The notes under the pieces: generated by a model | The model's input: only the letters and a program-made list of their open reading frames with translations | Databases searched by the model: none | Told to the model about the DNA's origin: nothing | Translations under genes and position numbers: made by a program | Source of the DNA: Leptolyngbya sp. KIOST-1 | GTDB lineage: Bacteria; Cyanobacteriota; Cyanobacteriia; Phormidesmidales; Phormidesmidaceae | Reading direction: 5' to 3' | Assembly: GCF_000763385.1 (NCBI RefSeq) | Contig: NZ_JQFA01000004.1 | Span: 806,001-870,000, forward strand | DNA length: 64,000 bases | Shown here: positions 1 through 64,000 of the stretch, piece after piece | Layout: each line of letters begins with the position of its first letter | Position numbering within the stretch: the first letter of the stretch is position 1

Positions 1-330
1 AATTTTTAGCTTTGACGCTGCACTAGTCTAGAGTAGCGGCTGAGGAGAATGGATTCCCGTAGACCCATCCGGCCGCAGTGTTATGCAGAAGCCGCATTGA
101 TTATCGCAAATAACGCATATTACGGAACCGCAACAGTCAATGGTGTGCTAGGCGACAAAATTACAGCATTTGTTAATGGCACAGCCTCTTCATTAAGGGG
201 AAAATAAGCGCAAGCTGCTAGTCAAACCCTAAAAACTATCAGTAAACTGGGATACGGAATCTAAAGATTCTTGTCTGGCTTATTTGACCTTTGTCTTGTG
301 CAGCTCCTCCGTCGTTAACTGGGTTTAGGT
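1..330. other. Upstream intergenic region
   Basis: There is no long reading frame here. It holds one short candidate ORF (49-207, listed separately) and the presumed leader of the DUF4327 gene at 331. Base composition is more AT-rich than the genes that follow. No tRNA or clear terminator was seen. Confidence 0.5.
49..207 (+). CDS. Candidate 52-aa small protein
   Basis: An uninterrupted ATG-to-TAA frame of 52 codons, too short for usual ORF cut-offs. The translation reads like a soluble protein, with an Ala/Ile/Asn-rich stretch followed by a Gly/Val/Thr-rich tail ending in Arg-Gly-Lys. A purine-rich AGGAG at 43-47 lies only one base from the ATG, which is too close for a normal ribosome site, so the start is doubtful. 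No family was recognised. It could equally be a chance frame or the tail of a decayed gene. Confidence 0.25.
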   Translation: MDSRRPIRPQCYAEAALIIANNAYYGTATVNGVLGDKITAFVNGTASSLRGK

Positions 331-552
331 ATGCTTCAGTCCCTCCACTATTCCATCGACATCATTCGTGACGAAGCCCGACAGCTGATTCAAAAGGGCG
401 TAGTTAGCCGTCAGCAGCCCATCTATACCCTCTGCCGTCACATCCCCGCCCGCGAGTGGGCACTGGTGGAGACTGAGCTAGAGTCTTCGGGTTTTCTACT
501 GCGCGATCGCGTGGGCGATCTCATGGGCCGCGAAGACTGGGAAAACGACTAG
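331..552 (+). CDS. DUF4327 family protein
   Basis: A 73-residue soluble acidic protein matching the cyanobacterial DUF4327 family. It opens with the characteristic block (YSIDIIRDEARQLIQKG), continues with a conserved QPIYTLCRHIPAREW segment and ends with an LRDRVGDLMGREDW-like tail. The length is normal for the family. No catalytic motif is visible and the function is unknown. It stands alone, with the convergent DUF72 gene ending 28 bp downstream. The start is the first ATG; no longer in-frame extension looks conserved. Confidence 0.85.
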   Translation: MLQSLHYSIDIIRDEARQLIQKGVVSRQQPIYTLCRHIPAREWALVETELESSGFLLRDRVGDLMGREDWEND

Positions 553-580
553 ACTGTCACTCCCGTGGCCATTTCAACCG

Positions 581-1498
581 TTATCCAAACAAACTGAGCT
601 GGGTCGAGGAGGCTTCTTCCTCGGCCCTTTGTTGTGCGACCACATCCCACAGCAGCGGGGGCAGTGGGGCACCGGCCTGCTGTAGCTGGTGATAGACCTC
701 GCGGGCCACCGCTGGGGACCGGGCCTCCTGGGGACAGTGGGCAAAGAAATAGACGTCGGTACCCCCCGCCAGCCACTGGCACAGCCGGGGCACCCACTCG
801 TCGAAGTAGGGCTGGTTGTAAGCCAGGTTAGGGTGGCTGATGTAGCGCACGATCGTAAACGCCGCCGTCACCTCAGGCTGTAGCGGCAGCTTGGGCTTTT
901 TGCGCTCTGAGCCGATCTGCGGGTCGTCACTGGGGGTATTGATGCAGTCGTAGATCGGTCGGGTATCCAGCAGCACCCGACCCACCCCCAGGCCGGTGAG
1001 CAACTGGTTGAGGCGGGTGGCGTGGGGCTCGGCAAACCACCCCAAGTGGCGCACCTCCACGGCGATCGGGGACTGCTGCCGGGGCCAGCGGGCGAGAAAA
1101 TCCCTCAGATCGGCCAGGTGCTCGGGGCCGTAGGTGGGCGGCAGCTGAATGAACAGTGGCCCCAGGCGATTCTCCGCTGGAGCTGCGCCAACGCCCAGGG
1201 GCATCAGCGTCTGTAGAAATCGGTGGGATGCTTCGACAAAGGGCACCAGTTTGCCCTGGTGGGAAAACGCGCGGGGCAGCTTAGGGCAAAACCGAAACCC
1301 TGGGGGCATGGTGGCCGCCCAGCGATCGATGGTTTTGGCGTCAGGCATGGAGTAGAAGGTGGTGTTGCCCTCCACGGCGGTCATGCGATCGCCGTAGAGT
1401 CGCAAAAAGTCTCCCGCCTTGCTGCCCCTGGGGTAAAAGCTGCCCACCCAGTCTTTGAACGCCCACACGGCGCACCCGGTAAAGTAACGTCCTGCCAT
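581..1498 (-). CDS. DUF72 domain-containing protein (YecE-like)
   Basis: A 305-residue protein of the DUF72 (YecE) family, a TIM-barrel fold of unproven activity. Family hallmarks are the N-terminal GCAVWAFKDWVGSFYP segment, the VEGNTTFYSMP strand at about residues 40-55, FRFCPKLPRAFSH near 68-80, an IAVEVRH strand near 140, and the C-terminal VYFFAHCPQEARSP segment. No signal peptide or membrane span is visible. It is divergent from the PPK2 gene, with about 140 bp between the start codons that must carry both promoters. Family is confident; biochemical role is not known from the sequence. Confidence 0.85.
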   Translation of the reverse strand: MAGRYFTGCAVWAFKDWVGSFYPRGSKAGDFLRLYGDRMTAVEGNTTFYSMPDAKTIDRWAATMPPGFRFCPKLPRAFSHQGKLVPFVEASHRFLQTLMPLGVGAAPAENRLGPLFIQLPPTYGPEHLADLRDFLARWPRQQSPIAVEVRHLGWFAEPHATRLNQLLTGLGVGRVLLDTRPIYDCINTPSDDPQIGSERKKPKLPLQPEVTAAFTIVRYISHPNLAYNQPYFDEWVPRLCQWLAGGTDVYFFAHCPQEARSPAVAREVYHQLQQAGAPLPPLLWDVVAQQRAEEEASSTQLSLFG

Positions 1499-1640
1499 GG
1501 CTTTCCTACTACCCTGCCCGATTCTAGTTTAAGGAAGGGTTGCCCGGAGTTTTGGACGCTCCCGTCAGGGTTCGTTATGCTGAAACCCCACTTGGCAAAG
1601 GTAATCTTTGTCCCTCTCCCTGCCGTTTACCGTGCTATCC

Positions 1641-2534
1641 ATGGAATCTTCCTCTGTTCTGGCTGCTCTCCATCCCGACTCGATGGTGATTGCCCCTGGC
1701 ACCCAGGTCAACCTGAAAGACTTTGACTCGGGCTTTACCGGTGCCCTGAAGAAAAAAGAGGCCAAGGACCTTTTGCAGGTCAGCGTAGGGGAACTGGCCA
1801 AGTACCAGGACGTGCTCTACGCCCAAAACACCTACGCCCTGCTGCTGATCTTTCAAGCGATGGACGCAGCGGGTAAAGACAGCACGATTAAAAACGTGCT
1901 GTCGGGGGTGAACCCCCAGGGTTGCCACGTGGTCAGCTTTAAGCAGCCCTCCAGCGAAGAACTCGACCACGACTACCTGTGGCGGGCCAGCAAAGCCCTG
2001 CCCGAGCGCGGCAAAATCGGCGTGTTTAACCGCTCTTACTACGAAGAGGTGCTGATCGTGCGGGTGCATCCCGAAATTTTGAACACCCAGCAGCTGCCCG
2101 ACAGCCTCAAGAGCGAAAACCTTTGGCAGCAGCGATTTGAAGACATCAACAACTTCGAAAAATACTTGGTCAACAACGGCATTCTGGTGATGAAATTCTT
2201 TCTCAACGTGTCGAAGGAGGAGCAGCGGCAGCGGTTTCTCAAGCGGATTAATCGCCCCGACAAAAACTGGAAATTTTCGGTCGGCGACGCCAAAGAGCGC
2301 GGCCACTGGGACGACTACCGCATCGCCTACGAAGACGCCCTTACCCACACCAGTACCGACTGGGCCCCCTGGCACGTCATACCCGCTGACCACAAGTGGT
2401 TTACCCGCCTGGCGGTGGCCAGTCTAGTCCAGCAGAAGCTGGAGTCGCTAGATCTGGCCTACCCCGTACTGGAGGAAAACCATTTGGAGCGGCTGCAGGA
2501 GGCAAAGGTGATGCTGGAAAGTGAGGAGGAGTAG
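1641..2534 (+). CDS. ppk2: Polyphosphate kinase 2 family protein (class III-like)
   Basis: A cytosolic PPK2-type kinase that transfers phosphate between inorganic polyphosphate and nucleotides. The Walker A motif (AMDAAGKDST, about residues 73-82) is followed by GVNPQGC and the FKQPSSEELDHDYLWR block. Then come the Walker B/NRSYYEEVLIVRVHPE segment and the lid with RINRPDKNWKFS. The NPQGC and SEELDHD blocks resemble class III enzymes acting on AMP and ADP, but the nucleotide preference is inferred. The ATG at 1641 is preferred. A frame extension back to 1608 adds 11 residues absent from typical members. The 297-aa length is normal. Confidence 0.88.
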   Translation: MESSSVLAALHPDSMVIAPGTQVNLKDFDSGFTGALKKKEAKDLLQVSVGELAKYQDVLYAQNTYALLLIFQAMDAAGKDSTIKNVLSGVNPQGCHVVSFKQPSSEELDHDYLWRASKALPERGKIGVFNRSYYEEVLIVRVHPEILNTQQLPDSLKSENLWQQRFEDINNFEKYLVNNGILVMKFFLNVSKEEQRQRFLKRINRPDKNWKFSVGDAKERGHWDDYRIAYEDALTHTSTDWAPWHVIPADHKWFTRLAVASLVQQKLESLDLAYPVLEENHLERLQEAKVMLESEEE

Positions 2535-2630
2535 GTGAGTGGGGGGTGGATAAGGGAATGGAGGGATGAGGGGATGAGGAAGTCTTAGGTTTTGGATTTG
2601 GACTTACCCTTCCTCACCTCCTCATCTTCC
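2535..2630. repeat. G-rich/C-rich low-complexity tract between convergent genes
   Basis: The gap between ppk2 and the amidase is mainly purine-rich GGGATGAGG-type repeats followed by pyrimidine-rich CTCCTCACC-type units. The two halves are roughly complementary and could fold. It belongs to the dispersed tract family seen at six other places in this window. It may act as a bidirectional terminator, but no U-rich tail is evident. Confidence 0.6.
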
Positions 2631-4004
2631 TCACCTCCTCACCATTCCGTTTTCCGCCAACCGCGCGGCGACTCGAAACAACTGCGCCTCCTGATACGGT
2701 GCGGCTATCAGCTGAACACCCACGGGCAGTTGTCCCGGTCGGTGAATGGGCACAGAGAGCACCGGCAACCCGATAAACGAAAGGGGCTGGGTGTAAAACC
2801 CCAGGTGGGGGCGCAGGGGGTAGGTGTCGCCGTCGATCTCTAAGATGGTTTGGTCGAGGGGTGGGGCGACGCAGGGGGTGGTTGGGGCAATCAGTACGTC
2901 GTAGGGCTGAAAGATGTCGCGGACGCGATCGCGGTACCAGCGCCGCAGCCGCTGGGCCTGCAGGTACCAGGCGGCAGGAATCATCGCTCCGGCCAAAAAG
3001 CGATCGCGGGTGGCTGGGTCAAAGTCCATCGGGCTCTGGCGCAGTCGTTCCAGATGCAGTTGGCTGCCCTCGCAGGCGGTGATGATGTAGGCGGCGGCCC
3101 GAGCCCGGTGGGTTTCGGGAAATTCTACCTGTGCAGAGACTCCTAGGGCATGGAGTACTTCGGTCAAAACCTTGCGCACCAGCGGCTCCATGCCCCGCTC
3201 AAAATGCCCCCCCAGTTGGGCAATCCGCAGCCCCTCGGTTCCCTGGGTAAGGGCGGGAGTGACGGGCACTGGGGGCCGTTGGGTACAGACGGGGTCGCCT
3301 GGGTCTGGCCCCTGCATAGTGTCGTAGATGGTGGCGAGGTCGGCGAGGGACCTGGCCATTGGCCCCACATGGTCTAAGCTGCTGGAGAATAAAAACGACC
3401 CTGCCCGCGACAGCCTGCCGTAGGTGGGCTTGAGGCCGTAGATCCCGCACAGCGCAGCGGGTACGCGAATCGAGCCATTGGTGTCGGAGCCGAGGCTAAA
3501 GGGCACCAGCCCCGCCGCCACCGCCGCCGCCGACCCGCCCGAGGAGCCGCCCGCCATCCGCGTCGGGTCGTGGGGATTGGGGGTGGTGCCGTAGTGGGCG
3601 TTGATGGTGACAAAGCCGTAGGCGTACTCGTCCATATTCAGCGCTCCCACCAGCACCGCCCCGGCCTGCTGGAGGCGGGCGATCGCCGTAGCATCCTTTA
3701 CCGCTGGGGGATGGCTCTGGTTGAGCTTGGCCCCCGCGATTGTAGTCAGCCCCGCAATGTCAAACAGGTTTTTGACGGCAAAGGGAACGCCCGCCAGGGG
3801 GCCGGGGTTTTCCCCTGCGGCGACGGCAGTGTCGATGGCCTGGGCCTGCGATCGCGCCCGTGCTGCCGTCACCGCCGTAAAGCAGTTCAGCGCTGGGTCG
3901 CGAGTGGCGATATCGTCCAGCGCCCCCTCCACCACCGTGGCCGCACACAGTTTCCCGGCCTTAACGGCAGCGGCCAGGGCCAGGGAATCGGGCGGTTTGC
4001 TCAT
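2631..4004 (-). CDS. atzE: AtzE-family amidohydrolase (amidase signature enzyme)
   Basis: A 457-residue amidase-signature hydrolase. The Ser-cisSer-Lys triad can be read as Lys78 (VKNLFD), Ser154 in GGSSGGS and Ser178 in GSDTNGSIR. Asn replacing Gly in the last motif is typical of AtzE-type members rather than GatA. Characterised AtzE deaminates 1-carboxybiuret and works only in complex with the small protein AtzG. The gene overlaps the upstream atzG-like gene by 4 bp (ATGA), so the two are translationally coupled. No cyanuric acid hydrolase lies nearby, so the real substrate is open. The C-terminus ends in the low-complexity tract. Confidence 0.85.
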   Translation of the reverse strand: MSKPPDSLALAAAVKAGKLCAATVVEGALDDIATRDPALNCFTAVTAARARSQAQAIDTAVAAGENPGPLAGVPFAVKNLFDIAGLTTIAGAKLNQSHPPAVKDATAIARLQQAGAVLVGALNMDEYAYGFVTINAHYGTTPNPHDPTRMAGGSSGGSAAAVAAGLVPFSLGSDTNGSIRVPAALCGIYGLKPTYGRLSRAGSFLFSSSLDHVGPMARSLADLATIYDTMQGPDPGDPVCTQRPPVPVTPALTQGTEGLRIAQLGGHFERGMEPLVRKVLTEVLHALGVSAQVEFPETHRARAAAYIITACEGSQLHLERLRQSPMDFDPATRDRFLAGAMIPAAWYLQAQRLRRWYRDRVRDIFQPYDVLIAPTTPCVAPPLDQTILEIDGDTYPLRPHLGFYTQPLSFIGLPVLSVPIHRPGQLPVGVQLIAAPYQEAQLFRVAARLAENGMVRR

Positions 4005-4198
4005 GGCTCAAAGGTGGCAGCACTTTCCACCGGATCTGGCAGCGGAAAGGTCAGCACGGGCTGGGCCAGCTCCCACAGGTGCTCCACATTGGCCACCACC
4101 CCCGGTTTAATCTCGGCGGGAATGGAAAGCCCCAGGGATGTGGCGATCGCATCAATATAGTTGGTCAGGGCAGTTGAGTCAGGCGGTCCAGCGCTCAT
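4001..4198 (-). CDS. atzG: AtzG-like small subunit (DUF4089)
   Basis: A small acidic helical protein of about 65 residues of the DUF4089/AtzG family, recognisable from the N-terminal LTNYIDAIATSLGL helix and the VANVEHLWELAQPVLTFPL segment. It overlaps the amidase start by 4 bp. In the characterised Pseudomonas system AtzG binds AtzE like GatC binds GatA and is required for activity; the same partnership is inferred here. I prefer the ATG at 4198. An upstream ATG at 4213 would add five residues. The region ahead of it holds the promoter. Confidence 0.75.
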   Translation of the reverse strand: MSAGPPDSTALTNYIDAIATSLGLSIPAEIKPGVVANVEHLWELAQPVLTFPLPDPVESAATFEP

Positions 4199-4546
4199 GT
4201 CGCTCAATAACATCTACAACGTACTAATCCAGTTCACCCTTTTGCTTTGCCAAAAATGGCTCAGTAAAGCGAACGCAATCCAGACATGAGCTAAGTTTAT
4301 CCCAGTTCTGCAATGAGCAATAATGCTCAGGGCGGCTCAGAGGTGTGTAGCCCAATGGCTACTTTTGCGCTTGCAGAAAAAAATATCTCCAACGCCGTGC
4401 TCCTGATGGTCATACCCTCTACTCCGACAAAGGTGGCCACCATTGAGATCGTGGGATGGATAATCGGTTAAACCGTTGCGGCTAAATCAGCCCCTTGTTC
4501 GTGGGGAATCCCTCCCTGTAGCCCCTGATCCGCAAACAGCGCCCCT
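4199..4546. other. Intergenic region upstream of atzG
   Basis: About 350 bp without a credible gene. It should carry the atzGE promoter on the minus strand. A short inverted repeat (GAGCAttaaTGCTC-like, around 4315-4338) is visible, but no confident promoter or terminator was assigned. Confidence 0.4.
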
Positions 4547-5410
4547 TCACCCCACACTATCCAACTCCTGCTGCCAGATCTGCTCCTGCAGGGCCTCGTT
4601 CTCCAGGCTGAGGGCCACCGCTCGCTGCTTCAGGCCGTCGCGTTCGGCAGCGATCTCCTGGCAGCGGTACTTGAGGCTGGTCTGCTGGTGGAACTGCTGC
4701 CCCAGCTCGGTGCTGAGTTCGGCGATTTTTTGCCGCTGGGCCTCAATGATGGCCCGCAGTGCCACGGGATCGTCCGCCTCTGAGGGTTGCTCTGGGGAAG
4801 CGGGGGGCAGGGCGAGAGACATGGGCGGTTCGATCCCCCCCCCTACCCCCTGGTGGGATGCGTTGACGTAGGCCTGCATCCGGGCCAGGGTAACCTGGTG
4901 GCGGGTGAGGGTGTTGTCGAGGTGCTGAATGTGCTGCTGGGCCGCCTGGAGCTGGCTGCTAAGGCTAACCGTGAGCGATCGCGCGATCATCACCTCAGAG
5001 TTCAAATCCAAATTTTGCCCGGAGGGGCGACCCAGGGCCAAGTTCTGGTAGTGGTTCTTGAGCCGCACCAGGTAGTCCTGCACCTCGGCCTGGCCCTGCT
5101 GAATCCGCACCCGCAGCCGCTCTAGCTCCAGCTGCTGGTCGGTCACCAGGCCTGTCACCCCACCCAGCAGCTGGTCGAGAACCTCGTGCTGCCACTGGTC
5201 TTTGGCCTCGAGCTGCTGCTTGAGGTTGACAATGATTTTTTGCTGAACGTTGGAATATTCTTCGGTTTGGACGAGATGAGCCTGGAGCATCTGGTGGTTA
5301 GCCAACTGCTCCTGCATGTCTTCTAGGGATTCTTTGGCCTGGTCGAGGGCCTGCTGCAGCAAACAAACACGTTGAACCAGCTTGAAGTCCAGCGAGCTTT
5401 CCTGGAACAT
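4547..5410 (-). CDS. Coiled-coil protein of unknown function
   Basis: A 287-residue Gln/Leu/Glu-rich protein. Residues about 10-135 and 180-285 show heptad-like spacing typical of long coiled coils (LQQALDQAKESLEDMQEQL; QIEELST-like C-terminal helices). A Pro/Ser linker separates them near residues 200-225. No signal peptide or membrane span is visible. It resembles cyanobacterial scaffold-type coiled-coil proteins without a named family. It appears monocistronic, with 230 bp ahead of its start. A second unrelated coiled-coil gene lies at 59007. Confidence 0.7.
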   Translation of the reverse strand: MFQESSLDFKLVQRVCLLQQALDQAKESLEDMQEQLANHQMLQAHLVQTEEYSNVQQKIIVNLKQQLEAKDQWQHEVLDQLLGGVTGLVTDQQLELERLRVRIQQGQAEVQDYLVRLKNHYQNLALGRPSGQNLDLNSEVMIARSLTVSLSSQLQAAQQHIQHLDNTLTRHQVTLARMQAYVNASHQGVGGGIEPPMSLALPPASPEQPSEADDPVALRAIIEAQRQKIAELSTELGQQFHQQTSLKYRCQEIAAERDGLKQRAVALSLENEALQEQIWQQELDSVG

Positions 5411-5646
5411 AAGCGAAACCGATGAAGAGGAACTCGGAGCAGGGTGACGATTTTGAACGGTAGACGGAAACGGTAGGGGCGGTCGTAGGGGCGCTTTGGC
5501 GGGGGTAAGCTGTACCCTATCAGGCCGGGCCTGGACGCAACTGTGGGGGGCACTACTTTAGGACTGAACCCTACTGAAACTTTACACGGCGGCGGGGATT
5601 AGATCGATAGGGGCCGCACCCTGCTTCAACCGCGACGGTGGCCTGG

Positions 5647-8160
5647 CTAAAAGCCCGGAATCAGGCTCCACAGGCTGAGGCCCAGCAGGACCGTGCAGGC
5701 GTGCTGAAGCCAGCGCTGCAAACTCGACTGGCGACCAATTTTGGTGGTTAGCCACACCGACAACCCCATTCCCAACAGCAGCGTTGCTCCCTGTAGAAAG
5801 GCTACCACTGCTGGGTGGGCAACCCAAACCGGCAGATTTGCCCCTGAGAGTCCAAAGGTGGCTAAAGACACGGGCAAAACGCGCCCCCCCTCCCCCAGAC
5901 CCAGGCGCAAATAATGGGCCAAATTGGCCGCCCACACCAGGGGCAGATAGCCGTAGGCCAGCCGCACCACAGGTCGGGGGGATAGGCCCCGGGACTTGCG
6001 CCAGAGCCCCTGCGCCCCCTCCACCCCCAGGGGTAGCAGGGCGGGCAGCGCCAGCACCCCCAGGGAGACCAGGCTGTGGCCCAGCACTGTCTCTGTGGGC
6101 AGCTGAATGCCCAGCCGGGTCTGGATTTCAGGCAGACGGTGCAGGTACACTGCCCCCAGCAGCAAAAACATCAGCGCCACCTCAGCGGCGCGGGGGCGGT
6201 GGGTGGTCCACAGCTCGATACCGGGGGGGCGCAGGTTTAGTTCGACGGAGCGGTGGGGGCAGGCCTTGAGACAGGTCATGCAGAGCACGCAGTCGCGGTT
6301 GTCTTCCAACTGGGCCGGGTGGGAGTACAGGGGGCAACCGTTGGTCTCCTGGCCCTCCCCTTTGGCGGGGCCGCCCTTGTAGCACTGGTAGGTGGTGCAC
6401 TCCGCCGAGCAGGTGCCCTGCTGCGCCCGCAGCTCGGTCACGGAGAGCTTGGCGAACATCCCGTTCATGCCGCCGATGGGGCACAGGTAGCGGCACCAAA
6501 ACCGGCGCTCAAACAGGGCCGAGAAGATCATCGCTCCGGCGGTGATCAGCAGCAGCAGGCAGGCGGAGAGGTAGGCGGTGTTTTCTAGATTCCACACCTC
6601 TTCCCACACCAAGATCAGGGCAAATAGGGCGAACAGAAACCAGGCGCCCCAGCGCTCGGCGGCCTGACGGGGCCAGCGTTTGAGTTTTCCCGGAAATAGC
6701 CGCTGCGAAATCCACTGGGTGACTTCGCCGTAGATCATAAACGGGCACACCGCGCACCACAGCCGCCCCACAACCGGAAAGCTCAGCAGCACCAGGGGCC
6801 ACCACCAGGCCCAAAACACGGTCAGCGCCACGTTCTGGTCTCGCGCCTGGGGGCCAAGCCAGAGCACCGCCACGACGACGGCAAACAGGCCCAGGGTAAG
6901 GCCGTAGTTGATGCGATCGGGCCACCAGGGGCTGCGCAGAAACCGGCGCAGGCCGGGGTAGCGGTTGAGCAGGTTCAGCCGCAGCTGTTTCTTTTTGCTT
7001 TGGGCGGGCCAGATGATTTCTTCGGTGATCAGGCCGCCGCCGGAGAGCTGGGCCGCCGCCCGCTCCACCAGGTTCTCCAGCTCCCGCAGGTTGTTGGGGA
7101 AGTCGTAGGACTGCAGGCGGCGAATGGCCTCGGGGGCAACGGTGATGCGCCCGGTACCCCGGCGGCGGCAGATTAGCGACAGGTAGTAGTTGACCCAGTC
7201 TTCGATGTCGGCCTTGCGCACCCGCAGGGGCGGCACCTTGATGGTGTCGTCGATGGCTTCATTGAGGGTGGGCAGCCCCTGCTCGGAGAGCAGAATAATT
7301 CGGGCTTCGGAGGTGACCAGCGGGGCGTCGCCGTTGCGGCCCACGGGGCGGTACTGCCCGGTTTTGAGCAGCTCGGCCACGGGTTCGACCAGCTCGGCAT
7401 CCAGTTCGTTGGGGTTGTTGAGCACCAGGGTGCCTGCCCCCAGCGCCCCCAGCAGGCCCAGCCTGCCGCCCGATCGCCCAAATAGGTCAGCCCCGCTGGC
7501 CTGGAGCTGGCCGCAGTCGACTTTGATGATGGGCTGCCGCCGCTGGATGGAGCCAAAGTGAATCAGGGCGGCCAGGTTGTCTTTTTCCAGCCCCGGCTCG
7601 CCAAAGATCAGCACCGATCGCCGATGGCTGGCGGCTTGGCGAATTTCGGCCCGCAGGCGATCGCCGTAGCGGCTGCGGCCAATGACTCCCCGCTTGGCCT
7701 TGGCCACCAGGTAGGGGCGCAGCACCCCCTGGCGCTCCTGCTCGCGGTCAAACTGAAAGGACAGCCGCTTGACCGCGTCCACCAGCTGCCGGGTAAAGGT
7801 CTGCAAAATGCCGGGGTATTGCTCGACCAGGGCCTGAAACTGGGCGCGATCGATAAACCACAGGGTGCTGTCCGTGAGGGTGCGGATGGTTTGGGCCACG
7901 GGCTGTTCCAGCAGCAGCGCCTCCAGGTTCAGCACCGCGCCGGGCAAAAAGCTGACGCCCCCCAGGTCCGCCTCGGTTTCGAGCTTGCCCTGCCAGAGAA
8001 TGTACAGTCCCTCGGGGTCTCGTTCGGCCTCGACCACCGTATCCCCCGCCGCCAGGGTGAGGGGCTCTAAACGCTGGGCCAGGGGCGTCAGGGTGGTCGC
8101 AGGCAGCAAACTCAGGGGCGTGCGCTCCTGCAAAAAGATCACCCGGTCGGATACAGTCAT
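5647..8160 (-). CDS. CRP-like sensor / degenerate AAA+ / membrane 4Fe-4S fusion protein
   Basis: About 837 residues. Residues 1-130 resemble a cyclic-nucleotide-binding (CRP) fold. Residues 160-385 resemble a sigma54-activator AAA+ domain. Residues 400-837 hold several membrane spans with CxxCP (469-473) and CRYLCP (556-561), an intervening set of cysteines, and a ferredoxin motif CxxCxxCxxxCP (624-635), as in NapH/NosR/CcoG-type proteins. The ATPase looks inactive. Walker A is GEPGLEKDN, the GAFTGA loop is missing, and Walker B reads LVLNNPNEL instead of LFLDE. The FPNNLRELENLVERA sensor segment is retained. There is no C-terminal DNA-binding helix. ATG 8160 is preferred over an upstream codon at 8310. 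Confidence 0.8.
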   Translation of the reverse strand: MTVSDRVIFLQERTPLSLLPATTLTPLAQRLEPLTLAAGDTVVEAERDPEGLYILWQGKLETEADLGGVSFLPGAVLNLEALLLEQPVAQTIRTLTDSTLWFIDRAQFQALVEQYPGILQTFTRQLVDAVKRLSFQFDREQERQGVLRPYLVAKAKRGVIGRSRYGDRLRAEIRQAASHRRSVLIFGEPGLEKDNLAALIHFGSIQRRQPIIKVDCGQLQASGADLFGRSGGRLGLLGALGAGTLVLNNPNELDAELVEPVAELLKTGQYRPVGRNGDAPLVTSEARIILLSEQGLPTLNEAIDDTIKVPPLRVRKADIEDWVNYYLSLICRRRGTGRITVAPEAIRRLQSYDFPNNLRELENLVERAAAQLSGGGLITEEIIWPAQSKKKQLRLNLLNRYPGLRRFLRSPWWPDRINYGLTLGLFAVVVAVLWLGPQARDQNVALTVFWAWWWPLVLLSFPVVGRLWCAVCPFMIYGEVTQWISQRLFPGKLKRWPRQAAERWGAWFLFALFALILVWEEVWNLENTAYLSACLLLLITAGAMIFSALFERRFWCRYLCPIGGMNGMFAKLSVTELRAQQGTCSAECTTYQCYKGGPAKGEGQETNGCPLYSHPAQLEDNRDCVLCMTCLKACPHRSVELNLRPPGIELWTTHRPRAAEVALMFLLLGAVYLHRLPEIQTRLGIQLPTETVLGHSLVSLGVLALPALLPLGVEGAQGLWRKSRGLSPRPVVRLAYGYLPLVWAANLAHYLRLGLGEGGRVLPVSLATFGLSGANLPVWVAHPAVVAFLQGATLLLGMGLSVWLTTKIGRQSSLQRWLQHACTVLLGLSLWSLIPGF

Positions 8161-8194
8161 GACATTCACCCACGATTCCCACGGTGTAGCCCCC

Positions 8195-8281
8195 ATGATG
8201 ATGGCAAATGACCTCTGGGTGCCTCTGGTATTACTCAGCTTAATCATTGCGGCGGCGATCGCCTTCAGCCGCGCCAAGTAG
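8195..8281 (+). CDS. Candidate 28-aa single-span membrane peptide
   Basis: An ATG ATG ATG start and a TAG at 8279-8281 enclose 26-28 codons. The product has a short polar N-terminus, an uninterrupted hydrophobic helix (VPLVLLSLIIAAAIA) and a basic tail (FSRAK). This layout matches the tiny single-helix subunits of photosynthetic complexes. No Shine-Dalgarno is visible, it could not be matched to a known subunit, and it lies only 35 bp from the divergent fusion gene. It may be a chance frame. Confidence 0.3.
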   Translation: MMMANDLWVPLVLLSLIIAAAIAFSRAK

Positions 8282-8773
8282 ACCTGGGGCGTGTCATCAA
8301 TTGTGGTCAAAATCCTTTGATAACAGCGGGGCTACGCCCACTCGGAATGAAAACTCAGAGGTTTTGAGAGCATTTATGAATTTCTTATGTTTTTGATTTA
8401 AAGTCTTGATGCTGAAAACAGTGGCATGCTGTTGCTGTTCTTTCTGCAGATCCATCGATCGGCTCAGGCGTTAAAAAACCTGTTCAAATCGTGAAAACTG
8501 TAGGACAAATATGTTCCCTGCATCGGCAGAATGCCCGCCTCGCCCACGCGAGTGTCAGGGTTTTTCTGTCGAAATAAAGGTTGCTTTGGTCGCTTTGGAT
8601 AAGCAACGGCAGGACTCAGGATGAATTTACTTGGTTTATTTTCTGTGCTTTAGACATTGCTGAACTGGCTTGAACCAACCTTAAAGATTGTGGGCGTGAT
8701 GGCCCTGCGGCTCGATGGATTGAAACTGGTTTCTATGGTCTTCTTTGACGTCCAAACATTCTGGTGATTGAGT
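8282..8773. other. Intergenic region upstream of the DUF4912 protein
   Basis: About 490 AT-richer bases. A solo repeat end, GGGCGTGTCATCAATTG, lies at 8287-8303 (see the repeat entry). The rest should contain the promoter and leader of the gene at 8774. No riboswitch, tRNA or second repeat end was recognised. Confidence 0.4.
8286..8310 (+). repeat. Solo end of a MITE/IS-like dispersed repeat
   Basis: GGGGCGTGTCATCAATTG followed by TGGTCAAAA. The same end sequence occurs at 38546, 56236 and (slightly changed) 59713. At 38546 it pairs with an inverted copy to form a complete small element. No inverted partner was found here within several hundred bases, so this is a relic end. Confidence 0.65.
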
Positions 8774-11287
8774 ATGTTTAAACGCCACGGTGCCCCTGCC
8801 CCCAGCGCTCTAGCCAACCCTAGGGCAACCCGCCGAGGCTGGCCCTTGCTGTGGATGACGGCCACCCCTCTGCTGGTAGTTACCACCCTCGGGCTTGGGC
8901 CGGATAAAATCCTTTGGGCCCAGCCCCCCAATCCCCTGGAGGGGGTCGAAATCCCCACCTCCCTGGAGCCCGGTAGCCAGCTGGTCATCGGCAGTTCGGA
9001 GGCCATGCGGCTGGTCAATGATGCCCTGCGATCGCGCTTTTCCAGCCTCTACGACGACGCCGAGGTGGAGGTCACCTACGACAGCGCTGACGACGCCATT
9101 CAGGCCTTACTCGCTGGCGACACCGACCTGGCCGCCGTGGGCCGTGCCCTCAGCGAGGCCGAAGTCAGCGCCGGGCTGCGTGAGGTGCCCGTCAGCCGCT
9201 CGAAAATAGCCATTCTAATCAGCCCTGAAAATCCCTTCGCCGGCAGTTTGACCATCGAGCAGTTTGCTCAGATCTTTCGCGGCGAAATCACCAACTGGTC
9301 CGAGGTCGGTGGCCAGGATGCTCCCATCGTGCTGGTCGACCATCCAGAGACCAGCGACACTCGCCAGGCCTTTCGCAACTATCCGGTGTTTGAAGCCGCC
9401 CCCTTTGAGGCCGTTCCCAATGCCGTGACGCTGAGCGAGCCCAGTGCCGAAGCGATTGCCTCCAGCCTCGACGCAAACGGCATTAGCTACCTGATCGCCG
9501 AGCAGGCCCTCAACAACCCGGCGGTCAGCATTGTGCCCATGCACGACACCCTGCCCGATGACCAGCGCTATCCCTTCTCCCAGCCGCTGTCCTACGTCTA
9601 CAACGCCGAAACGGCGAGCCCGGCAGCCCTGGCCTTCTTGGGGTTTGCCGCTAATCCCGATAACGAAGAGTTGATTGAAGCCGCTCGGGCTGCCGCCGTC
9701 GCCCCCGCTGCTGAGCCCACAGCCGAGGCCGAGGCCGAGACCGAAGCTGTGCCAGGGGCAGGGGCCGCAGCGACGCCAGAGACCACACTCGACCAGGCCG
9801 ATTCGGTGGCGGTGGCCCCCGCCCCCACCCGAGGGCTGCCCTGGTGGCCCTGGTTGCTGGCCCTGCCCCTGCTGGGCGGGCTGCTCTGGTGGCTGCTCAA
9901 AGACCGTGCCTCGGCCCCCCTGGCGGCTGGTCCCCTGGCAGCAGCCCCCCTGGCAACCGCCGCCGATCGCCGCATCATACTCACCCCCCGAAACTGCCGC
10001 GATGCCTACGCCTACTGGGAGCTGCCCGAGGCGGAGGTGGAGGCCCTGCGCCAGCAGAACTGCTCCCTGGCGCTGAAGCTCCACGATGTCACCGACATCG
10101 CCGACGTCGATCGCCAGTCTCCCCACAGCACCTACCAGTTTGACTGCGACACGGTAGCCGTAGGCGATCGCCACCTGCCCGTCGACGTCGACAACCGCGA
10201 CTACCTGGTCGAGCTGGGTTACCTGGGCGGCGACAACACCTGGCACGCCCTGGCCCGCTCGGCCCACGTGCGGGTGCCTGCCTGCCCCAGCACCGTCACC
10301 CAGGCGGCACCGGGTTTGGGGACGGCGGCGGCGGCGGCGGCGGGCCTGGGGGCGGCAGCAGCAGGGGCGGCGGCGGCGCGTCCAGCCCAAACTGTTGCCC
10401 CAGCCAGAGTTATCCTCACCCCCCGCGACTGCAAAACGGCCTATGCCTACTGGGAACTGCCCCAGGGCATTGTAGATGAGCTGAAAACCGGTTCTCGTAC
10501 CCTCAAGGCCCGACTCTACGACGTCACCGAGCTGCCGGGGAACGGCCACGGCCTCAACAGCCTGCAGGAATTTAGCGCTCCCCTGGCGACCCCTGGCGAC
10601 CTGCACCTGCCTATCGCCATCGGCGATCGCGACTACCTGGTCGAAATCGGCTACGTCGATGGCAGCTACCAGTGGCAGGCCCTGGCCAAGTCTGAGCCGG
10701 TACGGGTACCCGCCTGTCCGAGTGCCGCCGCCGCCGCTGCTGGGGGCACATCCCTGGGCGCTGCTAGCGCTGCGGTGGGCCTGATCAATGGCAGCTCAGT
10801 CGCCGCCCCAGTTCCCGAGGCCCCGCTTCCGGGCGCTGCCATCGCCGCCGCTGGGGTGGGAGCCGCTACCCTGTGGAACCCTAACCTAGACCCGGGCGCG
10901 TCCTCTATGGCCGATGCGGAAGCCGGCCTCGCCGCTGGGGTAGGTCGCCGTACCGATATGGGGGTCGAGAGCAAGATTATTCTGGTGCCCCGCTCCGCCG
11001 ATGCCGCCTACGCCTACTGGGAAACTGCCCCAGCCCACCGGGACGCCCTCCAGCAGGACGGAGGCCGCATGCTGGCCCTGCGTGTCCACGATGCGACCAA
11101 CCTGGAGCTGGACTACCAGGCCGCCCACGCCACCCAGGAGTACATCCTGCAGCCCAACGACACCGATTGCCACGTGCCCATCCCCGTCCCCAATCGCGAC
11201 TACGTGGCCGAACTGGGCTACCTCACCGACAGCGGCCAGTGGCTACAGCTGGTGCGATCGCTCCACGTGCGCGTCCCCGCCGCCTGA
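8774..11287 (+). CDS. Periplasmic-binding-like domain / TM / triple DUF4912 protein
   Basis: An 837-residue protein. A basic N-terminus with a hydrophobic segment (about 24-45) suggests export or anchoring. Residues 68-300 resemble a PstS-type phosphate-binding fold (IGSSEAMRLVNDAL; IFRGEITNWSEVGG). An Ala/Glu-rich linker leads to a strong membrane span (LPWWPWLLALPLLGGLLWWLL, 354-375). Three DUF4912 copies begin near 399, 545 and 734, each opening with (V/I)ILTPR..AYAYWE and closing with DYxxELGY and a VRVPA strand. The copies are separated by long Ala/Gly linkers. Ligand and role are unknown. ATG 8774 was chosen over TTG 8768. Confidence 0.8.
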   Translation: MFKRHGAPAPSALANPRATRRGWPLLWMTATPLLVVTTLGLGPDKILWAQPPNPLEGVEIPTSLEPGSQLVIGSSEAMRLVNDALRSRFSSLYDDAEVEVTYDSADDAIQALLAGDTDLAAVGRALSEAEVSAGLREVPVSRSKIAILISPENPFAGSLTIEQFAQIFRGEITNWSEVGGQDAPIVLVDHPETSDTRQAFRNYPVFEAAPFEAVPNAVTLSEPSAEAIASSLDANGISYLIAEQALNNPAVSIVPMHDTLPDDQRYPFSQPLSYVYNAETASPAALAFLGFAANPDNEELIEAARAAAVAPAAEPTAEAEAETEAVPGAGAAATPETTLDQADSVAVAPAPTRGLPWWPWLLALPLLGGLLWWLLKDRASAPLAAGPLAAAPLATAADRRIILTPRNCRDAYAYWELPEAEVEALRQQNCSLALKLHDVTDIADVDRQSPHSTYQFDCDTVAVGDRHLPVDVDNRDYLVELGYLGGDNTWHALARSAHVRVPACPSTVTQAAPGLGTAAAAAAGLGAAAAGAAAARPAQTVAPARVILTPRDCKTAYAYWELPQGIVDELKTGSRTLKARLYDVTELPGNGHGLNSLQEFSAPLATPGDLHLPIAIGDRDYLVEIGYVDGSYQWQALAKSEPVRVPACPSAAAAAAGGTSLGAASAAVGLINGSSVAAPVPEAPLPGAAIAAAGVGAATLWNPNLDPGASSMADAEAGLAAGVGRRTDMGVESKIILVPRSADAAYAYWETAPAHRDALQQDGGRMLALRVHDATNLELDYQAAHATQEYILQPNDTDCHVPIPVPNRDYVAELGYLTDSGQWLQLVRSLHVRVPAA

Positions 11288-11387
11288 CCCAAGTCTCACC
11301 AGCCCTGGGTTGCCCTTCTGCCCCAGGGCCAGCGCCCTTGACCTGTCATTTCAACTTACAGATTCCAACTTACAGAAAGGAAACCCT

Positions 11388-11915
11388 ATGTCGCTCTTTT
11401 TTGACGTGCTCAGCTCGATCAACAACCCCAACCAGCAGGGCAGTATCGACCAGCTCAGCTCGATGCTCGGCTCAGTGCAAGATTTGGCCGGTAGCCAGGG
11501 CCTCAGCAGCGATCAGGTTGGTTCGCTGCTCAACGCCCTGGGCGGAGCCCTCCAACCCGCCCTCCAGCAGCAGGCTTCCGGCCTGGGGGCAGGCCAGCTC
11601 GACGGCATGCTCGGCAAGCTCGCCGGAGCGGGCGGGGCCGCCGCCCTGACCTCGGCCATTCCACCCCAGATGCAGCAGCAAATCATTCAGGCCGTCGCTC
11701 AAAAAAGCGGCATGAACCCCGGCATGATTCAAACCCTGCTGCCCAAGCTGCTGCCCGTGGTCATGGGTCTACTCGGCATGGGAGCCGCCAAGCCCGGTGC
11801 CCCCAGCGGGGGCAACCCGCTACTCGGAGCCTTTCTTAACCCAGAAACTGCCAACACCACCGACCTGGGCACGGTGATGAAGTTTGCCGGGCGCTTTTTG
11901 AACCCGCCCCAGTAG
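11388..11915 (+). CDS. DUF937-like (YidB-type) Gln/Gly-rich protein
   Basis: A 175-residue soluble protein rich in Gln, Leu, Gly and Ser. The repeated SSMLGSVQDLAG/LLNALGGALQPALQQQ/MLGKLAGAGGAAALTSAI pattern and the PKLLPVVMGLLGMG segment resemble DUF937/YidB-type proteins. A good ribosome site (GAAAGGA, 11375-11381) precedes the ATG at 11388. It follows the DUF4912 gene by 100 bp on the same strand and may be cotranscribed. Function is unknown. Confidence 0.7.
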   Translation: MSLFFDVLSSINNPNQQGSIDQLSSMLGSVQDLAGSQGLSSDQVGSLLNALGGALQPALQQQASGLGAGQLDGMLGKLAGAGGAAALTSAIPPQMQQQIIQAVAQKSGMNPGMIQTLLPKLLPVVMGLLGMGAAKPGAPSGGNPLLGAFLNPETANTTDLGTVMKFAGRFLNPPQ

Positions 11916-11963
11916 CTGGATGGATTTGCTTACAACCTCTCCGATGCGCTGCCCTTGGGTGGC

Positions 11964-12135
11964 GTTTTTTTTGGGTGGGATGGGTGGATGGGTGGGAGAG
12001 TGGGAGGGTGGATTTTCGGGTTTGAAATCACGCCACCTCCTCACCTCCTCACCTCCTCACCTCCTCACCTCCTCACCTCCTCACCTCCTCACCTCTTCAC
12101 CTCTTCACCTCCTTACCTCTTCACCTCCTCGCCGC
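11964..12135. repeat. Tandem GGGTGGATGGGTGG tract followed by about eleven CTCCTCACC units
   Basis: A G-rich run (11966-12017) is followed by a pyrimidine-rich 9-bp tandem array with the unit CTCCTCACC, degenerating to CTCTTCACC at its right end. The array runs into the 3' end of the GNAT gene. The last residues of that protein (GGEEVRR) and its TGA stop are made of repeat sequence. This is the longest member of the tract family in the window. Confidence 0.9.
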
Positions 12136-12737
12136 AGGGTCCAAAAGGTTGGGGCCTGCTCCCCGAAGGGGCCGGTTTTGACAATTTCAAAGCCGTGGCG
12201 CTGGTAGAAGCGCACCGCGCCCTCGGTGGAGGTTTCGACGTAGCAGGGCTGGCCGACGCGATCGCTGCCCTCCAGGCCCGGCTGCATCAGCTGGTGGCCG
12301 ACGCCCTGGCGCTGGTAACGGGGGCTGACCGCCAGCAGCATCAGGTACCAGTGGGGCATGGGCATGGCCTGTTTGTGGTCGCGATCGAGGGCCAGGGCGG
12401 ACTGCCAGCGGAGCAGGTACTGCCAGGGTAGGCGAAAGGGCAGCTCGTACAGCCCGAACCGCAACAGGTCGAGCAGATCCACCGTTTCGCCTGGGGGCAG
12501 CCAAATGCCCACGCCTTTGAGGGTCTGGTCATTGTCATCGTTCAGGCCATAGGTGTGGCCGCTGCCGCAGAGCAGCAGCATGCGAAACAGGTAGGTCATC
12601 ACGTCCTGGCGATCGCTCACATCGGCGGGCACCAGGTAGTTGAACAGGGGGTCGTCGGCAAAGGCGGCACAGAGCAGATCGGTGGCGGCATCGAACTGGG
12701 TCGGTTGCAGAAGGGGCAGGGGGGATAGGGTTTCCAT
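12105..12737 (-). CDS. GNAT family N-acetyltransferase
   Basis: About 210 residues. The acetyl-CoA binding core is visible as LMLLAVSPRYQRQGVGHQLM (strand 4 plus the Q-x-x-G-x-G/A loop) and the terminal YVETSTEGAVRFYQRHGFEIV. This suggests acyl transfer from acetyl-CoA to an unidentified small molecule or protein. Third gene of a tight minus-strand set, 6 bp after the 66-aa ORF and just below a TetR gene, so regulation by that repressor is likely. ATG 12737 is preferred; the frame upstream of it is out-of-frame coding of the small ORF. The last residues come from the repeat array. Confidence 0.85.
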   Translation of the reverse strand: METLSPLPLLQPTQFDAATDLLCAAFADDPLFNYLVPADVSDRQDVMTYLFRMLLLCGSGHTYGLNDDNDQTLKGVGIWLPPGETVDLLDLLRFGLYELPFRLPWQYLLRWQSALALDRDHKQAMPMPHWYLMLLAVSPRYQRQGVGHQLMQPGLEGSDRVGQPCYVETSTEGAVRFYQRHGFEIVKTGPFGEQAPTFWTLRRGGEEVRR

Positions 12738-12742
12738 GGGGT

Positions 12743-12943
12743 TCACCAGAGCAGATCGTTGAAAAATTCCGTCAACTTGACACTGTCGATTTTGACCAGG
12801 GTGGCCATCCAGCGAATGGCGGCGCGATCGCGGGCCTGACCGCACTCCACCAGCAGTTGCCAACCCGCCACCGTCAGCACCAGCCAGGGGTAGACCCGGC
12901 GGCGACCGTAGCGGCACCAGACCATAAGGGATCTGAGGTTCAC
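12743..12943 (-). CDS. 66-aa protein between tetR and GNAT genes
   Basis: A GTG-started frame overlapping the tetR stop as GTGA and ending 6 bp before the GNAT start. It is therefore likely translated by coupling in a three-gene operon. The product is Trp/Arg-rich, with one weakly hydrophobic segment (VYPWLVLTVAGWQLLV) and a C-terminal TLVKIDSVKLTEFFNDLLW helix. No family was recognised. The overlap supports it being a real gene. Confidence 0.5.
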   Translation of the reverse strand: MNLRSLMVWCRYGRRRVYPWLVLTVAGWQLLVECGQARDRAAIRWMATLVKIDSVKLTEFFNDLLW

Positions 12944-13524
12944 GGCTGGCCTCCCGGCGATTTCTCCAGGTAGGCGGTGAGCAGGTCGGCCAGCAGCTCA
13001 GCCTGCTGCCGGTACGACACCAGCTCCGGGTTGACCATGCGCTCCGAGATCAGGCCATCGACCAGGCAGAGTACGTGGGTGGCCAGCAGGGGGCTGTCGA
13101 TCTGCAGGGCAGTCATGATTTCGTCGCGCGATCGCAGGCTCGCCCGCTGCACGGCCTCATTCACCCGCGATGGCCCCAGCCCCGCCTGCTGGTAAAAGTC
13201 CATCATCAACAGGGTTTGCTTGATGAAGTAGTCTTCGTTGGCTTCCAGGAAATCTCCCAGGGCCAGAATGCGCTCCCGCAGGCTGTGCAACCCGGCGATC
13301 TCGGCACTGGCGCGCAGCAAATCCTGGGTAGTTATCTCTTCGATCAGCTGCATAAACAAATCCTCCTTGCTGGGGAAGTAGTAGTACAGCGTGCCGGTGG
13401 AAACGTTCAGCGCCCTGGCAATCTGCCGGGTGGTGAGGCTGGCGTAACCATGCTCGGCAAACAGGTCAAAGCATTGGTTTAACAGCTCTTTGCGGTACTG
13501 GTCGTGGTCGACAACCTTGGGCAT
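12940..13524 (-). CDS. TetR/AcrR family transcriptional regulator
   Basis: A 194-residue repressor. The N-terminal helix-turn-helix is clear: LFAEHGYASLTTRQIARALNVSTGTLYYYFPSKEDLF (residues 22-58). The C-terminal ligand/dimer domain (60-194) is of unassigned specificity. It heads the operon with the 66-aa ORF and the acetyltransferase. A GAGCGCTC palindrome lies 13-20 bp upstream of the start and is the likely autoregulatory operator. The inducer is unknown. Confidence 0.88.
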   Translation of the reverse strand: MPKVVDHDQYRKELLNQCFDLFAEHGYASLTTRQIARALNVSTGTLYYYFPSKEDLFMQLIEEITTQDLLRASAEIAGLHSLRERILALGDFLEANEDYFIKQTLLMMDFYQQAGLGPSRVNEAVQRASLRSRDEIMTALQIDSPLLATHVLCLVDGLISERMVNPELVSYRQQAELLADLLTAYLEKSPGGQP

Positions 13525-13532
13525 TTATTTTT

Positions 13533-13548
13533 AACTGAGCGCTCGTTA
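13533..13548. promoter_or_regulatory. Putative TetR operator
   Basis: AACTGAGCGCTCGTTA has a perfect 8-bp GAGCGCTC centre and partly symmetric AT flanks. It sits immediately upstream of the tetR start within an AT-rich stretch. Position and symmetry suit autoregulation. Binding is inferred. Confidence 0.5.
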
Positions 13549-13617
13549 TTTTTAAGAATAGCACGAGTTTTTAATATGGCAAGCCCTTGGTCTGCGTTAG
13601 CTTAGGGTAACGCTGTC

Positions 13618-13740
13618 CCCTCCAGCGGAGGGGTGCCCGCAGGGCGGGGTGGGTCAGATCTGGGGCAAAATGCGAGCCTCTTGATGGGGCCGTTGCCTGG
13701 CTGGCAAAGATTGACCCACCCCTACCCCTCCGAGGAGGGG
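13618..13740. repeat. MITE-like inverted-repeat element
   Basis: The left arm holds CCCCTCC-agc-GGAGGGG and then GGGGTGGGTCA (13646-13656). The right arm is the inverted TGACCCACCCC (13712-13722) and then CCCCTCC-ga-GGAGGGG. The arms match over about 28 bp apart from an 8-bp gap. The element of about 123 bp has no coding capacity and separates tetR from the NB-ARC gene. Confidence 0.6.
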
Positions 13741-13767
13741 ATGGCGAATCTGCTTGTGCAGAAGCTC

Positions 13768-16700
13768 CTAGACCTGGGCACCCAGTTCTTGCAGGGCGGC
13801 GATCGCAAACTCGTCCAGCCCCTGGGCCTGGGTTAGGGCCATGCCCTCATAGAGGCGGGGGTTGCGTACCACCTGCAGGCACTCGCCCGTCTCAATGTTC
13901 CACAGGCGGATGGTCTCATCGTGGCTACCGCTGGCCAATACCGCAGGGGTGTTCTGACCGTGGGGGTCGCTGGGCAAAAACGTCAGCGACGACACGGAGC
14001 TGGTATGGCCGGTTAACAGGTGCAGGCAATCCCCCTGGCGGTTCCAGACCCGGAGGGTGCAGTCCTGACTGGCGGTCACCAGAAATTCTCCCGTGGGGTC
14101 AAAGGCCACCGCCTTGACCTGGCTGGTGTGACCGGTGAGGGTGTGCAGGCATTCCCCCGTGGTGGGGTCCCAGAGCTTGGCGCTGTAATCTTCGCTGCCC
14201 GAGGCGATCAGGCTGTCGTCGGGCGATAGGGCGACCGCCCAGACCCGCTCCCCGTGGCCGGTGAGGGTGCGCAGGCAGTCACCCGTGTGAATGTCCCAGA
14301 TTTTGATGGTTTCGTCATTGCTGGCGGTGACCAGCCAGGGCTGGTGGGTGGCCAGCACGCAGTCCCACACCCAGCTGCGGTGCCCCTCGAAGGTGCGCAG
14401 GCACTCCCCGGTGGCCACATCCCACAGCTTGGCCAGGGCATCGACGCCGCTGCTGGCCAGGGTGAGGCCGTCGGCACTAAAGGCCAGCCCATAGACATTG
14501 GCGTTGTGGCCGGTGAGGGTGCGCAGGCAGTGGCCCCGGGTGACATCCCACAGTTTGACGGTGCCGTCGCCGCTGGCGGTGGCCAGCAGTTGGCGATCGG
14601 GGCTGGTGGCCACCCCCCAGACCCAGCTAGTGTGGCCCTCCAGCACCTTCAGGCAGGTGCCGGTGGCAATATCCCACAGACGGGCCACGTTGTCATCGCC
14701 GCCGCTGGCCAACAGCCCTGGGCCAAGGGCCACCACCCCATAGATCTGACTGGAGGCTCCCTGGATGGTTTTGGTGCACCGTTTGGTATCCACCTGCCAG
14801 AACTTGACCGCTTTGTCGTTGCCCACGCTGACCAACTGAGAGCCGTCGGGGGCACAGGCCACGCCCCAGACCTCGGCCCGGTGGGCCACGGTGGTGTGCA
14901 CACAGGTGCCCTGGTCAATATCCCAATACTTGAGAGTTTGGTCAAAGCTGGCGCTAACCAGCAGATTCGTGCCCGGAACAAACACCGAGGCGCTGACGAT
15001 GTGGGTGTGGCCGCTCAACACCCGACGACAGGTGCCGGTGGCCACCTCCCACAGGCGAATGGTGCCATCCATACTGCTGGTGGCCAGCAGCTGCCCGTCA
15101 GGGCTAAAGGCCAGGTTCCATACCAGGTTGGTGTGCTCTCGCAAAATATGGAGGCACTGGCGGCGCTGCAAGTCCCACAGGCGGACAGTGCGATCGTGGC
15201 TGGCACTGGCCATCATCACCCGGCCCTGGGCATCGGCCACCGGAGCAATGGCGACAAAGGTAACCCGATGGCTGTGCTCCTCCAGGGCACCGATCAGGGC
15301 CCAGGTACCGGTATTCCAGAGGCGAACCTGGTTGTGGTAGGTGCCCACCAGAATGCTGTTGTCGGGGGTAAAGGCCACTGAAGATCCGCCATTTTCCTCA
15401 CCCTCCAGCACCCTCAGGCACTGCCCGGTGGCCACCTCCCAGATTTTGATCACATTGCCGGTGCAGCCGCTGGCCAACCATTTACCGTCGCGGCTAAACA
15501 CCATCCGCCAGGTCCAGCGCATGGTGCGCATCAGCCGCCCGGTGGAGACCTGCCACAGGCGCAGGTAGTTGAAGTCGGCGGTGGCCAGCATGTCTCCCAC
15601 AGGGCTAAAGGCCACGGCCCGGCTGTAGGTGCTGGGTTCGGCAAAGACAGTGTGTTCAAAGGTCGCCCCCGTGAAGTGGGTCTGGTGCAGGGGGGTGTTG
15701 ACCAGGTAGGCCTGCCGAATCCAGAGGCCAGAAAAGTCGTAGCCGGTGAGGTCTAAACCCAGATGATGGAGCAGGTTGAGCAGGTTGCCCGCGCTGTAGC
15801 TGGGGGTGCCAGCAAAGCGGGCTCTGACCTGGGCCAGCAGATGTCGGGCGTGGGCCTCCAGGCGTTCGGAGGGGCAGAGCTCTACCCTGAGACGCTCGGC
15901 TAAGGGCGTCAGGATGACCCGCACCTGGCTCTGGCGAATGTAGTCTTTGGCGCTGGCCTGAATTAGGGAGTAACGATGAAACCAGGGGTAGGCGCGCAGG
16001 TCCGGGGGGTTGGGCTCGCCCCAGGCGATCAGGTCGTCGAACACCTCCTTCAGCAGGCTCTCCACCAGGTATTCCATCACCACGGGCTGTTGGGTAAAGC
16101 CCAGCTCACCCCGTTCCACCAGGGAGCGGCGGTGGAGCGCCTCGATCGCCTCCAACAGATGCCGCCGGGAAATTGCCGTGCCCAGGTCCTGCTGGAGTTG
16201 CTCCAGACTCACCCATTCCCGATGGATGGCCAGCCAGGTCATGATCTGCTTTTCGAGATCCGAGGCGCGATCGCACTGTTGTTGCAGCAGCCGTCGCATG
16301 CCGCTAAAGACCAGGGTGTTGTCCTGCAAAAATTCGCCGATGCTGCCGCCAAACAGGTCGCGGATGGAGGTGGCGACAATTTTGAGGGCGAGGGGATTGC
16401 CCCGGTAGCGATCGATCAGCTGCTGGTGGTCGCTGGGGGTGCCGCTCAAGCCCTTGGCCCCACAGAGGATCTCACTGTCGCTGGCCTTAAGACCGGGCAA
16501 TAGGTAAGAGCGCACCGGCAGCCCGTCGCCCTCCAGGGCGGCGATTTCCCCTGGCTTTTCGCGGCTGGTCAAAATCAAACAACTCTGGTGGTCGCTTTCG
16601 CTCACTTGCTGGAACAGGTCGCCGTAGGCCTCGTAGCCGGGCAGGTAGTGGCCAATGGTGCCACCCCCTTGCAGAATGGTTTCGCCGTTGTCGAGCACCA

Positions 16701-17490
16701 GCAGACAGCGGTGCTGCCGGAGATAGGTAAGCAGGCGGGCAATCTGGGCGGTGGGGCCAGGGGGCAGCTTAACCTCCTGCTGCTGCGACAAAATCGGCAG
16801 CAGATCCGCCAGCAGGTCGCTCATCTGGGGGGCATCGCGCAGGCTGCGCCACAGCACAAACTCGAACTGGGGCAGCAGGGTTTGGGCCAGCTTCACCGAC
16901 AGGGCAGTTTTGCCCATGCCGCCCATGCCCAGCAGGGCCACCAGGCGGCAGCGGTCGCCCACTACCCACTGGTCCAGCAGGGCCAGTTCCTGGGTGCGGC
17001 CGCAGAAGAAGGAGACATCGATGGCTTCGCCCCAGGAGGTGTGGGGTTGGGGGAGTGGGTGGGTGGATGGGTGGGAGGGTGGATGGGTGGACGGGTGGGA
17101 GGGTGGATGGGTGGATGGGTGGATGGGTGGATGGGTGGATGGGTGGGAGGGTGGAGTTCTTGGGGATGGTGGAGAGGTGTCGGGGAAGTTGTAGTCGGCG
17201 CGATCGAGGATGAGGTCGAAGGCGGCGAAGAAGGCTTCGAGGGTGTGGCGATCGACGGTGACTTTGGCGTCGAGGACTTTGGTGATGGTTTTGAGGGAAA
17301 GCTGGGTGCGATCGCACAGTTGCTCTAGGGTGAGCCGCTGGCCGTAGTTGCTCTGGAGTTCTATCTGGCGCTGGGCTTGTTGTAACTTTTGTAACCCCTG
17401 GGGGGTCAAGGTCACTCCTCGCCGCCGCTGCGATCGCGTTTTTTCCACCCAATTTTCTACCCTTGCTCTAGCTCCATGGCGGGCAGGCAC
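13768..17490 (-). CDS. NB-ARC / 14-WD40 STAND protein
   Basis: About 1240 residues. An N-terminal HTH-like domain (24-95: [33 protein letters not shown]) is followed by a Pro/His/Ser/Thr linker coded by the GGGTGGAT tract (105-150). An NB-ARC NTPase has Walker A GMGGMGKT (188-195) and Walker [10 protein letters not shown] (262-270). Next come helical repeats, a short pentapeptide-like patch ([16 protein letters not shown]), then 14 WD40 repeats, counted by their final (I/V)(K/R)(L/I)W motifs and enough for two seven-bladed propellers. STAND proteins act as ligand-triggered switches; the ligand is unknown. GTG 17490 is the longest start, and later GTGs are possible. Confidence 0.85.
17041..17157. 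repeat. In-frame GGGTGGAT tandem repeat inside the NB-ARC gene
   Basis: About fourteen imperfect 8-bp units of GGGTGGAT/GGGTGGGA. Eight bases is not a multiple of three, so 24 bp (three units) codes one PSTHPPSH-like period. The tract stays in frame and lies in the linker between the N-terminal domain and the ATPase. It is prone to length change and could form G-quadruplexes on the plus strand. Confidence 0.9.
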
Positions 17491-17708
17491 CTCCCTTGCC
17501 TGTCGCGGGCTGTCTCCCTCAGAGCATCGGTTCCAGCTTGAAGGAAATCATGCCATGAAAGACTTAAGAATCAGCTTTAAAAACAATAAACTTGATTCAC
17601 TGACCTCCCCAGATAATCGGAAGCTCTGGACAACATTTGGCCCACTTCGCAATCGGAACCCTTAGAATCAGAGCTACCCCTTGAGATTGGGGATGACAAC
17701 CGCTGTAT

Positions 17709-18140
17709 TTATGGAGTCCAGACAAAAGGGTTGAGCACGGGTACCTGGGCCTCCTCGAAATCGGTGACGTTGCGGGTCACCACGCAGAGATGGTGCTTGA
17801 TAGCGGTTGCTGCAATAAATAAATCGGGTTGGCTAAACGTATAGCCCCGCTTGCGGCCCTGCTCGACCCGTTGCCGCCAGATCAGAATCACGTCTTCATC
17901 AAGGGGCAATAGGCGATCGGCAAACCAGGGCCGTAGGGTGCCGTCGAGCCATTGGCTCAGTTCTTCGCGAAAGGTCAAATCCTCAAGCTGCTCAATGCCA
18001 AAGCGAATTTCTGCCAGAGTTACTGTGCTCAGGTAAAACGACTGCGGTGGCTGGCGTTCTGTCCACTGCTTGACGTTTGGATGGCAGTTGGTTTTGCGCA
18101 GCTCAGAGACAATATTAGTGTCAAGTAGCCACCCTTTCAT
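17709..18140 (-). CDS. vapC: VapC/FitB-like PIN-domain toxin
   Basis: A 143-residue PIN-domain ribonuclease. Acidic metal ligands are visible as Asp7 (LLDTNIVSEL), Glu44 (TLAEIRFGIE), Asp near 105 (SQPDLFIAATAI) and Asp near 126 (TRNVTDFE). The terminal VPVLNPF is typical of FitB-like members. It overlaps the upstream antitoxin gene by 4 bp (ATGA). The product would cleave RNA when released from its antitoxin; the target is unknown. Confidence 0.88.
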   Translation of the reverse strand: MKGWLLDTNIVSELRKTNCHPNVKQWTERQPPQSFYLSTVTLAEIRFGIEQLEDLTFREELSQWLDGTLRPWFADRLLPLDEDVILIWRQRVEQGRKRGYTFSQPDLFIAATAIKHHLCVVTRNVTDFEEAQVPVLNPFVWTP

Positions 18141-18445
18141 AGTTCTATTGGGCGCACAGGAGCTTGAACGCTGGGTTGCTCGAAGTCTAGGCGGCTGAGG
18201 GGTGACTGGCTCAGCAGGTGGTGGAGATTGGGCTCTGCCAGCAACGGCAAAAGTCGGGCAAAGGTTTGGGCCGACAGCATCACCACCGCATCTTGCCCTC
18301 GCACAGTAATGCGCTGGGGTTCAGTATCCCGCGCCATGCGTACCACCTCACTGAGGTGAGCTTTAGCGTCTTCCAATTTCCAACTGCGAAACTGCTCCAG
18401 GTTGTGCAGCTGGGAATCGCTCGATGGTAAGGGGGCCATGGCCAC
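18137..18445 (-). CDS. Phd/YefM-like antitoxin
   Basis: A protein of about 102 residues. The Phd/YefM core is visible as SWKLEDAKAHLSEVVRMARDTEPQRITVRGQDAVVMLSAQTFARL (residues 19-64). The C-terminal 35 residues would form the toxin-binding tail. It is translationally coupled to the PIN toxin. An alternative ATG two codons in (18439) is equally good. A 16-bp perfect palindrome lies directly upstream and suggests autoregulation. Confidence 0.85.
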   Translation of the reverse strand: MAMAPLPSSDSQLHNLEQFRSWKLEDAKAHLSEVVRMARDTEPQRITVRGQDAVVMLSAQTFARLLPLLAEPNLHHLLSQSPLSRLDFEQPSVQAPVRPIEL

Positions 18446-18453
18446 AGCTGATC

Positions 18454-18476
18454 CGACTAGTACTAGTCGTATTGTA
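18454..18476 (-). promoter_or_regulatory. Toxin-antitoxin promoter with perfect palindromic operator
   Basis: CGACTAGTACTAGTCG (18454-18469) is a perfect 16-bp palindrome 9 bp before the antitoxin start. On the minus strand a TACAAT -10-like box (18471-18476) directly precedes it. The layout is that expected for a Phd-type repressor site; binding is inferred. Confidence 0.6.
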
Positions 18477-18674
18477 ACCAGGCGGCGACGGTAGGCTGAA
18501 TCTTGCCTTTAAACTTACCGCCTAACTTACTCTATCTTCCCTGGTATGCCCGGGGTGGGGAAGCGATAGTTAGAACAACGAAACGTTCACCACAAGCGTT
18601 TCCCGCCCAGGTTCTCCGCTTTTTTCCTGGGTTTGGCTTTTTCTCTCCGCTTTTTCCCTGATTGGGAGGTTTGT

Positions 18675-19160
18675 ATGATTCACCACATGTCGATTCCGGC
18701 CAAGGATCCCCACCGGGTGGCGCAGGTTTTGGCCGAACTGTGCCAGGGCAGCGTGATGCCCTTCCCGCCCCTGGAGGGGGCCTACGCTGTCGCTGCCAAG
18801 GATGTCTACGGCACCCTGTTCGAGGTCTACCCCATCGGCAGCGAAATTATGCCGGGTCAGGGGCAGGATGAGGCCAGCTTTTGCCAGAATGCCCACCCCT
18901 ACCATTTCACGGCGGTCCATGCGGCGGTGTCGGTGCCGGTGAGCCAGGCAGAGATTGAGGCGATCGCCCAGCGGCAGGGGTGGCGCACCCTGGTCTGCAA
19001 CCGCGATGGCCTGTTTGACCTGGTGGAGTTTTGGGTGGAAAACCGGCTGATGCTGGAACTGCTGCCCCCCCAGATGGCCGAGGGCTATCTGCAAACCATG
19101 AGCCCCGCCAACCTGGAGCACCTGGAGGCCCAACTGGCCATGGTGCCCACCCGCAGCTAA
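18675..19160 (+). CDS. VOC-superfamily-like protein
   Basis: A 161-residue protein with a glyoxalase/VOC-like pattern: N-terminal IHHMSIPAKDPHRVAQVLAEL, a central DVYGTLFEVYPIG strand, HYHFTAVHAAVSVPVSQAEIEAIAQRQGW, and a C-terminal FWVENRLMLELLPP. His/Glu metal ligands are plausible but not certain. A strong GGAGGT (18666-18671) precedes the ATG at 18675. The cupin gene follows 42 bp downstream on the same strand, so a two-gene unit is likely. The substrate is unknown. Confidence 0.7.
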   Translation: MIHHMSIPAKDPHRVAQVLAELCQGSVMPFPPLEGAYAVAAKDVYGTLFEVYPIGSEIMPGQGQDEASFCQNAHPYHFTAVHAAVSVPVSQAEIEAIAQRQGWRTLVCNRDGLFDLVEFWVENRLMLELLPPQMAEGYLQTMSPANLEHLEAQLAMVPTRS

Positions 19161-19202
19161 GAGATATCCATTGCCCCATTTTCACCTTTGGAGATTTTAA
19201 TC

Positions 19203-19658
19203 ATGGCTAATGTTATTGCCCAAGCCCCCTCTGCCCCCAAAGTGCTGGCCCCTGGGGAGGGCGATCGCTTTCAAATGCTGACCCACGAGATGGTGGTCAA
19301 AGTCGATCGCACCGCCACCCAAGACCAGTGGGTTATGTACGAAGCCAGCGACACCCTGGGCAATGGCGCACCGCTGCACACCCACCCCTGGGAAGAGACC
19401 TTTTACATTCTCAGCGGTGAGCTAGAGGTCACCATTGGCCGCCGCGAGGTGGTAGCTGCCGCCGGAGCCTCGATCTATTTCCCGGCCAACATCGCCCACG
19501 GTTTTCGGATTAGCTCTGCGGAGGCCAGGCTGTTGATTATTTTGCCGGGCTTCTCCGAGGGCTTCTACCGGGAAGTGGGCAGCAGCGGCGTCCAGCTCCC
19601 GGCAGATATGGAGGAGTTCTTCGCCATCTGCGATCGCCACTCGGTCCGCATTCTGTAG
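19203..19658 (+). CDS. Cupin domain-containing protein
   Basis: A 151-residue single-domain cupin. Motif 1 reads GAPLHTHPWEETFYILSGELEVTIG (about 58-82), with the His-x-His...Glu metal set. Motif 2 is PANIAHGFRISS (about 98-109). It is probably a metal-dependent small-molecule enzyme or binding protein; the substrate is unknown. ATG 19203 (MANVIAQ) has GGAG 9 bp upstream and is preferred over TTG 19188. It lies just downstream of the VOC-like gene. Confidence 0.8.
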   Translation: MANVIAQAPSAPKVLAPGEGDRFQMLTHEMVVKVDRTATQDQWVMYEASDTLGNGAPLHTHPWEETFYILSGELEVTIGRREVVAAAGASIYFPANIAHGFRISSAEARLLIILPGFSEGFYREVGSSGVQLPADMEEFFAICDRHSVRIL

Positions 19659-19669
19659 ATCTCTGCTAC

Positions 19670-19736
19670 AGATCCCTGGGTTCCAAAGCCCATTGATAGC
19701 TGTCACCGAAATATCTCAGCTAGAACCCAGGGATCT
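19670..19736. repeat. Long hairpin: 14-bp perfect inverted repeat, 39-nt loop
   Basis: AGATCCCTGGGTTC (19670-19683) is repeated inverted at 19723-19736. It lies between the cupin and PH-like genes. A related hairpin of almost the same total length occurs at 44733-44797. It could be a transcription terminator or a small palindromic repeat. Confidence 0.65.
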
Positions 19737-19773
19737 AGCGTTTTGAACCTTGAATTTTGAATTGGAGTGAACC

Positions 19774-20295
19774 ATGCAAGCAACCCAACCAGAACCCTTC
19801 AAGTGGCTGTGGATTGGCCTGGGGCTGCCCGTCGGTGGACTGGCGATCGCCGCCATTGGCTTTGTAGTTTTCTTTAGCTTTGGCCCCGAAGGCGGTGTGC
19901 GCGTGACCAGCACCCTGGAGCCCTACGCCAAGGAATACCTCGAAACGACCAAACTGCTAGAGCCCGATGAGAAAGTAATCGCCTACTACGACGCCACCAT
20001 TGCCCTCAAGGGCACCGAGGCCGCCATTCTCACCGATCGCCGCGTGCTCTACCACCGGCCCAGGGGCAACACCAGCATTCCCCTGGTGCAGGTGGCCCGC
20101 ATCGAGCACGAAGAGCAACCCGTAACGGGCGATATCATCCGCATCTTTGCTGAGGGCGGCGAACTGCTGGTGATCGAAATTGCCCCCCTCAACGGCGGCC
20201 TTAACTTTCTCAGCGCCCTGGAAAACCAGGTGGCCCTGGCCAAGCGAGTCTCCCAGGGCCAGCCCACGCCGCATTTATCTCAATTGGCGGAATAG
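19774..20295 (+). CDS. Membrane-anchored PH-like domain protein
   Basis: A 173-residue protein. Residues 10-37 form one membrane span (LWIGLGLPVGGLAIAAIGFVVFF). The rest (55-155) is beta-rich, with LEPDEKVIAYYDATIALKGTEAAILTDRRVLYHRPRGNTSIPLVQVARIEHEEQPV, which reads like a bacterial PH (bPH) fold. No catalytic residues are evident. Role unknown. Family assignment is from fold-like pattern only. Confidence 0.6.
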   Translation: MQATQPEPFKWLWIGLGLPVGGLAIAAIGFVVFFSFGPEGGVRVTSTLEPYAKEYLETTKLLEPDEKVIAYYDATIALKGTEAAILTDRRVLYHRPRGNTSIPLVQVARIEHEEQPVTGDIIRIFAEGGELLVIEIAPLNGGLNFLSALENQVALAKRVSQGQPTPHLSQLAE

Positions 20296-20421
20296 AACTC
20301 TGTCAAACAATTCACCAACACATCCGATCCCATAGCCCCGATTCCCCCAAGGCCAAACCGCAGGGCAAATACCATTCGCCCTGCCAAATCGCAGGTCACT
20401 GAAGCCCAATGGAGCCCCATT

Positions 20422-21117
20422 ATGATTAGACCTCTCAAGCTGCTGACTGCGGCGATCGCCACCGCCACCCTCAGCCTCGCCGCCCCCCGTCCCGCCGAGG
20501 CCCAGTTCACCAACCCCTACACCTTCAGCACCTGGAACAACCCCATCTCCAGCAGTGCCGACACCGCCATCATGAACCGCGCCTTTCAGCGCATGATCGA
20601 AGGGAGTTCCTCCAGCTCGGCCCCAGCGGCCCCGGCCCCGCTCAGCGCCAGCACCTTTCGGCCGGTGGCGGCCCAGCTGATGCCCCAGCGGCTGGCCGCC
20701 GACCCCGCCCTCAGCCCCACCGAACGGCAGCAAATGGCCGCCGTCTACAGCGACCTGCTGACCTTCTACCACGACTGGCTGGGGCAGGAGGGCGAGCAGC
20801 GCCTGCAAAACAACGTGGCCGGAGCAATGACGTACCTGCTGTTGACCAGCCACTACATCCTCAACAACGGCGCAGAGCTGAGCCAGTCCGACCAGGAGGC
20901 AATGCTGCAAAACTTTAACGAGGCGCTGTCCAGCGATGCCCACTTTCAAACCCTCAGCGCCCAGGCCAAGCAAGAACTCTACGAGATCCTGGTGATTTCG
21001 GCGGCGCTGCCTTTGGCCCTTTTCTTCGAAGGCCACGAGGTCGGGGATCCCGCCTCCGTGGCCGAGGCCCAGGCCATGGTCGAGGCGGTGCTGACCGCCA
21101 TCCTATCGCCCTCCTGA
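20422..21117 (+). CDS. Secreted DUF6683-like protein
   Basis: A 231-residue protein with a clear signal peptide (residues 1-28; LLTAAIATATLSLAAPRPAEA, Ala-x-Ala cleavage). The mature part has a Ser/Pro/Ala-rich linker and then helices with LSPTERQQMAAVYSDLLTFYHDWL, NNVAGAMTYLLLTSHYILNNGAELSQSDQEAML and SAQAKQELYEILVISAALPLAL. These resemble the cyanobacterial DUF6683 group. Presumably periplasmic; function unknown. Confidence 0.6.
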   Translation: MIRPLKLLTAAIATATLSLAAPRPAEAQFTNPYTFSTWNNPISSSADTAIMNRAFQRMIEGSSSSSAPAAPAPLSASTFRPVAAQLMPQRLAADPALSPTERQQMAAVYSDLLTFYHDWLGQEGEQRLQNNVAGAMTYLLLTSHYILNNGAELSQSDQEAMLQNFNEALSSDAHFQTLSAQAKQELYEILVISAALPLALFFEGHEVGDPASVAEAQAMVEAVLTAILSPS

Positions 21118-21291
21118 GCAGGGGCCGCTGGTGGGATAAGCCTCTGGCCTGTCCAGTAGGGAAACGCTAGGGCAACCGTCTAGGAACTCTGCGGTGGGGC
21201 GATCGCCCCGCCAATGCCCTTGAGAATCTGCAACACCGCCTGCAATTCCTCGGGCAGGGTATACAGCGAAAACACCCGCGACAGACTGTAA

Positions 21292-22113
21292 TTACAGATT
21301 CAAGAACTTCTCCAGGGCGGCGACCATGGCGGGAGGCCAGCGGCGCACGGTGCGCACCCAGTCGAGGTCTTTGTAGCGCCCATCGAGGCCCACCACCGCC
21401 ACCCAGTTGCTCTCGGCCTCGCCGAGCTGGCCCTGGCCCCAGAGGGCGGCGGTGAGGGCAGCGCGGGCGTCGGCAAAGTTGGGGTAGCGGCGGGTGAGGC
21501 TACGGAACTGGCGGATCGCTTCCTCAGCGTGGCCCAGCTGATATTCCGCCAGGGCGGCGTTGACCCGGGCAAAGGCAAACTTGGGGTCGAGGTCGGCCGC
21601 TTTTTGGTAGTCGGCCAGGGCGGTTTCCCACTGACCCAGGCCCGCCTCGGCATTGCCCCGGTTGTTGTAGGCGGCGGCATCCTCGGGGTTGAGAGCCAGC
21701 ACCTGGCTGTAGTCGGCGATCGCCTCCTCCCACCGCCCCAGCCCTTCTAAGGCCGCGCCCCGGTTGAGGTAGGGGTCGGGCTGCTCGGGGGCCAGGGCCA
21801 CCGCCCGGTCGTAGTCCTCCAGGGCCTCCGCCAGCCTGTTCTGGCTCACCCGCACGTTGCCCCGGTTGCTCCACAGGGCGGCCTCATCGGGCAGGTACTC
21901 AATTAGCTGACTCCAGTAGGCTTCGGCCTCGGCAAACTGCCCCTTTTGAGACGCGGCAAAGGCTTTTTGGCGCAGATCAGAAATGTCTTGCACTACCTGA
22001 AGCGATAGCTCGGATGAATCGGATTGTGCCTGGGCAGGAAAGCTCCAGCCTGTAACGCAGAGCAGGCAAAAAGCAAATAAACATAACAACCGACACAAAC
22101 CCAGCCTACTCAT
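21292..22113 (-). CDS. Exported tetratricopeptide-repeat protein
   Basis: A 273-residue protein with a signal peptide (residues 1-30, cleavage after PAQA). About five TPR units follow between residues 48 and 220, such as AALWSNRGNVRVSQNRLAEALEDYDRAVALAPEQ and AAAYNNRGNAEAGLGQWETALADYQKAADLDP. A C-terminal segment (DLDWVRTVRRWPPAMVAALEKFL) is typical of lumenal/periplasmic cyanobacterial TPR proteins. The start overlaps the end of the upstream AT-rich 113-aa gene by 8 bp. It is probably a protein-protein scaffold. Confidence 0.75.
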   Translation of the reverse strand: MSRLGLCRLLCLFAFCLLCVTGWSFPAQAQSDSSELSLQVVQDISDLRQKAFAASQKGQFAEAEAYWSQLIEYLPDEAALWSNRGNVRVSQNRLAEALEDYDRAVALAPEQPDPYLNRGAALEGLGRWEEAIADYSQVLALNPEDAAAYNNRGNAEAGLGQWETALADYQKAADLDPKFAFARVNAALAEYQLGHAEEAIRQFRSLTRRYPNFADARAALTAALWGQGQLGEAESNWVAVVGLDGRYKDLDWVRTVRRWPPAMVAALEKFLNL

Positions 22114-22441
22114 AGCGCAACTTTTTTGATTTGATTACGTCAAGCACATCATCATGCTTCTGGCCTTCAATGACGTCTTTGAGGTGAATCTCACCATTGA
22201 CATATTGAATATGAATTCGCCAACCTGGAGTTTTATCAATGTCAGCCCGATAGATCGCTTGCTTGACGCCCTTTATCTTGTGAAGCCTGGTCTTTAGAAA
22301 TCTTCTCGTTCTGTGACACTCGGCATCTTCAAGCTCAGCTAAAGCGTTTAAGAAGCTAGTTTTCAAATGATCATCGGGAAAAATCCTCATTGCCTGGTAG
22401 ATCACTCCATATTCATCACAGAGAGTCAAAGTTTGTGCCAT
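22106..22441 (-). CDS. Hypothetical protein, possible antitoxin partner
   Basis: About 111 residues, soluble and basic. An N-terminal LTLCDEYGVIYQAMRIFPDDHLKTSFLNALAELEDAE helix-rich part is followed by RFLKTRLHKIKGVKQAIYRADIDKTPGWRIHIQYVNGEIHLKDVIEGQKHDDV. The second half resembles the beta-rich core of RelE/ParE or Gp49-like proteins. It begins 6 bp after the 132-aa gene stop, and the two share an AT-rich composition. It may be one member of a toxin-antitoxin-like pair; which would be the toxin is unclear. Confidence 0.5.
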   Translation of the reverse strand: MAQTLTLCDEYGVIYQAMRIFPDDHLKTSFLNALAELEDAECHRTRRFLKTRLHKIKGVKQAIYRADIDKTPGWRIHIQYVNGEIHLKDVIEGQKHDDVLDVIKSKKLRYE

Positions 22442-22447
22442 ACGCAC

Positions 22448-22846
22448 TTATGAGGCTTGGATGGTTTCTTGACCATGACGAACAATCTTCCGAGGAACGA
22501 TTTCCTGATACAAAGATTTAGCTATAGCTTGATATGTCATGGTTGCATCGGCCAAATTTACCACTCGAAAAAGCGTAAAAATAACTTGATCAAAAATGGG
22601 ATCTTCGTCCACTGCCAAAATTATTCTTAGTCCCTTTGAAACTCTTAATATGTATAGAGAAGACTCATACCCATTTAAGTCAATACCTAAAGTAAGACGA
22701 TGAAGTTTGCGAAATACGTGGGCTTTTTGCGTGGAGAAAAGGTCTGCGTGTGCGTTGATCGTTTCGGCAACTAAAGCCTTTTCGTCATGGCTCAACCTGT
22801 CTAGGTCTTTTTCAAACCCTTTGGTTGATTCAATGAGAATATCCAC
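22448..22846 (-). CDS. RelE/ParE-like hypothetical protein
   Basis: 132 residues. The order of a basic helix (KGFEKDLDRLSHDEKALVAETINAHADLF), then HVFRKLHRLTLGIDLNGYESSLYILRVSKGLRIILAVDEDPIFDQVIFTLFRVVN, then a C-terminal helix resembles a RelE/ParE-type interferase fold. It is first in the AT-rich pair with the gene at 22106. The base composition is clearly lower in GC than the flanking genes, which suggests horizontal gain. The assignment rests on pattern only. Confidence 0.5.
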   Translation of the reverse strand: MDILIESTKGFEKDLDRLSHDEKALVAETINAHADLFSTQKAHVFRKLHRLTLGIDLNGYESSLYILRVSKGLRIILAVDEDPIFDQVIFTLFRVVNLADATMTYQAIAKSLYQEIVPRKIVRHGQETIQAS

Positions 22847-22907
22847 GATGTGTACCGCCCATTAAGCTAGGTTTCTACTCTCAGTCCTTAGCATAACAAT
22901 AAATGTT

Positions 22908-23435
22908 TCAGACAAACCCCAGGTTGTTGCTGCGCCCGGCGTGGGCGAGGGCGAGCTGGTAGTACTTCTGGGCGTGCTCCAGCAGCTCCAGGGCCTGCTG
23001 GTCGGAGACATCGCGAACGACTTTGCCCGGTACGCCCATCACCAGCGATCGCGGCGGCACATCTTTCGTCACCACTGCCCCGGCCCCGACAATGCTGCCG
23101 CTGCCCACCCTCACCCCATCCAGCACGATCGCGCCAATGCCAATCAGGCAGCCCCGCTCGATGTAGGCACTGTGGATGACGGCCCGGTGGCCGACGGTGA
23201 CGTGGTCGGCCAGCACCGTCGGCTGGCCCGGATCGCCGTGGAGAATGGCCCCATCCTGCACATTGCTGTAGGGGCCTACCTCAATGCGTTCGACATCGCC
23301 GCGCAGCACTGCGCCGTACCAGATGCTACAGCCTTCGTGGAGAATGACATGGCCCATCACCGTAGCGTTGGGGGCGACAAACGCGGCCTGGGACAGGTCG
23401 GGTTGGGGCCAGAGTGAGGCAGAAGCAGCATCCAT
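22908..23435 (-). CDS. Gamma-carbonic-anhydrase-like hexapeptide protein
   Basis: A 175-residue left-handed beta-helix protein. Hexapeptide turns run through most of it (AAFVAPNATVMGHVILHEGCSIWYGAVLRGDVERIEVG). His ligand positions are seen in ILHGD and VGHRAVIHSA. GAGAVVTKDVPPRSLVMGVPGKVVR closes the helix, as in YrdA/gamma-CA proteins. It probably forms a trimer with metal at subunit interfaces. Carbonic anhydrase activity is not guaranteed. There is no carboxysome gene nearby. Confidence 0.85.
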   Translation of the reverse strand: MDAASASLWPQPDLSQAAFVAPNATVMGHVILHEGCSIWYGAVLRGDVERIEVGPYSNVQDGAILHGDPGQPTVLADHVTVGHRAVIHSAYIERGCLIGIGAIVLDGVRVGSGSIVGAGAVVTKDVPPRSLVMGVPGKVVRDVSDQQALELLEHAQKYYQLALAHAGRSNNLGFV

Positions 23436-23591
23436 AGTCAGCCAGTTTTCTCAGCAGGTTCCTAAAAAAGTTAGCGGATTCCGTCAATGGGATGCCCAGC
23501 GCCCGGGAGAGCTGAGTTACCAAAGGTATAATGCAGCTACGGATATCGTGCAAACTGCCCGCCTCTTGAGGACACGTCTGGTTTCAGCCCA

Positions 23592-24104
23592 ATGGTCAAC
23601 TCCGCTTTGCAGTACCCCATCTATGGCCCAGAAATCCAGTGCCCTCACTGTCGGCAAACGATTCCGGCCCTGACGCTGACCGATACCTACCTGTGTACGC
23701 GCCACGGTGCCTTTGAGGCCAACCCCGACTCGAAGGAGCTGGTGCACCTGCAGTCGGGGCGGCACTGGCGACAGTGGGAGGGCGAATGGTACCGTCAGCA
23801 CACCCACCCCGACGGCATTCGCTTTGAAATCCACGAGGCCCTCGATCGCCTCTATACCCAGGGCTACCGCGCCACCCGCGTGATTATTGCCCAGCGCTAC
23901 CAGGAGCTGGTCAACGCCTACCTGGAGCGCAACTCCCCCTGGCGTGGTCAGATGGAAACCTCCGCCGCCCCCAAGCTCTACGGCCTGCCGGTGGAGTTTA
24001 GCCCCCCGGCCGAGGTTGACCCCCGCTGGGCCGTGATCAACTTCAGCCTTGAAAAAGAGCCGGGTGTGCCCGTGCGCTATCCTTATTTTCGCCTGTTTGA
24101 GTAG
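23592..24104 (+). CDS. TIGR02652 family cyanobacterial protein
   Basis: A 170-residue cyanobacterium-specific protein. The N-terminal ALQYPIYGPEIQCPHCRQTIPALTL includes a CPHC zinc-ribbon half, with a third Cys in DTYLCTRHGAFEANP. The C-terminal AVINFSLEKEPGVPVRYPYFRLFE is characteristic. Function unknown. It leads into the VOC gene (8 bp gap) and the AAA gene (14 bp overlap), forming a three-gene operon. Confidence 0.85.
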   Translation: MVNSALQYPIYGPEIQCPHCRQTIPALTLTDTYLCTRHGAFEANPDSKELVHLQSGRHWRQWEGEWYRQHTHPDGIRFEIHEALDRLYTQGYRATRVIIAQRYQELVNAYLERNSPWRGQMETSAAPKLYGLPVEFSPPAEVDPRWAVINFSLEKEPGVPVRYPYFRLFE

Positions 24105-24112
24105 CCCGCCCG

Positions 24113-24550
24113 ATGCTCCACCACGCATCAATTCGCACCCAGGACATTCACCGCGCGATCGCCTTCTACGAAGCCCTGGGGTTTACCGTCCACGAGCGGT
24201 TTTCCGCTGGCATCACCCTGGCCTGCTGGATGGAGGGGCTGGGGGGCCGCATCGAGCTGATTCAGATCCCTGAGCCGCGCCCCCCTGCCGATGCCTTCGG
24301 CGATGAGCACTACACCGGCTACTATCATCTCTCCTTTGATCTGACCCAGATGGCCCCCAGCCTGCCCGAATGGCTGTCGGAGGTGCGCCAGCGGTTTGCC
24401 GAAAGTCCCGGCGCGGTTGGTAGCCCCAAGGTTTTGCTGGAACCGCAGCAGCAGATCATCGGCGATCGCGTCTACGAAGTCGCCTTTTTGGCCGATGCCG
24501 ACGGGCTGCCTTTGGAGTTTATTCGAGTGCTGGGCAATGTCCAATCCTGA
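24113..24550 (+). CDS. VOC family protein (glyoxalase-like)
   Basis: A 145-residue two-module VOC protein. The first beta-alpha-beta unit reads LHHASIRTQDIHRAIAFYEALGFTVHERF with His3. YYHLSFDL supplies a second His, and DGLPLEFIRVL ends the fold with a Glu metal ligand. It is probably a metal-dependent lyase, isomerase or dioxygenase of unknown substrate. It lies between TIGR02652 (8 bp) and the AAA gene, whose ATG lies inside its last codons. Confidence 0.85.
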   Translation: MLHHASIRTQDIHRAIAFYEALGFTVHERFSAGITLACWMEGLGGRIELIQIPEPRPPADAFGDEHYTGYYHLSFDLTQMAPSLPEWLSEVRQRFAESPGAVGSPKVLLEPQQQIIGDRVYEVAFLADADGLPLEFIRVLGNVQS

Positions 24551-26000
24551 GGGCCCCAACCCTGAAAAACTGGCTCCCTTTGCCGACAACTGGGCCTACC
24601 TGAAGACCGAGCTGGCCTGGCTCGATCGCCTGCTGATGGTGGCCGTATCGCGGCAGAAGCGCGAGCTGCAGGAGCTAGACGACTTTGCCATCTCCGATCA
24701 GGACCGGGTCACCCGCCACTGGTGGAAGGGCATCATTCACCTCACCGGGCAGCCCAACTACGACCACGCCCGCCCCCCCAAGGTGGCGCGCCCGGGCGGG
24801 AACTATGCCCAACAGCTGGAGGCCCGGATTGTGGCCAGCCAGCGCCAGGGGGTGGTACTGGCTTTGCCACAATTGCGCGATCGCCTCCAGCTCACCCTGT
24901 TCGAAAAAAATGTGCTGCTGCTGGCCCTGGCCCCCGAGGTCAACCAGCGGTTTGGGCGGCTCTACAGCTACCTGCACTACCAGCACGATGAGGCCGACTG
25001 GGACCTGCCCACGGTGGATCTGTGCCTGCGGCTGCTGTGCCGCAACGATCTGGAATGGCGGCGATCGCGCCCGCTAATTGCCCCCAACAGCCGCCTGGCC
25101 AGCCTCGGCCTGGTGGAATGGCTCAACGCCGACGACACCACGCTGCTCAGCCGTCACCTGCGTCTGACCGAAGACCTGGCCACTTACCTGCTGGCCGAAG
25201 CCCCCGACCCCGCCAGCCTCGACACCTGGGCCATCGCCCCGGCGGCTGAGGCCGGAGAGGCCTCTGAAGTTCCGGCGGAGAGCTGGGATAGCCTGGTGCT
25301 GCCCGACCCCCAACTGGCTCAGCTCCACACCGTGGCCGCCGCCGCCCGCGCCACCGATGGCACCATGGTGCTGCTGACCGGCCCCAGCGGCACCGGCAAA
25401 ACCCTGGCGGCCAAAGTGCTGGCGGCGGAGCTGGGGCTGCTGCTGGTCATGGTCGATCTGGCTACCATTGCCCCCGACGAGGCCGGCACCATTCCCGAAC
25501 TCGACGACCTGGCCGAGCTGCCCCCCTGCGTACTTCTGCTCAAAAATGCGCCCCACTGGTTTGGCCGCAACCCCGCCGCCGAAGCTGCTCTGGTGCAGTC
25601 GTGGGTGATTCAGCGCCGTCGCCAGCCGGGGTTGACCCTGCTGACGACGCCCTACCTGCAAAGCATCAAACCGTCCTGGCGACAGGCCATGAGCGGTCTG
25701 GTCGAGTTTCCCCTGCCCGATGCCGCCGCCCGGGAGCAGCTGTGGCGGCGAACGCTGCCCCAGGGCACCAAAAAAGCCCGCAGCCTGCGCTGGTCCCACC
25801 TGGCCCAGCAGCTGCCCCTGAGCGGTGGCGAAATCGCTACCCTGGCCCAGACTGCCGTGGCCCTGGCCCAGCAGGAGGATCCCCCAGTGCTGACCCTTGA
25901 CTGCCTGCACCAGGCCCTGGCCCTGCACCACCCCGGCCTGACGCTCTCGCCGGCCAAAGCCAGCCGCGCCAGGCGATCGCCGTCGCCTAAATCGAGCTAA
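24537..26000 (+). CDS. AAA-family ATPase with altered Walker B
   Basis: 487 residues. An N-terminal helical domain (1-250) contains NWAYLKTELAWLDRLL and the LFEKNVLLLALAPEVNQRFGRLYSYL block seen in cyanobacterial AAA proteins. The ATPase core has Walker A GPSGTGKT (about 282-289), but the Walker B strand reads CVLLLKNAP (331-339), with Lys-Asn where Asp-Glu is expected. The sensor and lid (REQLWRRTLP; LPLSGGEIATLAQTAVALA) are normal. It may bind but not efficiently hydrolyse ATP. ATG 24537 overlaps the VOC gene by 14 bp. The stop overlaps the convergent nrtS-like gene by 4 bp. Confidence 0.75.
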   Translation: MSNPEGPNPEKLAPFADNWAYLKTELAWLDRLLMVAVSRQKRELQELDDFAISDQDRVTRHWWKGIIHLTGQPNYDHARPPKVARPGGNYAQQLEARIVASQRQGVVLALPQLRDRLQLTLFEKNVLLLALAPEVNQRFGRLYSYLHYQHDEADWDLPTVDLCLRLLCRNDLEWRRSRPLIAPNSRLASLGLVEWLNADDTTLLSRHLRLTEDLATYLLAEAPDPASLDTWAIAPAAEAGEASEVPAESWDSLVLPDPQLAQLHTVAAAARATDGTMVLLTGPSGTGKTLAAKVLAAELGLLLVMVDLATIAPDEAGTIPELDDLAELPPCVLLLKNAPHWFGRNPAAEAALVQSWVIQRRRQPGLTLLTTPYLQSIKPSWRQAMSGLVEFPLPDAAAREQLWRRTLPQGTKKARSLRWSHLAQQLPLSGGEIATLAQTAVALAQQEDPPVLTLDCLHQALALHHPGLTLSPAKASRARRSPSPKSS

Positions 26001-26221
26001 TCCGATCGCCCCATGTACTGCCCGTGAATGCTGACGGCGTAGGGCACCAAAAAGGTGAGGCCCGCTGAAATCCAGCGGGCCTGAGTCATGGCCCCGGTTC
26101 GCAGGGCGGGGCCGTGGTTGATCACAAACAGCACCGTACCCACGAACAGAGCAACGCGCACCGCCCTGCGCGCCAGGTGGGGCGTGACTAGCGCCACCAG
26201 ATAACCTTCAACTGCTTTCAT
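25997..26221 (-). CDS. nrtS: NrtS-like nitrate/nitrite transporter subunit
   Basis: A small two-span membrane protein of about 74 residues (26239 gives six more). Helix 1 is VALFVGTVLFVINHG and helix 2 is WISAGLTFLVPYAVSIHGQY. The INHGPALRTGAMTQARW connection and the terminal VSIHGQY are hallmarks of the NrtS family, a bipartite nitrate/nitrite transporter described in marine Synechococcus. Only one gene is present here, whereas the described system uses two, so it may be a homo-oligomer. It lies downstream of the flavoprotein on the minus strand. Confidence 0.75.
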   Translation of the reverse strand: MKAVEGYLVALVTPHLARRAVRVALFVGTVLFVINHGPALRTGAMTQARWISAGLTFLVPYAVSIHGQYMGRSD

Positions 26222-26251
26222 CATCGATGGCAGCCCCAAGCACCCAGTCCC

Positions 26252-27262
26252 CTAGGAAACCATTGCTTCAGCCTTGGCCCGGTTTTCTTCCCACTTGCGG
26301 GGGGGGCTGGCGCGGCGAATCGTGCGCCAGATCTGGGTGGCGGCCAGGGTGCCATCGGCCACGGCAACCGACACTTGGTTGACGCCCTGCTTCAGGTCGC
26401 CAATGGCAAAGATGCGATCGTGGGAGGTTTGGCACATCGTGTTGGTGACCAGGTTTTCACCGTCCCACTCCAGGTTGGCAATGCCCTTGAGGTAGTGGTT
26501 GTGGTAGATCGACCCCATGTTGATCAGGCCGGTGGTGGCTTCGATCACGGTGCCATCGCTCAGCTGTACGCCGCTCATTTTGTGGTTTTCGCCCAGAAAT
26601 TTGGCGATCGGGGCCTCGTAGAGGGGGTAGCCGTAGTCGGCCAGTTTGGCCCGCATCTCGTCGCCGACGGTACAGAGGCCGTGGGTGAGCACCGAAATGT
26701 AGGGGGTAAACCAGTCGAGCACAAAGGCGGCGTTAATCTGCGACTCTTTGCCCGCAATCAGCACGGCTTTCTGGTCCCACATGTCGAAGCCATCGCAGAT
26801 CATGCAGACGTGGAGCGTATAGCCCGCGTAGTCGTAGACGTTCTGCATGTCGTCGAGCTGGGGCAACACGTCGATCACGCCGGAGGCCGCAATCAGGTAT
26901 TTGGTGCGAAAGACCGGGTAAACGCTGTTGGTCTTGCCCACTTTCACCTGTACCGCCAGATGGTCGCCCTCGTCGACCACGTCTTCGACAAAGCCACGCA
27001 GGTAGTCGGCCCCCCACTCCACCGCCTGCTTCGCCCCGTGGATCAAAATGTCGCGTCCGGGCGTGTCGGGGTTAACGCCGACCACGTTGCGGACCTCCTG
27101 CATCCACAGCGATCGCCCCTTGCCCTTTTCGATCACCAGGCACTTGAGCCCGTAGCGGGCCAGGTAAATAGCTGCCGACAAGCCCCCCATGCCGCCGCCT
27201 ACAACAATGGCGTCGTAAACCTGGTCCGTACGTTCATGAAGATTTTGGCGGGATAGTTTCAT
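26252..27262 (-). CDS. Thioredoxin-reductase-like flavoprotein
   Basis: 336 residues. The FAD-binding loop is GGGMGGLSAA (about 22-31). The redox-active pair is CMIC (Cys153/Cys156), where thioredoxin reductases carry CATC. The usual NADPH loop GGGDSA is replaced by IAGKESQINAA, so pyridine nucleotide binding is doubtful. Pyridine-nucleotide-independent relatives are known. The closing FAD motif IFAIGDLKQGVNQVSVAVADGTLAA is intact. ATG 27262 is preferred over an unusual 22-residue extension. It lies next to a peroxiredoxin gene on the same strand, which suggests a peroxide-reduction role. Confidence 0.78.
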   Translation of the reverse strand: MKLSRQNLHERTDQVYDAIVVGGGMGGLSAAIYLARYGLKCLVIEKGKGRSLWMQEVRNVVGVNPDTPGRDILIHGAKQAVEWGADYLRGFVEDVVDEGDHLAVQVKVGKTNSVYPVFRTKYLIAASGVIDVLPQLDDMQNVYDYAGYTLHVCMICDGFDMWDQKAVLIAGKESQINAAFVLDWFTPYISVLTHGLCTVGDEMRAKLADYGYPLYEAPIAKFLGENHKMSGVQLSDGTVIEATTGLINMGSIYHNHYLKGIANLEWDGENLVTNTMCQTSHDRIFAIGDLKQGVNQVSVAVADGTLAATQIWRTIRRASPPRKWEENRAKAEAMVS

Positions 27263-27476
27263 AGCGGTGATGGATGAAGAGGACTGCGTTCGGCCTAAGC
27301 CGTAGGGAAAGCATTGATCCCGCTCCAAGCCCAGACGTGGGGTTTGTTAGTGGGAAAACTCTAGATCTGGAGCTGGACTTGATCCGGGCTCTATCTCTAG
27401 GCTAAAGGATTTCCAAAAATCGAGATGAGAATTGTGTAAGAGGGTCAGGCTGGCGCACCTACCCAACCCCCCAACT

Positions 27477-27512
27477 AAAAAGGCAAAGGGGTACATGCCA
27501 TCCCCTTTGCCT
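27477..27512 (-). terminator. Rho-independent terminator of the peroxiredoxin gene
   Basis: A perfect 11-bp stem (AGGCAAAGGGG at 27481-27491, CCCCTTTGCCT at 27502-27512) with a 10-nt loop. On the minus strand it is followed by TTTTT. It lies 32 bp after the peroxiredoxin stop, so the flavoprotein gene is probably transcribed separately. Confidence 0.85.
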
Positions 27513-27543
27513 CAGCGCTCACCCAGGGTGAGTCAGCGGGTCA

Positions 27544-28116
27544 CTAGCCCACGAAGGCCAGGCGAGGCTCGGACACACCGGCCGGCTCACTGCCCTTCAG
27601 GTAGGCCAGCATGGTGTCGGCATCAGATACCTCAAAGGGGTCGATGGGGCAGTTGTCGCCAAAGTCGGGCTCAACAAAGATTTTTTCGATGGTGCCGTCG
27701 TTGACGAGCATGGAATAGCGCCAGGAGCGCATGCCAAAGCCCAGGTTGGACTTGTCCACCAGCATGCCCATCTTGCGGGTAAATTCGCCGTTGCCGTCGG
27801 GCAGCAGGAAGACGTTCTTGGCCCCGATCTTCTGGCCCCACTGGAACATTACAAACGCGTCATTTACCGAGACGCAGACGATGGTGTCAACCCCGTGGGC
27901 TTTGAACTCGTCGTAGAGCTCTTCGTAGCGGGGCAGGTGGTTAGAGGAGCAGGTGGGCGTGAACGCACCGGGCAGAGAGAACACGACGACTTTCTTGCCA
28001 GCGAAGAGATCGCTGCTGGTCAGGTCTTGCCAGCGGTAGGGGTTAGACCCACCCACAGACTCGTCCCGCACGCGGGTCTTGAACGTAACTTCGGGTACAC
28101 GTCCGTTAGCAACCAT
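27544..28116 (-). CDS. Type II (Prx5-like) peroxiredoxin
   Basis: A 190-residue peroxidase. The peroxidatic Cys56 sits in [17 protein letters not shown]. The [12 protein letters not shown] and [26 protein letters not shown] blocks are typical of the Prx5/type II group. A second Cys (near 155, [12 protein letters not shown]) is C-terminal. It reduces H2O2 and alkyl peroxides with thiol donors. It is divergent from a PerR-type regulator, the same arrangement as sll1621/slr1738 in Synechocystis. Two palindromes between them point to peroxide-responsive control. Confidence 0.9.
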
Positions 28117-28174
28117 AATTACCTCTGTGAAAGTTTTACGAACTACTTAACTGCGTTTCCAGCCTTTGCTGTCT

Positions 28175-28195
28175 AACCCAGAATAATTCTGAGTT
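28175..28195. promoter_or_regulatory. PerR/Fur-type palindromic box 1
   Basis: Arms AACCCAGAAT and ATTCTGAGTT around a central A form a 21-bp palindrome with a single mismatch. It lies 59 bp upstream of the peroxiredoxin start in the AT-rich divergent region. The length, AT-rich centre and context fit a Fur-superfamily operator; binding is inferred. Confidence 0.65.
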
Positions 28196-28240
28196 AAGAA
28201 ATCTTCAATAAGCATATTAGCCTAAAAACTCGGACTTGTT

Positions 28241-28260
28241 AAGAAGTCAGACTGATTCTT
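28241..28260. promoter_or_regulatory. PerR/Fur-type palindromic box 2
   Basis: AAGAAgTCAG-A-CTGATTCTT is symmetric apart from one extra base in the left arm. It lies between the first box and the perR start (113 bp upstream of it) and may serve the perR promoter. Binding is inferred. Confidence 0.5.
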
Positions 28261-28373
28261 AGATGGGAATGCTAATCTGTTAAGGGTGAGCTATCTTAGA
28301 ATGCCAGGCCGCTGTCAGCTGACACCCGCTGGATGGCCCAGTTGCCGTACGCTAAACGCCGGAGTCGGGGAAA

Positions 28374-28796
28374 ATGTCGTCCCAAGCCGATCAAATCGTC
28401 GCGATACTGAAGTCCCGGGGGTTGCGCGTTACGCCCCAGCGATTTGCCGTGTATGCCAACCTGTTGGGCCGCTGTGACCACCCCACCGCCGACGACATTC
28501 TCCATGACCTCAACCAGGACGTCCCGACCTCGTCCCAGGCGACGGTGTATAGCTCGCTGCAGGCGCTGCGGGAGGTCAATTTGGTCCGCGAGGTGCTGCT
28601 CGAAGCCGGGGTCTGTCGCTACGACGCCAACGTTGGCCCCCACCACCACTTCCGCTGTCAGTCCTGTGGCGCGATCGCCGATATTCCCTGGGAAACCCTG
28701 GCCAGCCTCAACCTGAAAACCCTCAGCCCCCAATGGCAGATTGAGGGGTATGAGGTGACGGTGCGCGGCCTGTGCGATCGCTGCCAAACCGCATAG
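28374..28796 (+). CDS. perR: Fur-family peroxide regulator (PerR-type)
   Basis: A 140-residue metalloregulator. The winged helix includes LRVTPQRFAVYANLLGRCDHPTADDILHDL and SSQATVYSSLQALREVNLV. The regulatory region has HHHF (90-93) for the sensing metal. Two CxxC pairs (Cys95/98, Cys134/137) make the structural zinc site. It is divergent from the peroxiredoxin gene with operator-like palindromes between, which supports PerR rather than Fur or Zur. It would repress the peroxiredoxin until metal-catalysed oxidation. Confidence 0.85.
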   Translation: MSSQADQIVAILKSRGLRVTPQRFAVYANLLGRCDHPTADDILHDLNQDVPTSSQATVYSSLQALREVNLVREVLLEAGVCRYDANVGPHHHFRCQSCGAIADIPWETLASLNLKTLSPQWQIEGYEVTVRGLCDRCQTA

Positions 28797-28830
28797 GCTA
28801 GTTTTAATTAGTTTTGAACGGGTTTCAACG

Positions 28831-29082
28831 ATGCCTGACCCTACCCTAGTCACCAGCCCCTGGCAGCTCAAACCCTGGTGGTGTCAGCCCTGGTCGATTG
28901 TGCTGACGGGGGTCACGATTGTAGGCGGCAGTTGGCTGCTGTTCCATCGCCTCTGGCTGAGCGGCCTGATTGCTATTCCCATTGGGGTGTGGATGGGCTT
29001 TTTTCTGCTCCTCTGGCCCCGCCTTATGGCCGAGGCCGGGCTGCTGGAGCCCCACCACCAGGTCGACACCCCCGACGCTTGA
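28831..29082 (+). CDS. DUF6737-like small membrane protein
   Basis: An 83-residue protein with two membrane helices (PWSIVLTGVTIVGGSWLLF; WLSGLIAIPIGVWMGFFLLLWP) after a Trp-rich start (PWQLKPWWCQPWSI). The pattern matches the cyanobacterial DUF6737 group. Function unknown. It lies 34 bp after perR on the same strand and 30 bp before the GrpB-like gene, so it may be cotranscribed with both. Confidence 0.75.
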   Translation: MPDPTLVTSPWQLKPWWCQPWSIVLTGVTIVGGSWLLFHRLWLSGLIAIPIGVWMGFFLLLWPRLMAEAGLLEPHHQVDTPDA

Positions 29083-29112
29083 TGGCTCACTCCCGCATTC
29101 CCCACCATCGCA

Positions 29113-29658
29113 ATGCCCAGCCTTTATACCTTTACCGACTACTCCCCCGAGTGGCCCCACGCCTTCGAGCAAGCGGCGGCCCAACTGCGATCGCTGCTGG
29201 GTGACGACCTGATAGCCATCCACCACATCGGCAGCACCTCCGTGCCGGGGCTGGCGGCCAAACCGATCATCGACCTGCTGCCCGTGGCGCAATCTATTGA
29301 GGCCATTGCAGCCCAGACCCCACAGCTCGAAGCGGCGGGCTATCTAGCGTGGGGGGAATACGGCCTGCCGGGGCGGCGCTACTTTACCCGCGATCGCGAC
29401 GGCTACCGCACCTACAACATTCATATCTACGGCCAGGGTGACCCGGATATCGATCGGCACCTGGCTTTTCGGGACTATCTCCGGGCTCACTCACCAGTGC
29501 GCGACGAGTATGCTGCTGTTAAGCGAGCCGCCTATGCCCAGCACCCCACGGACATCGGCGGCTACAGCGACAGCAAACACGACTGGATTCAAACGGTGGA
29601 GGCCAAGGCTATGGCCTGGTACCTGCAGTCCGGCAGCAACCCAGTTCCCGTGCCCTAA
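29113..29658 (+). CDS. GrpB family protein
   Basis: A 181-residue GrpB/UPF0157 protein with a nucleotidyltransferase-like fold. Diagnostic blocks are YSPEWPHAFEQAAAQLRSLLGDDLIAIHHIGSTSVPGLAAKPIIDLLPV (residues 9-58) and YNIHIYGQGDPDIDRHLAFRDYLRAHSPVRDEYAAVKR. The IGSTSVPG loop and paired Asp suggest nucleotide handling, but no activity is established for this type. It is the last gene of the perR-side group. Confidence 0.88.
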   Translation: MPSLYTFTDYSPEWPHAFEQAAAQLRSLLGDDLIAIHHIGSTSVPGLAAKPIIDLLPVAQSIEAIAAQTPQLEAAGYLAWGEYGLPGRRYFTRDRDGYRTYNIHIYGQGDPDIDRHLAFRDYLRAHSPVRDEYAAVKRAAYAQHPTDIGGYSDSKHDWIQTVEAKAMAWYLQSGSNPVPVP

Positions 29659-29789
29659 TTAGGTAGCAAGCTCGCTAGCGTGGAGAGCCCGTTTGTGGCC
29701 ATTGAGCTGCCCAAGCACAAACACCGGGGGCGATCGCCTCCGTCGTGCCCTATGTCCAGGAAGAGCGAGAAGAAGCCCTTGGGATGTCG

Positions 29790-29820
29790 CTGAATTGAGG
29801 CATGAATGTAGTTAGGGCCA
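29790..29820 (-). repeat. Partial copy of the GGGGCAAACG dispersed repeat
   Basis: GAATTGAGGCATGAAT (29796-29811) and the bases after it match, in reverse orientation, the end of the repeat present at 31815-31915 and 59755-59850. Only this end is preserved here. It lies between the GrpB and FMN-reductase genes. Confidence 0.5.
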
Positions 29821-29885
29821 CCCAAGCTGCTTAATCTAAAGCTGTCTCTGTCATTGCGGTTTGGCCATTGCGGTTTGGCTTGGGC

Positions 29886-30401
29886 CTAAACCTTTTCGGG
29901 CACCCCGCCGTAGGAAGGTTCCAGCGCGGCCAGCTGATTAACCAGGGCGGTAATGGTCTCTGGGTTGGCGGGCTTTTGGAAGGTGGTCAGCAGCTCGCGG
30001 CCCAGCACGGTGCAGCCCAGGTGGGAGAGCTGTAGCCGCATTGCCACCAGTACCTTTTGGCCGCCGCCGCCGCTGTGGGTGGCCAGGGCCACGGGGCGAC
30101 CGTTGAACAGGGCGCGAAAGTCGTCGGTGCTGACCGACAGCCAGGCGATCGCATTGCTGAGCACCGGCGGAATGGAGCCGTTGTACTCCGGGGCGCAGAT
30201 AATTAGCCCCTTGTGGCGTTTCAGCGCCTGCTCTAGCTTGAGCAGACCATCGCCGCTGCTCTCCAGGAGCGAGTCGTACAGCGCCAGCTGCAGGTCAGGC
30301 AAACTCATCACCTCTGCGGGTAGCCCCTGGGCGGTAGCTTCGGCCTCAAAGGCATGGGCCAGCTCGAGATTTTTGCCGCTAGTGGCAGATAAGATCAGCA
30401 T
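29886..30401 (-). CDS. NADPH-dependent FMN reductase family protein
   Basis: A 171-residue flavodoxin-like protein. The FMN phosphate loop is LSATSGKNLELA (residues 4-15), and the isoalloxazine loops include CAPEYNGSIPPVLSNAIAWLS and ATHSGGGGQKVLVAMRLQLSHLGC. It probably reduces FMN, quinones or similar acceptors with NAD(P)H. It stands alone on the minus strand, with 170 bp separating it from the hydrolase downstream. Confidence 0.85.
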   Translation of the reverse strand: MLILSATSGKNLELAHAFEAEATAQGLPAEVMSLPDLQLALYDSLLESSGDGLLKLEQALKRHKGLIICAPEYNGSIPPVLSNAIAWLSVSTDDFRALFNGRPVALATHSGGGGQKVLVAMRLQLSHLGCTVLGRELLTTFQKPANPETITALVNQLAALEPSYGGVPEKV

Positions 30402-30573
30402 GGTTTTTAAGGGTGACTTTTTGGGTTACGTAGGGTGGTGAAGGGGCTGGGTGCGCTTTTAATCTACCACTGGTGCCAATCGGGCCTCTGTGCGGCAGGT
30501 CGTTAGCCCCTGATCGCCGACTCAGCCAAGCGACGATCAGGGCCATGGGAATCGACTGGGGAAAACTCGTGAC

Positions 30574-31359
30574 CTACCCCAGGTTCTCTCCCAGGAAGGT
30601 CATCAGCGATCGCCAGGATTTGCGATCGGCCATCCCGTCGTAGCGGTTGGCATCGCTCCACAGGGTAAAGGCGTGGTCAACGCCGCCGTAGATTTCCATT
30701 GTGAAGTCGACTCCGGCTTCGTCTAGCTCGGCGGCCAGCTGGGCCACATCGGCCATGGGGGCGGCGGGGTCGTCGGATCCGTGGAGAACGAGAATTGGGC
30801 CCTGGGTCTGGCTGTAGTCCTGACCGTCGGGGGTTTCAAAACTACCGTGGAACGACACAAAGCCATCGACATCCATCCCCGCCCGGGCCATTTCCAGAAC
30901 GGCGGCTCCGCCAAAGCAGTAGCCCATAGCCACAACCCGGCTCCCGTCCACGCCACTCTGGCTTTGGGCCTGGGTGAGCCCGGCCATCAGCCGCGATCGC
31001 ATCGTCGCGCGATCGGCATAGAGGGCCCTACTCTGGGCGCGCGACTCGTCGGTGTTGCTGGGCCGCACACCCTGGCCATAGAGGTCCACGGCAAAGGCGG
31101 CATAGCCCTGCTCCGCCAGCATTTGGGTACGGCGCTTTTCGTAGTCGTCCAGGCCATTCCAGTCGTGGACGACCAGCACCAGGGGCTGGGTCTCGCCAAA
31201 GTTCTGGTTGAAGGCAAAGTAGCCCTCAAAGGGTTGCCCGTCGATGGTGTAGACCACCGGCTCGGCCACAATATCGGCTTTGGCCTGGGGGGACAGCCCC
31301 ACGGCAACCAGAGTGCTGACAACAGCGGCCAGCAGCACCAGCAAAAGTTTTTTGATCAC
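30574..31359 (-). CDS. Exported dienelactone-hydrolase-family protein
   Basis: A 261-residue protein with an N-terminal signal peptide (KKLLLVLLAAVVSTLVAVGLSPQAKA). The alpha/beta-hydrolase core shows the Cys nucleophile in MGYCFGGAAVLEMA, the acid Asp in HGSDDPAAP and the His in GGVDHAFTL, the Cys-Asp-His triad of dienelactone hydrolases. The mature enzyme would act in the periplasm or lumen. The substrate is unknown. Confidence 0.85.
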   Translation of the reverse strand: MIKKLLLVLLAAVVSTLVAVGLSPQAKADIVAEPVVYTIDGQPFEGYFAFNQNFGETQPLVLVVHDWNGLDDYEKRRTQMLAEQGYAAFAVDLYGQGVRPSNTDESRAQSRALYADRATMRSRLMAGLTQAQSQSGVDGSRVVAMGYCFGGAAVLEMARAGMDVDGFVSFHGSFETPDGQDYSQTQGPILVLHGSDDPAAPMADVAQLAAELDEAGVDFTMEIYGGVDHAFTLWSDANRYDGMADRKSWRSLMTFLGENLG

Positions 31360-31598
31360 AAATGTCTCCTTAACCTTGACAGCACCAATGCCGCAACCGA
31401 CAGGCTCAGCGCGGGGAAACCGCCAAACCAGCTATTCCCCTTGGCCCAGCCCTAACCTGAGCCGTCCCGATGGCGATTTCTCATTTTTGAGAGAAAAATT
31501 GTCGCCCAGGGGCCCTGGCTTTGGTCGTCGGCCGGTTGGCTCCAGTTACTGATATCGTAAAGAAGTTTGAAGCTGAACGCAAAATTGCGCCTCTATCT

Positions 31599-31754
31599 AT
31601 GGAATGGACTGCTGACGCTGAGGCTCGCCTCAAAGAAATTCCCTTCTTTGTGCGCCCCGCCGCCCGCAAGAAGATCGAGAAGTTTGCCCAGGATCAGGGC
31701 CTGAGCCAGATCACCGTCGAGGTGTACGAAGCGGCCAAAAAACAGTTTGGCTAA
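31599..31754 (+). CDS. PCP-reductase-like protein (ChlB C-terminal domain family)
   Basis: A 51-residue protein (or 77 with TTG 31521) consisting almost entirely of the PCP_red domain: MEWTADAEARLKEIPFFVRPAARKKIEKFAQDQGLSQITVEVYEAAKKQFG. This domain ends the ChlB/BchB subunit of light-independent protochlorophyllide reductase and also occurs as stand-alone cyanobacterial proteins. In ChlB it helps close the substrate pocket; the stand-alone role is not established. The upstream residues TDIVKKFEAERKIAP also look coding, so the longer start may be right. Confidence 0.75.
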   Translation: MEWTADAEARLKEIPFFVRPAARKKIEKFAQDQGLSQITVEVYEAAKKQFG

Positions 31755-31814
31755 ACGAAAGATCCTCTTCTGCCCCCGATGGTAATGGCGTACCCGCTTG
31801 GTTCAGCTGCAAAA

Positions 31815-31915
31815 AGCGGGCGTTTCTAAACACAGGCCTGAAGCAAACATCCAATGTCCCTTGTAGGGGGCAAACGGTCGCTTGCCCCTACCCAAATTCT
31901 TGCCTCAGCTCAGTA
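31815..31915 (+). repeat. Dispersed repeat with GGGGGCAAACGG hairpin, copy 1
   Basis: A segment of about 95 bp homologous to 59755-59850. Shared landmarks are AACACAGG, a TAGGGG(G)CAAACG...CG.TTGCCCCTA hairpin, CCCAAATTC and TGCCTCA. The central inverted repeat would form a stable stem. It lies just downstream of the PCP-reductase-like gene. It is non-coding and could be an exported-transcript or MITE-like repeat. Confidence 0.65.
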
Positions 31916-31922
31916 ACATGAA

Positions 31923-31953
31923 AAACCGCTCCCCAGAGACTAGGGAGCGGTTT
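31923..31953. terminator. Bidirectional terminator hairpin
   Basis: AAACCGCTCCC (31923-31933) and GGGAGCGGTTT (31943-31953) form a perfect 11-bp stem with a 9-nt loop between convergent genes. An A-run lies on the left and a T-run on the right, so it could serve both strands. Confidence 0.8.
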
Positions 31954-31986
31954 CTACCGGTTGATAACCGAGCTATTGGGAATGGC

Positions 31987-32928
31987 TCAGATCAGCTTTA
32001 GCTCGGGGTACTGGGCCACCAGTTCGTCGCTGCTGAGCGTCTCGCCCGACTGCTGCGGCGTCCACAGCACTTCTACCGCTAGCAGGTTTTCGCCGGAGAC
32101 CGCTCCAATTTGGTTGAGGGCCTGACGCAGGTCGCTGGAGGAGTAGATGTCGGGCAGGTCGAGTTTGCCCTGGGTTGCCACAACTACCGTCGCCAGAATG
32201 TATTCCCCAGGGGCCTGGTCGGCATCCCCGGGCAGCTTAGCCTGGGCTTCGGCCTGGGTGAGCTGGTTGTTGACATTCGACAGGGTTTCGGCGCTAAACC
32301 GGCTGCGGGCCGAGAGGGTGTAGCGGTTGAACTCTTGCTCGGCGCTGAGCAAGCGCGTCTGCTTGTCCTCGCTGGCGGCGTAGGCCCAGTAGTCGGGGTG
32401 GCGCAGCAGGGCCAGGGTGGTTTCCTGCAGCAGCTTGGCCAGCCCCTGGGAGGTGCCGGTATCGGCGGTGGTGGCCAGGCGATTGAGGTCATCTTGCAGG
32501 GCGCGGGCCTCGGCCAGCAGTCCCACCTGAAGTTTGGCCACCGCTACGGGAGGGTTGCTGCTGGCGGGAGCGGCGTAGTCATCCCCAGCGGTGGCACCCC
32601 TCAGGCCGCGCACCACCACATTGGCGATCGCAATGAAAATCAGCAGTGTAAACAGACCGCCAAAGCCGCCCCCAATGCCAATAAAGGGGAACAGAAAGGG
32701 AAAGCCAAACCCACCGCCGGGGTAGTACCCACCGCCACCAGGGGCGTAGGTACGCGGCGACGGAGCCATCGGTCGCGGGGCTGGTGCTCGAAAGCTACCG
32801 CCTCCCATCCGCCCACCGGCAGCGGCCCAAGCCCCGTCGGCGGTGCCAAATACCAAAACCACAGCCAGAATAACGGCCATCAGGGGCTTAAGCAGTGGCC
32901 TCAGGCGCTGAAAGAGTTGTTTAACCAT
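31987..32928 (-). CDS. DUF1517 domain-containing membrane protein
   Basis: 313 residues. An N-terminal signal or anchor (LMAVILAVVLVFGTADGAWA) is followed by a Gly/Pro/Tyr-rich region with GGRMGGGSFR and repeated GGG. A second hydrophobic segment (LFTLLIFIAIANVVV, about 93-107) follows, then the DUF1517 core (130-313: VAVAKLQVGLLAEARALQDDLNRLA; TVVVATQGKLDLPDIYSSSDLRQALNQIG; LAVEVLWTPQQSGETLSSDELVAQYPEL). Conserved in cyanobacteria and chloroplasts, function unresolved. Confidence 0.85.
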   Translation of the reverse strand: MVKQLFQRLRPLLKPLMAVILAVVLVFGTADGAWAAAGGRMGGGSFRAPAPRPMAPSPRTYAPGGGGYYPGGGFGFPFLFPFIGIGGGFGGLFTLLIFIAIANVVVRGLRGATAGDDYAAPASSNPPVAVAKLQVGLLAEARALQDDLNRLATTADTGTSQGLAKLLQETTLALLRHPDYWAYAASEDKQTRLLSAEQEFNRYTLSARSRFSAETLSNVNNQLTQAEAQAKLPGDADQAPGEYILATVVVATQGKLDLPDIYSSSDLRQALNQIGAVSGENLLAVEVLWTPQQSGETLSSDELVAQYPELKLI

Positions 32929-33043
32929 CGGGTAAAACCGCAGTACTAACGTGGAATGCTTTATGTCTTTAATTTAACGCGAAGTGCCGGGGCTGCTGTG
33001 GTCAAAAGGCGTAAATTGAAGGCGGAAACCCGTACCCCAGGCC

Positions 33044-33268
33044 CTAACCGCCGCCCACAATGGTGACAATTTCGAGTTTGTCGTGGGGGCGCAGCCGAGT
33101 GCTGTCCCATAGCTGGCGGTGAAGAATTTCGCCGTTGTACTCTACAGCTACCAGGCGCGGGTTGAGGCCCAGGGACTCCAGAAATGCGGGCAACAGGGTG
33201 CCAGCAGGGCACGATTGCGATTCTCCATTGACCAGGACAGCAAAGGCATCGGCACTGGGGTCAAACAT
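33044..33268 (-). CDS. thiS: Sulfur carrier protein ThiS
   Basis: A 74-residue ubiquitin-fold protein ending in VGGG. The C-terminal Gly-Gly is the site that is adenylated and thiocarboxylated to donate sulfur for the thiazole of thiamine. VLVNGESQSCPAGTLLPAFLESLGL and LVAVEYNGEILHRQLWDSTRLRPHDKLEIVTIVGGG match the family. It lies 134 bp downstream of thiE on the same strand and probably shares its transcript. An extra Gly after the pair is common in cyanobacterial members. Confidence 0.9.
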   Translation of the reverse strand: MFDPSADAFAVLVNGESQSCPAGTLLPAFLESLGLNPRLVAVEYNGEILHRQLWDSTRLRPHDKLEIVTIVGGG

Positions 33269-33402
33269 GGCGAGGGACGGGAGTTAAGAGATTGGTTTAC
33301 GGTTTCAGGTCTTGGATTTTAGTACGTTACCCACACCGTTGGAATCGATCCGACGCCAGGAATTCTGGGGGTAGAGGGGTCCAGAAACCCATCTGGGTAC
33401 CC

Positions 33403-34488
33403 TCAACCCACCGGGGCCGCGACAGCGTGAAACGCGTGGCGATGGTTAGTTTGGGCCACAAAGTACTGGGCGATCAGGGTGGGGTTTTCGGCCTCCATGA
33501 TCGCCCTGACGATGGCCACTCGCTCTGCCCCCACCTGCAACACTTCGCTCACGTTTTCGGTGTCAATGCCGCCGATCGCGTACCAGGGCACCGTGGCGTG
33601 CTCGGCGGCGTAGCGCACGTACTCCAGGCCAGCGGCGGCTTTCCCAGGTTTGGTTGGGGTTGCGTACACCGGGCCCACGCCGATGTAGTCAGCCCCCTCA
33701 GCGATCGCGCGCTGCATCTCGTCGGGGTTTGTGGTCGAGCGGCCAATAATCCGCTGACTGCCCAGCAGCTGGCGGGCGGTGGCAATGGGTAGGTCGGTCT
33801 GGCCCAGGTGCACCCCGTCGGCCTCCACCGCCAGGGCTAGATCGACGCGATCGTTGATCAAAAACAGCGCTCCGTAGCGGTGGCACAGGTCTTTGAGCTG
33901 TTGGGCTAACTCCAACCGCAGGGAGTCGTCGGTGTGCTTGTCGCGGTACTGCACCAGGGCGATTCCTCCCTGTAGAGCGGCTTCAACCACCGGCAGCAGG
34001 CGATCGCTGGGGGAGGTGACCAGGTAGGTCAGGCCCTGGCGCAGGCGCTGCAGCCGGTGCCCCCCCAGAATCTCGCTTTCCAGCGCGTAGATCTGGTAGC
34101 GCATCGCCTTACTACCGGCAGCCAGGTCACTGCGGTAGAGCTTGCCGTACTCCTCCAGGGCCCGCAGCGCCTCCTGCACGCGGCAAAAATTGGCCTGCAA
34201 AACCGCTGTGATGCTGGTGCGCTCAGCTTCCTGGGGATGGGTAAGGGCTGTGCCAGGGTCCGCCGGAGTGTCGCGGCACAGGCGTAGCTCCGGGGCATGC
34301 CACTGGCCCAGGGTCTGGCGCAGGTGCTTGAGCCGCTCGGTCTGGTCCGCATTGTTCAGCCCAAAGCGGCACCACTCTTCAATAATGCGCAGTCCCTCTC
34401 GAGCCCGATCCAGATTGGCGTCGAGAATGCGGTAGACGGCGGCATCCGTGGGGTTAGGTAGCGCTGGCAGCCCGGTCAACTCCGGCAT
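33403..34488 (-). CDS. thiE: Thiamine phosphate synthase, two-module cyanobacterial type
   Basis: 361 residues. The N-terminal cyanobacterial module (1-140: AVYRILDANLDRAREGLRIIEEWCRFGLNN) is a helical domain of unknown role fused to ThiE. The catalytic TIM barrel (155-361) shows VQYRDKHTDD, LFLINDRVDLALAVEADGVHLGQTDLP, IIGRSTTN, YIGVGPVYATPTKPG and AIGGIDTENV. It couples HMP pyrophosphate with the thiazole phosphate to make thiamine monophosphate. ATG 34488 (MPELTG) is preferred to 34515. It is followed by thiS. Confidence 0.92.
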   Translation of the reverse strand: MPELTGLPALPNPTDAAVYRILDANLDRAREGLRIIEEWCRFGLNNADQTERLKHLRQTLGQWHAPELRLCRDTPADPGTALTHPQEAERTSITAVLQANFCRVQEALRALEEYGKLYRSDLAAGSKAMRYQIYALESEILGGHRLQRLRQGLTYLVTSPSDRLLPVVEAALQGGIALVQYRDKHTDDSLRLELAQQLKDLCHRYGALFLINDRVDLALAVEADGVHLGQTDLPIATARQLLGSQRIIGRSTTNPDEMQRAIAEGADYIGVGPVYATPTKPGKAAAGLEYVRYAAEHATVPWYAIGGIDTENVSEVLQVGAERVAIVRAIMEAENPTLIAQYFVAQTNHRHAFHAVAAPVG

Positions 34489-34583
34489 AGCAAGGGTGTC
34501 CAACAGAACCTCCACATCCTAGCAGGCGGCAGGGGCCAGGCGGCAGAGGCCACCGGGCGGGAAAGCAGGAGGTGGGTTGGCGG

Positions 34584-34745
34584 CTACTTCTGCTGGTCTA
34601 AAATTTGCTGAATGCCCTGCACCGCCGGGTCTGAGCGCCAGGTTTCAAAGGCCTTCCAGCCGACGAAAGCCAGCAGGCCAATGGCCGCGATCGCCACCAG
34701 CGTCGAAAAAAACTGACTGACAGAATCACTCGAATCGAGGCGCAT
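34584..34745 (-). CDS. Small single-span membrane protein
   Basis: 53 residues (69 if starting at 34793). One helix (FFSTLVAIAAIGLLAFVGWKAF) is followed by a short soluble tail (WRSDPAVQGIQQILDQQK). No family was recognised. It lies upstream of thiE on the same strand with a 95 bp gap. ATG 34745 gives a polar N-terminus typical of such proteins. Moderately convincing as a gene. Confidence 0.5.
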   Translation of the reverse strand: MRLDSSDSVSQFFSTLVAIAAIGLLAFVGWKAFETWRSDPAVQGIQQILDQQK

Positions 34746-34957
34746 AAACCAACTCCATGAGTTAACGACAGCAAACAACACGGGTAGATTCACGGATGAG
34801 ATGGGTCACCGCCTGTGCAGTGCCCCCTATTGTCTGTATACCCCAGCAGCGGCCCATTTTTATCAAAGGTTATGGAATCAGCACCTGAATATGGGAGGGT
34901 GAGTTCCTCGTAGCGGTACCAGGCCGTTGCCAGTCCCTTGAGTGAGGGGCAGAGCGG

Positions 34958-35491
34958 CTAACTCGAGGGCGCGACGCGTTTTCTTAGAGAGTCGGCCCGG
35001 CGGCGGGAGGTGGAGTTTTTGGGTTCCAGGGCCAGAGCGGTTTCGTACATTTCCAGGGCCTGAGTGGTGAGCTGCTTGCGCTCGTAGGTGTGACCAAGGT
35101 TGTTCAGGGCGGTGACGTACTCAGGCGATATTTTGAGGGCTTCTTTATAGTTGCGAATGGCCAGGTCGTACTGCTCCTGAGCAAAGTAGGAGTAGCCCAG
35201 GGCGTTGTAAACGACGGCGGCATTTTCGGCTTCGTCGTCGCCTAACTGCTTCAGGGCTTGCTGCAGGTACAAAGCGGCCTGGGTGTAGAGCTTTTTGTCG
35301 AGCAGCAGGCTGCCCAACTCGTAGTATTCCTGGGCGGTGCCTTTTTCCTTAGTCAGGCGCGACTGTAGCCGCGACAAAGTGCCCTCAATGCGCCGAGTTT
35401 TCAGCACTTGGCGCACGACAAAAAAGGCGGCAACGCTTAGCAACGTCAGCAGAACACCTAGGTAGATCAGGAGCAGGTTGCTGTTTTCCAT
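34958..35491 (-). CDS. ycf37: Photosystem I assembly TPR protein Ycf37
   Basis: 177 residues. An N-terminal membrane anchor (LLLIYLGVLLTLLSVAAFFVV) is followed by VLKTRRIEGTLSRLQSRLTKEKGTAQEYYELGSLLLDKKLYTQAALYLQQAL. Three TPR units cover residues 53-165. This layout and the KTRRIE...LTKEKGTAQEYYELG block are typical of Ycf37/Pyg7, a thylakoid protein that assists PSI assembly. It appears monocistronic. Confidence 0.88.
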   Translation of the reverse strand: MENSNLLLIYLGVLLTLLSVAAFFVVRQVLKTRRIEGTLSRLQSRLTKEKGTAQEYYELGSLLLDKKLYTQAALYLQQALKQLGDDEAENAAVVYNALGYSYFAQEQYDLAIRNYKEALKISPEYVTALNNLGHTYERKQLTTQALEMYETALALEPKNSTSRRRADSLRKRVAPSS

Positions 35492-35660
35492 CCGGTCTTG
35501 GTTTTTCGTTTGGGATCTAACTTATCTTGCCACGGCTAGGGACCGCCATCAATTGGCCTCTGATGCCCAGAAACCAACGATCGCAGCCCCTGGTCTATCG
35601 GTTGGGTCGAGCGTGGCAAAGCTCTGGCCATGGGGGTTTCAGCAGAAATGGATCGTGCGC

Positions 35661-36428
35661 TCAGGGCAACCCCCAGAAGGTGGCGCGGTCTTCCAGCCAG
35701 CCACTCTGATGCCACTGGGTCACCGTTTGGTCAATCAGGCGGCGCAGGTCAGTGTACTGGTCGCCCTTGGGCAGAGCGATCGCCAGCGGCTCCGCCGACA
35801 GCAGACTGGGCAGCAAATAATACCCTGCATGGTCCTGCTGCCAGCCGGTCAGCACCGTCACATCCCCAGCGAACCCGTCGATCTGGCCGCTGCTGAGGCG
35901 GTTGAGGGCTTCCTGGTAGCTGTATAGCGGGGTGAGGACCGCCTGGGGCAGCAGGTACCGCAGGACGGCGACAGTACTCGATCCCTGCAAAACCCCCAGT
36001 CGTCGCCGCTGCAGATCGGCCAGCCGACGGTACTGGGGATCGCGCACCAGTACCCCGGCCCCGTCGAGGTAGTAGGGTTGGCTAAAGCTGACCAGACGCT
36101 GCCGCTCTGGGGTGAGGGTAACCCCGGCTATCGCCACATCGACCCGGTCCTCGAGCACCGCAGGCAGGCGATCGGCATTGGGCACCACCCGGTATTCTAC
36201 CGCTGTGGGGTCGGCCAGAATCGCCGCCGCCAGCCCCTGGGCAATGTCAATTTCAAGGCCGATCAGATTGCCGTCGCGATCGCGAAAGCTCAGCGGTCGC
36301 CATCCCTCCCGCACGCCCACCACCAGGTGCCCCCGAGCCCGGATGGTGCTCAAATCTGCAGCAAAAACTGGGAGCACAGCTAGCTGCGCTCCCAGTGCTA
36401 AACCAAACCCAAACCAGTTCCATGCCAT
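35661..36428 (-). CDS. Extracellular solute-binding protein family 3
   Basis: 255 residues with a signal peptide (FGFGLALGAQLAVLPVFAADL). The amino-acid-binding-type fold reads IRARGHLVVGVREGWRPLSFRDRDGNLIGLEIDIAQGLAAAIL, then VDVAIAGVTLTPERQRLVSFSQPYY and LGVLQGSSTV. The conserved Arg of the ligand pocket is present (TPERQ). No permease or ATPase lies nearby, so it is either an orphan binding protein or works with a remote transporter. The ligand is probably an amino acid. Confidence 0.82.
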   Translation of the reverse strand: MAWNWFGFGLALGAQLAVLPVFAADLSTIRARGHLVVGVREGWRPLSFRDRDGNLIGLEIDIAQGLAAAILADPTAVEYRVVPNADRLPAVLEDRVDVAIAGVTLTPERQRLVSFSQPYYLDGAGVLVRDPQYRRLADLQRRRLGVLQGSSTVAVLRYLLPQAVLTPLYSYQEALNRLSSGQIDGFAGDVTVLTGWQQDHAGYYLLPSLLSAEPLAIALPKGDQYTDLRRLIDQTVTQWHQSGWLEDRATFWGLP

Positions 36429-36482
36429 GGTGCCGACGTGTCGAGGCTACGACTGCTCCGCGTTACTCGTCGGGTCCAGGGG

Positions 36483-36833
36483 CTACACCCGGTTGGCCAC
36501 TTCAACCACTTTGGCGAAGCCGTTGGGATCTAGCACCGCCATCTGGGCCAGCATTTTGCGGTTGAGGTCGATGTTTGCTTTCTTGAGCTGACCAATTAGC
36601 TGGCTATAGCTCAACCCGTGCATGCGAGAAGCCGCGTTGATACGGGTAATCCACAGACGACGAAAATCGCGCTTACGGTTGCGGCGATCGCGGTAGGCGT
36701 ACCGCAGGGCTTTCATCACCTGCTGGTTGGCCGTGCGAAACAGCTTAGAGTGGGATCCTCTGAACCCCTTGGCCAGCTTGAGAACTTTGTTGCGGCGCTT
36801 GCGTGCTACGTTGCCGCGCTTGACACGTGCCAT
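36483..36833 (-). CDS. rplT: 50S ribosomal protein L20
   Basis: A 116-residue, very basic ribosomal protein. The N-terminus ([42 protein letters not shown]) is the long rRNA-binding extension. The C-terminal globular part ([42 protein letters not shown]) is canonical. It follows rpmI by 81 bp, the standard rpmI-rplT pair. infC is not in the window. Confidence 0.97.
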
Positions 36834-36914
36834 GACTGTTTAACCCTTGGAACTAGTGAAACATGACTTATTCAATGGCCGACCGCCGAAAGGGCCAGGC
36901 CGGGCAGGATAACC

Positions 36915-37112
36915 CTAGAGGTAGGGCAGCATCAGCTCCACATTGGGAGCGTCCTCCTCTGACACCACAGCAATCTTAGACAGCCGAGAGCGGCGCTCAG
37001 CATTCTTGTGCTGTAGCAGGTGGTTCTTGAACGCCTTACGGCGCATAATTTTGCCGCTACCACTGCGACGAAAGCGCTTGGCGGCAGCTTTGCGGGACTT
37101 GAGCTTGGGCAT
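36915..37112 (-). CDS. rpmI: 50S ribosomal protein L35
   Basis: A 65-residue, highly basic protein starting [35 protein letters not shown], the standard L35 sequence. The normal length is 64-66. First gene of the rpmI-rplT operon. Its promoter lies in the 200 bp between it and the tRNA gene. Confidence 0.97.
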
Positions 37113-37308
37113 GGTTACCAGAATTTCGACACAGTCTTAAACTATATCACGGGCGCTTCCCATTGGCACCCCAAGACTGATTGACGTACCGCTGGAATCC
37201 TGCCCTGGATCAGGTCGGCAAACAAAACAGGCGGCATCGCCTCAGCTTTTTTTGAATTTGGGGTTGCCAAGGTTGCACCCTTGTCGCTAGTATAAGTTTT
37301 GCGCGTAA

Positions 37309-37380
37309 TCCTCAGTAGCTCAGTGGTAGAGCGGTCGGCTGTTAACCGATTGGTCGTAGGTTCGAATCCTACCTGGGGAG
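37309..37380 (+). tRNA. tRNA-Asn (anticodon GTT)
   Basis: A 72-nt cloverleaf. The acceptor arms TCCTCAG and CTGGGGA pair over 7 bp. The D-arm contains AGCTCAGTGGTAGAGC, the anticodon arm is GTCGG-CTGTTAA-CCGAT with GTT at the anticodon, and the T-arm loop is GTTCGAATC. CCA is not encoded. It lies on the plus strand between the divergent ribosomal operon and rpaA. Confidence 0.97.
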
Positions 37381-37562
37381 TTCTAGCTGTTTTATCAGCA
37401 CTAGCTCTAAGTCTTAACACCGAAGTCATGAAAGGCTTCGGTCAGCGAACCCTGACACTGGGCAACTCTTGACATCGCTGCAAATCAAAAGGGCAAATCT
37501 AAAGAAAATCTTAAACCCTCGGGCTGCGGCCGCCTGGGTCGAGAAAAATTAAGCGTTTTGCT

Positions 37563-37568
37563 TATAAT
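37563..37568 (+). promoter_or_regulatory. Candidate -10 box of the rpaA promoter
   Basis: A TATAAT sequence in an AT-rich stretch 125 bp upstream of the rpaA start. No good -35 hexamer lies at standard spacing. It would leave a leader of about 110 nt. Confidence 0.4.
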
Positions 37569-37692
37569 TTAGCGAGGAATTGTATTATTCCGACACGGCT
37601 CTTTACGTTGGGAGTGCTAGGCTACTCAAAGCTCTGTCGTTTTGTTTCGGGTCGGGCCAGTTTCTGTTTAGGGTTGTCAAGTTTAATTGCTA

Positions 37693-38409
37693 ATGCCTCG
37701 TATTCTCGTCATTGATGATGATCCTGCGATCGCGGAGCTCGTCTCCGTCAACCTGGAAATGGCAGGCTACGATGTCAACCAGGCGGGCGATGGCGTCAAG
37801 GGGCAGGCCCTGGCGGTGCAGCTACTGCCCGACCTGATCATGCTTGACCTGATGCTGCCCAAGGTTGACGGACTTACCGTTTGCCAGCGCATCCGCCGCG
37901 ATCGCCGCACCGCCGATATTCCCGTGCTGATGCTGACGGCCCTGGGCCAGACCCAGGACAAGGTCGATGGATTCAATGCCGGAGCCGACGACTATTTGAC
38001 CAAGCCCTTTGAGCTAGATGAAATGCTGGCTCGGGTGCGTGCCCTGCTGCGCCGCACCGATCGCATTCCCCAGGCGGCTAAGCACAGTGAAATCCTCAAC
38101 TACGGCCCCCTCACGCTGATCCCCGAGCGCTACGAGGCAATTTGGTTTGACGGTACCGTCAAGCTCACCCACCTGGAATTTGAGCTGCTGCACTGTCTGC
38201 TTCAGCGCCACGGGCAGACCGTATCGCCTAGCCAAATTTTGCAAGAGGTCTGGGGGTACGAGCCCAACGACGACATTGAAACCATCCGCGTGCACGTGCG
38301 GCACCTGCGCACGAAGCTCGAACCCGATCCCCGTCACCCCAAGTTCATCAAAACAGTCTACGGAGCTGGCTACTGCCTGGAGCTGCCCGCCGTCGTCGTC
38401 GATTCGTAG
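37693..38409 (+). CDS. rpaA: Response regulator RpaA (circadian output/state transition)
   Basis: A 238-residue OmpR-type regulator. The receiver domain has the acidic pair IDDD (8-10), phospho-acceptor Asp52 ([11 protein letters not shown]), [42 protein letters not shown] and the switch Thr/Lys. The DNA-binding domain (about 135-230) contains [77 protein letters not shown]. The [23 protein letters not shown] linker identifies RpaA rather than RpaB. RpaA drives clock-controlled transcription downstream of SasA. ATG 37693 was chosen over TTG 37687. Confidence 0.93.
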
Positions 38410-38467
38410 CGCTACTGTGCAGCGTCAAAGCTAAAAATTAGGGTTCCCGTAGCTTGGGCGAAGTGGA

Positions 38468-38504
38468 GCGTAACCCAACGGCAGTCAGCCCTGTTGGGTT
38501 ACGC
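38468..38504 (+). terminator. Hairpin downstream of rpaA (GTTGGGTTACGC repeat)
   Basis: GCGTAACCCAAC (38468-38479) and GTTGGGTTACGC (38493-38504) form a perfect 12-bp stem with a 13-nt loop, followed by CCAACCTAC. Such GTTGGGTT palindromes are a common dispersed repeat in cyanobacterial genomes. The position suggests it could end rpaA transcription, although a T-run is lacking. Confidence 0.55.
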
Positions 38505-38545
38505 TATCTCGCCCCCAACCTACAAAGCTAGGCTTGACAGGGCAT

Positions 38546-38674
38546 TAGGGCGTGTCATCAATTGTGGCAAAATGCCCGGTATATCAAGCTTTGCCACGCC
38601 CGACCCAAACGACAGGCTAGGGGCTGTACCCTTGATTTTTGAGCGTTTAGCAGCTAATTGATGACAGCCCCTAG
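38546..38674. mobile_element. Small MITE with 18-bp terminal inverted repeats
   Basis: The left end TAGGGCGTGTCATCAATTG and the inverted right end TAATTGATGACAGCCCCTA (38655-38673) bound about 128 bp with no coding capacity. The ends match with two or three mismatches. Flanking bases give possible short target duplications (CTAG/TTA-like). The family also has single ends at 8286, 56236 and 59713. Probably mobilised in trans by an IS5- or related-family transposase not present intact here. Confidence 0.7.
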
Positions 38675-38733
38675 AGGGTTTGAGTCAGAACTGATGAGAC
38701 CCCCTAGCTGAATCGGGGTTGGGGCCCGAGGCT

Positions 38734-39519
38734 TTAGTCAGCGGTCATCTGCATGCTGCCGCTTCCGTAGATTAACTCGATCACCAGATTGCCATCCTGG
38801 AAGAAATAGCTGTCTGCATTGCCCAGCGCCTGAACAAAGTCGTTTCCGATAGACCCCTCTGGACAGGCTGCCAGGGTAGTGGCGATGGGCGACACTTCAA
38901 GGCTGCGATCGTCGCTGGTGGAAAACTGACCGCGACCGCGATTGCAGTCGGCCCGGACTAGCAGAGTGCCATCGGCTAAAAATTCGGCGGTATAGTGCTC
39001 GGGTTGGTCGGGCACCAGCAGGGTGTCATCATTCATCTGAATTTGCTGGAGTTTCCACAGGGTACCGACCAGGGCGGGGGTAGGGGCACTGGAAAACTGC
39101 ATCGTACCGCTGTCCAACTGAAGATCGATAAACAGGTCGTCGTTGTCAAAGAAGTAGAGGCTGGCGTTGTCTAGCGCCTGCAAAAACTGGGTGCCAATGC
39201 TGCTTTCGGGACAGGCGGCGAGCGTTGTTGGGCCGATATCTATGGAGACTTGACCATCGGCGGTAGCGGTGAACTGGCCAATAGCCCGGTTGCAGTCCGC
39301 TCGGATAAATACCTGGCCATCCTCTGAAAACTCGGCGGTATAGTGTTCGGGTGGATCAGCGCTCAGCAGAGTGCCATCGCTCATTTGAATTTGCTGTAGT
39401 TCCCATACGCTGCCGGTTAAGGGGGGTACCCCAGGCTCGCTCGAAGGAGCAACGCAGGCCGCGGCTCCCAGTAGAGCGGCGGCGACCGTCATAACCGCAG
39501 CGGTGCGAGATGAAATCAT
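38734..39519 (-). CDS. Lipoprotein with two META domains
   Basis: 261 residues. The signal sequence ends in a lipobox (ALLGAAAC, Cys22). Two homologous META/HslJ-like domains cover about 35-140 and 150-261. Each has SVWELQQIQMSDGTLL-, HYTAEFSEDGQVFIRADCNRAIGQF- and TTLAACPESSIGTQFLQALDNASLYFF-type blocks, including a conserved Cys pair. The repeat points to internal duplication. ATG 39519 is preferred because the 25-residue extension would bury the signal. Envelope location is likely; function unknown. Confidence 0.82.
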   Translation of the reverse strand: MISSRTAAVMTVAAALLGAAACVAPSSEPGVPPLTGSVWELQQIQMSDGTLLSADPPEHYTAEFSEDGQVFIRADCNRAIGQFTATADGQVSIDIGPTTLAACPESSIGTQFLQALDNASLYFFDNDDLFIDLQLDSGTMQFSSAPTPALVGTLWKLQQIQMNDDTLLVPDQPEHYTAEFLADGTLLVRADCNRGRGQFSTSDDRSLEVSPIATTLAACPEGSIGNDFVQALGNADSYFFQDGNLVIELIYGSGSMQMTAD

Positions 39520-40371
39520 ACAATCACCCAACTTTTGTAATGAACTGATAGTCCCATTGCGCCTGTCAACGTTGCTTCGAGTTAGTGAACTCAAAGGGGC
39601 TTTGGGGAAAGTCTTGATTGAAATTCATAAGGGCTGATTACCAACGTTTATTGAGAGCTAGCAGAACACTTGCCCGGCCCCCTAATAATTGCTGCAAGGC
39701 CCGAAAACGTCAACGCTTCGGCGATAAAGTCATGGTTTTTAACCTGAAACTTTTCGCGCCATAGCCATTTTTGAGGTGGCGTTCCTATTTTTTTCATATT
39801 TTTTGAGGCCCCATGTGAGCTGCGATCGCTATTTTGATAATGACCTTCTGGGCGTTACCAAAAATACTGATTGACTTCGAACGACGGTTTGATTGGTGGC
39901 CAGTCCTGCCAAGGCTCAAGATAGTTGCGTCTTCGCTGGGGCATGCGATCGCATGTACCCAGACTTGGGACAGTGGAACCAGCGCCAGCATCGGGCGCAA
40001 GCAATTAATTGGATCAATAGAATATTCTTTATTGAATAAGCCTGGCTTATAGACTGAATTGAGCATTACGTTCTAAACTCGAGCCCCAAAGGGGTTTACC
40101 CCCGGAAAGATTGGTATAGACTGATAGTCATGGCAGAAGCCGAAAGGATTGATTAAAGTCAATCGAAGCCTTGGCTATACTGGGCCTAAGCCTGGTTTTT
40201 GGGCTTCACCCTATTGCCATCGCTACCAGCGATCCAGTTTTGATGCGCTGCAAGGAGGTTTTGTGGTCAGTTTTCGGCTATCGATCTGCCGCAGGTTTTG
40301 GGTTGCCGCTGGCGTCCTGATAGTCAGCGCCATGCAGCCCCATTGAGGAGCGGGATGGATGGGCCAGGGAA

Positions 40372-40406
40372 GGGAGGTCACAGCTTGAGGCTTGCTGTGA
40401 CCTCCC
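40372..40406. repeat. 13-bp perfect hairpin
   Basis: GGGAGGTCACAGC (40372-40384) and GCTGTGACCTCCC (40394-40406), loop 9 nt. It lies in the gene-poor region, has no T-run, and is unrelated to the other hairpin families in the window. Confidence 0.6.
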
Positions 40407-40532
40407 TCCCTAACCCGATCCCCTCTCCTTCTCCAGCACTGGTTCAGAGAGAGATGACCAGGGGCAAAAGCGTGGGGCCTCCATCGCCAACAGCAGCTCC
40501 GCACCCCTTTGCCCTGGTGCCTGAACCAGCCT

Positions 40533-40566
40533 ACCCCGGTCGGTCTCCCCAAAGAAAGACCGGGGT
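40533..40566. repeat. 9-bp perfect hairpin
   Basis: ACCCCGGTC (40533-40541) and GACCGGGGT (40558-40566) with a 16-nt loop in the same gene-poor region. It could be a terminator or part of an RNA. Confidence 0.45.
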
Positions 40567-40794
40567 GGGTTTCCTCTTCACCACCTCTGCTGCAGCCAGG
40601 CTACAACGCAGGTCACAACAGTGGCCACAGCGAACGTAGGACATGATTGCCTATTCGTGCGATCGCTGGCAGACAGTCCTAACGCTTGCCTGGCTGAGGA
40701 TCCCCACAATATCGATGAGGCCGTGTTTTGGCCCCTGCAAATTCCCGTTTTGTTGGTTATGCTTTAGCCAGCCGATGTTCTAACTCAAAGCGCT

Positions 40795-41025
40795 ATGAAT
40801 CAGAAGAATGTACTGTCCGTGCTTGGCTGCTCAGGCTCATTGGCGCTAGCCGTAGCATTTGCCAGTCCTGCCTCTGCGAGTTTGATGGCGCCAGGTGAGG
40901 CTGAACAACTTCGGGCTGAAGCGGCTTTTTTGGTGGCCAGCCAGGACCGGGGCAGCACTCTGCGCGATGCCCTGGGCTGTAGCTGTGCCACCTGCCAATC
41001 TACCCAGCGACAAACCCTGTTCTAA
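40795..41025 (+). CDS. Small exported Cys-rich protein
   Basis: A 76-residue protein with a signal peptide (VLGCSGSLALAVAFASPASA, cleavage near residue 29). A short mature part ends in LGCSCATCQSTQRQTLF. The CSCATC cluster could bind metal or form disulfides. No family was recognised. No strong ribosome site precedes the ATG. Coding is supported by the clean signal peptide. Confidence 0.5.
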   Translation: MNQKNVLSVLGCSGSLALAVAFASPASASLMAPGEAEQLRAEAAFLVASQDRGSTLRDALGCSCATCQSTQRQTLF

Positions 41026-41367
41026 ACTTCTCTGGTTTGCAAACAGATTGCCCTGGGTCTGGGCCGGTGGTGATTCGCCCCGGCAGGCTGTTTAGGAATC
41101 TGGCTGTTTAAGAATAAGTAGGAATGGGCGTAAGTAGAAAGGCACTATCGAAGACGCGATTAAAAACTTAAGCTCTGCGCAGGGTGGGCAAAGCAAAATC
41201 GGCCCATCAACACCGCTGATTGAAGAGTAAATTATCGCGATCAAACACTCTCTCCGAGTCCTCTAAAGGGCGATCGCAGGTCTTTCAGCATTAAGATCCA
41301 CCTGTGCCTGTCTGGCCACTATTGAGGCAGGTGCCGTAAGATTTTGTTGACCTGGTAAGCTGTCCCT
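41026..41367. other. Intergenic region before the vMAP-HTH ATPase
   Basis: About 340 bp that should carry the promoter of the gene at 41368. No repeats, RNA genes or confident promoter elements were recognised. Confidence 0.4.
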
Positions 41368-44016
41368 ATGGACTTTGAGCAGGCGATCGCCGCCGCCAAT
41401 GCCAAGCTGCAAGCCCACTGCGATCGCTCCCTCACCGACCTAGAGATCGATCTGTTGCGCGGTGCCTGGAATAACCTCACCTACGAGCAAATCGCTGACC
41501 TATCGGGCTACTCGCTCAACTACCTCCAGCGCGACTTTGGGCCCCGGTTCTGGAGGCTGCTGAGCGAGGCCTATGGCCGCAAGGTGAGTAAGGTCAACGC
41601 CAGGGCGGTGTTGTCGAAGGGGGTGGGGAGTGGGAGAGTGGGAGGGTGGGAGAGTGGGAGGGCAGGCAGTGGACGCATCCCACCACCCCATCACCCCATC
41701 ACCCCATCACTCGACGGACCCCCTAACCTGGTCGGACGGCAGACAGAGTGGGCGGTGCTGCACCAGTGGGGCCAGGGACTGGGGCGACTCGGCCCGGCAG
41801 ATCCGGCTCGGCCCGTGCTGCTGCTGACGGGGGAGCCGGGGATTGGCAAGACCCGCTTGTTAGAAGAATTTTGCGCTAGGGTGCAGCAACAGCAGGGGCG
41901 GGTGCTGTGGGGGAGCGGTTTTGCGGCGGAGATGATGCGCCCCTACGGCATCTGGATTGATGCGCTGCGATCGCTCGCTCTGCCCACCAAAGCAGAGCTT
42001 GCCCTCGAGCTGGGTTTTTTGCTGCCGGAGCTGGGCCAGCCTACCCAGGCGCTGCCCGACCCCAGCCACCTGTTCGATGCGGTGGTGAAACTGCTGGAGC
42101 AATGGGCCAGGCAGGCGCCGCTTCTGCTGGTACTGGATGACATTCAATGGCTGGATGAGGCGTCGGCGGCGCTGCTGCACTACGCCCTGCGGGTGCTGCG
42201 ATCGCGGCCAGTGTGGATGGCATGCACGGCACGGTCGGGGGAGCTGGCCGACAATGCCGCCGTGGCCAAGGTGCTGCGATCGCTGCGGCGGGAGCAGCGG
42301 CTGCAAACCCTGGCGATTTCCCCCTTAGATGCAGGCCAGATCGCTGAGTTGATGACTCGATCGACGGCAACCGCCCCCAGTTTGGCAGCCGAGCAGGTGT
42401 TTGTGGACAGCGGCGGCAACCCCCTGCTGGCGCTGGAAATTGCGCGATCGCAGGGGCACGCCCAAACTAGCTCCGCCAGCAGTCTGGAGGTGCTAATCGG
42501 CGATCGCCTGGAGCAGCTCGACGATTCCACCCGCGAGCTACTGCCCTGGCTGGCGGCGTTGGGCCGCAGTTTTCAACCCAGCACCGTTGCCCTGGTGGCC
42601 GACTGCTCCACGGGGCAGCTGTTGACGGCGATCGAGCAGCTCGAGCAGCAGTCCATCATTCGCCCTACCACAGCGCTGTCCGGTGCCACGCCGCCGATCA
42701 ACGGGTATGACTTTGCCCACGGCATCATCCGCCAGGTGGTCTACCAGCAGCTCTCGGCCCCCCGCCGCCAGCTGATTCACCAGCAGATTGCCCAGCGGTT
42801 GCACCAGCAGGCCCCCGACGACGACACCCTGGCCAGCGACATTGCCTACCATGCCGGGTTGGGCGGTGACCCTGCCCTAGCGGTGGCGGCGGCGGTGCGG
42901 GCCGCCGAGCACAGCCTCAAGCTGTTTGCCTACGGCGAGGCGCTCCACCAGGCCCAGCAGGGGCTGGCTCACTGTCAGGCGCTCGATCGCCCGGCCCAGA
43001 TTTTGGCTCAGACCCAGCTGCTGCGCGTGTCGGCCCTGGCGGGGTTTTCGGCGGAGTCTGCCGCCCAGCTCGAAGTCGAGGCCCAGCAGCTCATGCAGGA
43101 AGCCAAACGCCTGGGCCTGACCGACGCCGAAGCCGGGGCGCTAGAAATTCTGCTGATTTTGCAGTTTGAGGGAAACAATTACCGCAAAGTGCACCAGCAC
43201 TCCCTGCGGGCGGCTGAAGTCGGTCGTCTGGCCAGCCCCGTGACCACGGCGCGGATGCTGGCCTACAGTGGGGCCTGCCTGGCCGAAATTGGCCGCGACA
43301 TGGCCCGTGCTGAAGCGCTGCTGCTAGAGGCCCAGGCTTTGGCCAGCCGGGCGGGCATCGAGCACTGTGACATTGCCAGCGGCTTGGGGTCGGTGCATCG
43401 CCACTGCGGGCGCTACGACCAGGCCCGGTTGCACTTTCAGCGGGCCTGGCGCATGGCCCAGACCCAGCGCGACCACTGGCGCGAATCGACCTGCCTGAGC
43501 TACCTAGCGATGACCGAGCTAGAGGCCGGGGCCCCGGATGCGGCCCTGCCCTACTGTGCCGAAATTGTCGCTGTAGCGGCCCACATGCCCGAAGACAGCA
43601 GTGCGGCAGCGATCGCCCAGGCTCTGGCAGCGGTGGCCCACTACCAGCTCGACACCCCCGCCGCCGCGCCCGAGCTGGCCCAGGCGATCGCCGCCCTGGA
43701 AGAGGCCGATGCCAAACGTATGCTGGCCTACGTGCTGATGCAGGCGGCTGAGATGGATCTGAGGTGCGATCGCCCCGATCTCGCCCTCAGCCGCGCCGAG
43801 CTGGCCCTGGCCCATGCTCAGATCATCAACCACCCCAGCGAAATTGCCCAGAGCTGGGCGATCGCGGTGCAGGGGGCGATCGCCACAGCAAACATGCCCC
43901 AGGCCATTGCCCAGTTTGAGGCCCTCTACCCTACTATCAACCTCTACGACCTCAGCCTGCCCGCCCAAACCGCCGTCAACCAGGCCGTCCAGCAAATACA
44001 GCCCGATCGCAAATAA
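41368..44016 (+). CDS. vMAP-type HTH / AAA ATPase / TPR regulator
   Basis: 882 residues. Residues 1-80 match the vWA-MoxR-associated N-terminal HTH domain (SLTDLEIDLLRGAWNNLTYEQIADLSGYSLNYLQRDFGPRFWRLLSEAYGRKVSKVNARAVL). A Gly/Ser/His/Pro linker (85-116) is coded by a G-rich/C-rich repeat tract. A MalT/AAA_16-type ATPase follows with Walker A GEPGIGKT (155-162) and Walker B LLLVLDDIQWLDEA (about 253-266). The C-terminal half (470-880) is TPR-like helical repeats. It is a likely signal-responsive regulator. The DUF4242 gene starts 10 bp downstream. Confidence 0.82.
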   Translation: MDFEQAIAAANAKLQAHCDRSLTDLEIDLLRGAWNNLTYEQIADLSGYSLNYLQRDFGPRFWRLLSEAYGRKVSKVNARAVLSKGVGSGRVGGWESGRAGSGRIPPPHHPITPSLDGPPNLVGRQTEWAVLHQWGQGLGRLGPADPARPVLLLTGEPGIGKTRLLEEFCARVQQQQGRVLWGSGFAAEMMRPYGIWIDALRSLALPTKAELALELGFLLPELGQPTQALPDPSHLFDAVVKLLEQWARQAPLLLVLDDIQWLDEASAALLHYALRVLRSRPVWMACTARSGELADNAAVAKVLRSLRREQRLQTLAISPLDAGQIAELMTRSTATAPSLAAEQVFVDSGGNPLLALEIARSQGHAQTSSASSLEVLIGDRLEQLDDSTRELLPWLAALGRSFQPSTVALVADCSTGQLLTAIEQLEQQSIIRPTTALSGATPPINGYDFAHGIIRQVVYQQLSAPRRQLIHQQIAQRLHQQAPDDDTLASDIAYHAGLGGDPALAVAAAVRAAEHSLKLFAYGEALHQAQQGLAHCQALDRPAQILAQTQLLRVSALAGFSAESAAQLEVEAQQLMQEAKRLGLTDAEAGALEILLILQFEGNNYRKVHQHSLRAAEVGRLASPVTTARMLAYSGACLAEIGRDMARAEALLLEAQALASRAGIEHCDIASGLGSVHRHCGRYDQARLHFQRAWRMAQTQRDHWRESTCLSYLAMTELEAGAPDAALPYCAEIVAVAAHMPEDSSAAAIAQALAAVAHYQLDTPAAAPELAQAIAALEEADAKRMLAYVLMQAAEMDLRCDRPDLALSRAELALAHAQIINHPSEIAQSWAIAVQGAIATANMPQAIAQFEALYPTINLYDLSLPAQTAVNQAVQQIQPDRK
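41619..41712. repeat. In-frame GTGGGAGA / CACCCCAT tract inside the ATPase gene
   Basis: A G-rich run (GTGGGAGAGTGGGAGGGT units) is followed by a C-rich CACCCCATCACCCCAT run, about 94 bp in all. It codes the linker between the HTH and ATPase domains without breaking the frame. The two halves are mutually complementary in part and could fold. Confidence 0.85.
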
Positions 44017-44026
44017 GGAACCTCCC

Positions 44027-44554
44027 ATGTCGCTTATCGTTGTCGAAACCCTGGCCGATGCACCCCTGACCCCAGAGAACCCTACCGAAACCGACTACAA
44101 AATCCTCGACTGCCTGGGGGCGCGCCTGGGCACCTGGCAGTATTCGCTGCTATCGAGCGATCGCCTGCGCATGCTCTGTGTCTTCGAGGCTCCCGACGCC
44201 GAGGCGGTGCGCGAGTCCTACCACCGAGCCGGGGGTGCCTTTGACCGGATTTGGAGCGCCCAGCGGATGGCGCCAGCCACGCCGTCCCAGGCTAATGGGG
44301 CCACACTCCAGGTGATTGAGAGCGTCTATTCCCCAGCGCTGACCCTTGACCAGTGGCAGGCCACCCACGACTCGCTCCAGGCCTACTTTGCAGGGCAAGA
44401 AGGGGTGGAATGGGTCAAGTCCTACCTTTCGCTCAACCGCATCCGAGGCTTTTGTGAACTGTATGCCCCCGACACCGAGGTAATACAGGCGGGCTATCGA
44501 CAGGCGGGGGGGCCGTTTCATCGGGTGTGGTCGGCGAAGGTGATTCAGGCCTAG
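44027..44554 (+). CDS. Tandem DUF4242 protein
   Basis: 175 residues made of two similar ferredoxin-like alpha/beta modules (about 1-82 and 92-175). Each ends ESYHRAGGAFDRIWSAQ- or AGYRQAGGPFHRVWSAK-type and contains a RLRMLCVFEAPD / RIRGFCELYAPD strand. This is the DUF4242 family, some members of which bind nickel. An AAGGAA ribosome site lies just before the ATG, 10 bp after the ATPase stop, so the two genes form an operon. Role unknown. Confidence 0.8.
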   Translation: MSLIVVETLADAPLTPENPTETDYKILDCLGARLGTWQYSLLSSDRLRMLCVFEAPDAEAVRESYHRAGGAFDRIWSAQRMAPATPSQANGATLQVIESVYSPALTLDQWQATHDSLQAYFAGQEGVEWVKSYLSLNRIRGFCELYAPDTEVIQAGYRQAGGPFHRVWSAKVIQA

Positions 44555-44732
44555 GGCAGGCGGAGGAGATATTACCGACCGGATGGCGCCTTGGAGACCT
44601 GGCCTGGCGGTAGGGCGGCGTCAGCAGGGGAATGATGTCGGTGGCGGGGATGGTGCGATCGCAAATCTGCAATGCGCTAGTCATAGGGGGCAACCTCAAT
44701 GAATTGCTGGGACTTGAAGCAGGGAAAGTTGA

Positions 44733-44797
44733 GATCCCAGGGTTCTAAGCGCAAGGCTTTGGTCATTTGGGCTGGTGGGTCGCAGAACCCTGGGATT
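44733..44797. repeat. Long hairpin related to 19670-19736
   Basis: ATCCCAGGGTTCT (44734-44746) is repeated inverted at 44784-44796, loop 37 nt. Arms and overall size resemble the hairpin behind the cupin gene, suggesting one dispersed family. It lies just downstream of the PPC-domain gene (minus strand) and may end its transcript. Confidence 0.6.
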
Positions 44798-44801
44798 TGG
44801 G

Positions 44802-46109
44802 TTAGAACGGGTCGGTGCTCAACACTCTGGTCAGCGGTGTGTACTGGACGCTAAAGATAAGCGCTGTTGCGTAGGAAGCAGCGTTTAAGGGGCGATCACG
44901 AGTCCAATCGCCGCCAGTGCCTTGAATCTGAATAATGTTGTTGGCGTCGTAGCGCTCCTTGAATCCCCTGGTGCCGACAATCTCATGCTTCAGGGTGTCG
45001 TAGATGAAACTAATCCCCTGCTCCCCCCACTCTGGGGCAATGTCGGCCCGGTCGTGGCCAGTTTTGTCGTCATCGTTGATATCTACATGCACTGCCAAGA
45101 ACCGCCGATTGGGGTTGACAAAGTGAGTGAACGTTTGATCTCTAACCACGTCACTATCGGTGAAAGGGCCAAAGTCAAACCTGCGATCGTCAATTCTCAC
45201 CGTGCCGACAAAGTCAGCCTGATGCCAGTTGGTAAACGGCACTCGGGGGTCAAACTGTTGTATTGCACGGATTTCGTGCAGTATCACCCGGATTCGTCCC
45301 TCTGCCAGCGGGTTTGCCTCCAAACTGAGGCGGTAGGCGCTGGTGCCTGAGCGGGCTGGGTTTCGCACTTGCAGGTAGTAGGTGCCAGGAAGAAGCATCC
45401 TGTGTTCAATCGTCTGAATTTGAGTGCCGGGTTGGGTCGATAGCTTAAGTCGCTCGATTGAATTGTTGCCTGCACCAGACGTGTCTTCGCGGTGAAGCGT
45501 CAACGTCACCCCTCCCCGCAGCGGTGTGGCCACGGCCTTAAAGGTCACCGACTGGGTCAGGGTAAAGCGATAGAATCGACTAGATTGGGGGCCAGCGTTC
45601 ATGGCTCCGGCAAACTCCCGTAACCCATTGAGATGTCCGGTAATGACATCGGCTCGCTCCATCACATCTGCCGTGGCGGGCACCTGGGGCATACCCACCC
45701 GAGCGGAAAGGTGGATGCGGTAGTTGCTGAACCCCCCAAGGTCGCGACCTACCTCCAGGAGGTAGGTTCCTGCCCCCAGCCCTTCTAGGTGCAGAGGTTG
45801 ACTGGGCTGGGCTGGGGAATGGGTGCCAAGAATTACATCTTTGGCTTCGACAGCATCGTCAGGGAAAAACTGACGGATTAAACGCATCGGCACCGCTGGG
45901 CTTTCCTTGCTCCAGCCCACGAACAGGGTAGCGGGTTGATGCAGGACAAAGCGATAGTAGTCCACTACAGTACCCACCACATTGCGACCCACAATTTCGC
46001 GGTGGTAGGTCTGAGCGTGGGAGGCACTGGCGGGTACCAGGTCGCCAAAGCTCATAGCCCGAGTCGGGGTGGACGTATGGCGTTCGGGGATAACGGTTTG
46101 AGCAGTCAT
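44802..46109 (-). CDS. PPC-domain-containing protein of unknown function
   Basis: 435 residues. Two bacterial pre-peptidase C-terminal (PPC)-like beta-sandwiches are visible at about 35-125 (VDYYRFVLHQPATLFVGW; LGAGTYLLEVGRDLGGFSNYRIHLSA) and 155-270 (RFYRFTLTQSVTFKAVATPLRGGVTLTL; LLPGTYYLQVRNPARSGTSAYRLSLEA). The C-terminal 160 residues are unassigned and rich in Asp (VHVDINDDDKTGHDRADIAP), possibly calcium binding. No signal peptide is evident from ATG 46109, which has AAGGAG upstream. It could be surface-exposed by another route. Confidence 0.7.
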   Translation of the reverse strand: MTAQTVIPERHTSTPTRAMSFGDLVPASASHAQTYHREIVGRNVVGTVVDYYRFVLHQPATLFVGWSKESPAVPMRLIRQFFPDDAVEAKDVILGTHSPAQPSQPLHLEGLGAGTYLLEVGRDLGGFSNYRIHLSARVGMPQVPATADVMERADVITGHLNGLREFAGAMNAGPQSSRFYRFTLTQSVTFKAVATPLRGGVTLTLHREDTSGAGNNSIERLKLSTQPGTQIQTIEHRMLLPGTYYLQVRNPARSGTSAYRLSLEANPLAEGRIRVILHEIRAIQQFDPRVPFTNWHQADFVGTVRIDDRRFDFGPFTDSDVVRDQTFTHFVNPNRRFLAVHVDINDDDKTGHDRADIAPEWGEQGISFIYDTLKHEIVGTRGFKERYDANNIIQIQGTGGDWTRDRPLNAASYATALIFSVQYTPLTRVLSTDPF

Positions 46110-46208
46110 GACGGGTTCTCCTTGGGGGAATAGATTAAGGTTTGGAGGTTTATGGCCTGGGGGAGGGCGTTGGCTACCCTTTGCCGTGCATCCGGCATCT
46201 AACACTCA

Positions 46209-46688
46209 CTACCCCAGCAGGCCCAGCTGCTTAAACAGGCCGATCGCATCTTCTTCGCCGCGCTCTTCGACAATGCGGCCCTCCAGCAGGCGGTAGATGA
46301 TGATGCCGCTGAAGCGAACAGAGCGTCTGGTCGCTTCCAGATTCAAAAAGCCGATGGGGCCAGTGTTGGTGCCCTCTGCCGTCCAGGCAATGACGACCTT
46401 GTCGCCCTCGCCAACCACGTCGGTCATCGTGAATTGCAGATCGGGCAGGGCGGTGTGCACATCGCTGACCCAGGCTTTGAAGCCATCGCGATCGAGCGGC
46501 GCAGGCAAAATTGGGTAGTCAACAATGAAATCGGGGCTGGTGAACTGGTCTACGACAGCGAGACGGCCTTTACCCCAGGTGGCGTCGCAGAACTGCTGGG
46601 CAATCTGCTTATTGCGTTCGGTGGGAGTAGGGCAAAACCACTGGTGGGCGGTGCGGCGCTGCAGGGGCAAGAGGTTGGGGGCAAGCAT
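46209..46688 (-). CDS. SnoaL-like ester cyclase family protein
   Basis: 159 residues with an NTF2/SnoaL-type cone fold: NKQIAQQFCDATWGKGRLAVVDQFTSPDFIVDY, then DGFKAWVSDVHTALPDLQFTMTDVVGEGDKVVIAWTAEGTNTG and FSGIIIYRLLEGRIVEERGEEDAIGLFKQLGLL. The His/Asp pattern fits SnoaL-type proteins, though cyclase activity is not implied. AAGGAG lies before ATG 46688. The G-rich tract sits just upstream, between it and the homocysteine methyltransferase. Confidence 0.82.
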   Translation of the reverse strand: MLAPNLLPLQRRTAHQWFCPTPTERNKQIAQQFCDATWGKGRLAVVDQFTSPDFIVDYPILPAPLDRDGFKAWVSDVHTALPDLQFTMTDVVGEGDKVVIAWTAEGTNTGPIGFLNLEATRRSVRFSGIIIYRLLEGRIVEERGEEDAIGLFKQLGLLG

Positions 46689-46702
46689 TAGGGGACTCCT
46701 TT

Positions 46703-46749
46703 TGGGGGTGGATGGGTGGATGGGTAGGCGGGTGGGCGGGTGGATGGGA
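46703..46749. repeat. GGGTGGAT tandem tract
   Basis: About six imperfect GGGTGGAT/GGGTGGGC units in the 91-bp gap between the ester cyclase and homocysteine methyltransferase genes. Same family as 17041-17157. Confidence 0.8.
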
Positions 46750-46779
46750 ACGCATTGAGGGCTGGTAGGGGCAGCGCGA

Positions 46780-47838
46780 TCACACCCCGATCGCGGACAA
46801 CGGATTTTGATTCAGATGCGCCCAGGCGATGGGCAGACAGGCATTGGCGATCGCCTCCACGTGACGAAAGTCAGTGCCGCAGCAGCCGCCCAGCACAGTG
46901 ATCTGGGGAAACTGCGCCCGCAGGGCACGGTACTGCTGGCCCAGTTCGGCGGGGTTGCCGTCGTCCAGGGTTTCGGCCTCATCCAGCTCGGCATGGCTGA
47001 GGGTGGAGGCGTTGGCCCGCAGGGCGCGAATGCGCTGTACCCAGGGCTCGCCAGCGATCAGGGCATCGGCGAAGTGGGTGGGGTGGGCGCAATTGATCAT
47101 GTAGTAGGCTGGCCCGTTGCCCGTGGCGCCATCCACCTGGGCAATGGCCTCGCCCAGGCTTTGCCCGCTGGGCAGGTGGCCATCGGTCTCCACGGTGAAG
47201 GAAATCACCACGGGCAGGCCCACCGCCTGGGCCGCGCGGACGATGCCGATGGCTTCCTGCACATAGTTCATGGTGAAGGCGCTAGCCAGGTCGGCCCCGG
47301 CCTCGGCAAAGGCCTGGATTTGGGGCCGGTGGTAGGTTTCGGCTGCGGCCACGGTCATGGCGGTGCTGACGCTGTAGCCATCGCCCCGGGGGCCAATGCA
47401 GCCGCTGACGACGATTGGGGTGTCGGGGGTGGCGTAGGCCTGGCGCAGCAGGTGCAGCAGGGCGATCGCCTCGCGGTTGGCCGTGGCCAGTTCCTCCGCT
47501 GAGTAGCCCAGGCGGCTACCCCAGTCGGAGTTGGCCCGCCAGGTGGGGGACTCTAACACAAAGCCCACCCGCTGCTGAACGGCCAGATCGAGGTAGGTGC
47601 GAAAGTAGTTGGCGATCGCCTGGTAGCCCTCGGCGGTTTTCAGCAGGTCGAAGGCAGCGAAGTGGGGCAAGTCAAGGCCCTGATGGAAGATAAAGGTGGT
47701 TTCCATGCCGCCGTCGGTGAGGAAGAGGCGATCGGCGAGTTGGGGGAGGGGGGGGTAGGCATGGGTGGGGGACTCCTTGGGGAATGGGGGTGAGGGGATG
47801 GGTGAGGGGGTGAGGGGAACATCAACCAACGGGCGCAC
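46780..47838 (-). CDS. mmuM: Homocysteine S-methyltransferase family protein
   Basis: About 330-352 residues. The barrel carries the zinc-thiol ligands in MINCAHPTHF and the GGCCGTD motif near the C-terminus (Cys pair). LTDGGMETTFIFHQGLDLP starts the domain, and VVSGCIGPRGDGY and FTVETDGHLPSG are family blocks. It transfers a methyl group, probably from S-methylmethionine or a similar donor, to homocysteine. The start is problematic. The only in-frame start is GTG 47838 inside a repeat tract. A good AAGGAG-ATG (47762) is one base out of frame because of a C8 run. Confidence 0.8.
   Translation of the reverse strand: MRPLVDVPLTPSPIPSPPFPKESPTHAYPPLPQLADRLFLTDGGMETTFIFHQGLDLPHFAAFDLLKTAEGYQAIANYFRTYLDLAVQQRVGFVLESPTWRANSDWGSRLGYSAEELATANREAIALLHLLRQAYATPDTPIVVSGCIGPRGDGYSVSTAMTVAAAETYHRPQIQAFAEAGADLASAFTMNYVQEAIGIVRAAQAVGLPVVISFTVETDGHLPSGQSLGEAIAQVDGATGNGPAYYMINCAHPTHFADALIAGEPWVQRIRALRANASTLSHAELDEAETLDDGNPAELGQQYRALRAQFPQITVLGGCCGTDFRHVEAIANACLPIAWAHLNQNPLSAIGV
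47762..47818. repeat. GGGTGAGG tract upstream of mmuM
   Basis: G-rich GGGGTGAGGGGATGGGTGAG-type sequence covering the proposed N-terminus and leader of mmuM, adjacent to an 8-base G run (47748-47755). Confidence 0.75.
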
Positions 47839-48311
47839 CGAGCCGTCAGCGCTGCAACTGGGGGTTGCAGACTGAGGGTTGCCGAGCCGCAGCGGACTCG
47901 TTTGATTCAGGCTGAAAGCTTGGTGGTCAGGGGCTCATGGGTGGAGCACCGCTGATGTTTCTAACGATAGGGGCAAACTTTGGGCCTGTCTTTACAGAAA
48001 AGTATGCAGATGGGTAGGGTTGGCTGCCCTCAAGAGTATGGTGATGGGCTCAAGGTATGGTCTTGGCCATACCTGGGCGGAATCGGGGGCGATCGCCCCT
48101 ACGAGAGCCTGAGGATCGAAGCCATCCTGGGGCTGCCAACGGCTCAAAAGTCTACTCTGATCGCCCTGGGGGCATAGGGGACGAAATAGAGTCCGGCCAT
48201 TGACTAAACTACACCGTTCAGTTAAATTTTTGACAACAGCCCTTTCGCTACGGTTTGGGCTGAGGTTATGGGCTGTTAGCCTCACATTTGTGTCTTGCCC
48301 CTGTTACGTCT
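47839..48311. other. Divergent promoter region of mmuM and devB
   Basis: About 470 bp. From 47891 onward it is identical to 53984 onward. It contains a hairpin (GGTATGG-tcttgg-CCATACC, 48053-48072), a HIP1 site, the TetR-like palindrome at 48207-48223 and an AACAGCCC/GGGCTGTT inverted repeat (48235/48270). A 65-codon frame (47980-48177) lacks gene-like character. Confidence 0.5.
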
Positions 48312-48684
48312 ATGTCTATCAACCCTGATCAACCCTGGAGAAGGCCGAGTTTTTGGCTTTTAATTGGTGCTCTACTGATTGTGGGCACTGGCTCTACCCT
48401 GGCCGTTCGCAACGTTTTGCAAACCCGCCAGGCGGCCCGAGAGCAGGCCGAGCTACCGCCCCCCCGCCAGGTTAAGGTGGTGGCCCTGGGTCGGGTTGAG
48501 CCCGCCAGTCGGGTGATCGACGTCGCCCCGTCGGAGTCGGGCCGCATTGAGCGCCTGGAGGTGCAAAGGGGCGATCGCGTTGAGGCGGGCCAGATTCTCG
48601 CCTACCTCGACACCTACGATGTGCGCCGGGCCGAGCGCGATGTGGCCGCCAGTCAGCTGGCCGAGGCCCGCGCCCAGCTGGAGG
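47891..48684 (+). repeat. 794-bp direct repeat, copy 1 (promoter and 5' end of devB)
   Basis: Apparently identical over its whole length to 53984-54777 (offset 6093). It runs from upstream of the exporter promoter to codon 124 of devB. Identity was judged by eye and by identical translations in three frames. It implies a recent duplication or gene conversion. Confidence 0.93.
48207..48223. promoter_or_regulatory. TetR-like operator upstream of devB
   Basis: AACTACACCGTTCAGTT is imperfectly palindromic (AACT...AC-GT...AGTT) and resembles TetR-family sites controlling exporters. It is 89 bp ahead of the devB ATG. An identical copy lies at 54300-54316. No tetR gene is adjacent, so the regulator would act in trans. 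Inferred. Confidence 0.4.
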
Positions 48685-49484
48685 CCGAAACCACCCTGGG
48701 CCGTTCCCAGGTGCAGGAGGCCAGCACCCGCGTGGCCCAAATCGACGGGCCGCAGCAGGCCGCGATCGCCGCCCAGCAATCTGCCATAGAGAGTCTCCAG
48801 GCCGAGCTGAGCGTGGCCGAAATTGATCTGGCTCGGTTTCAAGAGCTCAACGCCTCGGGGGCGATCTCCCGCCAGGAGTTCGATCGCCAGCAGGCCACCG
48901 TCAACAGTTTGCGCGCCGATCTGGGCAACGCCCAGGCAACTAAACAGCGGCTAGAGCAGACCCGCCTCAGCGACATTCAAAACGCCCAGGCCCAGGTGGT
49001 TTCGGCCCGCGCCACCAGCACCCGCGCCCAGGTGGCCAGCCGGGTCGACTCGGCGGCCCAGAGTCTGGCCCTGGCCGAGGCCCAGCTGGCCCGCACCATC
49101 GTGCGATCGCCCCAGGCCGGACAGGTGCTCGATATTTTTGCCTACCCCGGTGAGGCAGTGTCGGCCTCCGGGGGGCCGATTGTGGCCCTGGGGGACACTC
49201 GCCAGATGGTGGTGGTGGCGGAGGTCTACGAAACCGACGTGGGTCTGGTCAGGCTGGGGCAACCGGTCACCATCACCAGCCGCAATGGGGCCTTTAGCGA
49301 GACCCTGACCGGCACCGTCAGCGAAATTGGCCTGCAAATTGCCAAAAACGACGTGCTCGACGACGACCCCGCCGCCAACGCCGATGCCCGCGTGGTCGAG
49401 GTGCGGGTGGCGGTGGACCAGAGCGAGGCCGTGGCGGCACTGACCAACCTCCAGGTCGATGTCGCCATCGACATTGAGTCGTGA
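48312..49484 (+). CDS. devB: DevB-like HlyD-family membrane fusion protein
   Basis: 390 residues. An N-terminal membrane anchor (FWLLIGALLIVGTGSTLAV, 14-32) is followed by a lipoyl-like half (VKVVALGRVEPASRVIDVAPSESGRIERLEVQRGDRVEAGQILAYLDTY). A long Gln/Ala-rich coiled-coil hairpin (about 105-255) leads to the second lipoyl half (TIVRSPQAGQVLDIFAYPGEAV) and a beta-barrel. It links the DevCA pump to an outer-membrane channel. It heads a four-gene operon. The first 124 codons and promoter are duplicated at 54405. Confidence 0.9.
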   Translation: MSINPDQPWRRPSFWLLIGALLIVGTGSTLAVRNVLQTRQAAREQAELPPPRQVKVVALGRVEPASRVIDVAPSESGRIERLEVQRGDRVEAGQILAYLDTYDVRRAERDVAASQLAEARAQLEAETTLGRSQVQEASTRVAQIDGPQQAAIAAQQSAIESLQAELSVAEIDLARFQELNASGAISRQEFDRQQATVNSLRADLGNAQATKQRLEQTRLSDIQNAQAQVVSARATSTRAQVASRVDSAAQSLALAEAQLARTIVRSPQAGQVLDIFAYPGEAVSASGGPIVALGDTRQMVVVAEVYETDVGLVRLGQPVTITSRNGAFSETLTGTVSEIGLQIAKNDVLDDDPAANADARVVEVRVAVDQSEAVAALTNLQVDVAIDIES

Positions 49485-49491
49485 GGGCACC

Positions 49492-50655
49492 ATGAAACTC
49501 CCCTCCCTGCCCCGCATTCCCCTGGCCTGGTACAACCTGCGCCACGATCGCCCCCGCCTGCTCGTGGCCGTGGCCGGGGTCACCTTTGCGGTGCTGCTGA
49601 TGTTTATGAACCTGGGCTTTTTGGGAGCGCTGGTCAGCACCACCACCAACTTCTACGACCAGTTCAACGGCGACATTTTTTTAATCTCGCCCCAGTCGCT
49701 GGAAATTAGCTCCACCAAGGCATTCCCCCGCGAGCGGCTGTACCAGGCGGCGGGGCTTGAGGGGGTGGCGCGCACCATGCCCCTCTACGCCGAGTACGCC
49801 CTCTGGAAAAACCCCGAAACCAGCCTCAGTCGGGCCATGTTTGTCTACGCCTTCAACCCCAGCGACCCGGTATTTTTGATGCCCGAGCTGAATACCCCTG
49901 GGGCCAGTCAGGCGCTTCAGCAGCCCAACTCGGTATTTATCGACCGGCGATCGCGGCCCGAGTTTGGCCCCCAGACCGTGGGCCTCGAAACCGAAGCCGA
50001 CCGCCGCCGCATCACCATTGTCGGCCAGTACGACCTGGGCGGAGGCTTTGCCGCCGACGGCACTTTGATCATGAGCGACCAGAACTTTCGCCGCTACTTT
50101 GCCCCCCGTTCCCTCAACCAGATCAACCTGGGCCTGGTGCTGCTGGAGCCGGGGGCCGACGCCCAGCGGGTCAAGCTGGCTCTCCAGAATCAGCTCCCCG
50201 CCGATGTTGAGGTCTACACCAAACCCGAAATCGTTCTCAAAGAAAGCCAGTTCTGGATTCAAACCACATCGATTGGCTTCATCTTTGGGCTGGGGGTGCT
50301 GGTGTCGTTCATCGTTGGCACGGTGATTGTGTACCAAATTCTCTACACCGACATTCGCGACCACCTGCGGGAATACGCGACGCTGAAGGCGATCGGCTAT
50401 AGCGGCGGTTACCTGTTTAAGACCGTGATCCAAGAGGCCATTTTGCTGGCCCTGATGGGCTACGTGCCGGGGCTGGTGCTGGCCCTGGGGCTTTATGAAC
50501 TGGCTTACAACGCCACGGCGGGCACGCTGCCCATGCAGATGACCATTTTTCGGGTGGTGTTTGTTTTTACCCTGACGGTGCTGATGTGCGCCCTGTCGGG
50601 CTTGATCTCGGTACGCAAGGCGGTGACAGCCGATCCGGCGGAGGTGTTTGCGTGA
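49492..50655 (+). CDS. devC: DevC-like ABC exporter permease, copy 1
   Basis: 387 residues with the MacB/FtsX-type four-span layout. Helix 1 is LLVAVAGVTFAVLLMFMNLGFLGAL. A large periplasmic loop covers about 45-260. Three C-terminal helices follow (FIFGLGVLVSFIVGTVIVYQIL; AILLALMGYVPGLVLALGLYEL; VVFVFTLTVLMCALSGLISV). The end ADPAEVFA is typical of DevC. It starts 7 bp after devB; its TGA overlaps the next ATG by one base. It works with DevA and DevB to export glycolipids or other lipophilic substrates in the best-known case. Confidence 0.9.
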   Translation: MKLPSLPRIPLAWYNLRHDRPRLLVAVAGVTFAVLLMFMNLGFLGALVSTTTNFYDQFNGDIFLISPQSLEISSTKAFPRERLYQAAGLEGVARTMPLYAEYALWKNPETSLSRAMFVYAFNPSDPVFLMPELNTPGASQALQQPNSVFIDRRSRPEFGPQTVGLETEADRRRITIVGQYDLGGGFAADGTLIMSDQNFRRYFAPRSLNQINLGLVLLEPGADAQRVKLALQNQLPADVEVYTKPEIVLKESQFWIQTTSIGFIFGLGVLVSFIVGTVIVYQILYTDIRDHLREYATLKAIGYSGGYLFKTVIQEAILLALMGYVPGLVLALGLYELAYNATAGTLPMQMTIFRVVFVFTLTVLMCALSGLISVRKAVTADPAEVFA

Positions 50656-51827
50656 TGCAGCGAACTCCGCTAGCCCTCCTCAACCTGCTCCACGATCGCA
50701 AGAAGTTCCTCACCTCGATGGCCGGGGTGGCCTTTGCGGTGCTGCTGATGTTTTTGTTCACGGGGTTCAAAAATGCCCTCTACGACAGCCAGACCCAGTT
50801 GCTCAGTCGGCTCAATGGCGATATCGTGCTGATCAACCGGCTGAAGGAAAACATGTTTGTGCCCCGGGCCTTTGCCCGTCGCCGCCTCTACCAGGCCCAG
50901 GCCTTCGACGGCGTGGAGGGGGCCTACGCCCTCTACATCAACGATGCCCGCTGGAAAAATCCGGAGACCCGCAAAACCCGTCCGGTGCGGGTGATCGCCT
51001 ACAACCCCTCCGACCCGGTGCTGCCGCTGCCGGAGATTCTAAATCACCAGCAGGAGCTGCGCCTGCCGAATACGGCGCTGATTGACGTGCGATCGCGCGC
51101 TGAGGTCGGCCCCCGCGAAACCGGCGTGATCACCGAGCTGGCCGATCGCGAAATTCGCATTGTCGGCACCTTCAGCCTGGGCACCGACTTTGCCTCGGGC
51201 AACGGCAACTTGATCATGAGCGACCAGAACTTTTTGCGGTTTTTTGCCAATCGCGGGCCTGAGGAAACCGAGCGCAGCTTTGCCACCGCCGACATTGGTC
51301 TGCTGCGGGTGGCCCCCGGTGCCGACGTGGCTACCCTGGTGCAAACCCTGCGGGACAACCTGCCCCAGGATGTACTGGTGCTGCCCATGGATGGCCCGGA
51401 GGGGTTCATCGCCCGGGAGCGCACCTACTGGGAAGAGAACACCAACATCGGCTTTGTGTTTTCGCTGCTGACCACCATGGGCTTTGTGGTGGGAATTATT
51501 CTGGTCTACCAGATTCTCTACACCGACGTGGCCGACCACTGGTCGGAGTACGCCACCCTGAAGGCGATCGGCTACGACAATGCCTACCTGTTCGGGGTGG
51601 TAATTCAGGAGGCGGTTATTCTCTCGGTGCTGGGATTTATCCCTGGGCTGCTGATCAGCGCCCTGTTCTACAACCTGGGGGCCGCCGTTACCGGGCTGCT
51701 GTTTCAGCTCACCCTACAGCGAGTCGCTAACATTTACATCATGACGTTTGTGATGTGCCTGATTTCCGGTGCCATTGCGGTCCGCAAGGTGCAGCGTACT
51801 GACCCCGCCGAGGTATTTGGCCTATGA
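50655..51827 (+). CDS. DevC-like ABC exporter permease, copy 2
   Basis: 390 residues with the same topology as the preceding gene (helix 1 FLTSMAGVAFAVLLMFLFTGF; C-terminal helices GFVFSLLTTMGFVVGIILVYQILYTDV and following; end TDPAEVFGL). The two paralogues share blocks such as IMSDQNF, ILYTD, EYATLKAIGY and VIQEA but differ over most of the periplasmic loop. A heterodimeric permease is likely. It overlaps copy 1 by one base and devA by 4 bp (ATGA). Confidence 0.9.
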   Translation: MQRTPLALLNLLHDRKKFLTSMAGVAFAVLLMFLFTGFKNALYDSQTQLLSRLNGDIVLINRLKENMFVPRAFARRRLYQAQAFDGVEGAYALYINDARWKNPETRKTRPVRVIAYNPSDPVLPLPEILNHQQELRLPNTALIDVRSRAEVGPRETGVITELADREIRIVGTFSLGTDFASGNGNLIMSDQNFLRFFANRGPEETERSFATADIGLLRVAPGADVATLVQTLRDNLPQDVLVLPMDGPEGFIARERTYWEENTNIGFVFSLLTTMGFVVGIILVYQILYTDVADHWSEYATLKAIGYDNAYLFGVVIQEAVILSVLGFIPGLLISALFYNLGAAVTGLLFQLTLQRVANIYIMTFVMCLISGAIAVRKVQRTDPAEVFGL

Positions 51828-52606
51828 GTTCTGCCCCGCCCACATCCCCGTCTGCCCTGCCCGCCGCTGTTGAAGCGTCGATTCGGGTGGGCAGCCTCAG
51901 CTATTTCTTTGGCCGGGGCGATCTGCGCAAGCAGGTGCTGTTTGACATTAGCCTCGACCTGCACCCCGGCCAGATTGTGATCATGACCGGCCCCTCCGGC
52001 TCAGGCAAAACTACCCTGCTGACGCTGATTGGGGCGCTGCGATCGGCCACCGAGGGCAGCCTCCAGGTGCTGGGGCAGGAGCTGGTGGGGTTGGGCGATC
52101 GCCAGCTGGTGGGCATTCGCCGCAACATCGGCTTCATTTTTCAGGCCCACAATCTGTTTGAGTCGCTGACGGCGGCCCAGAATGTGGAAATGGCGGTGGA
52201 GCTAACCGGCCAATTCGGCAGCAAGCGCCAGCAGGCGATCGACATCCTCAGCCAGGTGGGGCTGGCCGAGCGGGCCGACTACAAGCCGGGGGCCCTGAGC
52301 GGCGGGCAAAAGCAGCGGGTGGCGATCGCCCGTGCCCTGGTCAACCAGCCCCAGCTGATTCTGGCCGACGAACCCACCGCCGCCCTCGACAAGCAGTCGG
52401 GCCGCGACGTGGTCACCCTGATGCAGCACCTGGCCCAGGAAAAGGGCTGCACCATCCTCATGGTCACCCACGACAACCGCATTCTGGACGTAGCGGATCG
52501 CATCATCAACCTGGTGGACGGGCGGCTGGAGTCCGACGAAAGCCCCCAGCAGTTCGTAGACTCCCACGCCCCCAAGTCCCTCGATCAAAAAATGTTCATC
52601 ATGTGA
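51824..52606 (+). CDS. devA: DevA-like ABC transporter ATPase
   Basis: 260 residues. Walker A GPSGSGKT (56-63), Q-loop FIFQAHNLFESLTAAQN, signature LSGGQKQRVAIARAL, Walker B LILADEPTAALD and the switch His in MVTHDNRI. It belongs to the MacB/LolD/DevA group and powers export through the two DevC proteins. Its N-terminal 20 residues are a Pro/Ala/Ser-rich extension. It is the last gene of the operon, coupled by ATGA overlap to devC copy 2. Confidence 0.93.
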   Translation: MSSAPPTSPSALPAAVEASIRVGSLSYFFGRGDLRKQVLFDISLDLHPGQIVIMTGPSGSGKTTLLTLIGALRSATEGSLQVLGQELVGLGDRQLVGIRRNIGFIFQAHNLFESLTAAQNVEMAVELTGQFGSKRQQAIDILSQVGLAERADYKPGALSGGQKQRVAIARALVNQPQLILADEPTAALDKQSGRDVVTLMQHLAQEKGCTILMVTHDNRILDVADRIINLVDGRLESDESPQQFVDSHAPKSLDQKMFIM

Positions 52607-52676
52607 GGGGCTGGCGAAAGCCGGTTGCGCCACCCAGAAGCAATGGTGGCACTGCCCACGCTACAAAGACTAGGAT

Positions 52677-52726
52677 TCACTACCCATCCCCCCTCCCCCC
52701 CATCCACCCATCCCCCCTCCCCCCCA
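52677..52726. repeat. C-rich tandem tract abutting a start codon
   Basis: ATCCCCCCTCCCCCCC units separated by ATCCACCC, ending directly at the ATG of the next gene. The tract leaves no room for a Shine-Dalgarno sequence. Confidence 0.85.
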
Positions 52727-53220
52727 TGCCCATCTCCTTCGCCAGCAACGTCCAGGCCCTCACCTACACCAAAGTCGCCGACTACCTGCAAACCGCCGCC
52801 CTGTTCAAAGACAACCTGCGAGCCTACGGTGACATCCCCCGCTTCGACGTGCTCTACGGCTCTACCCTGGTCGAAATCGAGGTGTTGCCCTGGGAAGTTC
52901 ATCCCTGGGAAAAGGCCGACCTGGCGACGGTGCGGGCCACTAGCTGCGTCACCATCGGCAGCACCATCGACCACGAACTGATGCACTTTTTGCTCACCGA
53001 AAACCGCCGCATGCGGTTTGGGGCTTTTCACCTCGACGAAGCCAACCAGGTGCTGTTTGCCGAGAGCGTTCTGGGCGGCGAAAACATGGATCTGATGGAG
53101 CTTCAGACCTGCATTCTCTCCGTCGTCACCATCGCCGACACCTACGACGACATCATCGCCCAGCGCTTTGGCGGGAAGCGGGCCATCGATCGCCTGGAGC
53201 AGAGGGCGATCGCCCCTTAG
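52726..53220 (+). CDS. YbjN/T3SS-chaperone-like protein
   Basis: 164 residues. An alpha/beta fold reads ALTYTKVADYLQTAALFKDNLRAYGDIPRFDVLYGSTLVEIEVLPWE, then VRATSCVTIGSTIDHELMHFLLTENRRMRFGAFHLDEANQVLFAESVLGGENMDLMELQTCILSVVTIADTYDDIIAQRFGG. It matches cyanobacterial YbjN/CesT-type chaperone-like proteins. It probably binds peptides or partner proteins. The C-rich repeat immediately precedes the ATG. It lies 120 bp downstream of devA on the same strand. Confidence 0.8.
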   Translation: MPISFASNVQALTYTKVADYLQTAALFKDNLRAYGDIPRFDVLYGSTLVEIEVLPWEVHPWEKADLATVRATSCVTIGSTIDHELMHFLLTENRRMRFGAFHLDEANQVLFAESVLGGENMDLMELQTCILSVVTIADTYDDIIAQRFGGKRAIDRLEQRAIAP

Positions 53221-53254
53221 GAGAGGCCCCAGGGAGCGCTCTATACGGGCCGAA

Positions 53255-53370
53255 CAAGACCAAAGGTATGAAGCAGCCGTACCCAAGCCTTACCCTATGG
53301 CCGCTCACTCCGGGCTGTTGCCAGGGTATCTGGTCATCCCCAGGGGGAACGGCCAACGGCAAAGCTTATA
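53255..53370 (-). pseudogene. Decayed copy of the start of the 109-aa membrane gene
   Basis: GGTATGAAGCAGCCGTACCC followed by TATGGCC...GTATCTGGTCA and AACGGC resembles 56757-56890, which holds the N-terminus and leader of the membrane protein at 56464-56793. On the minus strand the shared part codes an R-L-....-F-..-L-V-F-like start. No intact frame continues, so this is a relic. Confidence 0.45.
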
Positions 53371-53862
53371 ACCCAAAGCCCCTTCAGCTTCATGCAGGTT
53401 TTGGGCGATCGCCTTTGCAGAACGGTGCCGCCAGGCTTAGAAAAATGACTCAATGATGCCTTGCGCGGATCACCCGTTCTGCCCACAACCCTTGGAGTAG
53501 TAACCTTTCCGTGAGCTAGTGGAAGTTACTTGATCGCCATACCAGGGCCAGCCAAGTACCTTAACACAAATTTAATAAATCAGGGAAATTACTTAAACAA
53601 AACAAAAAGTTGTATTTCCAAAAAATACTCAACCTCGATTTTAACCATAAGGTTTGGATAATAGATATGCTTCTACCAAAGCCTGGTTTTTAATCGCCCT
53701 ACACCTCATTTGCTCACATAGCCAATTCGCAAACGGCCTAGACGGTCTTGTAGCCTGAAATACAATTTTATCCGCGGATCGACAAATTATTTCTGTAAAA
53801 GAGTGGCTCGATCACACTGTTTGGCACACCATTGAATAAGTTGACAAGCAGCGATCGAATTG
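53371..53862. other. AT-rich gene-free stretch
   Basis: About 490 bp of strikingly AT-rich DNA compared with its surroundings, with no usable frame, tRNA or known repeat. It precedes the IS630-type end at 53863 and is part of the atypical 53-56.5 kb segment. Confidence 0.5.
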
Positions 53863-53882
53863 TATAGCTATAGCCACTTAGG

Positions 53883-53983
53883 TTAGGACACCGCTTGCTT
53901 GAGGACAGCCTCAATAGCGGCCCGCAGGCCATCGTCGTGGGGGAGGGCTTTTCGGATCCGGCTTTTCAACCACCCCCAGCACT
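53883..53983 (-). pseudogene. C-terminal fragment of IS630 transposase
   Basis: Reading on the minus strand gives CWGWLKSRIRKALPHDDGL, then RAAIEAVLKQAVS and a stop. This is the conserved end of IS630/Tc1-type transposases (W-x-W-L-K-x-R-I-R-K). It is cut off exactly where the 794-bp repeat begins at 53984. Confidence 0.75.
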
Positions 53984-54777
53984 AGCGGACTCGTTTGATT
54001 CAGGCTGAAAGCTTGGTGGTCAGGGGCTCATGGGTGGAGCACCGCTGATGTTTCTAACGATAGGGGCAAACTTTGGGCCTGTCTTTACAGAAAAGTATGC
54101 AGATGGGTAGGGTTGGCTGCCCTCAAGAGTATGGTGATGGGCTCAAGGTATGGTCTTGGCCATACCTGGGCGGAATCGGGGGCGATCGCCCCTACGAGAG
54201 CCTGAGGATCGAAGCCATCCTGGGGCTGCCAACGGCTCAAAAGTCTACTCTGATCGCCCTGGGGGCATAGGGGACGAAATAGAGTCCGGCCATTGACTAA
54301 ACTACACCGTTCAGTTAAATTTTTGACAACAGCCCTTTCGCTACGGTTTGGGCTGAGGTTATGGGCTGTTAGCCTCACATTTGTGTCTTGCCCCTGTTAC
54401 GTCTATGTCTATCAACCCTGATCAACCCTGGAGAAGGCCGAGTTTTTGGCTTTTAATTGGTGCTCTACTGATTGTGGGCACTGGCTCTACCCTGGCCGTT
54501 CGCAACGTTTTGCAAACCCGCCAGGCGGCCCGAGAGCAGGCCGAGCTACCGCCCCCCCGCCAGGTTAAGGTGGTGGCCCTGGGTCGGGTTGAGCCCGCCA
54601 GTCGGGTGATCGACGTCGCCCCGTCGGAGTCGGGCCGCATTGAGCGCCTGGAGGTGCAAAGGGGCGATCGCGTTGAGGCGGGCCAGATTCTCGCCTACCT
54701 CGACACCTACGATGTGCGCCGGGCCGAGCGCGATGTGGCCGCCAGTCAGCTGGCCGAGGCCCGCGCCCAGCTGGAGG
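53984..54777 (+). repeat. 794-bp direct repeat, copy 2
   Basis: Apparently identical to 47891-48684. Both ends abut IS630 transposase sequence. It carries the exporter promoter region, the operator-like palindrome (54300-54316) and the first 124 codons of devB. Confidence 0.93.
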
Positions 54778-54812
54778 AGGCGCTAGGCTGCCAGTGGCGG
54801 CTTTACGCTTGA
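54405..54812 (+). pseudogene. Truncated devB (first 124 codons fused to IS sequence)
   Basis: The frame is identical to devB through AEARAQLE, then reads EALGCQWRLYA in IS630 DNA and stops. The 135-residue product would keep the membrane anchor, first lipoyl half and the start of the coiled coil but lack everything else. It retains a full copy of the promoter. It is probably a non-functional by-product of the duplication. Confidence 0.85.
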
Positions 54813-54936
54813 GCCACAAGTCGATGGTGTTGCGACTGATCCCAAAAACAACACTGGCTTCGCTCTTCTTCATCCCATCCAGTTCGATGGCGTTGATGAC
54901 CTTTTGTCGCAAATCGAGGCTGTAGGGTTTGGCCAT
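54778..54936 (-). pseudogene. N-terminal fragment of IS630 transposase
   Basis: From ATG 54936 the frame gives MAKPYSLDLRQKVINAIEL, then the helix-turn-helix KKSEASVVFGISRNTIDLWLKRKAATGSLAP. This is the canonical start of IS630-family transposases. After SLAP the frame enters the inverted devB segment, so the protein is truncated. Confidence 0.82.
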
Positions 54937-55099
54937 GGCATGCAGGGGGAGATGGCGTTACCTCTAAATTATGTCCTAATCAGGCTGGCTATAGCTATAT
55001 ATCCTGCTCTAAAAATTTTTGCTTAGATTGCTCTATTGACATTGGTGAACAGTAAGTCAATTTCATTGATCTTTTAATAATTAAAATATAGGCTGGTCA

Positions 55100-56236
55100 A
55101 TGCTTAAGAACCTCTCACAAAAATGGCTTGTCCAAGAGTCAGCTATTACCTTTGACTCCTGGCCAATGACTCACCAGAACGCCAATCAATTTTTTATGTA
55201 TATAGACAAGCAGCTAATTCCCTTGGATGTACACGATCCAAATTTACCTTCTGGTTGCTTTGTTGAGTATTTTGGCAAGGCGTTGCAAGTCGTCGATAAC
55301 GCTCTGAATAATCAGGGACTTGTTTTTTATCTCACCATGACCGAAATGGAGGAAATGCCTTCCTATGGTGCCAATGTTTTTGTGCTGATACTGGGAGATG
55401 AACTCTACCGGTTGCCAAGTTACATCGATCGCGTGGGAGGTGTTTTTAAGTGCTACGGTACTCATCAAATTCGTGAGCAGCTCAATCTATTTCGACCGCT
55501 TCTAAGGCCATCTTATTTGAAACTTTTGATTCTTGCTCAGGTGGCCAAAAACCTTGGCCATCGCTTGGTCAGAAAAATTCGTCATAGACTTAGAAAAATC
55601 AAAACCTTGCTTTTTGATGATCGAAAACTGGTTCCTGTATACGACATTCCGCTAGGTTATTTCAATTCTGAGAATCTGCCTATCAAACCCATGGCCAGTC
55701 GCACCTGCGATGTGTTCTTTGATGGCAGCATAATTCATCATGAGTACCCGGTTTGGTCGTTGAGGTACTGGTCCAAAACGCCAAAGGCCCATGCCCGAGA
55801 GCAGATGGTGGCGAAGTTAAAAGAGTTTGGTGCTGAAAACCCCCAGTTTCAAGTTCACTTAGCCCTCGCCGTCGGTTTTTCTGGCTTCCAGAACACGGCA
55901 GAAAATACCTATAGCCAAAATTTAATGAACGCCAAAATTTGCCTTGCTCCCAGAGGCACTACTTTGGAAACCTATAGGCTCTTTGAGGCTATGCGCTATG
56001 GCTGCGTCATTATCGTAGAATCTCTGCCGTCTCGGTGGTTTTACGATGGGGCTCCCATTATTCAAATTGGCAACTGGCAAAACTTGGGCCCAGTGCTAGA
56101 CAAACTGCTTAACAATCCCACCCTGCTAGAGACCCTCCATCAGCAGACCCTGGATTGGTGGGAAACAAAGTGCTGTGAAAAAGTGGTGGGCAAGTACATT
56201 GCCGATGAGATCAACGCGCTAAGGCTAAGGTTCTAG
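55100..56236 (+). CDS. Exostosin-like glycosyltransferase (GT47-type), AT-rich
   Basis: 378 residues, soluble. The C-terminal half has the exostosin pattern: RTCDVFFDGSI, then NAKICLAPRGTTLETYRLFEAMRYGCVIIVESLPSRWFYDGAPIIQIGNWQNL, with a conserved acidic residue in RLFEAM for sugar-nucleotide binding. The N-terminal half is unassigned. Codon and base use are clearly more AT-rich than in the neighbouring genes. It lies between the IS630 remnant and an IS-like relic at 56236. Horizontal acquisition is likely. Donor and acceptor sugars are unknown. Confidence 0.7.
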   Translation: MLKNLSQKWLVQESAITFDSWPMTHQNANQFFMYIDKQLIPLDVHDPNLPSGCFVEYFGKALQVVDNALNNQGLVFYLTMTEMEEMPSYGANVFVLILGDELYRLPSYIDRVGGVFKCYGTHQIREQLNLFRPLLRPSYLKLLILAQVAKNLGHRLVRKIRHRLRKIKTLLFDDRKLVPVYDIPLGYFNSENLPIKPMASRTCDVFFDGSIIHHEYPVWSLRYWSKTPKAHAREQMVAKLKEFGAENPQFQVHLALAVGFSGFQNTAENTYSQNLMNAKICLAPRGTTLETYRLFEAMRYGCVIIVESLPSRWFYDGAPIIQIGNWQNLGPVLDKLLNNPTLLETLHQQTLDWWETKCCEKVVGKYIADEINALRLRF

Positions 56237-56440
56237 GGCGTGTTATCAATTGCGGCCTACACCCGGTATAGCCATCGCCAGGACCATTAGGACATGACCC
56301 AAGCCCCTGAATCGATGGCTATACGCCATTGCGCCGCCCCAGTTTTTGCCTTTGGATGAGGCCAATGTCCTAAGCGCAATGGCCACCGCTATGTACCAAG
56401 CATTGCTGTCCTCGAAGCGCCCAGCCATCCCCGCTGTAGC
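56236..56440 (-). mobile_element. IS relic with GGGCGTGTTATCAATTG end and 12-bp palindrome
   Basis: It begins at the end of the glycosyltransferase gene with GGGCGTGTTATCAATTGCGGC and shares CCCGGTATA with the MITE at 38546. GTATAGCCATCG (56266-56277) and CGATGGCTATAC (56313-56324) form a perfect inverted repeat. A minus-strand frame with RFEDSNAWYIAVAIALRTLA resembles the last helix of IS5-type transposases, but this is weak. Confidence 0.5.
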
Positions 56441-56463
56441 GGTCTACTCCTACAACCGTGCCC

Positions 56464-56793
56464 TTAACTCAATAGCAACCGTACCAGCAGCAGCAGACAG
56501 GCCACCCCCAGCAACGGGGTAGAGATGGCCACGACCCGGGCCGAGAGCCAGGGCGGCAGATAAATATCCTGGATGGTTTGCCCTGGCGGGGTCAGAGTTT
56601 CGGCCCAGGTTCGCAGGGGACAGCGAAAGCCGTTGCCAGCATAGATCACGACCTCAATGGTGATGAGTGCGAAGGCGATCGCCGTCCAGAGGGTGAGTTG
56701 ATTCGCGAGGCCGCAGTACAGCAGGAAGAGAATGGCCCCGAACATCACCACAAAAACGAGGGTATGAAATAGCCGTACCCAGACTAACCGCAT
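56464..56793 (-). CDS. Small multispan membrane protein
   Basis: 109 residues with three likely spans: VRLFHTLVFVVMFGAILFLLYCGL (7-30), LWTAIAFALITIEVVIYA (35-52) and VVAISTPLLGVACLLLLVRLLLS (87-109). A soluble loop contains NGFRCPLRTWAETL. No family was recognised with certainty. A decayed copy of its start region lies at 53255-53370. Confidence 0.65.
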   Translation of the reverse strand: MRLVWVRLFHTLVFVVMFGAILFLLYCGLANQLTLWTAIAFALITIEVVIYAGNGFRCPLRTWAETLTPPGQTIQDIYLPPWLSARVVAISTPLLGVACLLLLVRLLLS

Positions 56794-56954
56794 GGCTTCT
56801 CCCTCCAGGTCTGCTGCTTCTATGGTATCTGGTCACCCAGGTAACCCTGTTCACCACAAGGGGCACCGCTAACGGAAGGCTTAAGACCCCAGCAGCCAGG
56901 ACAGGAAATGTTGTCTCCGGGGGAATAAAGGTGTGTAGCAGAGCTAGCGCTGAT

Positions 56955-58211
56955 CTATTCCAAACCCTGAAAAATGTGTTGGGTGGTGAGTAGGGCGCTG
57001 AGCCCGACAAAGCCATGGCAGCGGCCTCGCTGGGCGGTCATGCCGAGCGCGATCGCGGCGGACTGGGCCGGATTGCGGACAAAGCGGGGGGAGGTGTTGA
57101 TGTAGGCCACGGCGCTGGTGGCCAGCTGGGCGAAGCGGCTGCCCTCAGCGTAGGATTCGGTGGCAATGGCGTTGGCGTGGCCACTGCTGTGGCGGTTGAT
57201 CAGGGCCGCGGCGGCCTGCACGTCCTCTACCGCTCGCAGGGCAACCGTTTTGCCCAAAAAAGGACGATTCCAGTCGGCGGCAGCGGCGGGCTTGACATCG
57301 GGGAGTTCCCCCAGCAGGGCCTCGTCGGCCAGCACCTCAAAGTCCTGATCCCACAGGGTGTGGCAGAACTGGGCCAGGGTAGAGGCGCTGCAGCTCCGGT
57401 GAACCAGCACTTTTTCGATGGCGTTGACAGCGTCGGGGTCGCCCCGGTGGCTGTCTAGCACCATGTGGGTTACGGTGCTGAGCTGACCGGAGGCCGACCA
57501 GTAGAGGTAGCAGTTGCCCATGGCGGTGGGTAGCACGGGCACCCCGGCCTGACGCACCACCTGCTGCACCAGACCAGGCCGCCCATAGGGAATGATCAGA
57601 TCGATACCGGGGTCCTGCAGCAACCAGGAGCGGGCGACATCCCCCTGCTCCTCGGTCAGGGAAAAGACGCACTCCTGGGGCAGGCCCACCTGGTCGAGAG
57701 CCTGGTGGATCGCCTGCAAAATGACCTGGTTGCTCTGACTGGCCTCGTTGCTGCCCTTCAAAATCAGGCCGTTGCCCGTGCGCAGGCTCAACCCCGCCGC
57801 GATCGCCGCCAGGTCAGGAAAGGCTTCGTAAACCAGGCCCACGACCCCCAGGGGAACGACCTGGCCATAGCCCACGGTGGCTTTGCTCAGCCGACTGGGG
57901 GCGGGGTGCAAGAGCCCGCGCGGATCCCCCAGATAGGCCAGACGGCGCAACATTTTGGCGGTGGTCTGCAGGCGCTCGGGGGTGAGTTTGAGCCAGTCGA
58001 GCACCCGCTCGGGCACAGCCATGTCCAGACTGGCCTCCAGATCGAGGGTATTGGCCTCCAGGATGTCGTCCAGGCAGGCTTCAAGGGTGGTGGCAACAGT
58101 TTCGAGCAGGTGGCTCTGAGCCTCGGCTCCGGCGCTGACCAGCACCCGGCTGGCCTGGCGCACCTGCTCAACCGCAGCGCTGAAGTCTGCCTGGGTGGCT
58201 AGATTCACCAT
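56955..58211 (-). CDS. ProA-like glutamate-5-semialdehyde dehydrogenase paralogue lacking the catalytic Cys
   Basis: 418 residues, full-length ProA fold: GQVVPLGVVGLVYEAFPDLAAIAAGLSLRTGNGLILKGSNEA (nucleotide binding), IDLIIPYGRP, and the terminal VAYINTSPRFVRNPAQSAAIALGMTAQRGRCHGFVGLSALLT. In active ProA the motif RP-x-x-C-N-x-x-E-T-L-L-V-H supplies the nucleophile. Here it reads DPDAVNAIEKVLVH, with Val262 at the Cys position. Classical gamma-glutamyl phosphate reduction is therefore doubtful. Some cyanobacteria carry two proA-type genes, and this may be the divergent one. It starts 4 bp after the gene at 58216. Confidence 0.8.
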   Translation of the reverse strand: MVNLATQADFSAAVEQVRQASRVLVSAGAEAQSHLLETVATTLEACLDDILEANTLDLEASLDMAVPERVLDWLKLTPERLQTTAKMLRRLAYLGDPRGLLHPAPSRLSKATVGYGQVVPLGVVGLVYEAFPDLAAIAAGLSLRTGNGLILKGSNEASQSNQVILQAIHQALDQVGLPQECVFSLTEEQGDVARSWLLQDPGIDLIIPYGRPGLVQQVVRQAGVPVLPTAMGNCYLYWSASGQLSTVTHMVLDSHRGDPDAVNAIEKVLVHRSCSASTLAQFCHTLWDQDFEVLADEALLGELPDVKPAAAADWNRPFLGKTVALRAVEDVQAAAALINRHSSGHANAIATESYAEGSRFAQLATSAVAYINTSPRFVRNPAQSAAIALGMTAQRGRCHGFVGLSALLTTQHIFQGLE

Positions 58212-58215
58212 CGTC

Positions 58216-58650
58216 TTACCGCCGAGAGGCCAGCCAGAACATGCCCACTACCGCTAGCGATACCGCCAGGGTGGTCAGCAGTCGGGCAATGGATTGGGCG
58301 CCATCGGGGGTTTGCAGGGTGGCCAGCAGCAAAAAGAAGACCATCACCCCAAAGGCCGCCAACACCACCAGGGGGAGATAGCTAACGCTGAGGGACGAGC
58401 GATCGAGCCGCCACTGCTGGCCCGTCCAGCGCCAGATGCGCTTGTAAGGGTAGTGGGTGGAGAGCTGCTCAATCACGTAGCCGTCGTCCTGGACGACAAA
58501 AATCTGTTGGCAGCGATCGCAGCCAAAGGCCTCAGTCAGCGTAATCGGCTTAATACAGCCATTGCGGCGACAGGGGCAGGGATAGTCGGCATTTTGGTCG
58601 ATCTTCTGGCTTTTGTAGGTACGCACAGCACTGCCAGTGGGGAACAACAT
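58216..58650 (-). CDS. Zinc-ribbon two-span membrane protein
   Basis: 144 residues. The N-terminal part carries YPCPCRRNGCIKPITLTEAFGCDRCQQIFVV, with Cys spacing like a small zinc ribbon (CPC...C...CDRC). It is followed by a Trp-rich stretch (YKRIWRWTGQQWRLDR). Two membrane helices come next (LPLVVLAAFGVMVFFLLLATL; LLTTLAVSLAVVGMFWLA). It is a cyanobacterial conserved hypothetical, probably cotranscribed with the ProA-like gene 4 bp downstream. Function unknown. Confidence 0.75.
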   Translation of the reverse strand: MLFPTGSAVRTYKSQKIDQNADYPCPCRRNGCIKPITLTEAFGCDRCQQIFVVQDDGYVIEQLSTHYPYKRIWRWTGQQWRLDRSSLSVSYLPLVVLAAFGVMVFFLLLATLQTPDGAQSIARLLTTLAVSLAVVGMFWLASRR

Positions 58651-59006
58651 GGGCTGCTATCCCAAGTCCAGCTGGGGCTCTGGAGATGTGCCCGTGGGAA
58701 AACTCCACCGCTGAACCTGGATGGGGTTCTAGTCCCATCATGTAGCCCCATCATTCTGACACATTAACCAAAACCTCCTCTGAAAAACAACTAGCTGAGA
58801 TAGGTAGATTGGCCAACCGGCTCAAAACGGTAAGTTTAGGTTTAGATGTAGCGACAGCGGCTTGAAATTTTGGGGACAACCGTGCTAGTTAAAAGCTACT
58901 TAACTATGCGACTCCTGTTCTTGCCCAGGGCAGGGGTCTCCACTATCGGGTTCCTGACATAAACCCCTGGCCCCGATCCCCTCACCCCTACGGACAGGAT
59001 GTTGTT

Positions 59007-59714
59007 ATGGCTACCGAGCGCCTGGAGACGGCCATGAGAAATTTTCAGCACGTCAATCAGATGGTGGAACGCTACACCCGCCTGTGCCGTGCCTACGTCA
59101 GTTTGTCCGAGCGATTTCACCAGCTCGATGTGGACCACATGACGCTGAAAGGGCAGGTCGTTCCCCTGCTCAAGGCGCTCCAGGAGCACCAGGCCAAGCT
59201 AAAAGCCGTCGAGGCCGAAAATTTCCAGCTCCAGTCCGATCGCGACCAGCAGGAGGCGCGGCTTCAGGCCGCCCTCGACCAGCAGGAGGCCAAACACCGC
59301 CAGGAGCTGCAGCAGCTCACCAAGACCTACGAAGAGCAGCTGCAGAACCTCTCCAGCCATGTTGCTGAGCTTCAGCCCCTGGAGCAGTTGCTCAGCGGGG
59401 ATACCCACCACGAACTCAGCATTGCCGAAGAGCAGATGGAGCTGGTCGAAACCACACTTCAAGAAATTGAAGAGGACAGCTCCCCCGACCTCTCGGACGA
59501 GGAAAAAGCCCTGCTGGCGGCCTACCGCTCTGACCCAGCAGCCTTCCTGGTGGCCGCCGCCGCTCCCGTGGGGGGTGAGCCCCTGGACAGTGAGCTTCTG
59601 GACAGTGATCTTCTGGGCAGTGAGCTGCCGAACAGTGGGGCAGAGGCCGAGGAACCCGTCGCCGTGGGGCACTACTACTACGATGACCCGGTATCTGACG
59701 CATTCAGGGCCTAG
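59007..59714 (+). CDS. Coiled-coil protein with acidic C-terminal repeats
   Basis: 235 residues. Residues 1-130 form a long coiled coil (VNQMVERYTRLCRAYVSLSERFHQLDVDHM; LQAALDQQEAKHRQELQQLTKTYEEQLQNL). The acidic C-terminus contains a short tandem repeat (LDSELLDSDLLGSELPNSG) coded by 15-bp DNA units with GACAGTGA, and ends YYYDDPVSDAF. No signal peptide or membrane span. Unknown function; possibly a scaffold protein. Confidence 0.7.
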   Translation: MATERLETAMRNFQHVNQMVERYTRLCRAYVSLSERFHQLDVDHMTLKGQVVPLLKALQEHQAKLKAVEAENFQLQSDRDQQEARLQAALDQQEAKHRQELQQLTKTYEEQLQNLSSHVAELQPLEQLLSGDTHHELSIAEEQMELVETTLQEIEEDSSPDLSDEEKALLAAYRSDPAAFLVAAAAPVGGEPLDSELLDSDLLGSELPNSGAEAEEPVAVGHYYYDDPVSDAFRA

Positions 59715-59850
59715 GGTGGGTCATCAATTGTGGTCAGAACCCCCAAGGGGCGTTCCTGAACACAGGTATAAATCAAAAATTCAATGCCTCTCGTAGGGGC
59801 AAACGACCGTTTGCCCCTACCCAAATTCATGCCTCAATTCTGCAACGCCG
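59713..59850 (+). repeat. MITE-like end plus GGGGCAAACG repeat, copy 2
   Basis: Starts with GGGTGGGTCATCAATTGTGG (a variant of the GGGCGTGTCATCAATTG end) and continues into the 95-bp repeat shared with 31815-31915, including the TAGGGGCAAACG/CGTTTGCCCCTA hairpin. The neighbouring arrangement suggests both pieces may belong to one larger element. Confidence 0.6.
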
Positions 59851-59910
59851 CCCCAAGGTATTAGCGTTGTGACGCCCAATCTAAGAAGATGACTGAGGCC
59901 CTGGGCCATC

Positions 59911-60726
59911 TCAGGACACCAGCTTACTCACCAGCCACTGGGCTAACCCGCCCCCGTAGGGAGCACAGAGGCGGTGAATGGAGGCTGCGGTAAACCGCTG
60001 CTGAGCGAAGCAGAGAATGTTGCCGTAGACGCCATTGGGGTAGAAGGGCGATTCCTGGGCCAGGTCTAAGGCCTGGAGGTCAAATAGTTTAGCCTGGGTG
60101 CCAGGCGCATAGTCAATCATGATGCTGAAGTCGTAACCCCGCTGTTGGAGGGTCTTGAGGCAGGTCATGGTGCCCTCAAAGAAACGCGGCGACCAACCCT
60201 TTTCGCCTTGCCTACGGCTGCCGCCGCCGCCGTACTCAAACATCACCACCTCAGGCAGTAGCGCTGGGGGCAGTTCGGCAAACTGCTGAATCACCACGGG
60301 TTCCCAGCCTTCAATATCGATCTTAAAGACGGTAATGCGGGTTGCGCCCACCTGCGCTAGCAGGGTAGCCAGGTCAAGGGTGGGCACCTCCCGCGTGTTG
60401 CTGGAGGCCCCAAACCAGTCAGCAGCCAGGGAGCTAAAGTTGCTGTTGGCCAGGTTGGCAAACTGACCCAGGTGCAGGGTCTGGGTGCCGACGCGATCGG
60501 ACAGGCACTGCTCGACGAGCTGAATAGGGTACTGCTGACAAATGGCCCGCAGCTTGTCAGTCGGAGATGGCTCGACGGCAACGGCGGCAAACCCGAGGCG
60601 GGCAAACAACTCGCAGTAAAAGGCAAAGGTCCCTACCCCCACATCAAAACACAGCCCCTGGCGCTGGGGATCGATGTCGGGCAGGAGGTGCTCAAGCAGG
60701 GCCTGGCAACAAGCTTCTACGCGCAT
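59911..60726 (-). CDS. FkbM family methyltransferase
   Basis: 271 residues. SAM-binding motif I appears as CFDVGVGTFAFYCELFARLGFAAVAVEPSP (residues 26-55). The FkbM block VPTLDLATLL...ITVFKIDIEGWEPVVIQQF is clear (about 113-152). It probably O-methylates a sugar or other small molecule; the substrate is unknown. It is monocistronic on the minus strand. ATG 60726 is the first start. Confidence 0.85.
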   Translation of the reverse strand: MRVEACCQALLEHLLPDIDPQRQGLCFDVGVGTFAFYCELFARLGFAAVAVEPSPTDKLRAICQQYPIQLVEQCLSDRVGTQTLHLGQFANLANSNFSSLAADWFGASSNTREVPTLDLATLLAQVGATRITVFKIDIEGWEPVVIQQFAELPPALLPEVVMFEYGGGGSRRQGEKGWSPRFFEGTMTCLKTLQQRGYDFSIMIDYAPGTQAKLFDLQALDLAQESPFYPNGVYGNILCFAQQRFTAASIHRLCAPYGGGLAQWLVSKLVS

Positions 60727-61259
60727 TAATCTGGCCCTAGAGAAAATTTAATCTAAGCGTAAGGCATTTAGGCCGTGCGGAGGTTGCCGGTTGACCGGTT
60801 CATCCGCTACGCAAATAAATAATACATATAGACAGCTAGATAGGTGCCTGAGCTGAGCCACTGCTCCCTATCCCTCGGCGCTAGAGCACCGGTTCAGTAT
60901 GGCTGCGATCTCGAATATGCCCCCCGCAGGGTCTACAGAGTCCTACCGATTTCTTGGCCAAACAGAGGTTTAAACCGATGATCGATCACTCTTTTCCGTC
61001 GGGTCCAAGGCGGCCAATAGTTGCATTTGCGCCCCAGTAGGGGCGACGCCCCTGGTCGAGGGGGGTCTGGGGCCAGCGACATGGCCCCAGTAGCACCTTG
61101 GGCTTACCGCCGCAGTTGTGGCTCGCGTGCCCCGATCTCGCTGCAAAACAAATTCTGTACCGACGATCTAGGGTTCGGTTCATCCAGGGAATGGTCGGGC
61201 GGGCCATGCCCACCTGACGGAGATGGCTGGACAGGGTTAGGGCCAGGCGGGGCTGCAAG
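60727..61259. other. 530-bp intergenic region
   Basis: Two frames of 80-90 codons overlap on opposite strands, but neither has a ribosome site or protein-like character. Short inverted repeats are present (GGGGCGaCGCCCC near 61040; GGCCCCAG/CTGGGGCC around 61068-61090). Probably leader sequence of the FkbM gene plus the 3' flank of the large gene. Confidence 0.4.
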
Positions 61260-64000
61260 CTAAAACGTCATCGGCGCGATCGGTTCGATGTCGGGGTCGT
61301 GGCCGCCCACCTGGCTCGTGCGCAGCACCCAGGCAGACGCGCCGTACTTGAGAAACCTGTGCACCACCACATCGCTGGCCTTGCGAGGAAACACCGTGCG
61401 CCAGCTGCCCAGGCCCATGATCAGGTTGCGAATCGGTTCATCTTCGATGGAGCTACCCAGGTTAAACTCGTTCTTCTCCCAGGCAGGGCGCAGGCCCCCC
61501 AGGGGTTGGAGGGTGTCCTTGAGGTCGCGGCCAAATAGGGCCAGCTGGTGCAGCGGCTCGGCCTGGTCGGGGTGCTGGTCAATCAGGGCGTCGGCATGGC
61601 GGTGGAGGCTTTGGGCAATGCCCTGCAAGCTGGCAAACAGCGCCTGGTTGGAGTCCTGGGAGCAGTTGTTGGAGGGGCCGACGAAGGTGCCGCCGGTGCC
61701 GTCGCCGATGCGGTAGCGGGCGGTCATGGCCTGCAGGTGGGCTTCCATGCGGCCCAGGGGAGAGCGGCGCTCGTCGTCGAAGTAGTAGTAGCGGCTAAAG
61801 GCGTCGAGCTTGACCAGAATATCGCAGGTGGGCCGGGTGCCCAGCCAGCCCCGCTGGCGATCGCCCTGATACCTCGACCAGTGAATTGTGCCTGCGATCA
61901 GCCCGTCGATGTTGTGGGCGTAGACCTGGTAGTAGCGGATCTCGAAGCGCTTTTCGTCAGCTAATCGGTCGTGCACCACCTCGGCCCGGCCGTAGGCAAA
62001 GTGGCCAAAGAAGATGGGGCTAAAGGCGGCGGGCTCTTTTTTGGTGCCGCCGATGCCGCCGTAGGTGTGGAGGATGAGGGCGCGATCGCCCACCTGCCAC
62101 TCGGCGATCGCGTCGTGAATTGCCTCCGGGCGACCGTTGTCTTTCGCGGTACAGAGCACCGAGCTGACCCGGCCCTTTTGGGCCACCACCTCGGCCCACG
62201 ACTCTTTGCGAATGTAGCGGTAGGCCGCTTTGGCGCCGCCAAACACGACGCGATCGGGCTGCAGCCGAAACAGGGCGCGGGGACCGAGGGCCTGCACCAC
62301 AAAGGTACCGCTGGCGTCCTGTGCCCCGTAGATGTACCAGCCCGACTCGTTGTAGGGCGATTTTTCTAAATCCCGCGTGGTCGAAGGGTCGCTGCCGTAG
62401 GCCTCCATGGTGGCTACCGGGGGCAGGCTGAGCTGTTCCTCCGGGCCGTCAAAGGCGCGGCTGACCCGGTTAAAGTGGCGCACCCGCCACCGGTCGGTAA
62501 CCGCCACCGGCTCGACAAACTGCACCAGGCCGTAGTAGCGCCCGGTCACCTCCATGGGCTGGGTGCTGATCAGGAGGGTAACGCCGTCTTTGTCCAGCAC
62601 CACCTGGGGGTTCTCCACCACGGCAATCATGTCGTCTTCGGGCAGCGAACCGGCCAGGGACTCCAGCGGGTCAACCCGCAGCCAGTGGTTGAGCCGCACG
62701 GGGTTGATCACCCCGTCAAAGCGGCTGGCGTACTCGGCATCGGCGCTAAAGTGCACGTCGTGGGTGACCGCCTGCACCATCCTTTGGGTGAGGGGATGGT
62801 CTGACCAGCGCAGCTTGACCACTCGGCCCACCAGGCCCTGGTGATCGTCGGGGGCATGGTGAATTTCGTAGAAAACGCCACCAAACCGCTCCTGCTTGGC
62901 GGGCAAAATCAGCCGCCCCACCCAGTCGCCCAGGGGCAGGTAGAGGGCCGGGTCGGGTCGCCGGTCGAGGGGGTAGTTCTGGTAGCGCACCAGGGGGTGA
63001 GCGGCAAAAATGTCGTAGTTGTTGGCCTCGCCGCCCCGCTCCAGCTCGGCCTCCAGGATTTCGCCCCGCAGAATGGCATTGATGGTGTCAATGGTTTGCG
63101 CCAGCGAACTGCGGCCATCGGGCAGGAGCAGCTTGGGGTCAAGGATGCCCCCCGGCACCTGGTGCCCCACCGGCCCCATGGACACCAGGGTGATTTTGCC
63201 CCGGCGCTTGGCCCGGTTCCAGTAGGAGAGGGGAAACAGCTTCCAGCGCCCCGGAAAGATCTTCGGCCCCAGCTTTTCCACCGTGTCTTTCTCTCCCACC
63301 AGGTGGTAGAGGTGCTCCAGGGCCAGGAGGTTGATGTTGGCGCTGATCACCCCGCCCAGGGAAATCACATCCACCGGTGCCCCCAGGGCGCGCTTCAGGT
63401 AGGGGGCGCAGGCGCAGGACATCTGCCCGCCGCCGCTGTAGCCAATGAAGGTGACAGGAATACCGCTGCCCACCGGGTAGCCATTTTTCAGCAGCCCGTT
63501 GTAAACCACCTGGGCAATCCCCTGGTTGTAGAGCGGGCCGTAGCGCTTGTCGGCGGAGACCCCCACAATCAGCACGTTGCGAATATTGACCAGCAGCCCC
63601 AGCAGGCTGGCGGGGTTAGCAAAGCGCAGGGTGTCGGCGTAGCGCCACAGAAATGACAGGGGACGATCCTCATTGAGGGGGGCATTCATCACCGAGTAGG
63701 GCATGATGCCGCGAATCAGCCCCACATCCTCGGGGAGGGTGGGGGCAAGGGTATCGAGAAATTCTTCAATATCGGGCAGGTACTCGAAGCTGGAGATGCC
63801 AATGCCGTCGAGGTAGACCAGGTAGCGGCTGACCTGGTTGGGGTCGGCGAGCGGTTCAGCCAGTTCCCCGGCGTTGAGGGTGGTGTTGACTTCGTCGTCG
63901 TACCAGCCCGCCCACCAGCCCAGGGTTTCGAGGGGGGCCAGGAGCCCGGCCACCACCAGGGCCACCAGGCCAATCCAGATTAAATTCAGCACCAGCACCA
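61260..64000 (-). CDS. Large membrane alpha/beta-hydrolase-like protein (5' end beyond window)
   Basis: At least 912 residues, and the frame continues past the right edge, so the true start is unknown. A membrane helix near the visible N-terminus (LNLIWIGLVALVVAGLLAPL) is followed by YLVYLDGIGISSFEYLPDIEEFLDTL. Then comes IPVTFIGYSGGGQMSCACAPYLKRALGAPVDVISLGGVI, with a G-x-S-x-G elbow (GYSGGG). The remaining 700 residues are unassigned, mostly beta-rich, with YGGIGGTKKEPAAFSPIFFGHFAYG. No family name could be given. It may be a membrane-bound hydrolase acting on the cell envelope. Confidence 0.65.
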   Translation of the reverse strand, partial: VLVLNLIWIGLVALVVAGLLAPLETLGWWAGWYDDEVNTTLNAGELAEPLADPNQVSRYLVYLDGIGISSFEYLPDIEEFLDTLAPTLPEDVGLIRGIMPYSVMNAPLNEDRPLSFLWRYADTLRFANPASLLGLLVNIRNVLIVGVSADKRYGPLYNQGIAQVVYNGLLKNGYPVGSGIPVTFIGYSGGGQMSCACAPYLKRALGAPVDVISLGGVISANINLLALEHLYHLVGEKDTVEKLGPKIFPGRWKLFPLSYWNRAKRRGKITLVSMGPVGHQVPGGILDPKLLLPDGRSSLAQTIDTINAILRGEILEAELERGGEANNYDIFAAHPLVRYQNYPLDRRPDPALYLPLGDWVGRLILPAKQERFGGVFYEIHHAPDDHQGLVGRVVKLRWSDHPLTQRMVQAVTHDVHFSADAEYASRFDGVINPVRLNHWLRVDPLESLAGSLPEDDMIAVVENPQVVLDKDGVTLLISTQPMEVTGRYYGLVQFVEPVAVTDRWRVRHFNRVSRAFDGPEEQLSLPPVATMEAYGSDPSTTRDLEKSPYNESGWYIYGAQDASGTFVVQALGPRALFRLQPDRVVFGGAKAAYRYIRKESWAEVVAQKGRVSSVLCTAKDNGRPEAIHDAIAEWQVGDRALILHTYGGIGGTKKEPAAFSPIFFGHFAYGRAEVVHDRLADEKRFEIRYYQVYAHNIDGLIAGTIHWSRYQGDRQRGWLGTRPTCDILVKLDAFSRYYYFDDERRSPLGRMEAHLQAMTARYRIGDGTGGTFVGPSNNCSQDSNQALFASLQGIAQSLHRHADALIDQHPDQAEPLHQLALFGRDLKDTLQPLGGLRPAWEKNEFNLGSSIEDEPIRNLIMGLGSWRTVFPRKASDVVVHRFLKYGASAWVLRTSQVGGHDPDIEPIAPMTF

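Follow-up and report, generated by a model that had tools for sequence, protein, structure and literature searches.

A degenerate sigma54-type AAA+ domain joined to a membrane iron-sulfur module in a conserved family of cyanobacterial proteins

A three-part gene and its relatives

The window analyzed here is a stretch of 64,000 nucleotides from Leptolyngbya sp. KIOST-1. Within it, an ORF of 837 aa lies on the minus strand, with its ATG at 8160 and its stop at 5647-5649. The first-pass annotation had described this frame as a fusion of three parts; the fusion was indeed observed, with the strand corrected to minus. The ORF, its Pfam matches and its homologues indicate that the whole CDS (5647..8160) encodes a CNB-like domain, an EBP-type AAA+ pseudo-ATPase and a NapH-like membrane Fe-S module. 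A start at an in-frame TTG at 8310 would add 50 aa, but this is not favored by close homologues (e.g., L037), where the preceding stop is just two codons away from the equivalent of the ATG.

Four domains scored over their Pfam cut-offs: cNMP_binding at residues 35-115 (44.8 bits, curated cut-off 27.5), Sigma54_activat at residues 160-294 (42.9 bits, cut-off 20.2), AAA_lid_14 at residues 313-386 (48.1 bits, cut-off 27) and Fer4_5 in two stretches of residues 536-573 (33.4 bits, cut-off 22). A match to Fer4 at residues 621-636 stayed under its cut-off (16.6 against 21.1 bits), and no HTH family was present among the 12 Pfam families listed up to E 1. When the whole protein was scanned against NCBIfam, NorR (83.2 bits) and NifA (82.4 bits) led and NapH followed at 58.8 bits, all of them far below their own cut-offs. 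An AlphaFold model computed from a 44-row alignment has a mean pLDDT of 81.3.

A protein search of the phylum found relatives in 104 of 386 genomes, or 62 of 143 when counted by genus. The positive genomes comprise this one, where the gene is present in one copy only, two further members of the family and another 101 within the class. The matches span residue 25 or before to residue 810 or after in 75 of the 104, one of these with an internal stop. A chance or artefactual architecture was rejected, given the four domains over cut-off and these 75 near full-length matches. Two genes joined by a sequencing or assembly error, the outcome that would have undone the earlier description, were likewise ruled out because long frames occur in many genera. 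This is one real gene, present across many cyanobacteria. Some assemblies carry shorter or interrupted copies (e.g., L087, L096, L097, L101, and L102), and one genome retains only an internally deleted remnant of 256 aa (L129).

A scan of contigs gave 129 relatives, from which 80 loci were kept. All are titled as cyanobacteria except L093 (Candidatus Gracilibacteria), a title that is likely a binning error. The relatives fall into group A, which includes the window gene (53-91% identity), group B (38-43% for full-length members) and group C (45-51% for unsplit members). In a quick tree built from 44 rows of group A, 18 of group B and 6 of group C, supported by SH-aLRT only, groups B and C each formed one side of a branch with a value of 100, with a warning from the tree tool that their long branches meet. 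We have also estimated dN/dS from nine near relatives, each paired with the window gene, so that the comparisons are not independent. The ratios were 0.12-0.18 for the AAA part, 0.06-0.26 for the lid, 0.16-0.36 for the CNB part and 0.05-0.12 for the Fe-S and transmembrane part, values that point to purifying selection on every part of the protein.

The AAA+ and CNB-like domains

The alpha/beta part of the AAA+ domain occupies residues 156-300 (7261..7695, minus strand), as delimited by PF00158, the NtrC1 fold, motif counts and an alignment with NifA. It is followed by the lid at residues 301-390 (6991..7260, minus strand; PF25601, 48.1 bits), with no Fis or HTH domain behind it. The best fold match of the AAA+ model was NtrC1 (1ny5; Z 24.7, rmsd 2.3 over 227 residues including the lid), tied with others. 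In the HMMER alignment with Azotobacter NifA (75.8 bits) an 8-residue gap lies opposite the GAFTGA stretch, and this loop is absent from the window protein and from the 30 alignment rows listed, as the first-pass annotation had claimed. The same agreement was reached for Walker B, which reads NN at residues 248-249. The position of the Glu is Asn in all 62 rows of groups A and B, while the six rows of group C have Gln (three), Gly (two) or Asn (one); the position of the Asp is Asn in 43/44 rows of group A. The sequence lacks any Arg at residues 288-312, where, by the NifA alignment, the arginine fingers of EBPs lie, so neither finger exists in the window protein. With the catalytic Walker B Glu, the arginine fingers and the GAFTGA loop all gone, ATP hydrolysis has very probably been lost in all three clades.

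The P-loop (GEPGLEKDN, residues 187-195) gives a more nuanced picture. It had been described as poor, and its letters are indeed degraded; it is not ruined, as its Lys (K193) is kept in 68/68 rows (44 A, 18 B, and 6 C) and some relatives read GLGKDN (group A) or GSGKT (group B). Groups A and C mostly share the letters of the window protein, with GLGKDN in some A rows and one C row, and the motif ends in GKT in every one of the 18 group B rows. The residue before the Lys is Glu in 31/44 group A rows and Gly in 18/18 of group B; the first Gly is present in 44/44 rows of group A and in 5/18 of group B, the remaining 13 having Ala or Ser. Mean column identity reaches 0.84 in the P-loop block, compared to 0.64 for the whole alpha/beta domain. 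The sensor II Arg was found in 27/44 group A rows and 1/18 group B rows, and the AAA+ domain of group C is eroded further than that of the other groups. From these alignments the P-loop appears degraded yet not lost. Nucleotide binding may persist, given the universally kept Lys, or it may be gone, since a complete Walker A is not the rule in any clade and the sensor II Arg is poorly kept.

The EBPs (NtrC1, NtrX, NorR, NifA, and PspF) thus share with the window protein the AAA+ fold with its lid and the P-loop Lys. Unlike them, the window protein has no GAFTGA, a Walker B reading NN, no arginine finger and no Fis HTH that could be found; membrane segments lie behind its lid, and its genome is without sigma54. 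Searches of this genome with PF04552 and PF04963, the check for rpoN that the first-pass annotation had called for, gave 0 matches, both controls being positive in 4/14 genomes. Five further PF00158 matches are present in the genome, and the two inspected look ClpB-like by eye. Across the phylum, PF04552 has matches at E 0.001 or better in 11 of the 386 genomes. Two of these are over the cut-off, G125 with a fragment of 202 aa and G224 with a marginal match. In published surveys, sigma54 and its activators were reported absent from all 29 cyanobacteria considered in 2011 (PMC3162934), RpoN was listed in Thermoleptolyngbya in 2024 (PMC10775510) and two cyanobacterial exceptions with sigma54 were named in 2025 (PMC12316311). 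The statement that cyanobacteria generally lack sigma54 is right, with these rare exceptions; that they always do is wrong. A conventional activator function, already excluded in the initial description, is not expected of a dead sigma54-type domain in a genome with no sigma54.

The CNB-like domain covers residues 1-120 (7801..8160, minus strand; PF00027 and alignment columns) and is connected to the AAA+ part by a predicted long helical linker at residues 121-155 (7696..7800, minus strand; helix 117-150 in the model). We have placed the phosphate-binding cassette by its Glu/Arg consensus. In group A the Glu position is Leu in 41/44 rows, Ile in one and a gap in two; the Arg position is Val, Thr, Ala, Ser or Ile in 40/44, a gap in three and without a reading in one row. 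A second alignment of group A has no Arg among the 37 letters readable in its 38 rows at this position. One column further on, Arg appears in 5/38 A and 2/6 B rows, so that a minority would have Arg if the alignment were slightly displaced. In group B the cassette residues differ between the two alignments, and neither has Arg at that column. As the cassette Glu and Arg positions are replaced in group A, a cyclic nucleotide is an unlikely ligand. The window protein shares the CNB fold with the CRP/FNR family (PF00027, 44.8 bits); unlike that family, it has no HTH (Pfam, up to E 1) and no cassette Glu/Arg at the aligned positions.

The domain is also missing altogether from group C and some members of group A. 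In 20/20 positive f20 genomes the match starts at or after query residue 145, in five genomes of A type (G014, G109, G119, G346, and G193) at residues 121-141 and in G087, of group B, at residue 163. Its absence from several lineages indicates that it is dispensable or accessory. What had been called a cyclic-nucleotide-type sensor therefore remains a CNB-like domain, but a literal sensing of cyclic nucleotides is not supported, given the missing cassette residues in group A and the f20 genomes without the domain.

The membrane module and the genomic neighborhood

Residues 391-645 (6226..6990, minus strand) form four hydrophobic segments and a ferredoxin part, as judged from Cys counts, hydropathy and charge, and TIGR02163. 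Twelve Cys (469, 472, 556, 560, 584, 588, 593, 609, 624, 627, 630, and 634) are invariant, in 44/44 and 68/68 rows. They make up CxxCP and CxxxCP pairs and two 4Fe-4S motifs, one of ordinary and one of atypical spacing. Hydropathy and loop charge predict that the ferredoxin loop and the CxxCP that ends the second segment are on the side of the N-terminal half, that is, the cytoplasm. Residues 646-837 (5650..6225, minus strand) contain further hydrophobic helices, according to models and hydropathy, and show the lowest conservation within the membrane half.

The module matched TIGR02163 (NapH/MauN) with 60.7 bits over 179 residues (cut-off 213.05) and NosR, which NCBIfam terms a transcriptional regulator, with 18.1 bits (cut-off 1000). 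The earlier comparison with NapH and CcoG is upheld for the former, at a score far below cut-off; CcoG was not among the four NCBIfam families that match the module up to E 0.01, in a library that includes a CcoG model. Assuming the usual list of NapH/MauN features, namely CxxCP-type pairs plus a cytoplasmic 4Fe-4S motif, the window protein has in common with this family the CxxCP/CxxxCP pairs between transmembrane segments and the cytoplasmic motif. It differs in its low score, the atypical spacing of the first cluster, the extra C-terminal helices and the cytoplasmic N-terminal half. A sequence search of solved structures with the membrane half returned weak matches only (best E 0.0095), and a fold search with its 450-aa model gave nothing under E 0.001 and a Z of 6.5 at best. 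Since the ferredoxin part, which holds the clusters, was modeled at very low confidence (pLDDT under 50 at about residues 581-630), the empty fold search excludes no relative.

Outside cyanobacteria the same membrane module stands alone, at 21-31% identity and with no AAA+ or CNB part in the aligned frames, in Deinococcus ficus (L119), haloarchaea (L134, L135, and L140) and Azospirillum (L138). All 12 Cys are aligned in the Deinococcus protein, while the haloarchaeal and Azospirillum proteins are missing several of those in the two clusters. The Azospirillum module adjoins an FTR1 iron permease and is FtrD-like.

We have clustered the neighbors of 97 loci (the window and groups A, B, and C together) and inspected the 40 largest families; flanks were at most about 6 kb for most loci, often ended by the end of the contig. 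Within these families no recurrent operon partner of group A was found. The commonest ones (e.g., a coiled-coil ORF at 15 loci) are confined, or nearly so, to the near relatives of the window, and the widest of the others, identified by eye as response regulators, appears at 8/97 loci. The paralogues of the sister clade, group B, have a more consistent surrounding. Of the 19 loci whose sequence extends far enough, 14 (L109, L111-L118, L142-L144, L148, and L149) have the cysteine synthase gene cysK directly downstream on the same strand, and several of these 14 are close kin. The gene is missing at L126, L141 and L145-L147, and L108 and L110 end too early. L115, L146 and L149 were assigned to group B by similarity, outside the tree, and the L149 gene is split in two frames. 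The cysK product of L116 scores over the cysK cut-off. Other neighbors in group B are SQR-like (below the SQR cut-off), ArsR and MBL-fold genes at L109, acsF, heme oxygenase and hemN at L116, and an HdrB-like gene at L112. The plasmids of Aulosira and Pseudanabaena (L117 and L118) have petC and psbA annotated, and that of Pseudanabaena also carries rhodanese and DsrE genes. A reading of a small neighbor at L145 as rubrerythrin was dropped, as it had no Pfam match. Taken together, the neighborhood of group B suggests a low-oxygen or sulfide setting. In group C a FUR-family gene follows at L123, and L128 has a gene of the same cluster.

Possible roles of the protein

A glimpse of the biology may come from Synechocystis. 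In Synechocystis salina (L095) the gene is flanked by genes identified by eye, leuD and pyrG at one end, a desaturase gene and pdxH at the other, and ffh lies farther along. We take sll1444, sll1443, sll1441, sll1440 and slr1531 to be the tags around slr1529, and because the order at L095 fits them, slr1529 is very probably the Synechocystis counterpart of the window gene. A knockout of slr1529 has been reported; it belongs to the six mutants whose metabolites changed most at 72 h by PCA, and it is absent from the 72-h list by Euclidean distance (PMC5318462). Two other papers give an antisense RNA and negative values for slr1529 in an iron-deprivation table (PMC3516471) and, for high copper, a ratio of 0.29 (PMC4182526). 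The gene is labeled a "nitrogen assimilation regulatory protein" in the former, and so is the group B protein BAZ78296.1 in its database entry. Our literature search, with few subscription papers within reach, found no description of this architecture and no experiment on the purified protein.

These labels, together with the HMM similarity to NorR and NifA, would make the protein a true transcription regulator of the NtrX/NtrC kind, a role that we consider barely credible. The sigma54 route is refuted by the missing GAFTGA, arginine finger, HTH (Pfam) and genomic sigma54; membrane segments follow the lid, and sequence and model have no recognizable DNA-binding domain. The "NtrX" label is misleading. 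As the catalytic parts are lost and the domain is preserved nonetheless, the AAA+ part probably serves as a switch or sensor rather than a gene regulator. This preservation also bears on whether the AAA+ and CNB parts are functionless passengers, remains of a decaying fossil. The loss of catalytic motifs, the further erosion in group C, the lineages without the CNB part and the 256-aa remnant would all suit such decay. It is nevertheless disfavored and looks improbable, with an AAA dN/dS of 0.12-0.18 in 9/9 comparisons (not independent), the P-loop Lys in all 68 rows and matches over nearly the full length in 75 of the 104 positive genomes. That a membrane iron-sulfur protein here carries a dead sigma54-type ATPase has good support; whether the mechanism is nucleotide-gated electron transfer, redox sensing or a donor for iron or sulfur is what we infer from here on.

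The best explanation, which we put forward tentatively, is a low-redox membrane redox protein whose electron exchange is set by a nucleotide-binding pseudo-ATPase. Its core is the NapH-like polyferredoxin, with four transmembrane helices and clusters predicted to face the cytoplasm. The AAA+ domain, derived from a sigma54 activator, has turned into a pseudo-ATPase in which the P-loop Lys and the lid stay and which would bind ATP or ADP without turnover. The lid and the stretch before TM1 would relay the nucleotide state to the membrane module, which could exchange electrons between the quinone pool, at a putative quinone site, and a cytoplasmic partner under low oxygen or sulfide. The CNB-like domain would be an optional extra input and not a site for cyclic nucleotides. 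The link to low-redox conditions comes from group B, since group A has no operon partner. The fuller version, in which the domain was recruited, within a phylum nearly devoid of sigma54, as a non-transcriptional and non-hydrolyzing nucleotide switch gating Fe-S electron transfer and the paralogue is tied to photosynthesis under sulfide or low oxygen, is conceivable and rather speculative.

The first-pass annotation had suggested that a ligand or redox signal passes to the iron-sulfur part. This is possible, and the reverse direction also fits: the membrane Fe-S clusters would sense sulfide or the redox state, and the pseudo-AAA+ together with the CNB-like part would form an output surface where a cytoplasmic partner is retained or let go, in the manner of one-component membrane signaling. 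Protein binding is a fitting role for a degenerate AAA+ with an intact fold, and the ArsR-family and sulfide genes near group B, the weak NosR match and the place of the slr1529 mutant in the PCA agree with such a sensor. On the other hand, NapH, the best-matching family, and the FTR1-linked L138 are read as electron-transfer parts, group A has no conserved partner gene and slr1529 does not figure in the Euclidean-distance list, which leaves a sensor of this kind on the unlikely side. An electron donor for iron or sulfur metabolism, serving FtrD-like uptake or sulfur reduction for cysteine synthesis with the N-terminal half as a scaffold, would account for the FTR1 permease next to L138, for cysK downstream of group B and for the FUR-family gene after group C (L123). 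No such gene recurs beside group A, however, the N-terminal half is constrained by its dN/dS, and L138 retains only one of the four first-cluster Cys, so that we regard a donor role as doubtful. A membrane redox protein gated by, or reporting through, a non-hydrolyzing nucleotide-binding pseudo-ATPase thus stays the best, if tentative, reading, any substrate and signal direction being putative.

The reported knockout of slr1529, the probable counterpart, makes a direct test of the idea possible in a laboratory strain. A family conserved in more than a quarter of the sampled phylum genomes has members filed as nitrogen regulators, a role that is impossible in the sigma54 sense. It would represent a natural pseudo-ATPase of the EBP lineage with a role other than transcription, and in oxygenic phototrophs it may connect the nucleotide or redox state with electron flow at the membrane.

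Deleted, split and duplicated copies

Some copies of the gene depart from the three-part layout of the CNB-like domain, AAA+ domain and membrane Fe-S module. At locus L129 (G284:C1), the initial portion of the CNB-like domain is followed directly by the C-terminal membrane part in a 256-aa frame devoid of both the AAA+ domain and the ferredoxin core. At three other loci, L127 (genome G342), L128 (G257) and L149 (G207), the gene copy lies in two overlapping frames, either a true split or a frameshift. Two genomes, G054 (loci L130 and L013) and G066 (L131), carry two copies each from group A, the clade of the window gene; in the second copy of G054 the P-loop is altered to GEPSSGKDN.

Downstream ORF, L093 copy and a sigma54-like fragment

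The ORF downstream of the gene under study (window 4547-5410, same strand) appeared coiled-coil-like by eye and had no Pfam match. Its family was found in 15 of the 97 loci (window and groups A, B and C together), which are near relatives of the window.

A full-length copy (64% identical) at L093 belongs to an assembly titled Candidatus Gracilibacteria and is probably mis-binned cyanobacterial DNA.

The cyanobacterial genome G125 encodes a group A protein and also a 202-aa ORF (L136, 1459-2067; G125:C1:411956-412339) whose match to the sigma54 DNA-binding domain scores 62.1 bits and covers positions 33-159 of 160; this ORF looks like a short rpoN remnant.

Group B and cysK

The gene of the paralogue clade, group B, lies directly upstream of cysK at L109, L111-L118, L142-L144, L148 and L149. 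Some of these genes lie in islands, partly plasmid-borne, with SQR-like, ArsR, psbA, petC, acsF, hemN or heterodisulfide-reductase-like genes. The group B-cysK loci look like a sulfide/low-oxygen gene cassette.
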